Positions 1-64,000 of a stretch of DNA of 64,000 nucleotides are shown here, piece by piece (position 1 is the first letter of the stretch; each line of letters starts with the position of its first letter). A program made the translations under genes and the position numbers. The DNA lies in assembly GCF_900095205.1 (NCBI RefSeq), contig NZ_LT606951.1:1178001-1242000 (forward strand), given 5' to 3'. Below the pieces are notes generated by a model. That model was not told the DNA's origin. It made no database searches and saw nothing but the letters and a program-made list of their open reading frames with translations. Source of the stretch: Polynucleobacter necessarius. GTDB lineage: Bacteria; Pseudomonadota; Gammaproteobacteria; Burkholderiales; Burkholderiaceae.

Positions 1-203
1 ACTTCACAGGGGTAACAACTACATCTTTACCCTTTGTTTGAGATTGATTGTTTTGCTGGGTATTGCTTGAGCCACCCATGGACGTTCCCATGTTCTGCAA
101 ATCTTTACCGACACTTTCCATTGTGCTGCTGCAAGCGGAAATCATCAATCCAGTCACGCCCACAATTGCTAGTTTAGAGATCAAAGAGAGAAGAAAATTT
201 CAT
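1..203 (-). pseudogene. small entericidin-like lipoprotein, frameshifted near its start and cut by the window edge
   Basis: On the minus strand one frame reads ISKLAIVGVTGLMISAC, a hydrophobic signal ending in a lipobox-like cysteine, then a Ser/Gln/Asn/Gly-rich tail with two GTSMGG-like stretches that runs off the window. This is typical of very small entericidin-type lipoproteins. The likely start, ATG at 203 preceded by AAAGG, is in another frame and meets a stop after nine codons (MKFSSLFDL). The frames join only if an indel is assumed around 180-198. A TTG at about 184 could start the right frame but has no ribosome binding site. It lies 11 bases after leuC, where leuC-leuD spacer genes occur in related bacteria. 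The family name is inferred from composition. Confidence 0.5.
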
Positions 204-214
204 GTTGATTGCCT

Positions 215-1624
215 TTATGAAATCTTACGAACGTCAACAAAGTGGCCTTCAATAGCGGCAGCAGCAGCCATCGCAGGACTTACTAAATGGGTGCGCCCAC
301 CATTACCTTGACGACCCTCAAAGTTACGATTAGAGGTTGAAGCGCAGCGCTCTCCCGGCTCCAAGCGATCAGCATTCATAGCTAAACACATGGAACAACC
401 TGGTTCGCGCCATTCAAAACCAGCCGCCTTAAATATGCGATCTAAACCTTCACGCTCTGCTTGCGCTTTTACCAAACCAGATCCCGGAACAACTAATGCC
501 AATTTCACATTAGCGGCAACCTTCTTGCCCAAGCGGTCAACCACTTTAGCGGCGGCGCGCATATCTTCAATACGACTATTGGTGCAAGAACCAATAAATA
601 CCTTATCTATCGAGATACTACTTAATGGAGTATTCGGTACAAGATTCATGTACTCCAAAGCACGCTCCATTGCTGAGCGCTTGTTTGGATCGCGTTCTTT
701 TTCTGGGTCAGGTACACGCTCGCTAATAGCCAGCACCATCTCGGGTGAAGTACCCCAGGTAACTTGTGGAGCAATTTCTTCTGCACGCAACTCAACGACT
801 GCATCAAATTTGGCATCAGCATCCGAATGCAAAGTTCTCCAGTATTGCAAAGCTTGCAACATTGTAGGGCCCTTCGGCGCGTACGGACGACCCTGAATAT
901 ATTCAATGGTTGTTTCGTCTACAGCCACTAAACCAGCGCGTGCGCCAGCCTCAATCGCCATATTGCAAAGAGTCATGCGACCTTCCATTGAAAGGTTGCG
1001 AATGGCTTCACCAGCAAACTCAATGGTATAACCAGTTCCGCCAGCAGTACCAATTTTGCCGATGACTGCGAGTACGATATCTTTTGCGGTAGAACCAGGC
1101 TGCAAACGACCGTTAACCCGCACCAGCATGTTCTTACTCTTTTTCATGAGCAAAGTTTGTGTAGCTAATACATGCTCCACTTCGGACGTTCCAATACCAA
1201 ATGCTAATGCACCAAATGCGCCATGCGTACTGGTATGGGAATCACCACAGACCACGGTCATACCAGGCAAGGTAGCGCCCTGCTCTGGTCCAATGACGTG
1301 AACAATACCCTGACGGGTGTCGTTCATCTTGTATTGCGTTATACCGAAAGCATCACAGTTTTGATCTAAGGTATCTACTTGTAACTTGGAAATCAGATCT
1401 GTAATACCTTCAGAACGGTCCGTTGTTGGAACGTTGTGATCGGATACTGCCAAATTAGCAGAGATACGCCAAACCGGACGGCCAGCCAAATTTAAACCTT
1501 CAAACGCCTGAGGACTAGTTACCTCATGAAGCAACTGACGATCAATATATATCGTGGCTGTGCCATCCTCTTCAGAGTAAACAACGTGGTCATCCCACAA
1601 TTTGTCATAAAGCGTACGAGACAT
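215..1624 (-). CDS. leuC: 3-isopropylmalate dehydratase large subunit
   Basis: Isomerises 2-isopropylmalate to 3-isopropylmalate in leucine biosynthesis, as a heterodimer with LeuD in the cytoplasm. The 469-residue length is normal. The aconitase-family signature [19 protein letters not shown] is present, as are the three cysteines that bind the [4Fe-4S] cluster: one in FIGSCTNSR (near residue 350) and two in [13 protein letters not shown] (near residue 410). The frame is uninterrupted from [10 protein letters not shown] to the end. It starts 18 bases after the gltA stop, so it is probably cotranscribed with gltA. leuD would lie beyond the window edge, after the small lipoprotein gene. Confidence 0.97.
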
Positions 1625-1642
1625 GAGTGACCTTATAAAACC

Positions 1643-2956
1643 TTATTTACGAACTGTAATATTTGGAACCTTGCGGGAAGTTTCGCCAACGTACAACTGA
1701 CGCGGACGTCCAATCTTGTACTCAGGATCAGTAATCATTTCTTCCCACTGCGCAATCCAACCTACTGTTCTTGCCAAAGCAAAAATACAGGTAAACATCT
1801 CTGTTGGAATACCCAATGCACGTTGCACGATACCTGAGTAGAAGTCTACGTTTGGATAAAGCTTACGGCTAACGAAATAATCATCTTCCAAAGCAATCTT
1901 CTCAAGAGTCATTGCCAACTTGAATAATGGATCATCTTGGAGACCTAATTCATTCAATACTTCATAGCATGTCTCACGCATTAACTTAGCACGTGGGTCG
2001 AAGTTCTTGTAAACGCGGTGACCAAAGCCCATCAAGCGAACGCTTGAGTTCTTGCCTTTTACTTGGGCAATGAATTCATGAATCTTATCTACACCACCTT
2101 GAGCTTGAATCTCGTTCAACATCTGCAAGCAAGCTTCGTTCGCACCACCGTGTGCTGGACCCCAGAGGCAAGCAATACCAGCAGAAATCGCTGCAAATGG
2201 ATTGGTGCCTGAAGAGCCGCACAAGCGTACTGTTGATGTAGAAGCATTTTGCTCATGATCAGCATGCAATGTGAAGATGCGATCCAAAGCGCGTACCAAT
2301 ACTGGATTTACTTTGTACTCTTCGCATGGCGTTGCAAACATCATGCGCATGAAGTTAGCCGTATAGGACAAAGAGTTATCTGGATAGATAAATGGTTGTC
2401 CTACTGAATACTTATAAGCCATCGCGACTAAGGTTGGCATCTTTGCAATCAAACGAATTTGCGCTACTTCACGTGCTTTAGGCTGACTGTAATCAATCTC
2501 ATCATGGTAGAACGCAGCCATTGCACCAACCAAGCCTGTCAATACAGACATTGGATGCGCATCGCGGCGGAAGCCACGCAAGAAGAATTGCATTTGCTCA
2601 TGAACCATCGTGTGGTGCATAACCATTTCGTCGAATTCTTTTTTCTCTTTTGCGTTAGGCAATTCACCATTAATCAAGAGATAGCAAACTTCCAAGAAGT
2701 CGCCGTTGTTTGCCAAATCTTCGATTGGGTAACCACGATAGAGCAACTCACCTTTATCGCCATCGATATAAGTAATTTTGCTATTGCATGACGCAGTAGA
2801 AAGGAAGCCGGAATCGTAAGTGAACTTACCAGTCTGACCATAGAGCTTGCGAATGTCAATTACGTCAGGACCCACTGTCCCTTTATAAATTGGCAGATCA
2901 ATATCTGGTGTTCCATCCGAAAACGAGAGTTTTGCCTTGATGTCCGATTCAATCAT
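1643..2956 (-). CDS. gltA: citrate synthase (type II, hexameric)
   Basis: Condenses oxaloacetate and acetyl-CoA to citrate, the entry step of the TCA cycle. The 437 residues match the Gram-negative type II enzyme. The active-site histidines are visible in [11 protein letters not shown] and [14 protein letters not shown], and the catalytic aspartate in [10 protein letters not shown]. The gene follows the sdh genes on the same strand and is followed closely by leuC. The 83-base gap upstream (2957-3039) is long enough for its own promoter, but I see no convincing one. No damage was seen. Confidence 0.97.
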
Positions 2957-3039
2957 TTCTAATCCTTAGTCATTCAAAAATTATGATTAATACACTATTC
3001 GATCACATGCTCTTACAACTACTGCACCAAAAAGTTGAA

Positions 3040-3309
3040 TTACTTCTCTCTCAACCTTTGTAAAACTGTCTTGAAAGAGTTTTCTTGCATCTCTTTCTCC
3101 AAACTTGCCACAGAATCTTTGCGACCAATTAATAAATCCATCAGGTCATTGTCATCTAAGACCAATAACTGGCTTAATACTTTTCCATCTTCTACGCTTA
3201 ACTGAGAGCCATAACGCTCAAAGAAACGTTGCAGAATTAAATCGTTCTCCAGCAAACCCCTGCGAGCATCACTCTTTAAACGATATAGCTCTGCATTGCT
3301 GAGGGTCAT
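3040..3309 (-). CDS. sdhE: succinate dehydrogenase assembly factor 2 (FAD assembly)
   Basis: Small SdhE/YgfY/Sdh5 family protein that promotes covalent flavinylation of SdhA. The 89 residues are all-helical in style, with the family features [15 protein letters not shown] near the N terminus (the RGxxE-type region) and a [12 protein letters not shown] segment in the middle. The start codon overlaps the sdhB stop by four bases (ATGA), so translation is coupled. Position directly after sdhB supports the call. Confidence 0.92.
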
Positions 3310-4010
3310 ACTGCCCTGCGTACCATCAACTCCTTGATCTTGCCAATTGCCTTCGTAGGATTTAAGTGCTTAGGACACACATCCACGCAATTCATGATGG
3401 TATGGCAACGGAATAAGCGGTATGGATCCTCTAAGTTATCCAAACGCAAATTCGTTTCTTCGTCACGACTGTCAGCAATAAAGCGATACGCCTGCAGCAA
3501 ACCAGCTGGACCAACGAACTTATCTGGGTTCCACCAGAAAGATGGGCATGAAGTTGAGCATGAAGCACATAAGATGCACTCATACAAACCATTCAACTCT
3601 TCGCGCTCTTCAGGACTCTGGAGACGCTCTTTCTCAGGAGATGGATTGTCGTTTACCAAGTAAGGCTTAATAGACAAATATTGCTTGAAGAACAAAGTCA
3701 TGTCGACTATCAAATCGCGCACAACTGGCAAGCCAGGCAATGGCCGCAATATGATAACCTTAGGCAAAGTCAACATATTAGTCAAACAAGCCAAACCATT
3801 TTTACCATTGATGTTCATTGCATCTGAACCGCATACACCTTCACGGCATGAGCGACGGTAAGAAATCGTTTCGTCTTGCTTTTTCAAAGAAATCAAAGCG
3901 TCCAACAACATACGCTCACCAGTGAGTTCTAACTCATAGCGTTCCATGCGTGGAGCTGCATCGACATCTGGGTCGTAGCGGTAAATTTCGAATATACGGA
4001 TATCACTCAT
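3306..4010 (-). CDS. sdhB: succinate dehydrogenase iron-sulfur subunit
   Basis: Carries electrons from SdhA to the quinone site of complex II. The 234 residues contain the [2Fe-2S] binding region ([19 protein letters not shown], followed by LAC) and the C-terminal cysteines for the [4Fe-4S] and [3Fe-4S] clusters ([16 protein letters not shown], then [18 protein letters not shown]). Both regions are complete. It is the fourth gene of sdhCDAB and overlaps sdhE by four bases. Confidence 0.97.
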
Positions 4011-4027
4011 TTTCTATTTCTCTTCGC

Positions 4028-5806
4028 TTAGAAAGTACGTTCTTTAGGTGGGAAGGACTCAACTGTTAAAGGCTTCAAAATAACTGGCTTGTAAGCAAGC
4101 TGATTGCCCTCGCTATACCAAAGCGTGTGCTTCATCCAGTTCTCATCATCACGATGAGGATGGTCATCATGTGAGTGAGCTCCACGACTTTCTTTACGAG
4201 CCGCCGCAGAAATCATAGTTGCGTTTGCAGTCTCAACTAAGTTAGCAACTTCCAAAGCTTCAATACGGGCTGTATTGAAAATTTCGGATTTATCTTTAAC
4301 CCATAAGTGCTTAGCGCGCTCTGTCAATTTAGCCATTTGACGAACACCTTCGTCCATCAACTCTTGATTGCGGAATACACCAGCGTATTTCTGCATGCAT
4401 TTGCGAATGTCATTTGCAACGTCTTGTGCGTATTCGCCAGAAGTGGAGTTATCCAACTTCGCAATACGCTCCAATGTTTGCTCACCAGCATTTGCGGGCA
4501 ATGGCTTGAATTCACGATTCTTAAGGTCAAGACCAACAATGTGATTACCAGCTGCACGACCGAACACCAAGAGGTCAAGCAATGAGTTCGTGCCTAAACG
4601 ATTTGCACCGTGCACTGATGCGCATGAGCACTCGCCGATGGCATACAAGCCATTCACGATTTCATTATTGATGCCATTTGCAGGCACAACAACTTGACCA
4701 TTGATGTTGGTAGGAATGCCGCCCATCTGATAGTGAATGGTTGGCACAACTGGAATCGGCTCTTTAGTCACGTCAACGTTAGCAAAGTTAATACCGATTT
4801 CATATACAGAAGGCAAACGCTTCATGATGGTATCGGCACCAATGTGCGTCAAATCGAGCACAACATAGTCACCATTAGGACCACAACCACGCCCTTCTTT
4901 AATCTCTTGGTCCATAGAGCGAGATACGAAATCACGTGGAGCCAAATCTTTCAAAGTTGGTGCATAGCGCTCCATGAAACGCTCACCATCTTTATTACGC
5001 AAGACACCGCCTTCACCGCGGCAACCTTCTGTCAACAACACGCCCGCACCGGCTACGCCAGTTGGATGGAATTGCCAGAACTCCATGTCTTCCAATGGAA
5101 TGTCTGCGCGGGCTGCAAGGCCCATACCGTCACCGGTATTAATAAGTGCGTTGGTAGATGTATCCCAAATACGACCTGCACCACCAGTTGCCAACATCAC
5201 AATCTTGGCTTCCAAGATGTAGACTTGTCCGGTTTCCATTTCGAGAGCGGTTACACCAACTACATCGCCTTTATCGTCACGGATCAAATCTAGTGCAAGC
5301 CACTCAACAAAGAAATTGGTTTTTGCACGTACGTTACGTTGATACAAAGTATGCAACATCGCGTGGCCAGTACGGTCAGCAGCAGCGCAAGCACGTTGCA
5401 CTGGCTTCTCGCCATAGTTTGCAGTATGGCCACCGAATGGACGCTGATAAATCGTGCCTTCAGGATTGCGGTCAAACGGCATACCAAAATGCTCTAACTC
5501 ATAAACAACTTTTGGAGCTTCGCGACACATAAGTTCGATCACGTCTTGGTCACCTAACCAGTCGGATCCTTTGATAGTGTCGTAAAAATGATAGTGCCAA
5601 TTGTCTTCACTCATGTTGCCTAAAGAAGCGCCGATACCACCTTGCGCAGCAACTGTGTGCGAACGTGTTGGGAACACCTTAGTCAGTACCGCAACATTCA
5701 ATCCGGCCTCAGCTAATTGCAAAGAAGCACGCATTCCGGAACCACCCGCACCAACAATCACCGCATCAAAACGGCGGCGTGGCAATGATTTTTTAATTGC
5801 AGTCAT
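4028..5806 (-). CDS. sdhA: succinate dehydrogenase flavoprotein subunit
   Basis: Oxidises succinate to fumarate with covalently bound FAD, on the cytoplasmic face of complex II. It has 592 residues. The dinucleotide-binding glycine motif GAGGSGMRASLQLAEAG is near the N terminus, the FAD-attachment histidine is in TRSHTVAAQGG, and the substrate-site region HPTGVAGAGVLLTEG and the Arg-containing EGCRGEGG are present. The C terminus has a His/Asp-rich stretch (HSHDDHPHRDDENW), common in this subfamily. It sits between sdhD (3 bases upstream) and sdhB (17 bases downstream). Confidence 0.98.
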   Translation of the reverse strand: MTAIKKSLPRRRFDAVIVGAGGSGMRASLQLAEAGLNVAVLTKVFPTRSHTVAAQGGIGASLGNMSEDNWHYHFYDTIKGSDWLGDQDVIELMCREAPKVVYELEHFGMPFDRNPEGTIYQRPFGGHTANYGEKPVQRACAAADRTGHAMLHTLYQRNVRAKTNFFVEWLALDLIRDDKGDVVGVTALEMETGQVYILEAKIVMLATGGAGRIWDTSTNALINTGDGMGLAARADIPLEDMEFWQFHPTGVAGAGVLLTEGCRGEGGVLRNKDGERFMERYAPTLKDLAPRDFVSRSMDQEIKEGRGCGPNGDYVVLDLTHIGADTIMKRLPSVYEIGINFANVDVTKEPIPVVPTIHYQMGGIPTNINGQVVVPANGINNEIVNGLYAIGECSCASVHGANRLGTNSLLDLLVFGRAAGNHIVGLDLKNREFKPLPANAGEQTLERIAKLDNSTSGEYAQDVANDIRKCMQKYAGVFRNQELMDEGVRQMAKLTERAKHLWVKDKSEIFNTARIEALEVANLVETANATMISAAARKESRGAHSHDDHPHRDDENWMKHTLWYSEGNQLAYKPVILKPLTVESFPPKERTF

Positions 5807-5809
5807 CGA

Positions 5810-6175
5810 TTACACTTTCCACAAAATTTGCACAGCATAAGCCGCACAGGCTACGAGATACAAGACAGTTAACACTTGGAGCGTCAAACGAATGCTGACA
5901 GGCTTGATGTAATCCATCCAGATGTCACGAACGCCAATCCAAGCGTGATAGAACAAACTAATGAAAGCCAACAGTGTGAGCAACTTCATCACTTGACCGC
6001 TAAACAATCCCGACCAACCTTCGTAGGTAGCGCTGCCAGTAATGCAGTAGTCAACTAACAAAACAACGGTAAATACCACCATCACAATCGCAGTAACGCG
6101 CTGGATGATCCACTCTTTAAGGCCGTAATGCGCACCTACTACTAAGCGCTTTGGTCCAATTTGATAAATAGGCAT
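5810..6175 (-). CDS. sdhD: succinate dehydrogenase membrane anchor subunit
   Basis: Small integral membrane protein that, with SdhC, anchors SdhAB and contributes to haem b and quinone binding. The 121 residues contain three hydrophobic segments (near 24-44, 58-78 and 95-115). The haem-ligand region HAWIGVRDIWMDYIKP follows the second helix, as in other proteobacterial SdhD proteins. It lies between sdhC and sdhA in the usual order and is intact. Confidence 0.93.
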   Translation of the reverse strand: MPIYQIGPKRLVVGAHYGLKEWIIQRVTAIVMVVFTVVLLVDYCITGSATYEGWSGLFSGQVMKLLTLLAFISLFYHAWIGVRDIWMDYIKPVSIRLTLQVLTVLYLVACAAYAVQILWKV

Positions 6176-6199
6176 GAAATTTCCTTAAATAGTTAGTGC

Positions 6200-6622
6200 T
6201 TAGTACAAGCCGAACATTTTGAGACCGACTACTGCAGTCAAAGCTAAGCCTAGGAACAGCACAACAATGGCAGAACGATTCGCTTCAGACCTCTCCACGC
6301 CGATTTCTAAATCGAGCAAGAGGTAGCGGATACCAGCACAGAAGTGGTGCAAGAAACACCAGATCAAACCAAGACAAATCAGTTTTACCAAGATATTGCC
6401 CGTAGTAAAGGCCTGGAATTTTTGGTAACTCAATTCAGAAGCAAGGCTCTGATCAAAGAGATACAAGATGAATGGCAACAAGAGGAACATCACTGCTCCG
6501 CTGATGCGATGAAGAATTGATGCCTTACCGGCCCAAGGAAGGCGGCACTTGATCAATTGGGCAAGACCAATATTTCGATAAACCGGTCTGTCTTTTTTAA
6601 CGTTTTGCTGTGAATCAACCAT
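6200..6622 (-). CDS. sdhC: succinate dehydrogenase cytochrome b556 subunit
   Basis: Membrane subunit of complex II that binds haem b and ubiquinone. The 140 residues have three transmembrane helices and the SdhC signature SILHRISGAVMFLLLPFILY, whose serine and arginine line the quinone pocket. HHFCAGIRYLLLDLE supplies the haem histidine. As first gene of sdhCDAB(E) it has the promoter region upstream (6623-6769), which holds a TGTTG-N5-CAACA inverted repeat at 6662-6676. Confidence 0.94.
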   Translation of the reverse strand: MVDSQQNVKKDRPVYRNIGLAQLIKCRLPWAGKASILHRISGAVMFLLLPFILYLFDQSLASELSYQKFQAFTTGNILVKLICLGLIWCFLHHFCAGIRYLLLDLEIGVERSEANRSAIVVLFLGLALTAVVGLKMFGLY

Positions 6623-6661
6623 GGGTAATCTCTATCTTTAGGTGGAGGTTCAGTGTGGTTT

Positions 6662-6685
6662 TGTTGTATCGCAACATATTCTATA
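6662..6685 (-). promoter_or_regulatory. operator-like inverted repeat upstream of sdhC
   Basis: At 6662-6676 lies TGTTG-N5-CAACA, an inverted repeat 40 bases upstream of sdhC. Read towards sdhC it is preceded by TATAGAATA. Almost the same block (TATAGAA, then TATGTTGCG, then CAACA) lies in front of the phasin gene at 24462-24498. Conserved sequence and spacing between two unrelated promoters suggest one transcription factor; which one is unknown. The rest of 6623-6769 shows nothing else I can name. Confidence 0.5.
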
Positions 6686-6769
6686 GGAAACCTTAGAGAG
6701 GTGGTGGGGATTTTTACGGGTTTATAGGGGTTAAGTAGGGGTTTTAACGGATAAGCTCAGTCAATTTAC

Positions 6770-7545
6770 TTAGTTCAATTTGTTTTCATAATGCTGTTCA
6801 GAAGTGTCGTATCTTGCATGCCGAATTTCTACTGGTTTATTCCCGTAGGTAAAGGCCGCCCGCTCAACTGAAAGGAGTGGCGCCCCAACCTGCAAATGCA
6901 AATGCTTGGCCAGGGTTTCGTCAGCAGATACTGCCTTAATCTTCTCCTCAGCCCGCACCATATGAGTCGCAAACTGGCTTTCATAAAAGGCATATACAGG
7001 GCCATGCCAATTATTCAGAGCGTCCAAGTCGAGATCTTTAAATCGAGCACCTGGCAGGAAAATCTCTTCATAAACAATCGGTTTGCCAGCAAAACTCTGA
7101 ACACGATCAATGTGAATGAGAGGGTCACCTGCCTTTAGATTTAAGCAAATTAGCTTCATAGGCTGATGCTTCGGTTTTTTCGCAGGACAAAAATTGATTA
7201 ACCAGATGGAACTTTTCGCCGGAATCAGGCGCTAAACGTAAAAAACGATATTGCCAGCCATCTTCTTGATGGGTGACTACAAAAGTACCCTTACCTTGCC
7301 GACGGACTAGCAAGTTTTGTGCTGCCAACTCATCAATGGCCTTGCGAACAGTGCCTTGGCTCACCGCATAATGGGCCGCAAAGTTCCATTTCGCTAGGAA
7401 CAGCCTCCCCAGGAAGCCACTCAGAGGCTTGCAAACTAGCCAAAATCATCGCCTTAATCTGTTCGTACAGAGGGCTAAATGAGGCTACAGGCAAAGTCAA
7501 ATTTGACAAATTATCTCCAGACCGTGTCAATTGGATAAAATTCAA
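6770..7545 (-). pseudogene. GntR-family (HutC-type) transcriptional regulator, two frameshifts
   Basis: Three consecutive pieces in different frames make up one GntR regulator: an N-terminal winged helix (FSPLYEQIKAMILASLQ, LPGEAVPSEMEL), its continuation (MSQGTVRKAIDELAAQNL, VRRQGKGTFVV), and a UTRA effector domain (PIVYEEIFLPGARF ... LHLQVGAPLLSVERAAFTY). The first frameshift is an extra base near 7380-7383 inside the recognition helix region; removing it restores MELAAHYAVSQGTVRK. The second is near 7140. The gene lies between sdhC and the divergent mdh, which suggests it once controlled TCA genes. Its ligand cannot be told. Confidence 0.9.
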
Positions 7546-7555
7546 GGTAATTTTA

Positions 7556-7569
7556 GTCTTATATAAGAC
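7556..7569. promoter_or_regulatory. perfect 14-bp palindrome between gntR and mdh
   Basis: GTCTTATATAAGAC is a perfect palindrome in the 114-base gap between the broken gntR and mdh. Its outer GTC/GAC bases and AT-rich core resemble operators of GntR-family regulators. It ends four bases upstream of the candidate mdh -35 box, so a bound protein could block or assist RNA polymerase. The link to the neighbouring regulator is inference. Confidence 0.55.
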
Positions 7570-7573
7570 ATCA

Positions 7574-7603
7574 TTGACAGTGTAAAGCTAAAGTCCCTAC
7601 ACT
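7574..7603 (+). promoter_or_regulatory. candidate sigma70 promoter of mdh
   Basis: TTGACA at 7574-7579 is a perfect -35 box. After 18 bases comes TACACT at 7598-7603 (4 of 6 matches to the -10 consensus). The mdh start is 56 bases further on, preceded by CCTCTGGAG as ribosome binding site. The 14-bp palindrome at 7556-7569 adjoins the -35 box. Confidence 0.55.
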
Positions 7604-7659
7604 TGAATGGATAATAGAAAAGTTTTCGTTTAATTAACCTTCCTCTGGAGTTATAAGCA

Positions 7660-8649
7660 ATGGCAAAAGCCCCAATGCGTGTCGCTGTAACCGGCGCAGC
7701 CGGTCAAATCGGATATTCCCTTTTATTCCGTATCGCCAATGGCGACCTTTTGGGCAAGGATCAGCCCGTAATTCTGCAATTGCTTGAGATTCCTGATGAA
7801 AAGGCTCAAAAAGCGTTGACTGGCGTGATGATGGAGCTCGAAGACTGTGCTTTCCCACTCTTGGCCGGCATGACAGCTCACTCCGATCCAGTGACAGCGT
7901 TCAAAGATATCGACGTAGCCCTCTTGGTTGGTGCACGTCCACGTGGTCCTGGCATGGAGCGTAAAGATTTGCTCTCAGCTAACGCACAAATTTTCATAGC
8001 ACAAGGTAAAGCCTTGAATGCCGTTGCTAAGAAGACTGTAAAAGTATTGGTGGTTGGTAACCCAGCAAACACTAACGCTTACATCGCCATGAAATCTGCA
8101 CCTGATATTCCTGCGAAGAACTTCACAGCTATGTTGCGTCTCGATCACAACCGCGCGCTCTCACAATTGGCGAACAAATTGAACAAGTCAGTTGCTGATA
8201 TTGAGAAATTAGTTGTTTGGGGTAACCATAGCCCAACAATGTATCCAGACTATCGCTTTGCAACAATTGATGGCAAGTCAGTGAAAGACGCTATCAACGA
8301 TGCATCGTGGAACAAAGATATTTTCATTCCTACTGTTGGTAAACGTGGCGCAGCAATTATTGAAGCGCGCGGTTTGTCTTCAGCAGCATCTGCAGCGAAT
8401 GCTGCAATCGATCATATCCATGATTGGGTGCTTGGTACCAATGGTAAATGGGTCACTATGGGTATTCCTTCTAAAGGTGAATATGACATCCCTGCTGAGG
8501 TAATCTATGGCTTCCCGGTAGCATGTGAAAATGGCGAATACAAGATGATCGAAGGTTTAGAGCTCGATGAATTCTCTCGTGAGCGCATGACTCGTACATT
8601 GAATGAATTGCTTGAAGAACAGGCTGGCGTTAAGCACCTGCTCTCTTAA
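7660..8649 (+). CDS. mdh: malate dehydrogenase
   Basis: NAD-dependent oxidation of malate to oxaloacetate in the TCA cycle. The 329 residues belong to the cytosolic-type bacterial Mdh common in Betaproteobacteria. The nucleotide-binding motif [12 protein letters not shown] is at the N terminus, the substrate-binding arginines are in [15 protein letters not shown], and the catalytic histidine is in [13 protein letters not shown]. The start ATGGCAAAAGCC has a CTGGAG ribosome binding site. Transcribed divergently from the sdh-gltA block; intact. Confidence 0.97.
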
Positions 8650-8664
8650 TCCTCTTAGGAAAAT

Positions 8665-9042
8665 TTGCACATAAAAAAAAATCTTCTCACTGTAAGCGTC
8701 TTACTTGCTGGTCTTATTAGCTCAGCAAATGTGAGCGCCATTGAAGAGTTCACTTGGAGCTGCAGCGAAAGCAAACGGCTCAAAACTTCAGGCACCACTG
8801 AAAAAATTCGCTTAACTTGGGAATCTAGAAGTTATGATTTGGATCGCCAAACTTCTCTGCCAGGTAGTTTGCGTTATAAAAATCCTAACTCTGGTTATGA
8901 CCTAGTTGTGTTGGGTAACAAAGCTATGTTATTTAACATTAAAGCGGGTGTGCGTCTTGCTGATTTCTGCCAAACAGCAGAAATGAAATTTGGTAAGTTA
9001 CCACACTTGTTTGCCGGTGCAGAGCCATTTGTGCAGAATTAA
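8665..9042 (+). CDS. small secreted protein of unknown function, TTG start
   Basis: A 125-residue protein with a signal peptide (KKNLLTVSVLLAGLISSANVSA) and a mature part containing two cysteines (WSCSES, ADFCQTAE), possibly one disulfide. I do not recognise a domain. No ATG exists in frame upstream; TTG at 8665 is five bases after AGGA, so TTG is the most likely start. It begins 15 bases after mdh and is followed by a strong terminator, so it is probably cotranscribed with mdh. Periplasmic location is inferred. Confidence 0.6.
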   Translation: MHIKKNLLTVSVLLAGLISSANVSAIEEFTWSCSESKRLKTSGTTEKIRLTWESRSYDLDRQTSLPGSLRYKNPNSGYDLVVLGNKAMLFNIKAGVRLADFCQTAEMKFGKLPHLFAGAEPFVQN

Positions 9043-9062
9043 TTTTTCATACTGCATCAATC

Positions 9063-9091
9063 AAAAAAGCTGAGAATATCTCGGCTTTTTT
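9063..9091. terminator. bidirectional rho-independent terminator
   Basis: AAAAAAGC and GCTTTTTT flank a stem (TGAGA, loop ATA, then TCTC with one wobble), giving a hairpin with a T-run on both strands. It closes the mdh-downstream unit on the plus strand and lies 46 bases beyond the 3' end of the convergent DUF2863 gene. Confidence 0.85.
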
Positions 9092-9137
9092 GTTATTAAG
9101 CTTTAGCAGCAGTTTATTTTACAAATCAATACATTGC

Positions 9138-10349
9138 CTAATGAAATAATGGCTGCTGTGAAGGCGCATCCTCTGACATTTCTGCATGCACTGCTTCACC
9201 TGAGCGATCTGGAAATAAAGGCGCCCCACAATCATCACATAGCTCCGGATCAAATAACATTGCGTGTCGGAAAACATCTTCAACGCCTGCATCATACAAG
9301 GCATCGCAGATCTTTTTAATTGGACTTTCATCATCCGATAGATCATTCAAAGCATCACTTGCAACGCTCTCACGGTCATATAACGGCCAAATCACGCCAT
9401 ACATTACTTCCGATGATCCTTTTGCGCTAAAAGAAATCCGGTACTCATCCGCCTGTTCCTCGCCGAAGGCCCCAACTACACAAGACAGGCCAGCAGGCAA
9501 TATTCCAAGCGTACTTTCTAGGAAATTGACTGCTGCACAAATGCTCAAGGGTCGCACATGTTTATCAGCCAAACGACAGTTCGTGAAATACGCCTCGGGT
9601 AATAACAACTCAAACTCACAACCGGGCAATAAGGAGGCTATTGGCTCTTGCATTGCATTTTGCCAATCAATCAAACTGACGCCACGCTCTTGTCGAGCCG
9701 GTGGTTCAGTCTGCCAACGGAAAATTGGTGCGCCACTAGGCGCACTCAAGGCAGCAATGATGAAACGGGGGTCTGCTAAAACAGCAATGGTCTCTGACAT
9801 GTCACGCAACTCTAACTCGACGTCTTTGCCAGATATAGCAGCGCTCGCCAAAGCCTCAGTCAATATGCGAGTTTGGCAATGCGATTGTGGCATTTGATCG
9901 ATGCTGTAAAGCCAAGGAACAATGGCTAAGCGTGTATCGGTTGATGCAATTGCAGTCTGTAAAGCCTGCACAGTTGCTTCAATCATATTTGCAGGCAATG
10001 GCCCAGAAGGAATCTGATATCGAGTGTGCGCAACAATAGGCATTGCCAACAACAATACATCCCACTCCTGCCCCTCGTGCTTAACCCTCAATGACTCAGC
10101 TAGCGTTTCAGCACTATCTGCCAGGACTTCAAATGCAACCGTATTAATCCGAAAAGTTTGATCTAAAGCAGCATCAATCACATTTTGATTTTGACTTTTG
10201 AGCAAACGCATCAGACGAACATTAAGGCGCTCTTCCCAAAAACGATCTTCAATTTGACTCCCTGAGGCAGCCAAAGAAATGGCATCTGCCACCAGCTTTT
10301 CCACTTCTGGAGAGTTACGTTGAGATGCTTTAGTGCGATGAACGGCCAT
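9138..10349 (-). CDS. DUF2863 family protein
   Basis: A 403-residue cytoplasmic protein with no signal peptide. It matches what I know of DUF2863, a family of unknown function found mainly in Burkholderiales. Features are a helical N-terminal part with a charged start (HRTKASQRNSPEVEKL), a middle region rich in small and hydrophobic residues, and a C-terminal CDDC motif (FDPELCDDCGAPLFPD) that looks like half of a metal site. The start overlaps the yaaA stop by one base (TAATG), so the two are translationally coupled. The function is unknown. Intact. Confidence 0.7.
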   Translation of the reverse strand: MAVHRTKASQRNSPEVEKLVADAISLAASGSQIEDRFWEERLNVRLMRLLKSQNQNVIDAALDQTFRINTVAFEVLADSAETLAESLRVKHEGQEWDVLLLAMPIVAHTRYQIPSGPLPANMIEATVQALQTAIASTDTRLAIVPWLYSIDQMPQSHCQTRILTEALASAAISGKDVELELRDMSETIAVLADPRFIIAALSAPSGAPIFRWQTEPPARQERGVSLIDWQNAMQEPIASLLPGCEFELLLPEAYFTNCRLADKHVRPLSICAAVNFLESTLGILPAGLSCVVGAFGEEQADEYRISFSAKGSSEVMYGVIWPLYDRESVASDALNDLSDDESPIKKICDALYDAGVEDVFRHAMLFDPELCDDCGAPLFPDRSGEAVHAEMSEDAPSQQPLFH

Positions 10350-11125
10350 TATTTTCTTTCTGCCCTTCTAAGTACAGGCTTATTCTCTTTAGACTCTGCA
10401 GCACAGTATTTATATCCATCTAAATTAAAACCCTTTAAATCTGCCGGGTCGGTAATGCGATTCTCAACAACAAAACGAGCCATCAAGCCGCGAGCTCGCT
10501 TTGCGTAAAAAGAAATGATTTTGTATTTACCATCCTTCGCATCCTGAAATACAGGTGAAATCACTGGGCAATCCAACTCTTCGGGCTGAAGCACCTTGAA
10601 ATACTCCTCGGAGGTCAAATTCAAGAGAACGGGTTTCTTCTGCTGCTCCAAAACTTCTTTGATTGATTTCGTCACTCGACTCCCCCAAAAAGCATAGAGG
10701 TCTTTGCCTCGAGCATTCTGAAAAGCAGTGCCCATCTCTAGGCGGTAGGCCTGCATCAAATCCAAGGGTCTGAGCGCGCCGTAAAGGCCCGACAAAATGC
10801 GAATATGATTTTGGGCAAATTCTAGCGATTTAGAATTCAGCGTCTTGACGTCAAAACCATCATAAACGCCACCGTCAAAGGCATAAATCGCTGGCTTACT
10901 ATTTTCGTCAGTAAATTTCTTTGACCAATCCCGATATTGACCCACATTCAGAGCAGCCAATTGATCTGATAACCCCATCAGCTTAGCAACATCTTGCGGG
11001 GCCAATTTCTTGAGATCAGCAATTAACTTGGCAGATTCTGAGACAAACTCGGGCAAAGTTGGCGCCTTGACCTTCACAGGGGTCTTGTAATCCAACGATT
11101 TAGCGGGTGAAAGAACGATCAGCAT
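10349..11125 (-). CDS. yaaA: peroxide stress protein YaaA (DUF328/UPF0246)
   Basis: YaaA-family DNA-binding protein that limits free iron and oxidative DNA damage in E. coli. The 258 residues are full length and begin with the family signature [13 protein letters not shown]. Other conserved stretches are [24 protein letters not shown] and [15 protein letters not shown]. It is upstream of the DUF2863 gene, overlapping it by one base. Intact in an otherwise eroding neighbourhood, which suggests oxidative stress defence is still selected. Confidence 0.93.
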
Positions 11126-11210
11126 GGCACAATTTGTCTATGTATTTTTACCATTCTAGCGACTACCGGACATCTCCGCCCCAAAAGACCTTTTACCGCC
11201 TCCATCGCTC

Positions 11211-12411
11211 ATGATCACTCCAGCAACACCCTCTTTTCCAAGCCGCTTACCAAAAGTTGGGACTACGATCTTTACGGTAATGTCTGCGCTAGCTACGGAA
11301 CACGACGCCATCAATCTGGGACAAGGATTTCCAGATTTTCCCTGCGATCGAAAGTTAATTAATAACGTCAATGAAGCGATGTTGACGGATCGCAATCAAT
11401 ACCTCCCCCATGATTGGGATTTCCGAACTTCGTAATGGCATCAGCAAGAAGATTCAAAGCTTATATGGCCACCGCTACTACGATCCCGATATGGAGATTA
11501 CGATCACTGCTGGCGGTACGCAAGGAATTCTCACCAGCATCTTTGCCTGCGTTAGCCCCGGGGATGAAGTCATCACTATCGAGCCAGCTTACGATAGCTA
11601 TCGTCCTGCAATTGATTTAGCTGGCGGCAAAACGATTGGAATTTCATTAGAAGTAAAACGCAATGAATCTGGTCAAGTGAGCTCATATGAAATTCCTTGG
11701 GAAGTATTGGCAAATGCAATCAACCTAAAAACACGCCTCATTATTATCAATAGTCCACACAATCCTACTGGCATGGTTTGGGAGAAGGCGGATTTAGATC
11801 GCCTCGCAGACCTGTTGCGCAACACTGTCATCTTGGTTCTGAGTGATGAGGTATACGAGCATATGGTCTACGACGGCGCCCAGCATCACAGCGTTGCTTC
11901 GCACCCCGAGTTAGCTGCTAGAAGTTTTCTTATTTCAAGTTTTGGCAAGACCTACCACGTTACTGGCTGGAAAGTAGGCTATGTTGCCACCCCTGAAGCA
12001 CTCACAAAAGAATTTCGTAAGGTGCATCAGTTCAATGTATTTACCGTCAATACACCCATGCAATATGGCATCGCAAATTATTTATCCGAAGCTGAACATT
12101 ATTTGAAGCTACCCGCTTTTTACCAAGCGAAGCGAGATTTTTTTAAAACAGGCTTAAGTAAAACAAAATTTAAATTACTTCCCACGCCAGGTACCTATTT
12201 TCAGTGCGTTGATTACTCGTCTTTAGGTATTCCTCAGGCCAAATTAAATGAGGCTGATTTTTGTAAATGGCTTACAACAGAAGTTGGGGTTGCCGCAATT
12301 CCAGTCTCAGCTTTTTATGAAAAATCTACTGAGTCTGGAGTGATTCGCTTTTGTTTCGCAAAACAAGAAGAGACATTGACTAAAGCATTGCAACGCTTAC
12401 AAACAGTATAG
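11211..12411 (+). pseudogene. class I/II PLP-dependent aminotransferase (YbdL-like), one frameshift
   Basis: The N-terminal piece (FPSRLPKVGTTIFTVMS, INLGQGFPDFPCD) stops soon after NQYL, and the main piece of 333 residues continues in another frame from PMIGISELRNGIS. Removing one C from the run at 11405-11409 restores NQYPPMIG, typical of the family. The rest is complete, including NSPHNPTGMVW, the PLP lysine in SSFGKTYHVTGWKVGY, and a C-terminal arginine in GVIRFCFAK. Related enzymes transaminate methionine or aromatic amino acids; the substrate here is not determinable. A single indel in a C-run could also be a sequencing error. Confidence 0.85.
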
Positions 12412-12428
12412 ATAGAGCAAAAAGAAAA

Positions 12429-12822
12429 ATGACTAAACAGAAATCGAATCAAGTAATTGATGTATACAGTTGGCCAACTCCAAATGGCCATAAAGTCCAC
12501 ATCATGCTAGAGGAATGTGGATATCGTTTAAATCGCGATTGGATTGCCCACCCAATTGATATTGGTGCCGGGGATCAATTTGCACCAGACTTCCTGAAGA
12601 TTAGCCCTAACAACAAAATACCCGCCATCGTCGACCCAAATGGACCATCAAGGTATTGGCATAAATGAGTATCCGCACTTCAAACAATGGTTTGAAAAGA
12701 TTGGTGCGCGACCTGCGGTTCAGCGTGGTTGCGAAGTATTAACAGCATTACGCAAGCCCTTGCATGATGACAAGACAAGAGAGCAGTTATTTGGTTCAAC
12801 ACAGTATCAGAAGAGGAAATAA
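12429..12822 (+). pseudogene. glutathione S-transferase (YfcG/YghU-like) with a large internal deletion
   Basis: The first 75 or so residues form the thioredoxin-like GST domain (VIDVYSWPTPNGHKVHIML, the proline loop NNKIPAIVDP). The sequence then jumps to the very end of the protein in another frame: GIGINEYPHFKQWFEKIGAR, PAVQRGCEVL and a C-terminal FGSTQYQKRK. Family members have over 100 residues between these points, so roughly 330 bases or more of the helical domain are missing, with the junction near 12645-12655. The remnant cannot fold as a GST. The 3' end overlaps the ribosome binding site of the next gene. Confidence 0.88.
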
Positions 12823-12823
12823 G

Positions 12824-13678
12824 ATGAGTATTCAATCAGTGAGCGTTATCGGCGCAGGCACCATGGGCAATGGTATTGCGCAAGTTTGCGCAGTGGCAGG
12901 TCTAGATGTAGTGATGGTTGATATTAATGAAGCAGCTGTTCAACGCGGTCTGGAACAAATTAGCAAAAGTCTGGATCGCCTCGTTAAAAAAGAAACCCTT
13001 ACTGTTGAAGCAAAAGATGCAGCCCTCAAGCGTATTCAAGGCAGCACTTCTTATGCCGATTTCAAAGGCTTGGGTTTGGTCATTGAAGCTGCTACTGAAA
13101 ATCAAGCCATTAAAGAAAAGATACTGAAGCAGGTTGATGAAATTGTCAGCAAAGACACCATCATCGCTACCAATACTTCCTCTCTATCGATTACTAAACT
13201 GGCCACACTAGATTCCAATCCAGCGCGCTTTATTGGTATGCACTTCTTCAACCCACCTTCCCTCATAGCATTAGTAGAGGTGATTCGTGGCTTACAAACT
13301 AGCGATGCAACACACGCTGCCATTATTGAGATGGCTAAGCGTGTTGGCAAAGAACCCATCACGGCAAAGAATTCACCTGGTTTTGTGGTGAATCGCATTT
13401 TGCTTCCGATGATTAATGAGGCCTTCTTTGTTTTATCTGAAGGACTTGCGAGTCCTGAGGATATTGACGCTGGCATGAAGCTCGGATGTAATCAACCAAT
13501 TGGCCCACTGGCTTTGGCAGATTTAATCGGACTCGATACCTGCTTAGCAGTGATGGAAGTGTATTTTGAGAACTTTAGTGACTCAAAATATCGCCCCTGC
13601 CCACTACTTAGTGAAATGGTTGCGGCTGGTTATCTTGGCCGCAAAACCGGTCGCGGCGTCTATACCTATGACAAATAA
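12824..13678 (+). CDS. hbd: 3-hydroxybutyryl-CoA / 3-hydroxyacyl-CoA dehydrogenase
   Basis: NAD(P)-dependent interconversion of 3-hydroxyacyl-CoA and 3-oxoacyl-CoA, in fatty acid or butanoate metabolism. From ATG at 12824 (preceded by AGAGGA) the protein has 284 residues, the usual length; the reading frame is open further upstream but that part is GST remnant. The Rossmann motif VIGAGTMGNGIAQVCAVAG is at the N terminus, the catalytic histidine is in GMHFFNPPSLIALVEV, and the C-terminal domain has NSPGFVVNRILLPMINEAF. It is intact between two dead genes. Confidence 0.92.
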   Translation: MSIQSVSVIGAGTMGNGIAQVCAVAGLDVVMVDINEAAVQRGLEQISKSLDRLVKKETLTVEAKDAALKRIQGSTSYADFKGLGLVIEAATENQAIKEKILKQVDEIVSKDTIIATNTSSLSITKLATLDSNPARFIGMHFFNPPSLIALVEVIRGLQTSDATHAAIIEMAKRVGKEPITAKNSPGFVVNRILLPMINEAFFVLSEGLASPEDIDAGMKLGCNQPIGPLALADLIGLDTCLAVMEVYFENFSDSKYRPCPLLSEMVAAGYLGRKTGRGVYTYDK

Positions 13679-13705
13679 CTTGAATGCTCTTTTGTTAACT
13701 TGAGC

Positions 13706-14195
13706 ATGACAACCGTGAATCCTATTCCACCTTTAGTACGCAAACTGGGATATGCCGGTCTCATTCCTTTTGTGGGGCTGGCATTAATGGTGCAGCTCGC
13801 ACCAACACCTATCAATTATTTAAGCGCAAAATCCTTAGCGGGCTATGGCGCTGTCATTACTTCGTTTATGGGTGCATTGCATTAGGGAGCCAACTTACAT
13901 CTATTAGGTAAGGCACCTACAGGAGACCGTTGGGAAGATCGAAATGCTTGGATTTAGGGTGTGATCCCAGCCCTCGTAACTTGGTTAGCGCTGCATAATT
14001 TACATACCGGTAGGCCTACTCATATTGGCTTCTACTTTAATTATTCAACGTAACATTGATCAGAATACCTATCAATATTATTTTGCGGATGATGCCGCTC
14101 GTTCTGCATTCATGACCATGCGCAATCGTTTGACCTATGTAGCTGCTGCATGCTTAGCTTGGGCACCTTTAGTCATTATGTTTATTCAAGCATGA
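13706..14195 (+). pseudogene. DUF3429 family membrane protein, stops and frameshift
   Basis: The start (IPPLVRKLGYAGLIPFVGLA) and end (RNRLTYVAAACLAWAPLVIM) match the DUF3429 family of small four-helix membrane proteins. The middle is broken: an in-frame TAG at 13883-13885 after GALH, another TAG after DRWEDRNAWI, and a frameshift after HTGRPTHIG. Stitched together the pieces give about 160 residues, the expected size. The function of the family is unknown. The end overlaps the start of rarA. Confidence 0.72.
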
Positions 14196-14199
14196 TGCA

Positions 14200-15513
14200 A
14201 TGAGCAGCCTTTTGACAGCACTCCACCGCCACCACTGGCGGAAGCGCTAAGACCCAAAAGCAATTCATGAGGTGATTGGGCAGACTCATTTACTCGCGAG
14301 CGGTAAGCCACTAAATCTTGCTTTTGCTTCTGGCAAACCACACTCAATGATTTTATGGGGTCCTCCAGGGGTTGGTAAGACTACATTAGCGCGCCTCTCA
14401 GCAAAAGCATTTGATCGTGAATTTATTGCCATCTCCGCCGTATTAGCAGGTGTTAAAGAAATTCGGGAGGCGATTGAGCAAGCCCAACAAAGCATGGCCC
14501 AATATAGCAAGCAAACCATTTTGTTTGTCGATGAAATTCATCGCTTTAATAAAAGCCAGCAAGATGCCTTGTTGCCTCATGTGGAGTTGGTTTATTCACT
14601 TTTATTGGTGCCACCACTGAGAACCCATCATTTGAAGTGAACTCTGCACTTTTATCGCGCGCTCAAGTTTATGTACTGAAATTTCTTACGTCCGATGAAC
14701 TACGCATACTATTTGATCGCGCCCATCAACATGCAATGCCTGAAGTGCAATTTGAGCCTGCAGCAATCGTTACTCTCATATCCAATGCAGATGGTGATGC
14801 TCGTCACCTATTGAATCTGGTGGAACAAGTACGCAATGCAGTGCTCACGCCAAGCGCCAAAGTCGAATTGGTAAACCAGCAATTTATAGAAAATGCACTG
14901 AGCGCCCAATCAAGGCGTTTTGATAAAGGTGGCGATCATTTTTACGATCAAATTTCTGCATTACACAAGTCAGTAAGAGGGTCAAATCCTTGACGCTGCC
15001 TTGTATTGGTTTTGCCGCATGCTAGATGGTGGCGTTGACCCCCGCTATCTTGCCAGACGGATTATTCGCATGGCCTGGGAAGACATTGGGCTAGCAGACC
15101 CAAGGGCAATGCAATTGGCAAATGATGCAGCGCAGACTTATGAGAGACTGGGCTCCCCCGAAGGTGAACCGGCCCTTGGACAAGCGGTGGTTTATTTGGC
15201 GGTCGCCTCTAAGAGTAATGCTAGCTACAACGCCTTTAATGCTGCTCGTGCTTATGTAGCAAAAGATCAATCTAAACCAGTACCCAATCATTTACGCAAT
15301 GCTCCCACCAAACTCATGCAAGAGTTAGGTCATGGCAAAGAATATCGCTATGCTCATGACGAACCTCATGGCTACGCTACTGGTGAAACCTATCTACCGG
15401 AAGGCATGAAAGATCCGCATTGGTACGAACCAGTCGAGCGTGGTCTTGAGTCGCAGATTAAAGAAAAGATGGCTTTCTTACGCCAGTTGGACGCAGAGTA
15501 CAAAAAGAAGTGA
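14200..15513 (+). pseudogene. rarA: replication-associated recombination protein A (AAA ATPase), several frameshifts
   Basis: RarA/MgsA acts at stalled replication forks. The pieces in order are an N terminus broken by two nearly compensating indels (a missing T near 14210 and an extra A near 14257), the ATPase core with Walker [16 protein letters not shown] and Walker [12 protein letters not shown], a shift near 14590, the piece NSALLSRAQVYVLKFLT ... NADGDARHLLNLVE, a shift near 14985, and the C-terminal MLDGGVDPRYLARRIIRMA ... LAVASKSNASYNAFNA. At least four indels are needed to rebuild the roughly 435-residue protein, so the gene is dead. Confidence 0.92.
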
Positions 15514-15550
15514 TTAAAGAAATAAAAAATACCTATAACGGATGAGAGAC

Positions 15551-16177
15551 ATGGATTCTAAGATTGCAGCTACTTTTTATTACGACATTATTTCGCCCTT
15601 TGTCTACATTTACGTTAAATAAAGACATCGCTTAGAGAGCAAACTCAATATCAAGCCCGTGCCCGTTCTTTTGGGAGGACTGTTGAGGGCCTCAGAAAAC
15701 GTAGGACCAGGAGAAGTGGCAGCTAAACATCCACATACTTATCAGTTTTGCGTTTGGCAAGCCGAGAAACTGGGTATTCCGATTCGTTTTCCCGAGCATC
15801 ATCCCTTTTTGACAGTGACTCCACAGCGACTCTTGGCTCAACAAAATGCTGACTGGGCCATGGTTGAGCGAGCCTTCGATTATGTTTGGATTGAAGGCAA
15901 AGACCCCAATCTTTCTTGGCCAGATTTTTGCGCTTACTTAGGTTTGCCAGCAGATACCCCCAAGCCTGATAGCCCTGATATCAAAGCTCTGCTCATTGCC
16001 AATACCAAGCAAGCTAGAGAGGACGGCGCATTTGGAGTGCCAGCGCTGATCGTCAAACAACACTGCTTTTGGGGGCTCGACACTATAGATTGGACCCTAG
16101 ATTATCTAGCCAGGCCCCAGATGTTTGAAGAGGCTTCCTATGCCTATGCCGCCAATGTTCCAAATGGTCTACTCTAA
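15551..16177 (+). pseudogene. 2-hydroxychromene-2-carboxylate isomerase-like protein (DsbA superfamily), nonsense mutation
   Basis: A kappa-class GST / DsbA-fold protein. The N terminus IAATFYYDIISPFVYIYVK runs into TAA at 15620-15622 and continues in the same frame with RHRLESKLNIKPVPVLLGG. The rest is whole: RFPEHHPFLTVTPQRLL, FGVPALIVKQHCFWGLDTID. One C-to-T change (CAA to TAA) would explain the break. About 208 residues would have been made. A restart downstream would lack the first beta strand and the active-site region. Family members act in aromatic degradation or detoxification. Confidence 0.85.
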
Positions 16178-16261
16178 ACAGATCAACCAAAATACCTCAT
16201 CAGCAGTATTGGGCAATACAATCTTCAAAAGATCATGTTTTTAATCAATTAAGGAGTTCTT

Positions 16262-16837
16262 ATGCATCAGTTTTTTGCCAGCCTTATTTTAGCGGTCGGT
16301 TTTTTAGCAAGCCAATCTGCGATGGCAGGACCTAAAGTTGAATTTAAAACGACGATGGGTAATTTCGTAGTAGAGCTGGATGATGTCAAAGCACCGAAGA
16401 CTTCAGCTAACTTTTTAAACTATGTAAAAAGTGGTTTTTATAACGGCACTATTTTCCATCGCGTGATTGATGGCTTCATGATTCAGGGTGGCGGCTTCAC
16501 GCCAGACCTCAACCAAAAGCCAACCGATCCACCTGTAGTATCTGAAGCGCAAAACGGTTTAAAGAATAATCGCTACACCATTGCGATGGCTCGTACATCC
16601 GATCCAGATTCTGCCACCTCTCAGTTTTTCATTAACGTGAATGACAATGCTGCTTTGGACTATCCAAATTCGATGGGTAATGGCTATACCGTATTTGGAA
16701 AAGTCATCTCTGGCACACAAACAATTGATGCGATTCGCAAAGTGCCAACGATGGTTGCTCCAGCGCCGCGTATGGGCAGACTAGCCGATGTACCTTCTAA
16801 GACTGTCACCATTGAATCAGCAACAATCCTGAAGTAA
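16262..16837 (+). CDS. periplasmic peptidylprolyl isomerase (cyclophilin type)
   Basis: Catalyses cis-trans isomerisation of prolyl bonds. The 191 residues start with a signal peptide (FFASLILAVGFLASQSAMA, cleavage before GPKVEF), so it is exported like PpiA. The cyclophilin core is complete: YNGTIFHRVIDGFMIQGGG holds the catalytic arginine, then ATSQFFINVNDN and YTVFGKVISG. AAGGAG lies just before the start. It is intact between two pseudogenes. Confidence 0.92.
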   Translation: MHQFFASLILAVGFLASQSAMAGPKVEFKTTMGNFVVELDDVKAPKTSANFLNYVKSGFYNGTIFHRVIDGFMIQGGGFTPDLNQKPTDPPVVSEAQNGLKNNRYTIAMARTSDPDSATSQFFINVNDNAALDYPNSMGNGYTVFGKVISGTQTIDAIRKVPTMVAPAPRMGRLADVPSKTVTIESATILK

Positions 16838-16861
16838 TTTAAAAGTACCTGGTAAGCCGCG

Positions 16862-18325
16862 ATGATTCTGCTCGACGATGCACAAAGCACCGCGGCTTCA
16901 CCGACTAGTCGTCTTTACGAAAATCCTCTGTACTATTGGTGCATTCTTCCAAGTGGTAATAGAGAAGAAGATTTAGCGACGGCTCAACATTGTCTGCAAG
17001 AGATATCGACTGCACTAGCTAGAGGTGAATTTGTTGTCACTGCCTTTGCTATAGAGCACGCACATCATTATCTTTTATCGCAGTCCCCAGAGCTTTTTAT
17101 CGCACGCGAGGGTGATACCTTAAGAGCCATGCCTATGAAGGGCACTGCTAGCGCCTTATCAGCTATTGCTAGCACCCTCTCCGATGATCCAAAAAATCAA
17201 GCTGAGAATGTGATGATCGTTGACTTGCTTCGCAATGATCTTAGTCGCATCTCTTTACCTGGTACCGTTTCCGTTCCTCATTTATTTGAAGTTGCACGTC
17301 ATGGCAATGTCTTACAAATGACATCGACTGTACAAGGTCAAATCAAACCTGAAACCACCCTCTTTGATATTTTGAATGCCGTGTTTCCCTGTGGCTCTGT
17401 TACGGGCGCACCTAAGAAACGCGGCATGGAAATCATTCGAAAACTTGAGTCAGAGGATCGCGGTTATTACTGTGGCGCATTGGGCTGGCTTGATCCAAGC
17501 GGCAATTTTGCCTTTAGCGTCCCCATTCGCGCTGTTGAAGTTACTCGAGATCATCACTCACATACATCGCAGTTCACACTGGGTGTAGGCGCCGGAATTA
17601 CGAATGACTCAGATGCGAAGCAGGAATGGCAAGAATGTCGCATTAAGTCAGCTTTTCTCATGGAGCTTTCCTAGCGGTATTGGCCTGTTTGAAACTATTG
17701 CTATAGTCAAAGGCATGCCGCAGCGATTAAATGATCATCTGCAGCGCATTAATTAGCGCTTCTGCCGCTGTCTTCAATATTAGGTTTGACCTTACAGTGG
17801 CTGTAAATATGATTACGAGTTCATGTCAATCACTGGATCATTCACTTTCCTATCGTTTACGACTAGACCTCTCTCCTCAAGGCGAGCTCTCCGTTACAAC
17901 AGGAATACTCGAGCCAATAAACAATGAAGTGAAAATATTCTGGGCCAAAGATATCCTAGCGGGCGAAGTCAGCATGTTCTCCGGCAATGCCCTTACTAAG
18001 CCACAAAATTAGCAACCGACTTCTTTATGACCAAGCATGGTAGAAAGCTGAGCAACTGGGTGGTTTTAATGCGATATTCGTCAATGAAAAAGGTTTCGTT
18101 ACCGAGGGCGGTAGAACTAGCATTTTTATTAAACCTCAAGGTAGCGCTGATTGGCTTACGCCTCCAGTTTCAGCCGGTCTATTGCCTGGCGTAATGCGCG
18201 CAGCTTTGCTGAACAACCCCCAACTGAATGCCCGTGAAGCTGACCTGAGTATTCATGACATTTCCACTGTAGAAGAGATTATCCTTAGCAATGCCCTATG
18301 CGTGGCCATTAAAGCCTGCTTTTAG
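16862..18325 (+). pseudogene. pabBC: PabB-PabC fusion (aminodeoxychorismate synthase / lyase), internal deletion and decayed C-terminal half
   Basis: PabB with PabA makes 4-amino-4-deoxychorismate and PabC releases p-aminobenzoate for folate. An open frame at 16862-17674 carries the PabB C-terminal core ([56 protein letters not shown]). About 65 residues in, the text jumps from GEFVVTAFAIE to HAHHYLLSQ; family members have a long stretch there, so roughly 100 residues are missing in frame. After 17674 the lyase half is only recognisable in pieces (IGLFETIAIVKGMPQRLNDH; GRTSIFIKPQGSADWLTPPV, LLPGVMRAALL) separated by stops and shifts. Confidence 0.85.
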
Positions 18326-18334
18326 AAAGTCAGA

Positions 18335-18895
18335 ATGAAGTATTGCCCCAACTGCGCCTCCCCACTCACCATCAAAATTCCGGTAGATGATTCTCGTGAG
18401 CGCCATGTCTGCGAAGCCTGTGGCAGCATTCATTATCAAAATCCACGTAACGTAGTTGGCAGCATTCCGGTATATGGCAAGCAAGTGCTTTTGTGTCGTC
18501 GAGCTATTGAACCCCGTCATAGTTTTTGGACCTTACCTGCTGGTTTTATGGAATTGGGCGAAAGCACTGGCCATGGAGCTGCGCGAGAAACGCTTGAGGA
18601 AGCCGGTGCAATTGTGGAAATCGGCCCCCTCTATTCTTTGCTCAATGTTCCACACGCCGAGCAAGTGCATTTGTTTTATTTAGCCACCATGACAGCGGCG
18701 GAGTTTTCTGCGGGCGAAGAAAGCTTAGAAGTAGCTCTCTTTTATGAACATGAGATCCCTTGGAGTGAATTGGCTTTTCCAACAGTCAAACAAACCCTTG
18801 AATGGTTTTTTGCAGACCGCGCTGCAGGTCTTTTGGATTCGAATACACAATTTCATGTACGCAGTCGTGACATCCTGCCTTCAGAAAGAACTTAA
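18335..18895 (+). CDS. Nudix hydrolase with N-terminal zinc ribbon
   Basis: Probably cleaves nucleoside-diphosphate derivatives such as ADP-ribose. The 186 residues begin with a zinc ribbon (YCPNCASPL ... HVCEACGSIHYQNP, four cysteines in two CxxC pairs), followed by the Nudix box GFMELGESTGHGAARETLEE with the REtlEE core intact. The C-terminal part is short. Domain order resembles NudC-like and YjhB-like enzymes; the substrate is uncertain. It follows the pabBC remnant by nine bases. Confidence 0.85.
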   Translation: MKYCPNCASPLTIKIPVDDSRERHVCEACGSIHYQNPRNVVGSIPVYGKQVLLCRRAIEPRHSFWTLPAGFMELGESTGHGAARETLEEAGAIVEIGPLYSLLNVPHAEQVHLFYLATMTAAEFSAGEESLEVALFYEHEIPWSELAFPTVKQTLEWFFADRAAGLLDSNTQFHVRSRDILPSERT

Positions 18896-18904
18896 GAGGT
18901 CAAT

Positions 18905-19585
18905 ATGGGGCAGATTGCTTGGCTAGGGCCTCACAACCCTTTTCCAAACCCTCTCATCGAGACAGACCCCGATCCTAGCGTACCCGGCCTCATTGCAGTG
19001 AGTGAACGCATCTACCCTGGGCAACTCGCCCGCGCATACCAATCCGGAATTTTTCCTTGGTATTCAGAAAATCAACCTGTCCTCTGGTGGTCGCCAGACC
19101 CTAGGATGGTATTAAAACCATCTGCATTTAAATGTAGCGATTCATTGCGAAAAATGATTCGCCTCTTTTGTCAAAATACAAACTCTCAAATAGCAGTAGA
19201 TGCAGATTTTGGTGCAGTGATTCGCTCATGTGCTACCAGTAATCGCAAGGATCAAGATGGCACGTGGATTACTCACGAAATTATGGATGCTTATGCCGAT
19301 CTGCATGAGCGTGGCAATGCCCATAGTATTGCTGTTATAGAAGATGGGCAAATGACTGGGGGCTTATATTGCGTTGCTTTTGGAGGGATGGTCTTTGGCG
19401 AGTCTATGTTTAGCCGCAAAACCAATGCCTCCAAAATTGCCTTGGCTGCTCTGAGTGCCTGGTGCCTACAAAACGAGATCTCCATGATTGACTGCCAGCA
19501 AGAAACCGCGCACCTTCTCTCCTTAGGAGTCGCTCCAATCACCCGTCAAGCTTTTTTAGAGCAACTGCAAATATCCTTAAATTAA
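18905..19585 (+). CDS. aat: leucyl/phenylalanyl-tRNA--protein transferase
   Basis: Transfers Leu or Phe from aminoacyl-tRNA to N-terminal Arg or Lys of proteins, marking them for ClpAP (N-degron pathway). The 226 residues contain the family signatures QSGIFPWYSENQPVLWWSP and GGLYCVAFGGMVFGESMFS. The start ATGGGGCAG has AAGAGG eight bases upstream. It precedes bpt on the same strand, the usual betaproteobacterial arrangement of two N-degron transferases. Intact. Confidence 0.96.
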   Translation: MGQIAWLGPHNPFPNPLIETDPDPSVPGLIAVSERIYPGQLARAYQSGIFPWYSENQPVLWWSPDPRMVLKPSAFKCSDSLRKMIRLFCQNTNSQIAVDADFGAVIRSCATSNRKDQDGTWITHEIMDAYADLHERGNAHSIAVIEDGQMTGGLYCVAFGGMVFGESMFSRKTNASKIALAALSAWCLQNEISMIDCQQETAHLLSLGVAPITRQAFLEQLQISLN

Positions 19586-19639
19586 ACTAAGATTGAGCAA
19601 TCCTTGGGATTTTAATAAAACAATCTTGCAATACTGGTT

Positions 19640-20386
19640 ATGACTCAACTCAAAGAACTTTCTCTAACCGCACTGCAGTTTTATGCAACCGCCCCTTATG
19701 CTTGTAGCTACCTACCCAATAAAACAGCTCGCTCACAAGTGGCTACGCCATCTCATCTGATACATGCGGACGTATATAACGATTTATTAAATGCAGGTTT
19801 TAGACGAAGTGGTTTATACACCTATCGCCCCTATTGCTATGAATGCAGGGCCTGTATTGCTACACGCATCCTCGTTAATCAATTTACGCCGACACGCAGT
19901 CAGCGACGTGCACAAAAAAAGCATGCGGGACTAGAAGCATCTATGCTCCATCTGGGTTACCAAGAAGAGCACTACCAACTCTACCAACGCTACCAGACAG
20001 AACGACATGCCGGTGGCGATATGGATAGTGATGATCAAGACCAGTATATGCAGTTCTTATTACAAAGTCGGGTGAACTCCCGTATTGTGGAGTTTCGGGA
20101 CGGACCACACGACCCTCACCCTGGTCGCCTACGGATGGTCAGCATGATAGATATTTTGGAGCAAGGTATCTCATCTGTGTACACCTTTTACGACACTTCC
20201 AATCCAAGCGCCGGCTTTGGCAACTACAGCATTCTTTGGCAGATCGAACAAGCGCGTGTTTTAGGCTTACCTTACCTTTACCTTGGTTACTACATCAAGG
20301 AAAGCGAGAAGATGTCGTACAAGGTGAAATATCAGCCTATGGAAGGTTTGATTGACGATCATTGGCAAACGCTCTCTGAGCCATAA
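19640..20386 (+). CDS. bpt: aspartate/glutamate leucyltransferase
   Basis: Arginyltransferase-like enzyme that attaches Leu to N-terminal Asp or Glu, making a type 2 N-degron. The 248 residues are full length. The N-terminal [16 protein letters not shown] and the cysteine-rich [20 protein letters not shown] are the ATE/Bpt signatures; [14 protein letters not shown] and [17 protein letters not shown] form the acetyltransferase-like core. 54 bases after aat; intact. Confidence 0.94.
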
Positions 20387-20395
20387 TATCTATCT

Positions 20396-21430
20396 ATGAT
20401 CGATAGCTACTCCCTTTTGCGCCCTTGGCTTTTTTGTCTAGACCCAGAAAAGGCACATCACCTCACCCTCACCAATTTGGACCGTGCTCAACGCTGGGGA
20501 TTATTGGATCACATGGTGAGCAAGCCTATTCAAGATCCACATACACTCTGCGGAATTGAGTTTCCAAATCCTGTCGGGCTTGCTGCCGGGTTAGATAAAG
20601 ATGGCAAACATATTGACGCACTTGCTGCACTAGGTTTTGGCTTTTTAGAAATTGGTACTGTCACACCTCGCCCACAGCCTGGAAATCCAAAGCCGCGAAT
20701 GTTTCGCCTTCCTCAGGCGCAAGCGCTTATCAATCGCATGGGTTTTAATAATGATGGTGTCGAAGCATGTGTCAATCGAGTTCGCCAATCCCAGTTTTGG
20801 CAAAGCGGCGGTGTACTTGGTTTAAACATTGGTAAAACTGCCAGCACCCCTATTGAGGAAGCCTCAAAGGATTACATCTTTGCGATGGAAGCAGTCTATG
20901 AGATTGCCAGCTACATCACCGTTAATATTTCCTCGCCAAACACTAAAAATCTTCGCGACTTACATGGCGAAGAAATGCTTCGTGAACTACTAGGCAGCCT
21001 AGATCAAGAAAGAAAGTCTTTATCTGACCGTCACGGAGTCCGCAAACCGCTGTTTCTGAAAATTGCGCCGGACTTAGATCATGACGATATTCATTTAATT
21101 GCAGATCTGATGCTCGAGTTTGGCATGGATGCTGTTATTGCAACGAATACCACTATCTCGCGTGAAGCAGCACAAGGAATGGAACACTCTAGTGAAGCCG
21201 GTGGATTATCAGGCGCTCCAGTAAGAGAGGCTTCTAATAGGGTGATTAAGGCCTTAAAAGCTAGGGTGGGAGATCAACTGCCCATCATTGGCGTAGGTGG
21301 CATTCTGACGGGCGCCGATGCCAGAGAAAAGATCATGGATGGGGCCAGCTTAGTGCAACTCTATAGTGGCTTAATTTACAGCGGACCAGACCTGATCAAT
21401 GAGTGTGCCCGCGCCCTTAGACAAGCCTAG
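20396..21430 (+). CDS. pyrD: dihydroorotate dehydrogenase (quinone, class 2)
   Basis: Oxidises dihydroorotate to orotate with electrons passed to the quinone pool, at the inner membrane face; fourth step of UMP synthesis. The 344 residues include the N-terminal membrane-association helices ([20 protein letters not shown]), the FMN region [19 protein letters not shown], the catalytic-serine motif [16 protein letters not shown] and the FMN phosphate region [14 protein letters not shown]. Ten bases after bpt, so likely in the aat-bpt-pyrD unit. Confidence 0.97.
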
Positions 21431-21520
21431 CAATCCTCCCCTCAAATTGCTGCGTGCTTTTTGTTGTTGATTTTGTAAAATCAGATTTCATAATATGCAA
21501 TTTCACATGAAATCGCTACA

Positions 21521-22339
21521 ATGCAAGCTATGAGCACCGACAAAGTCATCAAAACACCTAAAGCAACTGGCGAGGTTGGCAAAACTGCCATTCAGGTAGT
21601 CGAGCGCATGATGAATCTGTTGGACGCCCTTGCTGAACAAGAAGAATCCAGCAGTCTGAAGAACTTAGCAGAAATGACTGGTTTGCACCTTTCTACTGCT
21701 CATCGCATTTTGAATGACATGGTTGCCTGCAGGCTCGTTGAGCGTGGCGACGGCGGTACTTATCGTCTCGGCCTAAAACTCCTTGAACTTGGCAACCTCG
21801 TTAAAGCGCGTTTATCGGTACGTGAAGCTGCTCAACTGCCTATGCGCACCTTGCATAAGTTGACCGGCGAAACCGTCAATCTCTCCGTCCGTCAGGGCGA
21901 TGAGATTGTGTATGTAGATCGTGCCTATAGCGAACGCTCTGGCATGCAGATCGTTCGCGCACCATTGCATCTCACCTCGGTTGGGAAACTTTTTCTAGCG
22001 AGTGATGATCTAAGTCAAGTACGCGCTTATGTAACCCGCACTGGCTTATCAGGGCACACTCGTAACAGCATTACTGAATTAGGCAAGCTAGAAACTGAAC
22101 TCAATCAGGTTCGCAAAGTGGGTAGCGCCCGCGATGATGAAGAGTTAAAGCTCGGTGTTAGTTGTTTGGCTGCAGCCATTCTGGATGACACCGGAAAATT
22201 GGTGGCAGGCCTTTCATTGAGCGCCCCAACTGATCGCATTCAGGCGGACTGGCTTCGCGCCCTACAAGAAACTGCTTTGCAAATATCCAAAGGAATGGGC
22301 TTTAAACCCAAATCCTCCGAGCCAGGCACGATCGCCTAG
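21521..22339 (+). CDS. IclR-family transcriptional regulator
   Basis: DNA-binding regulator of unknown target. The 272 residues comprise an N-terminal extension, a winged helix-turn-helix (about residues 24-85: LKNLAEMTGLHLSTAHRILN) and an IclR effector-binding domain (VNLSVRQGDEIVYVDRAY, LGVSCLAAAILDDTGKLVAG, LSLSAP). The ATG at 21521 has no clear ribosome binding site; an in-frame ATG at 21530 is an alternative. It is one of few regulators here that remain intact. The 90 bases upstream hold no gene. Confidence 0.88.
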   Translation: MQAMSTDKVIKTPKATGEVGKTAIQVVERMMNLLDALAEQEESSSLKNLAEMTGLHLSTAHRILNDMVACRLVERGDGGTYRLGLKLLELGNLVKARLSVREAAQLPMRTLHKLTGETVNLSVRQGDEIVYVDRAYSERSGMQIVRAPLHLTSVGKLFLASDDLSQVRAYVTRTGLSGHTRNSITELGKLETELNQVRKVGSARDDEELKLGVSCLAAAILDDTGKLVAGLSLSAPTDRIQADWLRALQETALQISKGMGFKPKSSEPGTIA

Positions 22340-22341
22340 CC

Positions 22342-23361
22342 TTACATCAAGCGACGAATTGGCTGTGCCCCAGAAGGCATACGCTCATACCAGTCACGAA
22401 CTCTTACAGCATCAGCAAAACGCGATTGCGTCCCCACTGAATCCAAGAAGACCAGCAACAATGGCGTGTTATTCACTCGCGCTTGCATCACCAAGCATTT
22501 GCCAGCAGCATTAATAAAGCCCGTTTTTTGCAGTCCAATGTTCATATCACCAGAGCGCACCAAACGATTGGTATTTAAAAACCTTTGTGGACGCTTAGCA
22601 ATTACCATTGTCAGATCTGGCCATGTAGAAAACTCACGAATCATTTTGTATTGATAGGCCGCATTTAACATGCGAGTCAAATCTTCAGCAGTGGCAACGT
22701 TTTCACTCATCAGACCAGTGGGGTCAGCAAAACGAGAATGGTCCATACCAAGGTCTCTTGCTTTGCGATTCATGGCATCTACAAATGCCGGAATACCACC
22801 TGGATAATTTCTGCCAAGGGTATATGCGGCGCGGTTCTCAGAGGACATCAGCGCCAGTAGCAATGCCTCTTCTCTAGTCAGCGCAGTTCCTTCAGCCAAT
22901 CGAGAATGCCGATATATATGCGCATCGTCAGCATTAATGACGACGGTTTCATCCATAGGTAACTTAGAGTCTAGGACTACCATCGCAGTCATGAGCTTAG
23001 CAATGGAGGCAATCGGCAAACTGACTGAAGGGTTCTTTTCAAAATACACTTCCTTAGTATCTTGATTAACTACCATCGCTACGCTTGATTTCAGACTGAG
23101 TTCATCATGCTGACCACGCAAACCCAGAGCAGTAGCTAGAGATGGTCTAGCAGGCACAACAGGTTCAGCTGAACGCGTTACTGTCACGCGCACGGATTTG
23201 GGCTTCTTAGCTACCTTAACGTTTGTTTTTGCCACTACCGCTTTGGTAGTTGCTTTAGCTGTTTGCTTATCTTTGCTGGCAGCGATAGCAGAAGCATTCA
23301 CCACAGCACCAACAGCAAAAAATACTACCGAAACAAAGAGCCAAATTCGATTCAAACGCAT
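22342..23361 (-). CDS. pbpG: D-alanyl-D-alanine endopeptidase / PBP7-type serine peptidase
   Basis: Periplasmic penicillin-binding protein that cleaves peptidoglycan cross-links. The 339 residues have a signal peptide (IWLFVSVVFFAVGAVVNASA), a Lys/Ala/Thr-rich linker, then the S11 peptidase domain with all three motifs: SxxK in SIAKLMTAMVV, SxN in LMSSENRAAYTL and KTG in LQKTGFINAAGKC. It faces iclR tail to tail with only two bases between them. Intact. Confidence 0.92.
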   Translation of the reverse strand: MRLNRIWLFVSVVFFAVGAVVNASAIAASKDKQTAKATTKAVVAKTNVKVAKKPKSVRVTVTRSAEPVVPARPSLATALGLRGQHDELSLKSSVAMVVNQDTKEVYFEKNPSVSLPIASIAKLMTAMVVLDSKLPMDETVVINADDAHIYRHSRLAEGTALTREEALLLALMSSENRAAYTLGRNYPGGIPAFVDAMNRKARDLGMDHSRFADPTGLMSENVATAEDLTRMLNAAYQYKMIREFSTWPDLTMVIAKRPQRFLNTNRLVRSGDMNIGLQKTGFINAAGKCLVMQARVNNTPLLLVFLDSVGTQSRFADAVRVRDWYERMPSGAQPIRRLM

Positions 23362-23482
23362 CCCAGAACACCTTCCAAAACATTCAACATACGGAATGAT
23401 AATTAATTTCCTGAGGCTTCAGCGATTTATTCGCGCCATCATGAAAATTTATCCCACTGACAACATATCGCCTAATGCTCAA

Positions 23483-24375
23483 CTACTCCGCAATGGTTGC
23501 AACCGTGTTCGTTTGACGCGCACTGGCCAACACTACGCCCGTCATCGTTAAACAGAGGCCAAGAGCCATCATGAGCGTGAACGGCTCATCAAAAACAGTA
23601 GCCAAGCCATTAAAGCAGTAGTCGGTGGTGTTAAGTAGAGCAAGCTCGTCACTTTAGTAGCCGCACCTTTACACGAATCATCATAAATAACAAACTGATT
23701 GATCCAATCGATAGAGGAAAGATCGCCCATAACAATGCACCAACAACCGAGGCGTTCCAAACCATCTCTCCTGACTCAAACAAATACATGCACACAAAAC
23801 AAAGCACTGCAGAAACGCCAAACAGAATGGATAATCCAGCACGTAAATCGAATACAGGGCAGTATTTCTTTTGATAAAGCGTGCCAAACGTAATAGAAAG
23901 CAGTGCGATAAATGCCAATATGTAACTTACGAGAGGAATATGGTCAAAACCAATCTTTTCAGTCACTACCAAGGCAACCCCTGCAAAACCAAATGCCAAA
24001 CCAATCCATTTTCGCGGCGTCACTTTTTCAGAGATCCAGGCGGCGAACTACAGGCAGTCACAATAGGTTGTAATCCCACAATGATGGCAGCCAAGCCCGC
24101 CCCCATCCCTAGCCTGACTGCAAACCACACGCCGAGTAAGTAACCAAACTGCATCAACATCCCAGCAACCGCAATATGCTTGATTTGCGGCCAGTTGGGC
24201 CAAGTAATTTTCAAACTAGGCTTAGAACTGTCATCGCCACTAAAACACCTGAAAAGCGCCAAAATAAGAAGGTTGCCGGCTCTACATAAGGCATTGCTAA
24301 ACGAGCGATCACAAAACCAGTACTCCAAATGAGAACAAAAATGGGTGCAATAGCTTTATCGAGCGTTAGCTTCAT
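23483..24375 (-). pseudogene. EamA/DMT-superfamily permease, multiple frameshifts
   Basis: Rebuilt from at least four frames. The N terminus (LDKAIAPIFVLIWSTGFVIA, RLAMPYVEPATFLFWRFSG) breaks after VLSLV; then QFGYLLGVWFAVRLGMGAG with LAAIIVGLQPIVTAC; then RKWIGLAFGFAGVALVVTEK and following helices; then TSLLYLTPPTTALMAWLLF and a C-terminal MTGVVLASARQTNTVATIAE. The set gives a ten-helix EamA exporter of about 295 residues. Breaks lie near 24205, 24045, 23655 and 23590. Such exporters move amino acids or other small metabolites; the substrate cannot be told. Confidence 0.87.
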
Positions 24376-24461
24376 TAGTAACTTACTGAAAATATTGAGA
24401 ATTTTTTAAATTAACCTGTGATTTTAAGCTCTTTTCTGAAGCCTACCCACTTTACAGAAGC

Positions 24462-24498
24462 TATAGAACATATGTTGCGTTGCAACATATGTTCTATA
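24462..24498. promoter_or_regulatory. perfect 17-bp inverted repeat upstream of the phasin gene
   Basis: Arms TATAGAACATATGTTGC (24462-24478) and its exact reverse complement (24482-24498) are separated by GTT. The centre reads TGTTG-CGTTG-CAACA, and TTGC-GTT-GCAA fits the CTGC-N3/4-GCAG-like sites reported for the polyhydroxyalkanoate regulator PhaR. It lies 74 bases before the phasin ATG. The same block, with two bases fewer between TATAGAA and TATGTTG, occurs upstream of sdhC at 6662-6685. Which protein binds it is inference. Confidence 0.6.
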
Positions 24499-24572
24499 AT
24501 TTAGCGAAGGGGGGTACATTAGATGTAAGCCCAAAGACAAATTCGAGACAAACTAAACGGAAAGAGATTGAA

Positions 24573-24886
24573 ATGAACTTAACTCCTGAACAACTCGCAG
24601 CTGCACAAAAAGCCAACTTAGAGACCTTGAGTGGATTAACCAATCAAGCATTGAAAAATTGGTTGAACTGAATATGCCTATTGCTAAGCAAAGCTTAAGC
24701 GATAGTATGAATAGCGCTAAAAAAGCATTAGAAGTAAAAGACATTCAACAATTACTCGCCCACCAAGCTGAAACTGTTCAGCCAATGGCAGAAAAAATTA
24801 TGGCTTACAGTCGCCATCTTTATGAATTGGCCCACGAAACTCAAAACAGTTTTACTAAGTTGGCTGAGCAAGAAGAAGTAATGTAA
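24573..24886 (+). pseudogene. phaP: phasin family protein, frameshifted and truncated
   Basis: Phasins coat polyhydroxyalkanoate granules. The start MNLTPEQLAAAQKANLETL, preceded by AAAGAG, is typical of betaproteobacterial phasins. It shifts frame near 24650 (QALKNWLN then stop) and continues in another frame as LVELNMPIAKQSLSDSMNSA ... VQPMAEKIMAYSRHLYELAH before ending at EQEEVM. Family members are about 185 residues; here only about 105 can be assembled, so the C-terminal helical half is also missing. A terminator follows directly. Confidence 0.82.
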
Positions 24887-24907
24887 TTTTTTACAATACC
24901 CCTGCAT

Positions 24908-24937
24908 AAAAAAGCCCCGAATCATCTGGGCTTTTTC
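24908..24937. terminator. rho-independent terminator between phaP remnant and lpdA
   Basis: AAAAAAGCCC and GGGCTTTTT pair around a ten-base loop, followed by CTTT. T-runs are present on both strands, so it can stop the phasin transcript and also the convergent pyruvate dehydrogenase operon ending at 24986. Confidence 0.85.
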
Positions 24938-24985
24938 TTTAGTCCTCACTAAAACTTCAGAGGGCTTTTATACCCTCCTCGTTGT

Positions 24986-26764
24986 TTATAATTTCTTTTT
25001 CACTGGTGGCAAATCTGTACAGTGACCATGCGCTGCTTCAGCAGCAAGACCCACTGACTCGCCAAGTGTTGGATGAGGATGTATCGTTTTACCAATATCA
25101 ACCGCATCAGCACCCATTTCAATTGCGAGGCACACTTCACCGATTAAATCACCGGCGCGCGTCCCTACAATACCGCCACCAATAATGCGATGGGTAGTGG
25201 CATCAAAAATGAGTTTAGTGAAACCTTCATCCCGTCCATTAGCAATTGCACGTCCACTAGCAGCCCATGGGAATAAACCCTTCTCATAAGCGATGCCTTG
25301 TACTTTGCACTGTTCTTCAGTCAAACCAGTCCACGCTACCTCTGGATCAGTGTAAGCAACTGATGGGATTTGTTTCGCATCGAAGTAAGATTTTTCACCA
25401 GCAGCAGCTTCAGCGGCCACATGTCCTTCGTGTACTGCTTTATGCGCCAGCATTGGTTGACCCACCAAGTCGCCAATGGCAAAAATATTAAGAACATTGG
25501 TGCGCATCTGTTTATCAACGGGAATAAAACCGCTTTCATCCACCTGTACACCAGCCTTACCTGCATCAATCTTCTTACCATTTGGAGTGCGGCCTACTGC
25601 AACCAATACCAAATCATAAGTTTGCAGCTCCGCAGGTGCATTCTCACCTTCAAAGGTCACTTGAATGCCATCTGGCTTTACTTCTGCGTTGGCGGCACGT
25701 GTCTTGAGCATGACTTTCTCAAAACGTCCGGCATTGAACTTTTCCCAGACTTTTTCTAAGTCACGATCAGCACCAGCCATGAGACCATCCATCATCTCTG
25801 CAATATCAATCCGTGATCCGAGCGTGCTATAGACCGTAGCCATCTCTAGACCAATGATGCCGCCGCCAATCACTAGCATACGTTTTGGAATACTCTTGAG
25901 CAACAAGGCTCCCGCACTATCCACAATCCGAGGATCTTCTGGCAAGAATGGCAATTTCACCGGCTGACTGCCAGCGGCAATAATCGCCTTCTGAAAGCGC
26001 ACTACTTCTTTTTTCCCAGTCAAATCCTGGCCAGTGCCTTCGGTTAATTCAACTTCAACATGATTTGCATCTAGGAATTTTCCAAGACCACGAACTACTT
26101 TTACCTTACGAGCCTTTGCCATCCCAGCGAGGCCGCCAGTTAACTTAGCCATGACAGATTCTTTGTATCCGCGTAATTGATCGATCTCGATCTTTGGAGC
26201 ACCAAAAGTGATGCCATGCTTGGCCATTGTTTTCACTTCATCCATGACTGAAGTAGTGTGTAGCAAAGCTTTTGATGGAATACAACCTACGTTCAAGCAG
26301 ACCCCACCTAAAGTTGGATAGCGCTCTACTAGAACGGTACTCATACCAAGGTCTGCGCTACGGAATGCGGCACTATAACCACCAGGACCGGCGCCAAGCA
26401 CCAACATCTCGCACTCGTGATCCACTTTACCCTTGTGCTGCCCTGCTACAGGAGCAGGGGGTGGTATAGATGAAGCTGGGGCTGCAGCTAGTGGTGCTGG
26501 AGCCGCCTTAGCAACTGGCGCAGCTGCGCTTGCTTCTATCTCCAGAATCAAAGAACCTTTACTAACCTTATCGCCCAACTTAACTGCAATACTAGTCACT
26601 GTGCCAGCAGCATCTGCAGGCACCTCTATGGTTGCCTTATCTGATTCGAGCACCAACAAAGGCTGCTCTTTTTCAATTACATCTCCAACTTTAACCAGCA
26701 CCTCAATCACTGGCACATCGGAGTAGTCGCCAATATCTGGAACAAGGATCGTTTGCTTAGCCAT
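24986..26764 (-). CDS. lpdA: dihydrolipoyl dehydrogenase with N-terminal lipoyl domain (E3)
   Basis: Reoxidises dihydrolipoyl groups of the pyruvate dehydrogenase complex using FAD and NAD+. Of 592 residues, the first 80 or so form a lipoyl domain with the modified lysine in LESDKATIEVPADAAG, followed by an Ala/Pro-rich linker and the E3 body. The redox disulfide is in GGVCLNVGCIPSKALLH, the FAD GxGxxG in LVLGAGPGGYSAAF, and the catalytic His-Glu pair in HPHPTLGESVGLAAEAAHGH. The lipoyl-E3 fusion is known from other Betaproteobacteria. Third gene of aceE-aceF-lpdA. Confidence 0.97.
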   Translation of the reverse strand: MAKQTILVPDIGDYSDVPVIEVLVKVGDVIEKEQPLLVLESDKATIEVPADAAGTVTSIAVKLGDKVSKGSLILEIEASAAAPVAKAAPAPLAAAPASSIPPPAPVAGQHKGKVDHECEMLVLGAGPGGYSAAFRSADLGMSTVLVERYPTLGGVCLNVGCIPSKALLHTTSVMDEVKTMAKHGITFGAPKIEIDQLRGYKESVMAKLTGGLAGMAKARKVKVVRGLGKFLDANHVEVELTEGTGQDLTGKKEVVRFQKAIIAAGSQPVKLPFLPEDPRIVDSAGALLLKSIPKRMLVIGGGIIGLEMATVYSTLGSRIDIAEMMDGLMAGADRDLEKVWEKFNAGRFEKVMLKTRAANAEVKPDGIQVTFEGENAPAELQTYDLVLVAVGRTPNGKKIDAGKAGVQVDESGFIPVDKQMRTNVLNIFAIGDLVGQPMLAHKAVHEGHVAAEAAAGEKSYFDAKQIPSVAYTDPEVAWTGLTEEQCKVQGIAYEKGLFPWAASGRAIANGRDEGFTKLIFDATTHRIIGGGIVGTRAGDLIGEVCLAIEMGADAVDIGKTIHPHPTLGESVGLAAEAAHGHCTDLPPVKKKL

Positions 26765-26773
26765 AGACCTCCC

Positions 26774-28072
26774 TTACAGACTAGCGCGACGGAAGTCGGC
26801 TAAAAGCTGAGCGATGTACACATTAAAACGTGTCGCTAGGGCACCATCAATCACGCGATGATCAGCGGAGAGCGATAGCGGGCAAATCAAGCGAGGTACA
26901 AATTGCTTACCATCCCAGACTGGTTTCATAGCTGCTTTGCTCACACCTAAGATAGCAACTTCAGGTGCATTCATGATCGGTGAGAAATACGTTCCACCAA
27001 TACCACCCAATGAAGAAATCGTAAAGCTAGCACCTTGCATTTGATCCGGTTTTAACTTCCCATCACGAGCAAGAGCTGCAAGATCTGAAGTTTCCTTAGC
27101 CAACTCAAAGATACCTTTTTTATCAGCATCTTTAATCACTGGCACCACGAGTCCGGTTGGAGTATCAGCTGCAAATCCAATATTGAAATACTTCTTCAAT
27201 ATCAAATCGTCACCATCTAAGGAGCTATTAAATTCTGGATACTTCTTCAGAGCAGCCGCTGCGGCTTTCATTAAGAAAGCGAGCATCGTAATCTTGACGC
27301 CCTTCTTCTCATTCTCTTTATTAGTCAGCACACGGAAAGCTTCTAAGTCCGTAATATCAGCATCCTCGTGATACGTCACCGCTGGGATCATGACCCAGTT
27401 ACGACCCAAATTGGCCGCTGTGAGTTTCTTGATACGATTCAATGGTTGACGTTCAATTTCACCAAACTTTGTGAAATCCACTTTTGGCCATGGAATCAAA
27501 TTGAGACCACCCAAGCTACCGCCACTAGAAGCAGCAGCAGGACTGCCGGCACCACCACTCATTGCCGCCTTTACAAATGCTTGCACATCTTCTTGAGTAA
27601 TGCGACCTTTAGGACCTGAGCCCTTGACTTGACCAATCGTCACACCAAGTTCGCGTGCAAACTTCCGCACCGATGGACTTGCATGGCTCACTGCTGCATC
27701 TACTGCAGGCGGTGTATTGCTAATAGGAGGTGGTGCCGGTGCTCTGGAAATCGGAGGTTCAACTGTCTTTGCTGCTGGAGCAGCTGATACAGCAGGAGCA
27801 GCCACAGGTACGGATGCAGGTGCACCAGATACCCCACCTTCCATGACCACAACCACGGAGCCTTCAGAGAGGTTGTCACCAACCTTAACTTTGACTTCCT
27901 TCACCACACCAGAGTGTGATGATGGAACATCCATGGTGGCTTTATCAGATTCGAGAACAACCAGTGATTGTCCTTTTTCAACAGTATCGCCTACTTTCAC
28001 CAAAACTTCAATGACTGGAACATCTTTGTAATCGCCAATGTCCGGGACTATGATTTCAATTATTTGACTCAT
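26774..28072 (-). CDS. aceF: dihydrolipoyllysine-residue acetyltransferase (E2 of pyruvate dehydrogenase)
   Basis: Core subunit that transfers acetyl groups from E1 to CoA. Of 432 residues, one N-terminal lipoyl domain holds the lysine in LESDKATMDVPSSHSG; then come an Ala/Pro linker, a peripheral subunit-binding domain (SPSVRKFARELGVTIGQVKG) and the catalytic domain ending in LSLSADHRVIDGALATRF with the active-site His and Asp. E. coli AceF has three lipoyl domains; one is common in this group. The stop is nine bases before the lpdA start. Confidence 0.96.
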   Translation of the reverse strand: MSQIIEIIVPDIGDYKDVPVIEVLVKVGDTVEKGQSLVVLESDKATMDVPSSHSGVVKEVKVKVGDNLSEGSVVVVMEGGVSGAPASVPVAAPAVSAAPAAKTVEPPISRAPAPPPISNTPPAVDAAVSHASPSVRKFARELGVTIGQVKGSGPKGRITQEDVQAFVKAAMSGGAGSPAAASSGGSLGGLNLIPWPKVDFTKFGEIERQPLNRIKKLTAANLGRNWVMIPAVTYHEDADITDLEAFRVLTNKENEKKGVKITMLAFLMKAAAAALKKYPEFNSSLDGDDLILKKYFNIGFAADTPTGLVVPVIKDADKKGIFELAKETSDLAALARDGKLKPDQMQGASFTISSLGGIGGTYFSPIMNAPEVAILGVSKAAMKPVWDGKQFVPRLICPLSLSADHRVIDGALATRFNVYIAQLLADFRRASL

Positions 28073-28087
28073 ATTCTTTTTCTCTTA

Positions 28088-30787
<2,700 letters not shown>

Positions 30788-30865
30788 TTGTCCCCATTAA
30801 AATTTGTCATCAACTCTATAGGCAACATTCTAGGAAGGTATGTGGGTGTAAACAAGCAATTTTCT

Positions 30866-30892
30866 ACATAATGATAATATTTATCATTATGT
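30866..30892. promoter_or_regulatory. perfect 12-bp inverted repeat upstream of aceE
   Basis: ACATAATGATAA and its exact reverse complement are separated by TAT, about 80 bases before the aceE start in the 195-base gap between aceE and the broken kinase gene. It contains the hexamer GATAAT and its mirror, so it partly resembles a Fur box (GATAAT repeats). It does not resemble a PdhR site. The binding protein is unknown. The rest of 30788-30982 shows no gene. Confidence 0.5.
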
Positions 30893-30982
30893 GGGATTTT
30901 ATTGCACTGCAAATAAGACTTTAAAAACAAGCTCAAAATCGATTTCCAATGCGCCAAATAGAGGGCAAAATGATTGATATTC

Positions 30983-32373
30983 ATGAAATTAACGCCCTTT
31001 GCTAGCTTAGTCCTCTCAGCCCCTTTAGATGGTTCCGCAAAATTCGCGGATTTAGGCTGGTTTACACCCCACCGCTTACTACAATTGTTCTCTTCACGGC
31101 AGTCATGGGCATTATTTTAGGGACGCTGCATCTTCAAGAAAAGAATCAACAAGAAGCCGCCTTGTTTAGAGAACTCTCTCCTTTGCCAAGCAAAGAATTC
31201 AAGCGCGCTTCGTAAATAACCTAGAAGCCTTAACCACAATCAATCGAGAAGTAGCCGCTAGTGAAGATCAGATCAAGTTAAGGCAGATTGCTCGGGAACA
31301 AGCGGAAGATATTGTTCTTAACAATCATGAAATTGTCAGAATTGTTTGGCTCAACGCACAAAATCAGAAGCAGTGGATAGCCCCTGTTGAAAGTGAAAAA
31401 ACAGACTGGGTTAGTAGAACCCAAAATAATCAACTGATTCATTTAAATCTTATATCAAGAGTCTGAATCAGAAGAAGTGCAATTGAGCGATGGCAGCAAC
31501 AAATGGTTCGAAGTGAGACGACGTTTTATTCCGTGGGTAGATGGCCATCTTGCACAACTACTATATCACTACCCGCAAAGAAGCAGATGATTTAGCGCTC
31601 CAACAACAAGAGCGCATGCAATTCACTAGTCGTCTTACTACGATGGGTGAAATGGCATCCTCTCTAGCGCATGAGTTAAATCAACCACTCTCTGCTATCT
31701 CCAATTACTGTATGGGGGTTGCCACAAGCGCCTAGACGGCAATCTCGATCCAGTGCTAACCAAAGAAATTTTGCCGGCTTTAGAAGCCTCGGAACAGGCG
31801 CATCGCGCCGGGCCACCATCATTCAACGCATTCGGGGTTTTGTAAAACGCAGTGAACCGCAACGCAAAGCTTCTTGCATCACTGAAATCATTAACGACGC
31901 TGTTGGATTAGTGGAGATTGAGGCGCACCGCCATCGCCTCAGCATCGCTTCTCATATCGCAGAAAATCTGCCAGTAGTCAATTTAGATCCGGCTTTAATC
32001 TTGCAAGTCATTGTGAATCTTCTAAAAAATGCCCTAGATAGCGTACGGGAGGCATACCCCCTCTCTTCTCGCTGGTCAGCACCAGCCGTGAAAATAAACG
32101 CAGATCTCGATACCAGCATCTTTCCAGTAATGCTCAGAATCCAGGTTACCGATACGGGCGGAGGAATCCCTGAAAGCGTGCTAGAGTGGACGTTTGAGAG
32201 CCGTTTTTTAGTACAAAATCCGATGGTATGGGTATGGGACTCAATATTTGCCGCTCTATATCGAGTCTCGCCATGGCAGGCTTTGGGCCACGAACGTGAC
32301 GGACTCAGAACAGACCAAGCTGGCTGGCTGCACCTTTACAATACTCTTACCCTTAGGAATCGCCAGAATCTAA
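30983..32373 (+). pseudogene. sensor histidine kinase (FixL/DctB-like), many frameshifts
   Basis: Pieces in different frames: an N terminus with a membrane helix (TTIVLFTAVMGIILGTLHLQ), an extracytoplasmic-type region (EQAEDIVLNNHEIVRIVWLN), then the kinase core with the phospho-accepting histidine in MGEMASSLAHELNQPLSAIS, the H-box to N-box stretch (IIQRIRGFVKRSEPQRKASC; LILQVIVNLLKNALDSVREA), G1 box VTDTGGGIPESV and a shifted G2 region (DGMGMGLNICRS). At least six breaks are needed. The LAHELNQPL histidine box is typical of kinases partnered with FixJ-type regulators, which lies next. Confidence 0.9.
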
Positions 32374-32421
32374 GGTCGATAATTAACACCAAATTTAAAG
32401 CTTTATCTTGCGAGAACTGAT

Positions 32422-33071
32422 ATGAACTTAAGCGCTACAGCAAAACCCAATCAAGCCGAAGTTGTCTATGTGGTAGATGATGATGAAGCGGTAAGAGATT
32501 CGCTCACCTGGCTTCTTGAGAGTAATGGCTATGTTGTTCGTTGCCATGCAAGCGCTGAACGTTTTTTACAGTCCTTACAAAGTACCGATAAATCCACCAT
32601 CTCATGCGTAATTTTAGATGTGCGTATGCCGGGCATGTCTGGTCTTGAATTACAAGAACGCCTCACTAGCGAAAATCTACCCATGCCTGTCGCCTTTATC
32701 ACTGGTCACGGCGATGTCTCGATGGCAGTTTCCACAATGAAGCGTAGTGCAGTCGATTTCATTGAAAAGCCTTTTAAAGAGAATGCTCTATGCGGATTAG
32801 TAGATCGCATGCTTGCTAAAGCTCGCGTTGTTTACTTGCAAGCAAGCCAAAGAAAAATTACCCAAGGTTTATTCAGCAAGTTAATTGGTCGCGAGCGTCA
32901 AGTGTTGGAACGAATTGTTGCCGGGGCCGCTTAAATAAACAAATTGCTGATGATCTTGGCATCTCTATTAAAACTGTAGAAGCGCACCGCGCCAACATCA
33001 TGGAAAAGCTCAACGTGAATACAGCGGCCGATCTCCTGCGCTTAGCCTTATCAGACCCACAGCCTAATTAA
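32422..33071 (+). pseudogene. FixJ-family response regulator, frameshift before the DNA-binding domain
   Basis: The receiver domain is complete: acidic pocket VVDDDEAVRDS, phosphoacceptor aspartate in CVILDVRMPGMSGLE, and the lysine in DFIEKPFKENAL. After ERQVLERIVAGAA the frame ends at 32934. The LuxR-type helix-turn-helix continues in another frame (LNKQIADDLGISIKTVEAHR, ANIMEKL) to a stop at 33069-33071. Removing one base from the GGGGCC run near 32925 restores VAGRLNKQIADD. The product would lack DNA binding. Both partners of this two-component pair are dead. Confidence 0.9.
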
Positions 33072-33086
33072 TCACTGAATTTATCA

Positions 33087-33941
33087 ATGCCAGCTCAATT
33101 ATTAGACGGAAACGCCCTTTCTAAGAAATTACGCACCGAGATCGCTGCCCGTGGCGCCATTGTGACTGCTAAAGGTACCCGACCTGGGTTAGCAGTCATT
33201 GTGGTTGGAGACGATCCAGCTAGCCAAGTCTATGCGCGTAATAAAGTGAAAGCTTGTGAAGACGTTGGTTTTCACTCCGTCTTAGAGCGCTACTCCGCCG
33301 AACTTGGCGAGGGAGAATTGCTGGCTCGTATTGCCACTCTCAATGCTGACCCAGCGATTCATGGGATCTTGGTGCAACTACCATTGCCAGAACACATTGC
33401 TTCTGAGCGCGTTCTAGAAGCAATCGCACCTGAAAAGGATGTTGATGGCTTTCACGTTGCCAATGCAGGCGCCCTCATGGTTGGTCAGCCCGAGTTCAAA
33501 CCTTGTACACCTTACGGCTGCATGAAAATCCTTGAGAGCATTGACTACCCAATTCGTGGTGCTCGTGCTGTTATTGTCGGCGCTTCCAATATTGTGGGCA
33601 AACCAATGGCAATGCTTCTCTTGCAAGCTGGCGCAACCGTCACTATCTGTAATAGTAAAACTCGAGACTTAGCTCACCATACAAAAGATGCTGATATTTT
33701 GGTCGTGGCAACAGGCAAGCCCAAAATGATCTCCGATGACATGGTCAAAAATGGCGCTGCAGTGATTGACGTAGGCATCAACCGCCTGCCCGATGGCAAA
33801 CTTTGCGGTGATGTCGACTTTGATGCTGCCAAGTATGTCGCTGGCTGGATCACCCCGGTCCCAGGTGGAGTTGGCCCGGTGACCATCACTATGCTCCTAA
33901 TGAACACCTTAGAAGCTGCTGAAAAGGCTGCCAAGCATTAA
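33087..33941 (+). CDS. folD: methylenetetrahydrofolate dehydrogenase / cyclohydrolase
   Basis: Bifunctional enzyme interconverting methylene-, methenyl- and formyl-tetrahydrofolate, giving one-carbon units for purines and fMet-tRNA. The 284 residues contain the active-site lysine in [14 protein letters not shown], the dimer/NADP motif [24 protein letters not shown], the Rossmann [11 protein letters not shown] and the C-terminal signature [15 protein letters not shown]. Intact, and placed directly before prlC. Confidence 0.97.
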
Positions 33942-33992
33942 GGATTTGACTGGGACTTGGCAAAATTGCTCCCAGTCCATTAAACTGGAGGG

Positions 33993-36119
33993 ATGACTAA
34001 ATCTCTTTCCAATACCCTCCCTACAGAATTACAGAATAATCCCCTGCTGACTTTTGGTCGCGGTATCGCCGCTTATTCAGAGGTCAAGCCAGAACATATT
34101 GCGCCCGCGATTGAGTATTTACTCAAGCATGCTCAGGACGCCGTCGAGGTAGCAGTGAATCCAAGTACACCATCCACTTGGAATGCATTGGCTGAACCAC
34201 TAGAGGATGCTACGGAATTTTTTGGTAGGTCCTGGGGAGTGATTTCTCATCTCAATAGCGTTGCTGACACACCCGAACTACGTGCTGCTTATGGTGAAAT
34301 GCTGCCCAAGGTTACCGCCTTCTTCTCCAGTCTTGGTCAGAATTTAGATTTATACAAAAAATTTAAGGAACTGAGCAAATCTGCTGACTTTGCAAAACTG
34401 AGTTCAGCCCAGAAAAAAGTGATTGAAAATTCCTTGCGAGATTTTCGATTAGGGGGTGCAGAACTAAGTGACTCAGATAAACCGCGCTTTTCTCAAATTC
34501 AAGATGAGCAAGCAGTATTAGGCAAAGCCTTCTCCGATCATGTCTTGGATGCTACCGACAGCTTTGTTCATCTCGTTACAGATAAGACTGAGCTAGTCGG
34601 AATACCTGAGGATGCAATTGCTGCGGCTGCTGATACCGCGGAGCAAAAAAATCTACAGGGCTGGGCATTTACCCTGCACTTCCCCTCTTGTTACCCAGTC
34701 ATGCAGTACTCGGAGAACCGAGCATTGCGTCGCTTAATGTATGAGGCCTACGTTACTCGCGCTTCAGAATTAGCCCCAGAGTATGCCAAAGGAAAACTGG
34801 AGTGGGATAACACACTCAATATGCTTGAGCAACTAAGACTACGCGATGAAGAGGCGCGAATGCTGGGATTCAAAAACTACGCCGCTTTAAGCTTAGCTCC
34901 TAAGATGGCTAGCAGCGTTGAGGAAGTGGATTCTTTCTTGACTAACTTTGCCAAGAAAGCAAAACCATTCGCTCTTAAAGATTGGCAAGAACTCTCAGAG
35001 TTTGCTAAATCTGAATTGTCTATTACTGATGGACTAGAGCCTTGGGATGTTGCCTTTGTTTCTGAAAGACTCAAGCAAGAGCGTTACTCCTTTTCCGAGA
35101 ATGAGCTCAAGCAATACTTCCCGCTCCCTAAAGTTTTAGACGGCCTCTTCCAAGTCATTCAAACCCTCTTTGGCGTAAAGATTGAATCCGCAGATCTTCC
35201 GACTTGGCATGCTGATGTGCAATCGTTCTCTGTAAAGAATGCCAAGGGTAATATCGTGGCTTACTTCTATTTGGATCCTTATGCTCGCCCAGGAAAGCGT
35301 GGTGGTGCTTGGATGGCTGACACGCGCGGTCGCAGAGTATTGCCAAATGGTGAGATTCAAATTCCAGTGGCGTATTTGGTATGTAACTTTGCGCCACCCG
35401 TCAAAGTTGATGGCGTGTTGCGACAACCCACCATTACCCATGATGACGTGATTACCCTTTTCCATGAAAGTGGCCACGGCCTTCATCATCTCTTAACGCA
35501 AGTGAGCGCACTAGGCGTTTCAGGAATTAATGGGGTTGAATGGGATGCGGTTGAATTGCCAAGCCAGTTTATGGAAAACTTCTGCTGGGAATGGGAAGTC
35601 TTAGAAAAAATGACTGCGCATGCCGAGACAGGAAAACCTCTCCCCAGGGAATTATTTGACAAGATTTTGGCTGCCAAGAATTTCCAGAATGGTTACATGA
35701 CTTTACGTCAGATTGTGATATCATTAACAGACTGGCGCTTGCATGCCAGCTTTGATACCAAGAATGCGAAAGGTCAAGCAGTACTTGATCTCTCCAGAGC
35801 AATTGCCGATCAATTTAACGTTATCCCGCAGCCAGCCATCTCCCGCTGGATCAATACCTTTAGTCATATCTTTGCAGGTGATTATGCAGCTGGCTATTAC
35901 AGCTACAAATGGGCAGAAGTTCTTTCTGCTGACGTCTACTCCGCCTTTGAAGAGGCTGCAAAACTTACTGGCAGCGTACTGGATGAAAAAACGGGTGCAC
36001 GTTATCGCGAAGAGATTTTAGAAGTTGGCGGCAGTCGTCCAGCAGCAGAATCCTTTAAAGCGTTTAGAGGTAAAGAGCCTAGTATTGATGCTTTGCTAAG
36101 ACATGGGGGTTTGGCTTAG
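33993..36119 (+). CDS. prlC: oligopeptidase A (M3 metallopeptidase)
   Basis: Cytoplasmic zinc peptidase that degrades signal peptides and other short peptides. The 708 residues are full length. The zinc site HExxH is in TLFHESGHGLHHLL (near residue 492), with the third ligand glutamate in the following helix (WDAVELPSQFMENFCWEWEV). The C-terminal YYSYKWAEVLSADVYSAFEE is conserved in the family. Start is 51 bases after folD with CTGGAGGG in front. A terminator follows. Intact. Confidence 0.96.
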   Translation: MTKSLSNTLPTELQNNPLLTFGRGIAAYSEVKPEHIAPAIEYLLKHAQDAVEVAVNPSTPSTWNALAEPLEDATEFFGRSWGVISHLNSVADTPELRAAYGEMLPKVTAFFSSLGQNLDLYKKFKELSKSADFAKLSSAQKKVIENSLRDFRLGGAELSDSDKPRFSQIQDEQAVLGKAFSDHVLDATDSFVHLVTDKTELVGIPEDAIAAAADTAEQKNLQGWAFTLHFPSCYPVMQYSENRALRRLMYEAYVTRASELAPEYAKGKLEWDNTLNMLEQLRLRDEEARMLGFKNYAALSLAPKMASSVEEVDSFLTNFAKKAKPFALKDWQELSEFAKSELSITDGLEPWDVAFVSERLKQERYSFSENELKQYFPLPKVLDGLFQVIQTLFGVKIESADLPTWHADVQSFSVKNAKGNIVAYFYLDPYARPGKRGGAWMADTRGRRVLPNGEIQIPVAYLVCNFAPPVKVDGVLRQPTITHDDVITLFHESGHGLHHLLTQVSALGVSGINGVEWDAVELPSQFMENFCWEWEVLEKMTAHAETGKPLPRELFDKILAAKNFQNGYMTLRQIVISLTDWRLHASFDTKNAKGQAVLDLSRAIADQFNVIPQPAISRWINTFSHIFAGDYAAGYYSYKWAEVLSADVYSAFEEAAKLTGSVLDEKTGARYREEILEVGGSRPAAESFKAFRGKEPSIDALLRHGGLA

Positions 36120-36129
36120 AACAAAAATC

Positions 36130-36152
36130 AAAGGCCCTTTTTAAGGGCCTTT
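36130..36152. terminator. bidirectional terminator after prlC
   Basis: AAAGGCCCTT and AAGGGCCTTT form a perfect ten-base-pair stem around TTT. T-rich flanks occur on both strands, so it serves prlC on the plus strand and the end of the patatin remnant on the minus strand (stop at 36159). Confidence 0.85.
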
Positions 36153-36158
36153 GTTAAT

Positions 36159-37268
36159 TTAGGAAGACATCCAAAAATGCTTCATCTCTGGAAGGTCTTG
36201 CATGCCTCGCTCATACCCATACCGAATAGCTGGCTCCATGATTTTTTCTGGGTCTACAACACTCATCGTTTTTCTACCAGGGAGCATGCCAACAACTACC
36301 AACTTGGTCTTTGTACCAGCAGCCTCTAGATCCTTTACTTCTTGCAATATTGTATTTGGCAGATGATTCAAGCGTAGACCTTCCTTTTCTTGCGCCGCAA
36401 TCGTATCTGCCAAGGCAACCACTAATGCTCGCCTAGACCCCGCAACAATATCGCAATGGGCAGTTGATCCAATGCTGCCAGCCTGCAGACTCGATCCTTA
36501 ACCCAGAGGTTGGGCCAGAGTGACGCCAGGCGCTGAAGCACTAGCCGCACACGCATCAATCACCCCCACCCCAGAATCTGGAGAAATCACCAAACGCTCA
36601 GCGGTATAACAATCAATTGTGGTGATATACATCTTTTGCGGGATATTTTTCATATCACCTAAGAAAACTTTGATATTGGCTTGAAACTTTTCAGATGGTA
36701 TTGATTTTGCAGCCATTGCAGCATGACCAATCGCTTGAATGGTATCTGGATTTCCATCTTTAGCATTCAACCCCATTTTCATGACACGCTCTTAGCTAGG
36801 AGAGAATTTTTTTGTTGGCACCAACTTTGCCATGATCTTGGGATAGTCAGCCAATAAATTAAATTCTGCTGAGAATAGATCCAAGCGACTACCCAATAGC
36901 GCACTTCCTAACACCGCACCGGCAGATGTACCAACTACGATATCAGCTAAGCGCAGATCAATACCGTTGGTTAGCATCGCATGAAAGTAGCCCACTAGAA
37001 ATGAGCTCATGTATTTGGAACCGCCGCCTAAAACAATCGCCCTATCCTTTCCTTTGCCTGGAGGATTTTTGTAAGAGATTGGGTGAGCTAGGCCATCATT
37101 CCAAGCGGAAGTAGTTTTCTGAATCTCTTGTACATCTAGTGCTCGAACTTCGTCTATCGTCTTTTTGGATAAGGGTGGTGAATGCGCAAAAGACTGCGTG
37201 CTCGTAGCTACGGCAGCAACACCTACAGCAGAGGTTTTCAGAAAATGTCGGCGATCGGATTGGGTCAT
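36159..37268 (-). pseudogene. patatin-like phospholipase with signal peptide, frameshifted
   Basis: The N terminus (DRRHFLKTSAVGVAAVATST) looks like an export signal with twin Arg. The catalytic domain starts with the oxyanion glycine motif IVLGGGSKYMSSFLVGY and the nucleophile serine in VVGTSAGAVLGSALLGS. The frame ends near 36790 (KKFSPS) and resumes as KMGLNAKDGNPDTIQAIGHA ... PQKMYITTIDCYTAERLVIS. It stops again near 36500, where the catalytic Asp region should be (VKDRVC visible in yet another frame), and ends with VALADTIAAQEKEGLRL. The start overlaps the preceding gene's stop by one base (TAATG), so the two were translationally coupled. Confidence 0.85.
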
Positions 37269-38955
37269 TACTCTCCTTTTACTGGGGTATTCGTTTTATA
37301 AACCTGGTTTTGTATACTCAAAGGTAATGGCTGACTTTCTGATGCGGGAATCATTACCTCAACATAAGATGCGCCATCGAAAGTATTCGCTTTTTCAATC
37401 GCTGCATCTAACTCAGCTACCGTGCTTACTCGACTAGAAAACCAGGACTCACATCCCATCGCCCCTGGAATTTGAGCGTAATTCCACTTCGCTAATTCAT
37501 CATACGACGGCCCTATCTCGCTAAGAACATTTTCAACCCCAAAAATGGAATTATTCAAAACAAAAATAATAGGCTTGATACCGTAACACCTCATAACCCC
37601 AATCTCATTGGCTGTTAATTGATGAGATCCATCTCCAGTTATTAATATCGTTCGTCCTTTTTTATTAGCCATACATATACCTTCAGCAGCAGGTGTTGCC
37701 CAACCAATAGATCCCCATAATGTCTGGGTTTGAAAGCCAACACCATCAGGTAGCCACATGGGTGTGGTATGTATGATGCAGGTACCTGTCTCTACAACTA
37801 ATACATCACCTGTTTTCAGTATTTTTTGTAAGCGTGGATAAAATTCTCTGAAGATGTGGGATCGCTTGGCAACCCTACCAGAGGCATTTGTGCTTGCTGG
37901 CCTTTTATGGGAGAGCCGACTTGAGCACTCACTTTCTGGGTTAAGCCGTCAAGGATGTCACACAACATAACACCAGCAAAATATTACCCATTCTGACAAA
38001 TTGATCCCCCAAAGTAAGTAGCTTAGATTGAGCAATGTTGTCCGCCCAAAATGTCGTGTTGAAGTCTTCAAACACCACGCCACCAATATCCAATACCAAA
38101 TCAGCACTCTCAACAGTTGCTTTTAAACTAGCCGGACTAGAACTCATGCCGTTGTATATTCCCAGGAAACTAGGATGCGCCTCAGAAATTACCGCCTTAT
38201 CCATCGGCGTTGTAGCGTATGGAATGTTGGATTGATTTAACAACTGTTGCACACGCCTTCTAGGGCGCCAAAATTAGCAGCAAACTGAGTTGGCAAAGCA
38301 ATAACCCTATTGGCGGCTTTTATTTTCTCCAAGACAAACTCTATAGCAGCCTCCAAGGAAGCTGGGTCACTTCGGGCCCTCGTGATCTCAGCAAGAGGTG
38401 AGCCTTTTATTGACTTACCAATAATAGGCATTTTGCCCAGGTCCATCGGCACAGTAATGCAGGCAGGTGCACTTAAACGCAACGCTTCTCTAATAACTCG
38501 CTCCATCTCTTCGATTGCCTTATCTGGCGTCAAATAGGCGGACACACAACAAGCTGCCTCCAACAGAGATCGAAAATTGTTATAAACACCATCCCCTAAA
38601 GTGTGATGCGTAATAAGATTCTGCCTCTGAATTTGGGTACTTGGCGCGCCAACAATATGAAAAACTGGTAAGCGCTGAGACTTTGCACCCATTACGCCAT
38701 TGATGGCACTTAGCTCACCCACACCATATGTAGCCGATAAAATGGGTGCGCCATTAATCCGGGCATACCCATCTGCGGCATAAGCTGCAATTTAACTCAT
38801 TAGCGCAAACAATCCATTGAAGCCGATCGCATGCTTCAATAGCATCATCAAATGGAAAAGAATGATCTCCAAGGAACACCAAATACTCGATCAATCCCCA
38901 AATCAGCCAAGCGATTGAGCACATATTCTGCAACCGTGATATTGGCGTTGGCCAT
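37268..38955 (-). pseudogene. thiamine-diphosphate-dependent 2-oxo acid decarboxylase (pyruvate/indolepyruvate decarboxylase-like), several frameshifts
   Basis: Pieces in order: an N terminus in two frames (ITVAEYVLNRLADLGIDRVF, then GDHSFPFDDAIEACDRL); YGVGELSAINGVMGAKSQRL with the IVGAPS region; the central domain (FLGIYNGMSSSPASLKATVE, SADLVLDIGGVVFEDFNTTF); and a C-terminal ThDP domain with the Mg-binding GDGSHQLTANEIGVMRCYG and FVLNNSIFGVENVLSE. The catalytic ELN glutamate is visible in IVCANELN. Breaks lie near 38890, 38770, 38245, 37960 and 37790. Substrate is uncertain. It sits between a lipase and a patatin gene in the same orientation. Confidence 0.87.
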
Positions 38956-38985
38956 AAACACTCCCATTTATTTGATAAATTCAAT

Positions 38986-40300
38986 CTAATCCTTTGGACA
39001 TGCATTGGCTAACGGCTTGCCAGCCACTCGATCCTTAACCCAAGCTAAATAAAAAGGCTTAGATGTTGTGGGGGTCGTAAAGTGGGATTGTTCTCCAGGC
39101 AACTGCATTCTTCCTACGCTACCGCCTAACTTGCATATTTGATCTTGATAAAGCTTATGCATTACTGGTGGAACAGCAGTATCTTTTGATCCAAAGTAAA
39201 TTTGCACCGGCGCAACGGGTTTTACTACAGGCACGCCGCCTTTTGCATTGCTTGCGCCCACGCAACTGTATTAACAGGAGTTTGCTTTAATAAAGCCGCA
39301 TAACTTAAGCCATAGTTGAAGTTGAATGTATCGCTAGCAGCATGCATACATTTATTGCTATATATCTCATTGGCTACTTTTACACCTTCATCTGTAAAGA
39401 TGTCGGCTAACTTCAGATCAGGAAAACAGCTTGCGTTCCCCAGTAATGCATCGTCGCATGAGTGAAATTAAAGACGTTATCTAAAAACATCTTTTGCGAG
39501 CCCTGAAAGTATTTATCAGCAGCAGCCTGATCCAGCTTGCCGGCTGGCGCAAGCATGGAAATATCTTGAGGAGCCAAGGCAACAAAACCAACAATATCAA
39601 GATTATCCGCTACAGTACCATTCTGCTTGATGTACTCGGGCATACCCGCTAAAGCAATTGCTGCTCCGCCACCCTGAGACCAACCATAAACCAGAGTCTT
39701 TTTATTAGCGCCTGTTTCTTTCATGGAGACTGCTGCACGCGCAGCATTGAGTGTATCCATGCCATTCGTCGCGGCCACACTATATTGATGTCTACCACCA
39801 CTGCCCAAACCTTGGTAATCAGTGACTACCAATGCATAACCTTCCTTAATAAATTCTTCAACAGCTGGAAGTCCGTAGTCCGTCCAGCAATTACCACCCA
39901 CCAAAAAATACTCATTCAGGGGCACTGCGGGATCAGTGACTTGGGATGGGCCACAATTTTGCGCTGAGCCTGTTGTGCCGTGCGCCCAACTCATTACAGG
40001 ACGACCACCCGCTGGAGCTGGTCCTACAGGCGTAACCACGAGACCAGTTGAAATAGTTTTACGTCCTGAGATAGCAGAAGAGATATAGGCAATCTTCCAA
40101 GCCTGCGCACCATTCACCGAGGTTGCTATGGATTCTTGCTTGATAACCTGCCCTAACTTACCCTCTGGTGTCCTTTTCATAACGGCAGCATAAAAAGCTT
40201 GCATTGGTGGATCCGCATAAACAACCGATGAAAGAATACTGAGTACTGCACCAAGTGCCAAAGCATAAAAACGTGTTATTTTTGCATAGGTAATAAAGGA
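38986..40300 (-). pseudogene. secreted lipase (LIP family, alpha/beta hydrolase), frameshifted
   Basis: The main piece (39413-40261) reads from ALALGAVLSILSSVVYADPP, a signal peptide, to the nucleophile elbow TLVYGWSQGGGAAIALAG. Two more pieces follow in other frames: LKLADIFTDEGVKVANEIYS, then GGVPVVKPVAPVQIYFGSKD with the C-terminal catalytic histidine in EQSHFTTPT. Breaks lie near 39415 and 39255. The probable original start region (40262-40300) also has no ATG in the right frame. The LIP family includes fungal secretory lipases and bacterial homologues; the natural substrate is unclear. Confidence 0.85.
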
Positions 40301-40448
40301 GGATTAAAAAAGGTGCCAATAATTTTAAAAAGAGAATTTGCAATTAATATAACAAACTCCTTAACTGGTTATGGCCTTATGCAGTCTGGTCGATCTACCA
40401 ACCTTATCAACCTTCTTGTCAGCTCAACCAGAGCATTGGAAGACCAAG

Positions 40449-41297
40449 TTAAGACTTTTTTATCGTCGCAATCACTGGAGCATGGTCGGATGGCTGCTCC
40501 CATGTTCTAGGCTCTTTATCCACTATGCTAGTGCTACATTTTTCTTTGAGTGCTGCGCTTAATAGAATGTGGTCAATACGCATGCCAGCATTTCTTCTGA
40601 AACCCATCATGCGGTAGTCCCACCAACTAAATGTCTTGGGTGCTTGTTCAAACATTCTGAAGGAATCATTCAATCCAAGCTGAATCAACTCTTGAAATAC
40701 TTCGCGCTCTGGCGGAGAAACAAGGTTCTGACCCACCCAAGCTTTGGGATCATGCACATCCTCATCAGCTGGGGCTATATTAAAGTCGCCTAAGAGTGCT
40801 AGTCGTGAATTTTGTTGCAACTCTTCCGCTAACCAAGTTTGTAATGCGGTTAACCAACTCAACTTGTATTGGAATTTATCGCTATCTGGCGATTGACCAT
40901 TAGGGAAATACGCCGATATCAATCTCATGGGTTGAGTACCAGCAAAACATACTGTGGCCGCAAGTATTCGTTGCTGATCATCGGCGTGATTCGGAATATT
41001 TCTGATGGGCTTTAGAAACGCTGTTTCAACATCGGTCGCAATTGGCGCCAAAGCAGCTTTACGCAGAATGATCGCAACCCCGTTATAGGTTTTTTGTCCC
41101 GCAGCTAAATTCAGATAACCAGCATCCTCTAATTCTTTATGAGGATACTTATCATCAGTCAGCTTCAACTCCTGCAAGCAAAGTGCATCGATGGGTTGTT
41201 GCTTTTTTTCCTGATCCTGTAACCAGCGCAATACTTGCGGAAGGCGAACCTTGAGAGAATTCACATTCCACGCTGCTATTCGAACTGAATCAGTCAT
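40449..41297 (-). CDS. xthA: exodeoxyribonuclease III (AP endonuclease)
   Basis: Base-excision repair enzyme cutting at abasic sites and degrading DNA 3'-5'. The 282 residues show the endonuclease/exonuclease/phosphatase fold: RIAAWNVNSLKVRLPQVLRW, the metal-binding glutamate in LCLQELKLTD, GDFNIAPADEDVHDP, and the catalytic Asp-His in PSDHAPVIATI. The start overlaps the ntrC end by eight bases. The 150 or so bases after its stop hold no gene I can support. Intact. Confidence 0.95.
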   Translation of the reverse strand: MTDSVRIAAWNVNSLKVRLPQVLRWLQDQEKKQQPIDALCLQELKLTDDKYPHKELEDAGYLNLAAGQKTYNGVAIILRKAALAPIATDVETAFLKPIRNIPNHADDQQRILAATVCFAGTQPMRLISAYFPNGQSPDSDKFQYKLSWLTALQTWLAEELQQNSRLALLGDFNIAPADEDVHDPKAWVGQNLVSPPEREVFQELIQLGLNDSFRMFEQAPKTFSWWDYRMMGFRRNAGMRIDHILLSAALKEKCSTSIVDKEPRTWEQPSDHAPVIATIKKS

Positions 41298-42744
41298 CGA
41301 TTCCTAACTCTTGCAACTTTCGAGTGATAGTGTTGCGACCAATCCCCAGACGCTGGGCAGTCTCCACTCTTCTACCCCGAGTGACTTCGAGAGCAGCCTG
41401 TAACACCGCTTTTTCAAAGCGTGCAGTAAGAGCATCAAACACTTCCTTATCACTATCCTGCAACATCTTTACGGCAAGACGCCCTAAACCACTCTCCCAA
41501 TCGCCTGAGGCTACTTTAATAACGCTAGCAGAATTTGGTGCAGACTCTCCTTGAAGCACGATAGGCTGCTCATTAGCCTGAGCTACGATATCTGCAGGAA
41601 GGTCGTTCACACCAATAATATTGGCAGATATCATGACTGTTAGCCAATGACATAAGTTCTCTAATTGACGAACATTTCCAGGAAAAGGCATCGTACTGAT
41701 TTCTTTTAGCACCTCATCTGAAAGTTTTTTAGGCTCAACACCCAAAGATTTAGCGCAGCTCAGCATAAAGCGCCTTGCCAACATCGGAATATCTTCTGTG
41801 CGCTCACGCAAGGAAGGCATGCGCAAACGTATGACATTCAAACGATGCAATAGATCTTCGCGGAAAAGCCCTGCAGCTACCCTGGCTTCCAAATTTTGAT
41901 GGGTTGAAGCAATGATGCGAACATTAGCCTTAATAGGATCTTGACCGCCGATGCGATAAAAATGACCATCAGACAACACTCTTAATAAACGGGTTTGAAG
42001 GTCAAACGGCAGATCTCCCACCTCACCTAAAAATAGAGTTCCGCCATCTGCTTGCTCAAAACGTCCGCGACGCAAGGTCTGCGCACCTGGAAAAGCACTA
42101 CGTTCATGGCCAAATAATTCCGATTCCAGAAAATCTTTAGGTACAGCAGAGGTGCTCAATGAGATAAATGGGCCTTTAGCGCAAGGACTGTGTTTGTGTA
42201 ACGCATGGGCCACCAATTCTTTGCCTGTACCAGATTCACCAGTGATGAGAACGGTAACATTGGATTGCGCCAAACGACCTATCGCACGGAAAATCTCTTG
42301 CATTGCTGGTGCTTGATGACCAATAATCTCAGTCGCATCTTGTCTCCATGCGGTCAATTCTTTTTTGCCAGATTCATTGCGGATGCCTTGCTCTACCGCA
42401 CGATGAATTAACTCAACTGCCTTTTCCACGTCGAACGGTTTTGTAAGGTATTCAAAAGCACCGCCTTGAAATGAGGAGACTGCAGAATCCAAGTCTGAAT
42501 GTGCTGTCATGATGATGACTGGTAATTGCGGATGGCTTGCCTTCACATGTTGCAATAGATCTAAACCATTACCGCGTGGCATGCGAATATCAGAAATCAA
42601 AACCTGAGGGGTTTCTTTTTCAAGAGCATTGAGAACGTCATTGGGATTAGAAAAGCTCTTATGCGGAATATTTTCGCGCGATAAAGCTTTTTCGAGGACC
42701 CAACGAATAGATTGATCGTCATCTACGATCCAAATTGGTTTCAT
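41290..42744 (-). pseudogene. ntrC: nitrogen regulator NtrC, frame open but ATPase/sigma54 motifs destroyed
   Basis: NtrC (NR-I) activates sigma54 promoters when phosphorylated by NtrB. The 484-residue frame is complete: receiver with aspartate in VLISDIRMPRGNGLD, Walker A in ITGESGTGKELVAHAL and a Fis-type C-terminal helix-turn-helix (VETAQRLGIGRNTITRKL). However, the sigma54-contacting GAFTGA loop reads SAFPGA (residues 216-221, bases 42082-42099), and Walker B FLDE reads FLGE (Asp240 to Gly, codon 42025-42027). Both changes hit residues needed for activation and ATP hydrolysis, so I expect no activator function. DNA binding may persist. ntrB, which overlaps its start by four bases, is also broken. 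Confidence 0.75.
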
Positions 42745-43822
42745 GATGCTTTCTCCTGCCTACGGTATGGAATTTGAATATGAAAGTTAGTACGTCCAGG
42801 GCGACTATTACAAGTAATAAATCCCTGATGCTGTTGAACAAAAGTTTGCGCTAAGGTGAGCCCAAGCCCACCACCACCCTCCCCACCCCCGATACCAAGA
42901 GAAAGAAGATGCGCTCAATAATTTCTTCTGGAATACCAGGACCGTTATCAATCACGTGCAGATCCATCGCTAATTTATAGCGATGTTTAGCAATCGTGAC
43001 CGAACGCGCTACCCGAGTCTTTAACTCTATTTGCGCTACTCCAGTACGAATCTCTTCAGTCAGCGCTTGGGCTGCGTTGTGAACAATATTGAGAGTTGCC
43101 TGAATCAACTGCTCTCGATCCCCAAGCAAATCAGGGCAAGCTCGTATCGTAATTGCGAATAATGCGCGCAGACCTTTTGGAAACTCAGCTAGTACTAAAC
43201 TACGCACACGCTCAAGGGCTTCATGCACATTAAAGGATTCCATCACATGTGCTTTGCGATGAGGTGCCAACAGGCGATCTACCAATGTTTGCAGGCGATC
43301 AGATTCTTTAATAATGACTTGCGTATATTCTCGCAATCCTTTTTCTGGCAGCTCAAACTCGAGTAATTGAGCTGCCCCACGAATACCACCTAATGGATTT
43401 TTAATCTCATGCGCTAAATTGCGCATCAACTGTTTATTTGCTTCAACTTGCTGCGTTACGCGTTCATCTCGCTCACTACGCAACTGTTGATCGATAGGAA
43501 ACCACTCCATCATGATGAGAGCTGGATCTTCCAAGGCCGCCACAACCACATGTGCCGGAATAGTCTCTTGATGAATACTGCTAGGCATCGAATGCAACAT
43601 CATTTCTTGACGTTGGGCTGACACATGCCCTTGCTTCACTTCGAAAATTATCGAACTTAATGCTTCGTTATCGCCAAATAAATTGTGCACAGATTGACCC
43701 TCAAGTGATTTACGTGAAAGATCCAATGCTGAACTCAGTAGCTGGATTCACATATACCAATTGTTGTTGGTTCTCAGCCGCAAATACCACGATGGCATTG
43801 GGCATCTGATCAAGCAATGTCG
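42741..43822 (-). pseudogene. ntrB: nitrogen sensor kinase NtrB, frameshifted at both ends
   Basis: NtrB phosphorylates NtrC. The start of its PAS domain (LLDQMPNAIVVFAAENQQQL, then VYVNPATE) is in a different frame from the main body, with a break near 43735, and no ATG precedes it; only a TTG exists directly after the glnA terminator. The body has the histidine box MRNLAHEIKNPLGGIRGAAQ and N/G1 boxes (NIVHNAAQALTEE, DNGPGIPEEI). It shifts near 42885 inside the G2 box; the proper end (GLGLTLAQTFVQQHQGF) is in another frame and overlaps ntrC by ATGA. Confidence 0.88.
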
Positions 43823-43823
43823 G

Positions 43824-43850
43824 AAAAAAGGAGCAGCCGAAGCTGCTCCC
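43824..43850 (-). terminator. rho-independent terminator of glnA
   Basis: Read on the minus strand: GGAGCAGC, loop TTCG, GCTGCTCC, then six T. This is an eight-base-pair stem with a stable UUCG tetraloop, about 47 bases after the glnA stop. It separates glnA from the ntrB remnant, which would need readthrough or its own promoter. Confidence 0.92.
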
Positions 43851-43896
43851 TTAAACGAATTGCGCAACAGACCTGCGCTCAAGTTCTCTCCTTCGC

Positions 43897-45312
43897 TTAC
43901 AGGGAGTAGTACATATCAAATTCGATTGGATGGGTTGTCATACGGAAACGTGTGACATCTTCCATCTTCAAATTGATATATGCATCGATCATAGATTCAG
44001 TGAATACTCCACCGCGAGTCAAGAACTCGTGATCTTTCTTCAATGCATCCAATGCTTCTTTCAAGCTGGCGCAAACGGTTGGGATCTTTGCGTCTTCTTC
44101 TGGAGGCAAGTTATACAAGTTCTTGTCAGCAGCTTCACCTGGTTGAATCTTGTTTTGCACGCCGTCCAAACCAGCCATCAACAAGGCAGAGAATGCCAAG
44201 TATGGGTTAGCCAATGGATCTGGGAAACGAGTCTCAATACGACGGCCCTTAGGACTTGGAACGTGTGGAATACGGATAGAAGCAGAACGGTTACGTGCTG
44301 AGTAAGCCAATTTAACCGGGGCCTCAAAACCTGGAACCAAACGCTTGTATGAGTTTGTACCTGGGTTAGTAATCGCGTTCAATGCCTTAGCGTGCTTAAT
44401 GATGCCGCCGATGTAGAACAGAGCAAACTCTGACAAACCAGCATAACCATTACCAGCAAATAAGTTCTCGCCATTCTTCCAAACAGATTGGTGAACGTGC
44501 ATACCAGAACCGTTATCGCCAACAACTGGCTTAGGCATAAATGTTGCTGTCTTGCCATAAGCATGTGCTACGTTTTGAATAACGTATTTCTGCCAGATAG
44601 TCCAGTCAGCGCGCTGTACCAATGTGCTGAACTTTGTACCCAATTCGTTTTGGCCTTGACCAGCAACCTCATGGTGATGAACTTCAACTGGAATGCCCAA
44701 TGATTCAAGAATCAAGCACATTTCAGAACGCATATCTTGGAATGTGTCTACAGGAGCAACTGGGAGGTAACCGCCTTTTTTGCCTGGACGGTGACCAGTA
44801 TTACCTCCTTCAATTTCAGCACTAGATGACCATGGAGCTTCTTCGGAATCAATTTTCACGAAGCAACCCTGCATATCGGCACCCCAACGAACGCCGTCAA
44901 AAATAAAGAATTCTGGCTCTGGACCAAAGTAAGCAGCATCGCCTAAGCCTGTGCTCTTCAAATACGCTTCAGCGCGTTTAGCGATAGAACGTGGATCACG
45001 GTCGTAACCTTTGCCGTCTGCTGGCTCGATAACGTCGCATGTCAGAACCAATGTTGGCTCTTCATAGAAAGGATCGATGTAAGCAGCTGTTGGGTCTGGT
45101 TTGAGCAACATGTCTGATGCTTCAATACCCTTCCAACCAGCAATTGATGAGCCGTCAAATGCATGACCACTCTCAAATTTGTCTTCGTCAAAAGCAGAGA
45201 TAGGAACTGTCGTGTGTTGCTCTTTACCCTTTGTATCTACAAAGCGAAAATCAACAAAAATACATTCTTTCTCTTTAACCAACTTCATCACATCAGCGAC
45301 GGTCTTCGTCAT
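43897..45312 (-). CDS. glnA: glutamine synthetase type I
   Basis: ATP-dependent synthesis of glutamine from glutamate and ammonium; dodecamer. The 471 residues are full length. Conserved parts are [17 protein letters not shown], the metal site [25 protein letters not shown] and [11 protein letters not shown]. The tyrosine that is adenylylated in enteric enzymes lies in [10 protein letters not shown], so GlnE control is possible. The ammonia-assimilation enzyme is intact while its classical regulators NtrB and NtrC, next downstream, are not. NtrC/sigma54-type sites lie upstream. Confidence 0.98.
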
Positions 45313-45376
45313 GCAAATCTCCCCTGTTAACTAAATTCGGAATTAAAACTTAAGGCATACACCCTTGTTTATTCCA

Positions 45377-45392
45377 GGCACCAAACATGCCT
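45377..45392 (-). promoter_or_regulatory. candidate sigma54 (-24/-12) promoter of glnA
   Basis: Read on the minus strand the block is AGGCATGTTTGGTGCC: GG and GC are separated by ten bases as sigma54 requires, with GGCA at -24 and TGC at -12. It lies 65 bases upstream of the glnA start. The match to TGGCAC-N5-TTGCA is good but not perfect (-24 begins with A, and -12 has GTGC). Confidence 0.5.
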
Positions 45393-45494
45393 AATGGATG
45401 TATGTAATTTACTGAAGCAAACAAATGGGAACCCTTATTATCGCACTATTAAAAAGCGCTCAATTACCACGCATATAGCCTAAAAAAACCGATT

Positions 45495-45511
45495 TGCACC
45501 TTTTTAGTGCC
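45495..45511. promoter_or_regulatory. candidate NtrC-binding site upstream of glnA
   Basis: TGCACC-TTTTT-AGTGCC fits the NtrC consensus TGCACY-N5-RGTGCA with one mismatch at the last base. It lies a little over 100 bases upstream of the candidate sigma54 promoter, as at enhancer-type glnA promoters. A weaker similar block is at 45442-45459 (CGCACT ... AGCGCT). The DNA site survives though ntrC is damaged. Confidence 0.55.
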
Positions 45512-45518
45512 TAGCAGA

Positions 45519-46362
45519 CTAGCTGATATCGTGAATTTCGTAGCCCAGCTCTTGCGTGCCCGTTCTTAAAGCAATCCAGGCACTATCCAGCAGGTTGGCA
45601 TTGCCTTTGATGCCCAATTCGATATGGCGTTGAGCATAGACGCCGCCCTTGGCGGGATCCGCCAACAGAGGGTAGGCTAAAGACCTTCACCCCGGGAAAG
45701 CTGGCCTCAATGCGCTCCATTAGTGGCGTCAAAGTGGACTCAATTCCTTTAGGCACGATAAAACTCTGTTCCGCCCAATTTTCTTGATGAAATAAATCTT
45801 TGTAATGCGTATCCAAACACCAAACCATCATCGGGGCAGCCATTACTGGGAAGCCAGGAACAAAGTGGTGCTCACGGATCCGAAAGCCTGGGATTTGGTT
45901 ATACGGATTTGGAATGATTTCACTGCCGATGGGAAACTCGCCCATCTTGAAGCGGTGCTGGTTTTCAGGAGTATTTAAATCAGACTTAATTGGATCGCCC
46001 TCAGCCATCGATTGATTGCGGCCAGCAATCAATTCTTGCGCTGTCGGATACAATTCTGTTTTCGTTCCCAATGCAAGCGCCGCGCATTGACGAGTGTGAT
46101 CATCTGGTGTCGCACCAATACCGCCTGTACTAAACACCACATCTCCACTAGCAAAACTTTCTTTAGGGTGGCAGTATTTGCTCGGGGTCATCAGCAACAT
46201 ACTTTGCCCAAGCTAGACTCAGTCCGCGCTCATTGGGCAATTCAATGAGCTTACTCATATGCTTATCTTGTCGCCGACCAGACAAAATCTCATCGCCAAT
46301 CACAATTAAACCGAAACGGCGCTGTTCTTTTTTGTCTCTTCGACTTCTACTTTTTTCATCAT
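45519..46362 (-). pseudogene. CinA/MoaB-like competence-damage protein A (molybdopterin-binding fold), frameshifted
   Basis: The N terminus (RFGLIVIGDEILSGRRQDKH) is in another frame from the probable ATG at 46362; a one-base indel lies in the A-run near 46330. A second break near 46190 precedes ESFASGDVVFSTGGIGATPD, the conserved MoCF signature. The C terminus shifts near 45650: ADPAKGGVYAQRHIELGIKG in one frame against a meaningless tail in the open frame. About 270 residues would be expected. Family members act in NAD-cofactor repair or unknown roles. The EI24 gene is immediately upstream. Confidence 0.85.
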
Positions 46363-46372
46363 ATCAACCATC

Positions 46373-47245
46373 TCATTGACCCTGATAGGGAAGTTCCATA
46401 TCAACCACACGCGATTGCACTGTTAGCGCCTTGTCTAATTCCTCTTCCCTCAATTGCTTTAGCGCATCTAATAAGAAGTAGCTAAACCAAAGCGCTGCAA
46501 ACACAAAGATGAGGGAATAGACCCAAAGCGCCACAAAGCTAACAATCGGAAACAAGACCAAGGCTAACGCTGATGTAGCCCAAAAGAAAGTCGGTACCGC
46601 ACCAAGCATTCCAGATGCAATACCCATGCAAAGTAATGGCCAACGGTATTTTTCAATGAGCTGATCGCGCTCTTCAGGGCTAGCATGTTTTGCCAGTACG
46701 TCATATGACATAAGACGCATCGTTAGCCAACCCCATAGCAATGGCGGCAAAACAGCCACCAATGGAGGTACCCACCAAACTGGCAAAGTCAGCATCACCA
46801 AGACCAGACACAGCAACGCAGACCATAAGCTATAAATTAAGCTTCCAAAGATGCCTCCACCCCGCTTGCACTCTAGATCTTGGAATTGAGATTGCTTGCA
46901 TGCAATCTTCACAATTGCTGGGACTGTTGAAAAAGCAATAAAGACTAATAAGCTAATCGTGATGAGTGGAATGATGAGCATCACAAAAAATAGCGGAGCA
47001 ATCCATGCCCTAGCATTTTCAAAGCCAGCCCAAATCAAACCTTCTTGTATCCAACTGGTAAAGATCGATGTCGTTAGAAAAATACTGAGAACTTCAAGTG
47101 CTGGTGTCCAAATAAGCCAAATGAGACACCCCCACAAAATCGACACGATTAAAAATGGTCTTAAGCCCAGCCATAGCATGCGAGGATGCATAGTCCCAAC
47201 TAGAGCCATACCAAATGATTTAAATACTTGCTGTAATCCGACCAT
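46373..47245 (-). CDS. EI24 domain (CysZ-like) membrane protein
   Basis: A 290-residue integral membrane protein with five or six hydrophobic segments (for example LRPFLIVSILWGCLIWLIWT, then APLFFVMLIIPLITISLLVF). It matches the EI24/CysZ family, whose bacterial member CysZ transports sulfate. The conserved loop LSYDVLAKHA-like sequence (LMSYDVLAKHASPEERDQL) near residue 180 fits betaproteobacterial relatives of unknown substrate. Gene is complete and ends ten bases before the cinA-like remnant. Sulfate transport is a family-level possibility only. Confidence 0.75.
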   Translation of the reverse strand: MVGLQQVFKSFGMALVGTMHPRMLWLGLRPFLIVSILWGCLIWLIWTPALEVLSIFLTTSIFTSWIQEGLIWAGFENARAWIAPLFFVMLIIPLITISLLVFIAFSTVPAIVKIACKQSQFQDLECKRGGGIFGSLIYSLWSALLCLVLVMLTLPVWWVPPLVAVLPPLLWGWLTMRLMSYDVLAKHASPEERDQLIEKYRWPLLCMGIASGMLGAVPTFFWATSALALVLFPIVSFVALWVYSLIFVFAALWFSYFLLDALKQLREEELDKALTVQSRVVDMELPYQGQ

Positions 47246-47272
47246 ACCACTCCTAATGCCTTTAGATTGAAT

Positions 47273-48247
47273 CTACTTAGGCTTTAATTCTTTAACAGCC
47301 TGCACTAAGCCTTGCCATTGTTGAGTAAGGATATTTTGCGAAACCGATAAATTTCTTACCCCCGTAGGATAGACCTCTTTTGGGAAGATGGTTGTTCTAA
47401 ATAACATGTCCCACCATGGAAACAAAATGCCAAAATTGCAACCGCCTCCTAACACTCCCGGCTTGCCCTTCGCCTCGTGCCCATACCCCACTGCATGATG
47501 CATGCGATGATACATCGGCGAAATCAGGAAATATCGTGCTGCACCTAAATCAATTTTGATATTGGCATGCTGCCAACTTTGAATAAATTGGCTTAAGGCA
47601 ACCAAGGCAATGAATTGACCGGGCGATACTCCAAATAACAGCGCAAAGAAGGCCATGAATACAGCGCGCATGATGTCATCTAAGACGTGATTACGGTTAT
47701 CCGACCAAGCCGTCATGACAGTTTGACTGTGGTGCAAAGCGTGCAATTGCCACCACCAGTTAAACGTATGTGAAGCACGGTGATAAAGATAATCCACAAA
47801 GTCTAAGAGAATGAGGTAGATCAAGAAGCTAATAGCAGGGACTGAAGTTACTCCAGGCCACCAAGACTCCACATTCAGTCTGGCAAAACGAAAATCATGC
47901 AGTATGGAGTCGATCTCAAAAAAGAATCCTGATAACAAGATAAATAAGATGCCATGAAAAATTCCTAGGCGATGGAACAGGGTGTAGAACACATCTGCCC
48001 TGCTTGATTTTGCAAAACGCTCTTGTTTTTCTGCGGGAGCTATTCGCTCCCAAGTTCTTACGACAAAAAAGATCAAGAAAACCTGTATGCAACCAAATAA
48101 GAACCAATCGATGCCATCAAATACGTCTTCAGCTCAGGACATTAAATCAAATTGATAAAGAATCGGACCCACAATCTGAGAAAAAAGAAACTCCTGAATA
48201 CTGCCGTAAGCACTTGAAATCGAAGAGGTGATAGTCGATAAATCCAT
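47273..48247 (-). pseudogene. sterol desaturase/fatty acid hydroxylase family membrane protein, nonsense mutation
   Basis: From ATG at 48247 the frame reads MDLSTITSSISSAYGSIQEF to FDLMS, then meets TGA at 48134-48136, and continues in the same frame with AEDVFDGIDWFLFGCIQVFL and the whole catalytic domain. The eight-histidine iron motifs are present: DFVDYLYHRASHTFNWWWQL, HALHHSQTV and YHRMHHAVG. A TGG to TGA change (MSWAEDV) would explain the break. Translation from an internal start, for example ATG at 48076, would lose the first membrane helix. The substrate is unknown. Confidence 0.8.
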
Positions 48248-48250
48248 GCC

Positions 48251-49048
48251 TTATTTTGACGCAATTGCAGAATCTTTGGGTAGCAGACCAAAGCAGAACC
48301 CGCGGCCCTTGAAGTTCACGATGAGTTGCTCAAGAACAGCAGGTGCCCAAGGATCTTTTCTAGACCAGGCACCCAAATGGACCATGGTGATATCCCCATC
48401 GGCAATAGTACGGCTAGCCTTATCCAAAAGATGGCTATTGGGGTGTTTATCGGAATTTAGCTCATCCCCCAAGAAACCGGCAGAGGCCCAGCCTATGTGT
48501 TGATAGCCACACATATCCCCCATCCGAATTAAGGTTGGAGAAATTTTGCCACCAGGAGCGCGCCAAATTCTTTGCAATCCTTGGTCAGTTAACTCTTGAA
48601 AACGCTGGTCTACCCTGCGGATTTCTTTGCACATGGCTGCTTCGTTATATAAAAGTGTCATCCCCTGCTTTGGGGCCAAATTGAGGCTTTTCAAATACCT
48701 CACCCTTTGGACCATCTTTAACAAAGTAAGTATGGTCGTATGTATGACTACCAAAGTGATGGCCTTCTTTAACGCGTTCCTGCCAATAGGCTTTCCAGGA
48801 GTCATCTAAGGAAAAATCGCCACGAAAGGTTTTCTCATTAGCCAAGAAAAAGTGGCTTTCACATTTTGTCGCCTCAAAATCTCTGCAACCTTCTCTGCTA
48901 CAGACGTGTTTCCTGTATCAAAAGTGAGATAAACCTTCTTTTTACATTCCGCAGCCTGAGCAATACTGCCCAATGAAAAACAGCCGAGCAAAAGCGCGGC
49001 TGCAAAACATGCAAATAAGTGATGACCCATCGCGATTGTTATTCCCAT
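48251..49048 (-). pseudogene. polysaccharide deacetylase (NodB domain) with signal peptide, two frameshifts
   Basis: N terminus: a signal peptide (HHLFACFAAALLLGCFSLGS) and the first NodB motif, VYLTFDTGNTSVAEKVAEIL; the first Asp of the metal site is replaced by a TFDTG form. The frame breaks near 48850, continues as LANEKTFRGDFSLDDSW and GHHFGSHTYDHTYF (motif 2 histidines), breaks again near 48655, and ends as IWRAPGGKISPTLIRMG with IADGDITMVHLGAWS (motifs 3 to 5). The expected length is about 265 residues. It probably acted on exported polysaccharide. The start overlaps the beta-propeller end by ten bases. Confidence 0.85.
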
Positions 49049-49935
49049 CCAGCCCTTGGAGTAAAGAACACACCATGAGGTGATTTACCAACCGGAATGG
49101 CCGTTACCAATTTCATCGTTGGGATATCAATGACGCCCACTTTTTTGGAGAAACGAAAAGTCACCCACATGGTTTTGCCATCTGGAGTGATCTCCATGTC
49201 ATCAGGACCAGCAGGAAGGCCTATAATATTGCCGACCTTTTCAAGGGTTTGCATATTAATCAGGCTAATAGTGGAGGCAATTCGATTGCTGATGAAGACA
49301 TGCTTCTTGTCACCCAAGGGACGGAAGTTGTGGGCGGCCCTTGCCAGTAGGGATACGTTTGACCTCTTTACGAGTCTTCCAATCAATGATCTGCACATAG
49401 TCATCGCCACAGTAATACCAACTAAAAGATATTGATCGCCAGGAGTCATCCACAAACCAGCAGGCACTTTTCCAGTTGGCATGACTCATAAAACATTTTG
49501 TGTTTCTAGATCGATCGCTGCTGATTCACTGGAATCTTGCAAAGTAATAAATGCGATTTTGCTATCAGAGGTAAAGGCAATATGACTTGGCGTCTTCGCC
49601 AACTTCACCGTCTTCGCCAATTTTAGATTCGCGCCATCAGCAGCATAAATATCCACGCGATCTAAACGATTGCCGTTGGCCACAAACCATTTGTGATTCG
49701 GTGAGTATCCAATTTGATAAGGATCGATGATGTTTGGAATTCTGCCAGTTAATTCTCCAGTAGTAGGATTCATTAGGACAACATCATTGCCTGCGGCATT
49801 TGCAATCAACAGCGTTTTCTGATCCGGCGTCATCATCAAGTGATGCGGCTCTTTTCCAACAGGAATGGTTTTAATGACTTGACGCGATGATTTAATAACA
49901 GAAGTGCCAATACTGCGGAGGTCGCTAGCGTGCGA
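49039..49935 (-). pseudogene. YVTN/YncE-like beta-propeller protein, stop codon and frameshifts
   Basis: Repeated propeller blades are visible: QVIKTIPVGKEPHHLMMTPD, KTLLIANAAGNDVVLMNPTT, GKKP-like PTGKVPAGLWMTPGDQYLLV, HVFISNRIASTISLINMQTL and PVGKSPHGVFFTP. An in-frame TGA lies at 49486-49488 (after LETQNVL). Between about 49430 and 49335 two compensating indels scramble one blade; the other frame there reads CGDDYVQIIDWKTRKEVKRI. The N terminus with its expected signal peptide cannot be recognised. Such proteins are usually periplasmic. It lies upstream of the deacetylase gene. Confidence 0.8.
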
Positions 49936-50034
49936 AAACCTCCGTTTTCAATAAATGTATGCGTAGCTATATTGTAAGTAATCAGGATGATCCAATAGGC
50001 CTTCAAATCCAATAGATATGACCGTGAATTTGAC

Positions 50035-53000
50035 CTAGCGCAAGCTAGCTAAAACCTTTTCTAGGCGCCTTAAGGACATCGGGGTTGGAGTTTTAAGCTC
50101 CTGAGCATATAAAGCGACCCTCAACTCCTCAAGTTGCCAGCGAAAATCGCTTAATGCAGGATCCTCTGTCATTGCATAGGAAGCAGATCCCTTGCTTCCC
50201 TGTAGCAGCTTTTGCCACGGTCGAGCAACCGATTCCCAGTCTTTTTGACATTGCGCATCGCGACTTGGGTTCGATCGTAATTTATCAATCCGCATGGCGA
50301 TCGCTTTTAAATAGCGCGGCACGTGAACTAATTGAGCGTACGGAATTTCAGCCACAAATTTAGGAAATATTAAGCCCTGCATTTGAGTTTGAATATCAGC
50401 ATAGGCACTGGGTGATGCCACCTTTGCACTAGCGATCTTTTTCTGCAAATCTGCGTGGGCTTGCAATGCATTTAAGGCATGACGTGAAATTTCTTGCGCA
50501 ATGAGGGCCAATCTTGGTTTGCCGGCTTGTAGGCGCTCTGCAAATTGTTCTGCATTGACTGGTAGCGCCTCAGACATGAATGCTCGCTCTAGCGCCAGAT
50601 GAAGGATCTGCTCTATCAAACCATCTACTGACCCTACATTAATAAATAGCAAACCTAATTCACGGATGCCAGGCAATTGTTTTTGCAATGCCTTTAACGT
50701 GTCTTTGTTACTTAATGCGAATAAACGTCGTAATCCGAGAGCATGCTGTTTGCGAGCTTCTAACAGATCATCAAAAATCTCAAGATCGCAGTAATCGACA
50801 CGGTCCACTAATGCTGGGTAACTAAATAAGGTTTTATTTCCCTTCTGAATTTCTAATGTCTCAGGTAGCTCGCCAAACTCCCATGTTCGATAACCGCCCT
50901 GCTCTACCATGCGGGCACCGCCTTCGGAAGGTTTCTTATCGCTCAATTTAGAGACGATCTCTACCCCCAACTCCACCTGTGCAGTTTCTTGAGCAATAGC
51001 CTGGAAAGCATTGCGAGCAGTTTCACCATACTCTGAGCGTAAGCGGGCCAAATTTCGTTCTACTTCAAGCTGACGGCCATGCTCGTCAATCAGACGAAAG
51101 TTCATCGATGAGTGCAATGGCAAGGATTCCGGTCTAACATCCGTCCGTTTGATTTCTAGACCGCGTTCTTTGCGGATATCGCCAATTAAGCTATCTAAAA
51201 AATCACCTACGCCAAACTGTTTCGCATCCAGCTGTCGCTCTAGAAAAGACTTGGCATAGTCTGGCAATGGCACACAATGTCGACGCAATTTTTGTGGAAG
51301 AGATTTCAGCAAAAGCAAGACTTTCTCTTCACACATACCAGGGACTAACCATTCACAACGACGGCCATCCACTTGATTTAGTTGAGTCAAAGGGACTACT
51401 AACGTGACTCCATCCTTTGGGCTTCCAGGCTCAAAGTGATACGTCAGGCTAAGTTGCGCACCACCCACCAACATGGTTTTGGGATAACGATCAACAGTGA
51501 TACCTGCGGCTTCATGTCGCATTAAGTCCGCTTTAGCTAGACGAAGTTGACCATCGAGCTCTGCTTCTTGCCCTCTCTCTTTCAATAACCAAGCCTTCAA
51601 ACTCTCGCGACTGCACACTCCTTTAGGAATACGCGACTCATAAAAAGCAAACAGCAAATCATCGTCTACTAATACATCTGGCCGACGAGAACGCTGTTCT
51701 AAGGCTTCGATTTCTTTAATTAGACGACGGTTATGCCAGAAGAAGCCAAATACGTTGGAGTATTTCTTTCTTGCATCTGCTTCGGTCTCCCGTTGAAGCG
51801 CTGGGGTATCCATGCGTCCGAACATTTCTTCCTGCACCAATGCTTGACGAATGAACAGCTCTCTTGCTTCATCTGGATTGTGTGGCTCATAGCGCACGCG
51901 GCGGCCATGATAAATTGGCAAGCCATACAAAGTGCCACGCTCAAAGGCCATCACTTCACCCTGACGGTTATCCCAGAATGGATCGCTCAAGGACTTCATC
52001 AGACGATGTGCTGCAACCCACTCTACCCACTGGGGTTCAATTTTGGCAATGGTGCGCGCATACATGCGATTGGTTTCCTGCAACTCTCCAGCCAAAATCC
52101 AAGCACCCGCCTTTTTGCCAATCGTCGATCCAGGCCAAATGAATGGGCGAATCCCTCGTGCACCAACATACCCCCCGGTCTTACTATTACGATCTTGGGA
52201 TTTTTCATCCTCTTCTTTTTTGGCCACATAACCTAGAAGGCCAGTTAGCAAAGAAAGGTGAACTTGCTTATAGGTTGCAGCCAAACCATTCTCTTTCCAT
52301 CCCCTCTCTCCCAACATCGTATGTAATTGACCATGAACATCACGCCACTCGCGCAAGCGGCGTGGTGAAAGAAATTTACTTTTACACAAATTTTCAAGCT
52401 GACGGTTGCTATGCTTATGTTGCAAAGCGTCTTGATACCAATTCCAAAGTTTGACGAAGCTCAAAAACTCAGAACGCTCATCTGCAAACTGTAAGTGCGC
52501 TTGATCTGCTGCGGCAGACTGATCCATGGGTCGATCTCGCGGATCTTGAGTAGCTAATGCTGAAGCGATAATGGTAATTTCTTTGAGGGCATTCTGCTCT
52601 TTGGCAGCTAATAGCATTCTGCCAATGCGCGGATCTAGCGGTAAGTCTGCTAACTGCCTGCCAATGCTGGTGAGCTTAAAACTGTTATTGATATCTTTAC
52701 CATCCGCTGGCTCCGCCTCATCAAACTCAATCGCACCCAACTCATCTAGGAGCTGGACTCCATCGGCAATAGCCCTTCCCAAGGGTTTATCAATAAATGG
52801 AAAATACTGAATTTTTGGCAGACGCAATGAGCTCATCCGCAGGAGCACTGCTGCTAGTGAACTACGCAATATCTCAGGATCGGTAAATTTAGGACGCCCT
52901 TGATAATCTTGCTCGCTATATAAGCGCACACAAATACCATCCGACACACGACCACAACGGCCTGCTCGTTGATTAGCAGCTGCTTGAGATATCGGCTCTA

Positions 53001-54087
53001 TTTGAAGCTGCTCAACCTTATTTCGATAGGAGTAGCGTTTGACACGGGCCAAGCCACTATCAATGACGTAACGAATATTGGGAACGGTTAATGAGGTTTC
53101 AGCAACGTTAGTTGTCAAAATAATACGGCGGCCATTGCCCGGGCTAAACACTCTTTCTTGTTCTGCAACGGATTGCCGTGCAAAGAGACTCAGAATCTCA
53201 GGATGAAAGCGTTGCTGCAATACATGATCTTTACGCAATGCTTCTGCACAATCACGTATCTCACGTTCACCCGGCAGAAACACCAATACATCACCAACAC
53301 CTGCAGCACCTTCGCGCCATAAATTGGCAATCTCTTCAGTCACCGCATCCGGAATTTCTTTAGCGGTCTTAGATTCTTTCTTGCCATCTGGCTTTGCGTC
53401 TGGCTCTAGCGGCGCGTATCGCTGCTCCACCGGGAACAATCGACCGCTGACCTCAATGACTGGGGCCACTTTGCCATTGATTGCAAAGTGTTCTGCAAAG
53501 CGTTGTGCATCAATAGTTGCTGAAGTGATGATGAGCTTTAGGTCTGGACGCTTAGGGAGTAGTTGGCGCAAGTAACCTAGTAAGAAGTCAATATTGAGAC
53601 TACGTTCATGCGCTTCGTCAATGATGAGTGTGTCGTAAGCCTTTAACTGGGGGTCCCGTTGGGTCTCAGCCAACAGGATGCCATCGGTCATTAACTTAAT
53701 GGAGGTAGTCTTGCCTGTTTTGTCCACAAAGCGCACTTGGTAACCTACATCTTGCCCAATGGGGGATCCCAGCTCTTGGGCGATTCTTTTGGCAGTGGCA
53801 GTTGCTGCAATTCGGCGTGGCTGTGTATGGCCAATCAGCCTGCCACCATTGATAGAGCCTCGGCCAAGGTCCAAACAGATCTTCGGCAATTGGGTGGTCT
53901 TACCTGAACCAGTCTCTCCGCAAACAATCACCACCTGATGACTCTGCAAGGCATCCTTGATCAGTTGACGCTGACCAGAGACAGGTAATTCTTCCGGAAA
54001 GCGAATTTCCAGCCTACGCGAGGTGTTGGAAGCAGGCACAGGCTGAGGCAATGCTTTGGGTTTTTGTTGGTTTATAGACTCTTGCAC
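50035..54087 (-). CDS. hrpA: ATP-dependent RNA helicase HrpA
   Basis: DEAH-box helicase involved in mRNA processing and, in E. coli, rescue of stalled ribosomes. The 1350 residues are full length. Walker A is GETGSGKTTQLPKICLDLG, the DEAH box is LIIDEAHERSLNIDFLLGYL, motif III ITSATIDAQRF and motif VI QRAGRCGRVSDG. The C-terminal half holds the HA2/OB and long DUF3418 regions. It is by far the longest gene in the window and still undamaged, so it is under strong selection. The start faces argA across a 17-base gap. Confidence 0.97.
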   Translation of the reverse strand: MQESINQQKPKALPQPVPASNTSRRLEIRFPEELPVSGQRQLIKDALQSHQVVIVCGETGSGKTTQLPKICLDLGRGSINGGRLIGHTQPRRIAATATAKRIAQELGSPIGQDVGYQVRFVDKTGKTTSIKLMTDGILLAETQRDPQLKAYDTLIIDEAHERSLNIDFLLGYLRQLLPKRPDLKLIITSATIDAQRFAEHFAINGKVAPVIEVSGRLFPVEQRYAPLEPDAKPDGKKESKTAKEIPDAVTEEIANLWREGAAGVGDVLVFLPGEREIRDCAEALRKDHVLQQRFHPEILSLFARQSVAEQERVFSPGNGRRIILTTNVAETSLTVPNIRYVIDSGLARVKRYSYRNKVEQLQIEPISQAAANQRAGRCGRVSDGICVRLYSEQDYQGRPKFTDPEILRSSLAAVLLRMSSLRLPKIQYFPFIDKPLGRAIADGVQLLDELGAIEFDEAEPADGKDINNSFKLTSIGRQLADLPLDPRIGRMLLAAKEQNALKEITIIASALATQDPRDRPMDQSAAADQAHLQFADERSEFLSFVKLWNWYQDALQHKHSNRQLENLCKSKFLSPRRLREWRDVHGQLHTMLGERGWKENGLAATYKQVHLSLLTGLLGYVAKKEEDEKSQDRNSKTGGYVGARGIRPFIWPGSTIGKKAGAWILAGELQETNRMYARTIAKIEPQWVEWVAAHRLMKSLSDPFWDNRQGEVMAFERGTLYGLPIYHGRRVRYEPHNPDEARELFIRQALVQEEMFGRMDTPALQRETEADARKKYSNVFGFFWHNRRLIKEIEALEQRSRRPDVLVDDDLLFAFYESRIPKGVCSRESLKAWLLKERGQEAELDGQLRLAKADLMRHEAAGITVDRYPKTMLVGGAQLSLTYHFEPGSPKDGVTLVVPLTQLNQVDGRRCEWLVPGMCEEKVLLLLKSLPQKLRRHCVPLPDYAKSFLERQLDAKQFGVGDFLDSLIGDIRKERGLEIKRTDVRPESLPLHSSMNFRLIDEHGRQLEVERNLARLRSEYGETARNAFQAIAQETAQVELGVEIVSKLSDKKPSEGGARMVEQGGYRTWEFGELPETLEIQKGNKTLFSYPALVDRVDYCDLEIFDDLLEARKQHALGLRRLFALSNKDTLKALQKQLPGIRELGLLFINVGSVDGLIEQILHLALERAFMSEALPVNAEQFAERLQAGKPRLALIAQEISRHALNALQAHADLQKKIASAKVASPSAYADIQTQMQGLIFPKFVAEIPYAQLVHVPRYLKAIAMRIDKLRSNPSRDAQCQKDWESVARPWQKLLQGSKGSASYAMTEDPALSDFRWQLEELRVALYAQELKTPTPMSLRRLEKVLASLR

Positions 54088-54104
54088 CCTATAATTTTCT
54101 CACT

Positions 54105-55469
54105 ATGCCAACAAATGCACCGAATCAGGCCTCAAGCGCCGAAGAATCTACCTCCAACTTCCCTTTCGTAGGGTGGTTGCGCGATGTTGCGCCCTACATT
54201 CACAGCTTCCGTGAAAAGACCTTTGTCATTGCTTTTGCGGGCGAACTCGTTCAAGAAATCGGCCTAGAAAATCTCATCGAAGATATCGCAATGTTGCATG
54301 CCATGGGTATGCGGATTGTGCTGGTTCACGGCATTCGCCCTCAGATCGAAGAGCAGCTCATGCTCCGTAAAATCAAGAGCAAGTTCGGTAAAAGTGCCAT
54401 ACACAGTTATCGCATTACCGATGCAGCAGCACTGGAGTGCGTTAAAGAAGCTGCTGGTGAACTTCGTCTAGATATTGAGGCGGCATTTAGTCGTGGCTTA
54501 CCGAATACTCCAATGGCAGGTTCACGCATCTCGGTGATTTCTGGAAATTTTGTCACAGCAATGCCAGTAGGAGTCGTTGAAGGCATTGACTACATTCATA
54601 CTGGATTAGTACGTAAGGTCGACTCAGGATCCATCAGAGAGTCCTTAGATAGCAACAAAATCGTTTTGCTCTCTCCTTTAGGTTTTTCTCCTACAGGTCA
54701 AGCATTCAATCTTGCATATGAAGATGTGGCTGTCTCTACTGCTGCCGCGCTAAAAGCTGATAAGTTGATTTTCTTAAGTCCTTATGCTGGTCTTAAAGAT
54801 ACTGAAGGTGACTTCATCACAGAATTATCTATGCCACAGCTACAAGAATATGTAGCGCAAAACAAAGATATGGATGTCGGCATGAAGAGCCTTCTCAATA
54901 TCTCTGGTAGAGCGATTCATGCTGGTGTAAGCCGTGTTCACTTCTTACCATACAATCAAGATGGTGCGCTCTTAGAGGAGCTCTTTACCCATGATGGTAT
55001 TGGCATGATGCTCGCCTCATCAGATATCGAGAACTTACGCGAAGCCTATCAAGATGATGTTGGTGGCATTCTGCAATTAACGATGCCTCTTGAAGAAGAG
55101 GGCATTCTGGCAGCACGCGGTCAAGACGTAATCGAACGTGATATCCAACGCTTCTCAGTGATTGAGCATGATCGCGTACTCTTTGGATGCGCAGCCCTCT
55201 TTCCTTTCCCGAATGGAGTTGGGGAGCTAGCTTGTCTTGCCGTCGATCCGGACGTTCAGGGATCAGGCGATGGTGAGCGCCTTCTCAAGCGTATCGAAAT
55301 GCGCGCTAAACAAGAAGGCATTAAAAAATTATTTGTTCTCACCACGAGAACTGAACATTGGTTCCTAAAACGTGGCTTTAAACGGGCGACGGTGGAAGAC
55401 TTGCCCGAAGAAAGAAAACAAATTTATAACTGGGATCGTAAGTCCATGGTTTTAACTAAAGATCTATAA
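54105..55469 (+). CDS. argA: amino-acid N-acetyltransferase (N-acetylglutamate synthase)
   Basis: First step of arginine biosynthesis, acetylating glutamate. The 454 residues comprise an N-terminal amino-acid-kinase-like domain (about 40-300: IVLVHGIRPQIEEQLMLRKI; LSPLGFSPTGQAFNLAYEDV) and a C-terminal GNAT domain (about 310-454: GVGELACLAVDPDVQGSGDG with the acetyl-CoA loop; WFLKRGFKRATVEDLPEERK). Arginine feedback is usual for this architecture. Divergent from hrpA; intact. Confidence 0.95.
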   Translation: MPTNAPNQASSAEESTSNFPFVGWLRDVAPYIHSFREKTFVIAFAGELVQEIGLENLIEDIAMLHAMGMRIVLVHGIRPQIEEQLMLRKIKSKFGKSAIHSYRITDAAALECVKEAAGELRLDIEAAFSRGLPNTPMAGSRISVISGNFVTAMPVGVVEGIDYIHTGLVRKVDSGSIRESLDSNKIVLLSPLGFSPTGQAFNLAYEDVAVSTAAALKADKLIFLSPYAGLKDTEGDFITELSMPQLQEYVAQNKDMDVGMKSLLNISGRAIHAGVSRVHFLPYNQDGALLEELFTHDGIGMMLASSDIENLREAYQDDVGGILQLTMPLEEEGILAARGQDVIERDIQRFSVIEHDRVLFGCAALFPFPNGVGELACLAVDPDVQGSGDGERLLKRIEMRAKQEGIKKLFVLTTRTEHWFLKRGFKRATVEDLPEERKQIYNWDRKSMVLTKDL

Positions 55470-55502
55470 AGACACATTAGTAATATACGAAAGGCATTAC
55501 AG

Positions 55503-55778
55503 ATGGCACGCATGGTTCAATGCATCAAACTAAATAAAGAAGCCGAAGGAATGGATTTCGCTCCATTACCAGGCGAATTAGGCAAAAAGATTTGGAATCA
55601 AGTTTCTAAAGAGGCTTGGGCAGGATGGTTAAAGCAACAAACTATGCTTATCAATGAAAACCGCCTCAATATGGCAGACCCGCGCGCACGCCAATACCTC
55701 CTCAAGCAAGTAGAAAAGTACTTCTTTGAAGGCGGCGCTGATACAGCCCAGGGCTTTGTGCCACCCCCAGCAGAATAA
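55503..55778 (+). CDS. yggX: oxidative damage protection protein YggX
   Basis: Small cytoplasmic protein linked to Fe(II) trafficking and protection of iron-sulfur proteins. The 91 residues are full length, with the signature [28 protein letters not shown] and [20 protein letters not shown]; the single conserved cysteine is in VQCIKL. It is 33 bases after argA, so probably cotranscribed. Confidence 0.95.
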
Positions 55779-55804
55779 ATATTTTTTAATCTTGATTTTG
55801 CTGG

Positions 55805-55833
55805 TTGACAAGCAAAAAAGACAGGCATAGGAT
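55805..55833 (+). promoter_or_regulatory. strong sigma70-type promoter of the candidate RNA
   Basis: TTGACA at 55805-55810 is a perfect -35 box, spaced 17 bases from TAGGAT at 55828-55833 (four of six -10 matches). The expected start of transcription is about 55840. No open reading frame with a ribosome binding site follows, and a terminator lies about 125 bases downstream. Confidence 0.7.
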
Positions 55834-55839
55834 GAAGCC

Positions 55840-55995
55840 GTGGTGAGGCAGTCATAGTGCTCCACACATTGGCGCAAGCCACTAAAAATAAGTGCATCTA
55901 TGCGCTTATAGGCTAAGGAACCTAAATTCTTCCGAGTGCCTGAGCCATGCATACCATGGCAAACAACCCGATGGGCATACCCCGTCGGGTTTTTT
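55840..55995 (+). ncRNA. candidate structured small RNA between yggX and rpiA (possibly 6S RNA)
   Basis: A unit of about 155 bases is bounded by a consensus promoter and a rho-independent terminator. It can fold into a rod: GCCGTGG near the start (55837) pairs with CCATGGC, AGGCA pairs with TGCCT, TGGC-GCAA-GCCA forms a GNRA hairpin, and ATAAGTGCA-TCTA-TGCGCTTAT an apical nine-pair hairpin. Size, rod shape and a neighbouring rpiA are compatible with 6S RNA (ssrS), but I cannot recognise its central-bubble sequence with certainty. No SRP, tmRNA or RNase P signature is seen. Confidence 0.5.
55965..55995 (+). terminator. rho-independent terminator of the candidate RNA
   Basis: AACCCGA and TCGGGTT form a seven-base-pair stem around a GC-rich loop, followed by five more T. 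The T-run favours plus-strand termination. rpiA converges from the other side, ending at 56013. Confidence 0.85.
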
Positions 55996-56012
55996 AATGC
56001 CTAAACCACTAA

Positions 56013-56723
56013 TTAGAATGCGATACGCTCAACGCCTGCAGCATTGCTGACCAACAAAATATTGGCCTTTTCTTTAGCAAATAGTCCAACCGTAATCACG
56101 CCTGCAATTTGATTAATCTGCGCTTCCATGCTGATGGGATCAGCAATCTTCAAGCCAGCAATATCTAAGATCCAACCACCGTTATCGGTTACAAAAGGCT
56201 CACTAGGAGTCTGATCTAAATCAGCGCGGGTATTTTTTGCAGCGCGCAAAGTGACCTTATCACCAAGTTTCTCTAATTCTCGCGTGACTACCCCGCATGA
56301 GAGCGGAATAATTTCCACTGGGAGGGCAAAGTTACCTAGTACCGGCACTTGTTTAGAAGAGTCACAAATACAAATAAATTGCTTTGCCATAGAGGCAATA
56401 ATTTTTTCTCGCGTAAGTGCCCCGCCGCCGCCCTTAATCATGTGCCCCGCGGGATCGATTTCATCAGCACCATCTACATAGGCAGGCAGACCTTGAACAT
56501 CATTGGGGTTAAGAACCTTAAAGCCATGTTTAAGCAAGCGCTCAGTCGTTGCGTTAGAGCTGGAGATAGTTCCAGCAAAATGATCCTTATGGAGTGCTAG
56601 TGCATCAATAAAGCAATTGGCCGTGGATCCAGCGCCAATACCCAAAATCTGACCGGCAGGCAGTTTTAGCACTTCATCTCTAGCTGCTTCACCTACCATC
56701 TGCTTCAATTGATCTTGATTCAT
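56013..56723 (-). CDS. rpiA: ribose-5-phosphate isomerase A
   Basis: Interconverts ribulose-5-phosphate and ribose-5-phosphate in the pentose phosphate pathway. The 236 residues hold AYVDGADEIDPAGHMIKGGG with the catalytic aspartates and the lysine, and the catalytic glutamate region GALTREKIIASMA. The phosphate loop reads GIGAGSTANCFIDAL, where most relatives have GTGSTA and HFI, so two usually conserved positions differ. Divergent from the broken transaldolase gene. Frame intact. Confidence 0.93.
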   Translation of the reverse strand: MNQDQLKQMVGEAARDEVLKLPAGQILGIGAGSTANCFIDALALHKDHFAGTISSSNATTERLLKHGFKVLNPNDVQGLPAYVDGADEIDPAGHMIKGGGGALTREKIIASMAKQFICICDSSKQVPVLGNFALPVEIIPLSCGVVTRELEKLGDKVTLRAAKNTRADLDQTPSEPFVTDNGGWILDIAGLKIADPISMEAQINQIAGVITVGLFAKEKANILLVSNAAGVERIAF

Positions 56724-56821
56724 ATACCTATCAAATCAAATGCCTTTACTGGAACGGAGTAATTATTCCATCTATCATATGATATTCACGAAAAAACCTC
56801 TTTAGAGCACTTAGCAAGCCC

Positions 56822-57801
56822 ATGAACAGTACCCCTTCGACATTCAGTCAACTCGAGCAACCCAAGAAACTCGCCACCGTGGTCGCCGATACCGGCGATT
56901 TTGAGCGCATGCAAGTCTTTCAGCCTCAGGATGCCACCACGAACCCATCTTTGATTCTGAAGGCAGCTTCAGCAAAGTAATTACCAAGATTTAGTACGGT
57001 CTGTAAAGGAAGCGCATCCTGGCATGAGCCCGACCGATTTGGTGAACTACATCTTGGTGGCATTTGGCCTAGAAATTCTGAAAATAGTTCCAGGTCGTGT
57101 TTCCACCGAAGTAGATGCCAGACTCTCTTTTGACACTAAAGCGACAGTAGCCAAAGGCAAAACATTTAATCGCCTTGTACGAGTCCCACGGAATTGATCG
57201 CAAGCGGATTTTAATTAAGTTAGCTGGAACATGGGAAGGCATTGCTGCCGCCAAACAATTAAAGTCAGAAGGCATTCATTGCAATATGACTCTGCTCTTC
57301 TCGCTCGTCCAAGCTGCGGCCTGTGGTGCAGCAAACGCTAAACTCATCTCTCCATTTGTGGGACGTATCACGGATTGGTACAAAGCAAAGCTTGGCGCTA
57401 ATTGGAATGATGCAAGTAATGGCAGCGCAAATGATCCTGGCGTCACTTCAGTGAAGAGAATATTTCATTACTACAAGCACTTTGGCATCCCCACTGAAAT
57501 CATGGGAGCGAGCTTTCACAATACCAACCAGATATTGGAGTTAGCAGGTGTAGATCTACTCACGATTAGCCCTGAACTCCTAGCTGAATTACAAAGCAGC
57601 AATGCTTCTAGTGAGAAAAAGCTAAATGCTAGCAATGCTCAAGCTGCATTAGAGTCAGAAGGCATTATGCCATTAAAGTTAGATGAATCCAGTTTCCGCT
57701 TGCAACTTAATAATGATGCAATGGCCACAGAGAAATTAGCCGAAGGCATTCGGAACTTCTGTATTGATACCGAGAAGTTAGAGGCGTTGTTAGCGAACTA
57801 A
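56822..57801 (+). pseudogene. tal: transaldolase, two frameshifts
   Basis: Transaldolase exchanges three-carbon units in the non-oxidative pentose phosphate pathway. From ATG at 56822 the first piece ([20 protein letters not shown], then [12 protein letters not shown]) stops at 56978. The second frame carries [20 protein letters not shown] and [19 protein letters not shown]. It breaks near 57172, and the third frame (207 residues) carries the Schiff-base lysine in [18 protein letters not shown] and the C-terminal [19 protein letters not shown]. Both indels are needed to rebuild a normal 320-residue enzyme. Confidence 0.92.
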
Positions 57802-57837
57802 TTAAAGCTCTACAGATATTCACAAAGATATGGCATT

Positions 57838-57862
57838 AAAAAACCACCCGAAGGTGGTTTTT
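57838..57862. terminator. bidirectional terminator after tal
   Basis: AAAAACCACC, loop CGAA, GGTGGTTTTT form a ten-base-pair stem with T-runs on both strands. It lies between the convergent transaldolase and Ntn-amidase remnants. Confidence 0.88.
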
Positions 57863-57887
57863 TAATAAAGGAATCTATTAATTCCGA

Positions 57888-59023
57888 TTAATAAAATAAA
57901 TTAAATGCATCAGCACCTGCTTTATCAACAGAATAAGTTGATACAGATTTTATTTGGGTGACATTCTTTAACTTATTCATATCAATCATTGCCCAATTTA
58001 TGGCATTGATTGACTTAAAGACGATTTCCAGATAGATTGCCCATGGTGGTCCATTGAGTGACCTCGCTAGAGGTAGCCTTTGCTTTACCGCCATCGCCAG
58101 CTGAACCAGCAGGATCTACCGTGAGCTCATTCGGTCTATCAAAGTTATTCATAATGTGCGCCAGTAAGTTGATTTGTTCATCGGGCGTTTTTCCTTTTTG
58201 AACATAATTCGAATAAAACGCAGCTTTTACAAAACGGCCTGTAGCAGTTTGTGATGATGGCAAGGCAGTCAGAGCTATACCTGCATTTGCAGTCTGAAGC
58301 TTTAACTTTCCAAGTTGACCAGTATTTTTATTGACATTGTCTTGGGTGTAATTATTCAGATTAGTGAGATGCCAAGGAAACTCTGGCGAATTCGTCATGG
58401 CATTGACAGGATTGTCATAGATATTCTTTTTGTTATTCACAAATTCAATAACTATGCCGTTACCCGCTTTATCAAAAATTGCAAAATGCAATGGTAATGC
58501 TAAGTTACCTAAAAAGCTGTTTTCGGTAACCAAAACTCGGTGTTATGGCTCTGCATAGAAGCTTTAACTTCAGCTACCGTTTTATGATTACCCAAAATCC
58601 ATGTACCAAAATCGTTCACAGACAAGATTTTTGTTGGGTCATTGCCTACAGGAGGTGCAGACGATGGAATCATGGCATTTGCTGAGAAGCTTAAACCTTG
58701 ATCATTCATTCCATCTAACAACAAAGAAAGCTTTGCGCCACCAACCAAGTTTCCAGTCATGGCCAAAATAGCGTATTTAGTGCTAAATACCTTCCCTTGA
58801 GCTCCAGAGGGAGTTATAGACTCCACTTTAGTTGCAGCAGGCATATAGGTTTTAGGTTAGACGGGATTGGCAACGTATAAGGAAGCTCCATAGTTCGACC
58901 ATAATAGCCGTTGCCATTCGCATCTGCAACCATTAGGGCTGTACAGGCAAATGTATTTCCTACAGATGAGAAAACAAGCGAGCTAGCTACTAGTAGGCTT
59001 GCTAAGGATTTGATTTTTTTCAT
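57888..59023 (-). pseudogene. linear amide C-N hydrolase (choloylglycine hydrolase/penicillin acylase family), three frameshifts
   Basis: Ntn hydrolase with a signal peptide (LASLLVASSLVFSSVGNTFA) followed directly by the nucleophile cysteine, CTALMVADANGNGYYGRTME. The frame breaks near 58850, continues as AILAMTGNLVGGAKLSLLLD with GMNDQGLSFSANAM, breaks near 58520, continues as LALPLHFAIFDKAGNGIVIE with NMTNSPEFPWHL-type residues (NAMTNSPEFPWHLTNLNNYT), and breaks again near 58060 before INAINWAMIDMNKLKNVTQI. The expected length is about 370 residues. Such enzymes hydrolyse bile salts, penicillin V or acyl-homoserine lactones; the substrate is unknown. Confidence 0.87.
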
Positions 59024-59218
59024 GTATATAGACCTTGGTGATTAAGCTGAAGATACTAGAGCAGATATTGTTACTATATTTATGCGCCCACTGAATACCT
59101 CTTGCTGAATGAAAAATGCCACCCCAGAGGGTGGGCTTTCGTCAATATTTTGGCAATTAGGGGTAAGAATTGCTATTTGCCCGAAAAGATCCGTCTAGGC
59201 GGGTCTTTTTTGTCAGCG
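59024..59218. other. intergenic region with two hairpins
   Basis: Between two broken genes. CCACCC (59119-59124) and GGGTGG (59129-59134) form a hairpin with ATTTTT following on the minus strand. A second hairpin spans 59184-59211 (AAAAGATCCG against CGGGTCTTTT). Both could terminate minus-strand transcription from the outer-membrane gene upstream. Nothing else is apparent. Confidence 0.55.
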
Positions 59219-60096
59219 CTACTTTAAAAAAGACCACCGTCATGGTTGCCCTACCACCCCAACCTGAGGGAGGGCCTGGCATTGAAGAAGTGACGTAATA
59301 AACGGGGCCTGCCGCCAAACGAAATTGGAACGCCGCCTATCACTTCCACTTTAGAGACTCCAACATATAAAGGATTTACCGTGCCATGAGCATCGTAGTT
59401 GTATTGGGCTTGCATATTGGCACCAAAAGTCCATGCGTCTTTAGTGGTGTAGGCAACAAAGGGTTGTCCAAATAAATTGTTTTGTGTACCGAAGGCTGGA
59501 TTACCGCCCACATTCCATGACTGATACCCCATCAAACCATAAGTCCAAGGCCCATGTCGATTCAACACTACCGCAGCAACACCAGCGCCTGTTTGTTGAG
59601 AACCAAATTTTCCGCTATTGCCTGATGGGGATTGCGCAAAAGGTCCGATACCCCAAATCCAAGATGACTTTGTGTCTGGCGCATAAAAGGACTCCAAAGT
59701 AACGCCAGAAATTCCGTATCCTGAATACACCTGTCCATTCGCGCCTTGAACACTGACCTCCCTCACAGCAGAGAGGATTGGACGAACAATAAACATATCT
59801 CCGCCGCCTACATCAAATGGGGCAACTGGTTGGAATAATAAAGATTGTTCAGTGCCCGCCTGATTTAAACCTGCGCCACGACTGAATTGATACTGCAGTG
59901 GCGCTGAAATCATATTAGCGAATGGATTAGCTAATTTTTTAGCCACATCGACTTTATCCACGTCTTTAGGGGGTAGCTTTCCCGATTCCATCACTGCAAG
60001 TGTTCCGGCACGTGCTGGAACATCTTGAGCTATTGCAGTACTGGCAAGCAAAAGCCCAAGTATTAGACTGCTACTTATGGTGATCAATGTTTTCAT
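59219..60096 (-). pseudogene. outer-membrane beta-barrel protein (neuromedin U/transporter-like), C-terminal frameshift
   Basis: A signal peptide (LITISSSLILGLLLASTAIA) is followed by LANPFANMISAPLQYQFSRG and alternating strands with aromatic girdles (GPWTYGLMGYQSWNVGG; KDAWTFGANMQAQYNYDAHG), as in a family of beta-barrel proteins often annotated neuromedin U or transporter. The open frame ends at 59251 with a basic tail. In the neighbouring frame the proper last strands are visible (VYYVTSSMPGPPSGWGGRAT, then MTVVFFK), so one base was gained near 59310. A second extra T near the end would hide the original stop. The last strand is needed for barrel assembly. Confidence 0.75.
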
Positions 60097-60217
60097 GAGG
60101 CAGTGACTGTAATTTGAAAAATTTGACTATAAAGCATAAATACCTCCAAAAATTCTCAGAAAGAGGCGGATATTACCTAGAATCATCGTATTTCCGATTT
60201 ACCGGAACAGACTTATG

Positions 60218-60242
60218 AAAAAGCCGCCCCAAAGGACGGCTC
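60218..60242 (-). terminator. rho-independent terminator of the DUF2892 gene
   Basis: Read on the minus strand: AGCCG, then a short interrupted stem and CGGCT followed by five T. It lies 30 bases after the stop of the DUF2892 gene, and no other gene is nearby on this strand. Confidence 0.75.
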
Positions 60243-60272
60243 TAGCCAGAATTTAAACAACAGAATTAGTGC

Positions 60273-60458
60273 TTATTTTTTGGGTGTATTAATACCTAAA
60301 ATGGAATAGGCTGGGCAATTACCAATCACGCCAGTTAACAAAGGTACTACACCAATCCAAGTCCATGGGCCAGTAATACCGAATCCAGCTAGACCCATCA
60401 GCGTGACGCCAACAGTCATTCGCAATACGCGATCAGTGTGTCCAATATTGCATTTCAT
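60273..60458 (-). CDS. DUF2892 (YgaP-type) inner membrane protein
   Basis: A 61-residue protein with two short hydrophobic segments separated by a Gly/Trp turn (MTVGVTLMGLAGFGITGPW, then TWIGVVPLLTGVIGNCPAYS). The CPAYSILGI end is the hallmark of DUF2892, the membrane part of E. coli YgaP. Function alone is unknown; the cysteine may be redox active. GGAGC precedes the start. It lies 15 bases after the rlmB stop on the same strand. Confidence 0.82.
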   Translation of the reverse strand: MKCNIGHTDRVLRMTVGVTLMGLAGFGITGPWTWIGVVPLLTGVIGNCPAYSILGINTPKK

Positions 60459-60473
60459 ATGAAGCTCCTTGTT

Positions 60474-61241
60474 TTACTTGGCAGCTTTGTTAGTGGCATG
60501 AGCCAGGCGCTGTCTTAATGCCTCATATAAGCATACGCCACTTGCAACTGAAACATTCAAACTCGAGACAACGCCTTGCATCGGAATGCGTACCAACTCA
60601 TCACAGTTTTCTTTTGTGAGGCGACGCATGCCATCGCCCTCAGCACCCATCACGATACCAATGGAACCTGTGAGATCAATGTCATAAATAGACTTGGTGG
60701 CCTCATCATCGGTACCAATCAGCCAAACACCTGCCTCTTGCATTTCTTTCATGCTGCGCACGAGATTGGTCACTGTGATCACCGGCATGACTTCCGATGC
60801 ACCACTGGAAACTTTACTTACAGTAGCGTTAATCGAAGCAGAACGATCTTTAGGAATTACCACGGCATCCACTCCGGCTCCATCTGCCACACGCAGGCAA
60901 GCTCCAAAGTTATGCGGATCAGTCACACCATCTAACATCAGAAATAAGGGCTTCTCTTGAGCACCCTCTACGTCCTCAACTACTTCAGTAATGGTGCGAG
61001 CAATGGTCATTTTTTCTGCCAAGGCAACTACACCCTGATGGCGGTCATGCCCAGTCAACTTATGAAGACGCTCAACATCTGCAGCATGCAAACGTTCACC
61101 TAAGATTTCTTCTGCTTGCTTTAAAAAATCCCCCATACGCCTATCGCGACGACTTGGGTCAAAGTACACAGACTTTAGGCTATCTGGATCAACGCGCAAA
61201 CGCGCTTGAACTGCATGAAATCCGACTAATATTTGCTTCAT
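60474..61241 (-). CDS. rlmB: 23S rRNA (guanosine-2251-2'-O)-methyltransferase
   Basis: Methylates the ribose of G2251 in the ribosomal P-site loop. The 255 residues comprise a small N-terminal substrate-binding domain and a SPOUT methyltransferase domain with LDGVTDPHNFGACLRVADGA, IVMGAEGDGMRRLTKENCD and the C-terminal knot SSLNVSVASGVCLYEALRQR. It is 21 bases after rnr, as in many proteobacteria. Intact. Confidence 0.96.
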   Translation of the reverse strand: MKQILVGFHAVQARLRVDPDSLKSVYFDPSRRDRRMGDFLKQAEEILGERLHAADVERLHKLTGHDRHQGVVALAEKMTIARTITEVVEDVEGAQEKPLFLMLDGVTDPHNFGACLRVADGAGVDAVVIPKDRSASINATVSKVSSGASEVMPVITVTNLVRSMKEMQEAGVWLIGTDDEATKSIYDIDLTGSIGIVMGAEGDGMRRLTKENCDELVRIPMQGVVSSLNVSVASGVCLYEALRQRLAHATNKAAK

Positions 61242-61262
61242 CTTATCTATCTAACTCAATCT

Positions 61263-63650
61263 TTATTTACGGCGAGCTTTAGTGCTGCGCACTGGTGGTT
61301 TAGTACCTGCCGGCTTACCGACAGATCTTCCAGGTTTACTGGATTTGCCATTCTTACGACTCGCTTTACTCTTTGACTGATTGGCACCCAATGTACCAGC
61401 AGATTTCGCAGTATTGACATTAATTCCGCTCGGTTTTTGCGGAACCTTGTTGTCAGGCCTACTTCTTTTGGAGGCCGCCTTTTTATTCGGTCTACCTGTA
61501 TCAGCTGCTAGGATTAACTGACGGCGATTCGAAGGGCTGCCTGGTTCCGCACCAACGGATTTGACTAGACTAAATTCAATCTTACGTGCATCCAAGTCGA
61601 CACGGCTGACTAATACATAAACACGATCACCTAAGCGATAACGAATACCAGTGCGCTCTCCTCCACGCAACTCTTGGCGTGCTTCATCAAACTGGAAGTA
61701 ATCTCCGCCCAGTTCAGTAACGTGAACCATACCCTCTACGAATAGGTTCTCTAGCTGAATAAATAAACCAAAATTAGCTACACCAGTAACTGTGCCGGCA
61801 TATTCTTGCCCTAAATGGTCACGCATATAATAACACTTCAGCCATGCCTCTACATCACACGACGCTTCATCTGCACGCCGTTCATTAGATGAGCAATGAA
61901 CGCCTAACTGACCCCAAATGGGTAATGCAGCATTAGCTCCCTTTGGTGGCTTGGCACCTTTAGCCGCCCCGGCCTTAGCATCGCTTTGCGATTTTTTAGC
62001 ATTAACGGCATTCTCACGGCCTTTGCCTTTACGGGGCAAAGTCAAATTAAGAGGTACCTTCGGTGGCAATACCGGCACATAAGGCTTTTTAGCCAGAATC
62101 GATTTAATTACTCGATGAGTCAGCAAATCTGGATAGCGACGAATTGGGCTGGTGAAATGAGAATACGCTGGGTAAGCTAAGCCGAAGTGGCCTTCATTAT
62201 CCGGCTGATACATCGCCTGCTGCATGGCACGCAAAACTACTGACTGCAACATATTAGCGTCAGGACGATCTTTAATCTCACGAATCAATTTTGCAAAATC
62301 GCGTGGCTTTGGTTTCTCACCGCCCCCTAAAGACAATCCTGAAGTTCTGAGAACTTGACGAAGCGTCACTAATTTTTCTTCAGATGGCTCACCATGCACG
62401 CGATAGAGGCTGAGATGTTTGTTTTTATCAATGAAATCTGCAGCGCAAACGTTCGCCGTCAACATGCACTCTTCAATTAAGCGATGCGCATCATTCCGAA
62501 TCTGTGGCTCAATACGCAGGATCTTGCCAAGTTCATTACTGATGATTTGCGTTTCAGTGGTTTCGAACTCAATCGCACCACGCTTCTCGCGAGCAGCCAG
62601 CAAAATCTTATAAAGAGAGTACAGATTAGTCAGTAGCGGACGGAACTGTGCAAAGCGTGTAGCTTCAGGACCTTTACTATTAGCAAGAATCTCCCAAACA
62701 GTATCGTAAGTAAAATGCTGTGCTGAGTGCATCACTGCAGGGTAAAACTGGTAGGCCAAAACAATACCGTTGTTATCCACCACAGAGTCACACACCATAC
62801 ACAGGCGATCTACTCCAGGGTTAAGCGAGCATAGTCCGTTTGAAATCTTCTCAGGCAACATTGGAACTACCCGTCTCGGGAAATAGACTGAAGTGGCGCG
62901 CAATAAACCTTCGTCATCCAACGGTTGGCCTGGCTTGACGTAATGAGACACGTCTGCAATCGCAACAATTAAACGCCAAGCTTTTGTTTTGCCATACATG
63001 ACCGGCTCACAGTACACCGCATCATCAAAGTCGCGTGCGTCTGCACCATCAATAGTGACCAAAGGAACGTCTCGTAAATCAACCCGACCTTCTAAGTCAG
63101 ATTGCTGCACAGTATCGGGTAATGCAGTAGCTTCCTTGATGGCAGCAGCTGAAAACTCGTGTGGCACACCGTACTTACGTACAGCGATTTCGATCTCCAT
63201 ACCAGGATCATCGATCTCACCCAATACCTCTACTACCCGACCCACAGCTTGGCGATAACTATCTGGATAGTCAATAATCTCAACACTGACAACCTGCCCT
63301 AATTTGGCGTTGCCTTGTCCTTTAGGCGGAATCAAAATATCATGACCGATGCGCTTATCTTCGGGTGCAACAATCAAGACACCGTTTTCATTTAAGAGGC
63401 GGCCGATAACGACCTTGTTGGCATGTAAAACCACTTCAACAATTTGGCATTCTGGTCGGCCTCGGCGATCTGTTCCTAAAACCCGAACATTGACGCGATC
63501 GCCATGCATGACGCGCGACATTTCTTGTTCTGAGAGAAAAATATCTTCGCCACCATCATCGGGTATAACAAATCCAAATCCATCTCGATGCCCTTGAACC
63601 GTACCTAAACGATCAGCCTCACGAGGCATCAAGTCTTTTGCTTTACGCAT
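61263..63650 (-). CDS. rnr: ribonuclease R
   Basis: Processive 3'-5' exoribonuclease that degrades structured RNA and defective tRNA or rRNA. The 795 residues include cold-shock domains (DRLGTVQGHRDGFGFVIPDD), the RNB domain with the metal-binding aspartates in TIDGADARDFDDAVYC, PLDDEGLLRATSVYFPRRVV and YSHFTSPIRRYPDLLTHRVI, an S1 domain (GTVTGVANFGLFIQLENLFV) and a Lys/Arg/Ser-rich C-terminal tail of about 100 residues. A Lys/Ala/Gly-rich insertion (KKSQSDAKAGAAKGAKPPK) lies between RNB motifs. Intact. Confidence 0.97.
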   Translation of the reverse strand: MRKAKDLMPREADRLGTVQGHRDGFGFVIPDDGGEDIFLSEQEMSRVMHGDRVNVRVLGTDRRGRPECQIVEVVLHANKVVIGRLLNENGVLIVAPEDKRIGHDILIPPKGQGNAKLGQVVSVEIIDYPDSYRQAVGRVVEVLGEIDDPGMEIEIAVRKYGVPHEFSAAAIKEATALPDTVQQSDLEGRVDLRDVPLVTIDGADARDFDDAVYCEPVMYGKTKAWRLIVAIADVSHYVKPGQPLDDEGLLRATSVYFPRRVVPMLPEKISNGLCSLNPGVDRLCMVCDSVVDNNGIVLAYQFYPAVMHSAQHFTYDTVWEILANSKGPEATRFAQFRPLLTNLYSLYKILLAAREKRGAIEFETTETQIISNELGKILRIEPQIRNDAHRLIEECMLTANVCAADFIDKNKHLSLYRVHGEPSEEKLVTLRQVLRTSGLSLGGGEKPKPRDFAKLIREIKDRPDANMLQSVVLRAMQQAMYQPDNEGHFGLAYPAYSHFTSPIRRYPDLLTHRVIKSILAKKPYVPVLPPKVPLNLTLPRKGKGRENAVNAKKSQSDAKAGAAKGAKPPKGANAALPIWGQLGVHCSSNERRADEASCDVEAWLKCYYMRDHLGQEYAGTVTGVANFGLFIQLENLFVEGMVHVTELGGDYFQFDEARQELRGGERTGIRYRLGDRVYVLVSRVDLDARKIEFSLVKSVGAEPGSPSNRRQLILAADTGRPNKKAASKRSRPDNKVPQKPSGINVNTAKSAGTLGANQSKSKASRKNGKSSKPGRSVGKPAGTKPPVRSTKARRK

Positions 63651-63797
63651 TTAATTCCTTCGGCAATACATGCCCTATCCATATATCTATTTTTGTTATG
63701 AATAAGACTACTGTATCAAACCACCGAGTCTGATACGAAAAAGCCAAATTAGGGTGTAAAAGACCCAGAAATGCCCATCCATCTATAACAAAGGCCT

Positions 63798-63884
63798 GCC
63801 CAGGTTGGCGAAATTGGTAGACGCACCAGCTTCAGGTGCTGGCAATCGTAAGGGGTGAGGGTTCGAGTCCCTTCCTGGGCACCA
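63798..63884 (+). tRNA. leuX-like: tRNA-Leu (CAG)
   Basis: An 87-base cloverleaf. The acceptor arm GCCCAGG pairs with CCTGGGC, the anticodon stem is CCAGC/GCTGG with loop TTCAGGT giving anticodon CAG (reads CUG), a long variable arm is present as in class II tRNAs, and the T arm has GGTTCGAGTCC. The CCA end is encoded (63882-63884). It is the only RNA gene of a known class I can identify. Confidence 0.96.
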
Positions 63885-63919
63885 AACAAGGCCTAAGAGC
63901 GCTCTGCGCCAGTTGCTAC

Positions 63920-63949
63920 AAGGCCAACATAAAGAAAACTGGCCTTTTT
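63920..63949 (+). terminator. candidate terminator after tRNA-Leu
   Basis: AAGGCCA (63920-63926) and TGGCCTT (63940-63946) form a seven-base-pair stem followed by TTT on the plus strand, 36 bases after the tRNA. The remaining bases to the window end show nothing I can name. Confidence 0.65.
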
Positions 63950-64000
63950 ACAAAAAATACATAAGACACATATGGGGGTGGTTTCTCAAAACACAACCCC

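Follow-up and report, generated by a model that had tools for sequence, protein, structure and literature searches.

Shared and conserved changes in the sigma54-contact loop and Walker B motif of Polynucleobacter NtrC point to a sigma54-independent regulator

The window analysed here is a stretch of 64,000 nucleotides from Polynucleobacter necessarius (contig NZ_LT606951.1). Its minus strand carries, in order, glnA (43897..45312, 471 aa, intact), a remnant of ntrB (42745..43896) and ntrC (41290..42744). The ntrC gene is an open frame of 484 aa whose stop codon occupies 41290-41292, while translation of the same interval on the plus strand is full of stops. With the NCBIfam model for ntrC the encoded protein scored 641.1 bits, above the cut-off of 558.6, and it contains the full set of receiver, AAA+ and Fis-type helix-turn-helix domains; both the score and the gene order identify it as an ortholog of NtrC (NR(I)). 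An earlier reading made from the sequence alone had described an open, full-length ntrC here, with SAFPGA and FLGE in place of GAFTGA and FLDE, and the letters bear this out. Alignment to the solved NtrC-family activators 4l4u and 1ny5 places SAFPGA (42082..42099, minus strand) on the GAFTGA loop that contacts sigma54, and FLGE (42022..42033, minus strand) on the Walker B motif, where it amounts to Asp240Gly. The Walker A motif GESGTGKE (42217..42240, minus strand) is whole and the phospho-acceptor Asp52 (42589..42591, minus strand) is kept, with Lys175 of the former and Asp52 being invariant across the 130 genomes read. The protein lacks both the loop Thr and the complete pair of Walker motifs of a sigma54 activator, and its altered sigma54-contact motif combined with a retained phosphorylation site are two features of the Rhodobacter capsulatus type of NtrC, which is reported to activate sigma70 polymerase.

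The genome that holds the window (1,934,415 bases, 99.92% complete, nearest named relatives Polynucleobacter) carries damage around this gene. The earlier reading had noted a frameshifted ntrB, and the lesion proved heavier than that: compared with the intact copies of relatives, ntrB contains several frame-changing length differences, the last of which is uncompensated and removes the end of the ATP-binding domain, and its longest open piece spans 42851-43726. Among 124 readable loci of the genus (six that were too short were left out) ntrB was intact in 122 and broken only here and in genome G023. In the window's genome the ammonium transporter gene (amtB) is also in pieces, the ATP-grasp gene is split and the NtrC-type site II of glnA is disrupted, with the glnA and ntrC frames open. 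At otherwise invariant positions NtrC has three private residues (L205F, G216S and G431S) plus one inserted residue; this count of private changes is the third highest of 102 sequences compared (the P-like rows defined below), after G017 (8) and G011 (7), the median being 0. Pairwise dN/dS of this ntrC was ~0.02 against three relatives, with dS saturated. It appears that ntrC may be starting to decay in this genome and that nitrogen control may be failing, though not through Pro219 and Gly240. Minus-strand open reading frames at 36159-40261 and 45583-46200 of the window, judged by eye from the list of frames, resemble fragments of longer genes and look like what a genome rich in broken genes would contain.

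According to the sequence-only reading, such a gene would be a hidden pseudogene, its essential motifs destroyed and its product at most a passive DNA binder. The broken ntrB, amtB and site II and the private changes in ntrC are consistent with this, as is the report, in the part of the source available to us, that a Thr to Pro change in the GAFTGA motif inactivated a NifA (PMC4641369). The reading depends on whether the altered motifs are confined to this genome, and a survey of 186 genomes of the genus indicates that, Ser216 apart, they are not. NtrC was found above the family cut-off in 175 genomes, and ntrC was read in 130, mainly complete or rpoN-bearing ones, leaving out 56. The motif GxFTGA was present in only 24 of the 130; the Thr was gone in 106, Pro219 was present in 94 and Gly240 in 52. 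Removing three genomes with GAFANA and one with AQFGNT from the 106 leaves 102 P-like rows, in which position 219 is Pro (94), Gln (4), Ala (2), Leu (1) or Ser (1) and position 240 is Gly (52), Asp (49) or Asn (1). Asp52, Lys102, Thr80 and Lys175 are unchanged in all 102 and Glu241 is kept in 101, and Ser216 occurs in the window's genome only. Two of the three odd motif residues, Pro219 and Gly240, are inherited and shared across relatives, and their recurrence rules out chance or sequencing error as their source. Loops altered in other ways were seen in further NtrC groups, namely AQFGNT or AWYGAT (G001 and others) and GAFANA (G003, G025 and G015), and are possibly independent losses of the sigma54 contact. 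Three single-contig genomes rated 99-100% complete (G085, G088 and G100) had no match at the NtrC level (best E 6.5e-59, 1.4e-24 and 3.4e-47, respectively), so that outright loss of ntrC is possible within the genus.

Selection on ntrC was estimated from pairwise dN/dS (NG86, pairs with dS 0.2-2; 6 of the 130 rows fell outside all groups). The median was 0.020 for the GxFTGA group (24 genomes, 45 pairs), 0.025 for genomes lacking the Thr but retaining FLDE (48 genomes, 364 pairs) and 0.022 for the FLGE group (334 pairs among 48 of its 52 genomes, the window's genome G000 and G002, G023 and G017 being set aside as possibly relaxed). In the same order, values were 0.011, 0.016 and 0.018 for the AAA+ domain and 0.024, 0.017 and 0.000 for the L1 loop; the linkers were higher, at 0.04 to 0.34. 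A median of ~0.02 rules out decay of ntrC across the clade. Moreover, Pro219 is written in all four of its codons (43, 25, 19 and 7 times) and Gly240 likewise in four (45, 5, 1 and 1), such that both codons show synonymous turnover and no amino-acid turnover, indicating that the new residues themselves are held, Pro most clearly. With dozens of species sharing this Pro and this Gly under such low dN/dS, codons 219 and 240 turning over only synonymously and ntrB intact at nearly every readable locus, we regard the pseudogene reading as improbable. The evidence gives no support for taking SAFPGA and FLGE as marks of a dead gene: relatives with an intact ntrB-ntrC pair carry GAFPGA and FLGE at a median dN/dS of ~0.02. 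This is largely the observation that the sequence-only reading had itself named as counting against it, relatives with working nitrogen control that share the motifs; nitrogen control is likely to be functional in those relatives, and only the Ser is private. Its statement that the nitrogen two-component system is dead holds to the extent that ntrB is truly broken in the window's genome, but any failure of nitrogen control would not run through Pro219 or Gly240.

The word "destroyed" finds no support at Pro219 and Gly240, which are shared and selected, Ser216 alone being private. On sigma54 the earlier reading is supported, in that the contact of the window's NtrC with it is almost certainly gone. 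Because the Thr of GAFTGA contacts sigma54 (reported in the accessible part of PMC2941729) and its replacement by Pro inactivated the NifA cited above, activation of sigma54 by this NtrC is very unlikely. The distribution of rpoN, which encodes sigma54, was compared with that of the loop. A family search matched 68 of the 186 genomes, 67 of them above the cut-off (54 of 144 among good-quality genomes), and gave no match in the window's genome. Here, G165, with a below-cut-off remnant containing stops, was counted as lacking rpoN, and G070, whose rpoN is in two pieces, was counted as a carrier; G108 has two rpoN genes. Among the 130 genomes, 24 combined GxFTGA with rpoN, none had GxFTGA without rpoN, 32 had another loop with rpoN and 74 another loop without it; thus, all 74 genomes without rpoN above the cut-off lack the Thr and all 24 GxFTGA genomes carry rpoN. 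On the NtrC tree Thr219 needs 2 changes, compared with 18 for the presence of rpoN; with just 2 independent pairs available, no statistical significance is claimed for the link. We consider it likely that loss of sigma54 was the cause of the Thr loss.

The 32 genomes that have rpoN without the Thr allow a different proposal, in which GAFPGA NtrC would continue to function with sigma54, at a minimum in genomes that regained rpoN. In the basal clade the native gene order is lptB-rpoN-hpf-ptsN-hprK (lptB, hpf and hprK scored above their NCBIfam cut-offs; ptsN scored under its cut-off but has a PTS EIIA domain). Genomes with GxFTGA have rpoN at this locus in 19 of 24 cases, compared with 0 of the 32 other carriers, a few contigs being short. 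In the window's genome hpf follows lptB by ~190 nt and no rpoN remnant was detected at the locus (best tblastn E 0.068). In 13 off-locus carriers that were compared, the surroundings of rpoN fall into a small number of shared clusters; two were annotated, one containing bactofilin, GGDEF and PDZ genes and the other FlgA together with a sigma70-family factor. The tree of rpoN disagrees with that of NtrC, which suggests transfer of rpoN. All five genomes examined (G010, G012, G018, G031 and G036) encode a second activator with G[AS]FTGA and FLDE 17-26 kb from rpoN. Shared clusters with a tree unlike that of NtrC suggest that sigma54 was transferred together with its own activator. Taken together with the absence of a sigma54 box at glnA from all 72 readable genomes without GxFTGA (see below), these observations make continued work of GAFPGA NtrC with sigma54 seem to us highly improbable.

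The promoters were examined for NtrC-type sites. The E. coli NtrC consensus is TGCACCAnnnTGGTGCA (given in the available part of PMC8743547), and the pattern TGCACYNNNNNRGTGCA occurs at 408 sites across the 186 genomes, its reversed form at 25; restricted to the 119 genomes that have no rpoN above the cut-off, the counts of such 17-mers are 269 versus 13. Ten genomes contained 22 sites, and the surroundings of 18 were read: 3 of these are at glnA and 5 at an ammonium transporter gene, 8 lie in the interval that separates smpB from a circularly permuted ATP-grasp gene, and the other 2 are elsewhere. In the window, glnA has a predicted, nearly intact site I (45495..45511, minus strand), a predicted promoter-proximal site II (45443..45459, minus strand), which is the disrupted one, and a −10-like hexamer TAAATT (45406..45411, minus strand) of the putative promoter. 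A stretch matching 9 or more of 11 positions no more than 200 nt from glnA was taken as a sigma54 box. Such a box is present in all 10 basal GAFTGA genomes that were readable, in none of the 9 genomes from the second GAFTGA clade and in none of 72 others, as well as in 14 of 21 loci of other genera. Candidate boxes in P-clade glnA promoters were rejected: a recurrent hit at −80 (RGGCAT...TGCC, mostly 7/11) is part of the conserved leader, and weaker hits of 8/11 lie at scattered places. Across the P clade the leader itself (45313-45405, minus strand) shows high conservation, and its fold reaches −13.7 compared with a mean of −5.2 for column-shuffled alignments (z −3.1, 48 distinct sequences). 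In this putative structure, which has few compensatory changes, a UCC pairs with GGA in the ribosome-binding site; the leader had no match in Rfam.

What remains at glnA is a constant spacing. Of 81 distinct glnA sequences from the second GAFTGA clade and the others, 80 have a −10-like hexamer that follows the last NtrC site at exactly 30 nt, and basal-clade glnA, in addition to its sigma54 box, has TAAAAT following the NtrC site by 30 or 31 nt (9/9). The same 30-nt spacing is found in 19 of 20 amtB sequences (one is at 29) while the amtB spacer diverges, and two more amtB promoters fit by eye. Hexamers also score elsewhere, at amtB offset 33 in 15 of 20, at 21 and 42 in 9 of 20, and at glnA offset 52 in 18 of 81. 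No hexamer was present at 30 nt in three readable basal-clade amtB promoters nor, by eye, at the ATP-grasp gene, where some genomes have at most a possible hexamer near 40. For glnA, the best −35 match scored below shuffled sequence (1.89 vs 2.53 and 1.67 vs 2.61); at amtB it was only slightly below (2.35 vs 2.60), and basal glnA gave 2.44 vs 2.51. As read from sequence, this anatomy resembles that of a sigma70 promoter that depends on an activator, whose centre would lie near −51, counting from the hexamer.

An NtrC that only represses or blocks sigma70 promoters after sigma54 loss would bind the same sites with no activation. Both promoter kinds coexist at glnA of the basal clade, Herbaspirillum glnA has two oppositely regulated promoters (to go by the title of a reference cited in PMC5648810), and Caulobacter NtrC is described as both activator and repressor in the part of PMC10274813 available to us. 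Against repression, glnA and amtB have no clear −35 and the NtrC site lies upstream of the −35 region; it would also make little sense to repress an ammonium transporter under nitrogen limitation. We prefer activation because a clear −35 is missing and the ammonium transporter gene has the same geometry, and we think a purely repressive role unlikely, if still a serious contender. From these comparisons we infer that NtrC binds the 17-mers, that transcription begins at sigma70 start sites, that the sign of control is activating, and the order of events set out below.

Precedents exist for an activator of this kind. According to the part of PMC10274813 available to us, R. capsulatus NtrC, which lacks GAFTGA, activates sigma70 polymerase and needs phosphorylation and ATP binding but not hydrolysis, and Caulobacter crescentus NtrC, also without GAFTGA, is needed for glnA expression and is linked to sigma70 promoters. 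By analogy, Polynucleobacter NtrC would bind ATP without hydrolysing it, and an intact Walker A with an altered Walker B would suit the R. capsulatus mode. As far as that source describes these systems, they also differ. The L1 loop is deleted in R. capsulatus, whereas it is kept but substituted in Polynucleobacter, where the window's genome has no sigma54 and the promoters have a single fixed 30-nt spacing. In C. crescentus eight residues of the loop are deleted and Walker A and B residues are needed, unlike the Polynucleobacter FLGE clade without the Walker B Asp, and its genome is said to have sigma54-dependent genes, unlike the window's genome without rpoN. Within the accessible text of PMC3162934, TyrR, DhaR, HupR and VpsR are given as relatives with a defective GAFTGA that have given up the use of sigma54, some 110 homologs of this kind are reported with Pro preferred at the Thr position, and two genomes with a putative activator but without sigma54 are discussed; those proteins belong to other families, whereas in Polynucleobacter the before and after states of core NtrC occur within one genus. 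A search of the literature on Polynucleobacter rpoN, NtrC, sigma factors and nitrogen, on GAFPGA and on sigma54 independence, with most subscription journals outside its coverage, found no such report by title or abstract.

According to the proposed history, the ancestral glnA promoter would have combined a sigma54 box with NtrC sites and a −10 lying some 30 nt from one of these sites, as in the basal GAFTGA clade. The sigma54 box would then have been lost and the 30-nt promoter retained while NtrC still had GAFTGA and rpoN was still there. Subsequently, rpoN would have been lost from its native lptB-hpf locus and GAFTGA altered, mostly to GAFPGA, and in one subclade the Walker B Asp would have become Gly, with Walker A and the phosphorylation site kept. 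Bound at about −51, NtrC would take the place of the −35 contact that is missing. The system is now decaying in the window's genome, with ntrB, the ammonium transporter gene and glnA site II broken and a few private changes in ntrC. The order of these events is unsure because the NtrC tree was made by a quick method, leaves many forks open and carries long-branch warnings; in it the two GxFTGA clades are not sisters.

We are confident that the two motif changes, Pro219 and Gly240, represent an inherited, selected and sigma54-independent state. That NtrC acts as a sigma54-independent activator of sigma70-type promoters in most of Polynucleobacter is a bolder claim, which the promoter comparisons tip slightly in favour. 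More tentatively, and with the odds somewhat against it as a whole, the genus may present a natural series from an AAA+ sigma54 activator to a sigma70 activator, running through a dual promoter, a promoter switch, sigma54 loss with Thr to Pro and loss of the Walker B Asp, to an end state in which NtrC would bind ATP without hydrolysis and activate from a fixed position near −51 via a repurposed, selected GAFPGA loop. For the practice of annotation, the case shows that relatives and partner genes need checking before the loss of a catalytic motif is read as the death of a gene. If the proposal is true, much of the genus Polynucleobacter controls nitrogen without sigma54, and its species, being in different states, would offer a test of how the housekeeping polymerase can become the new partner of an ATP-driven activator.
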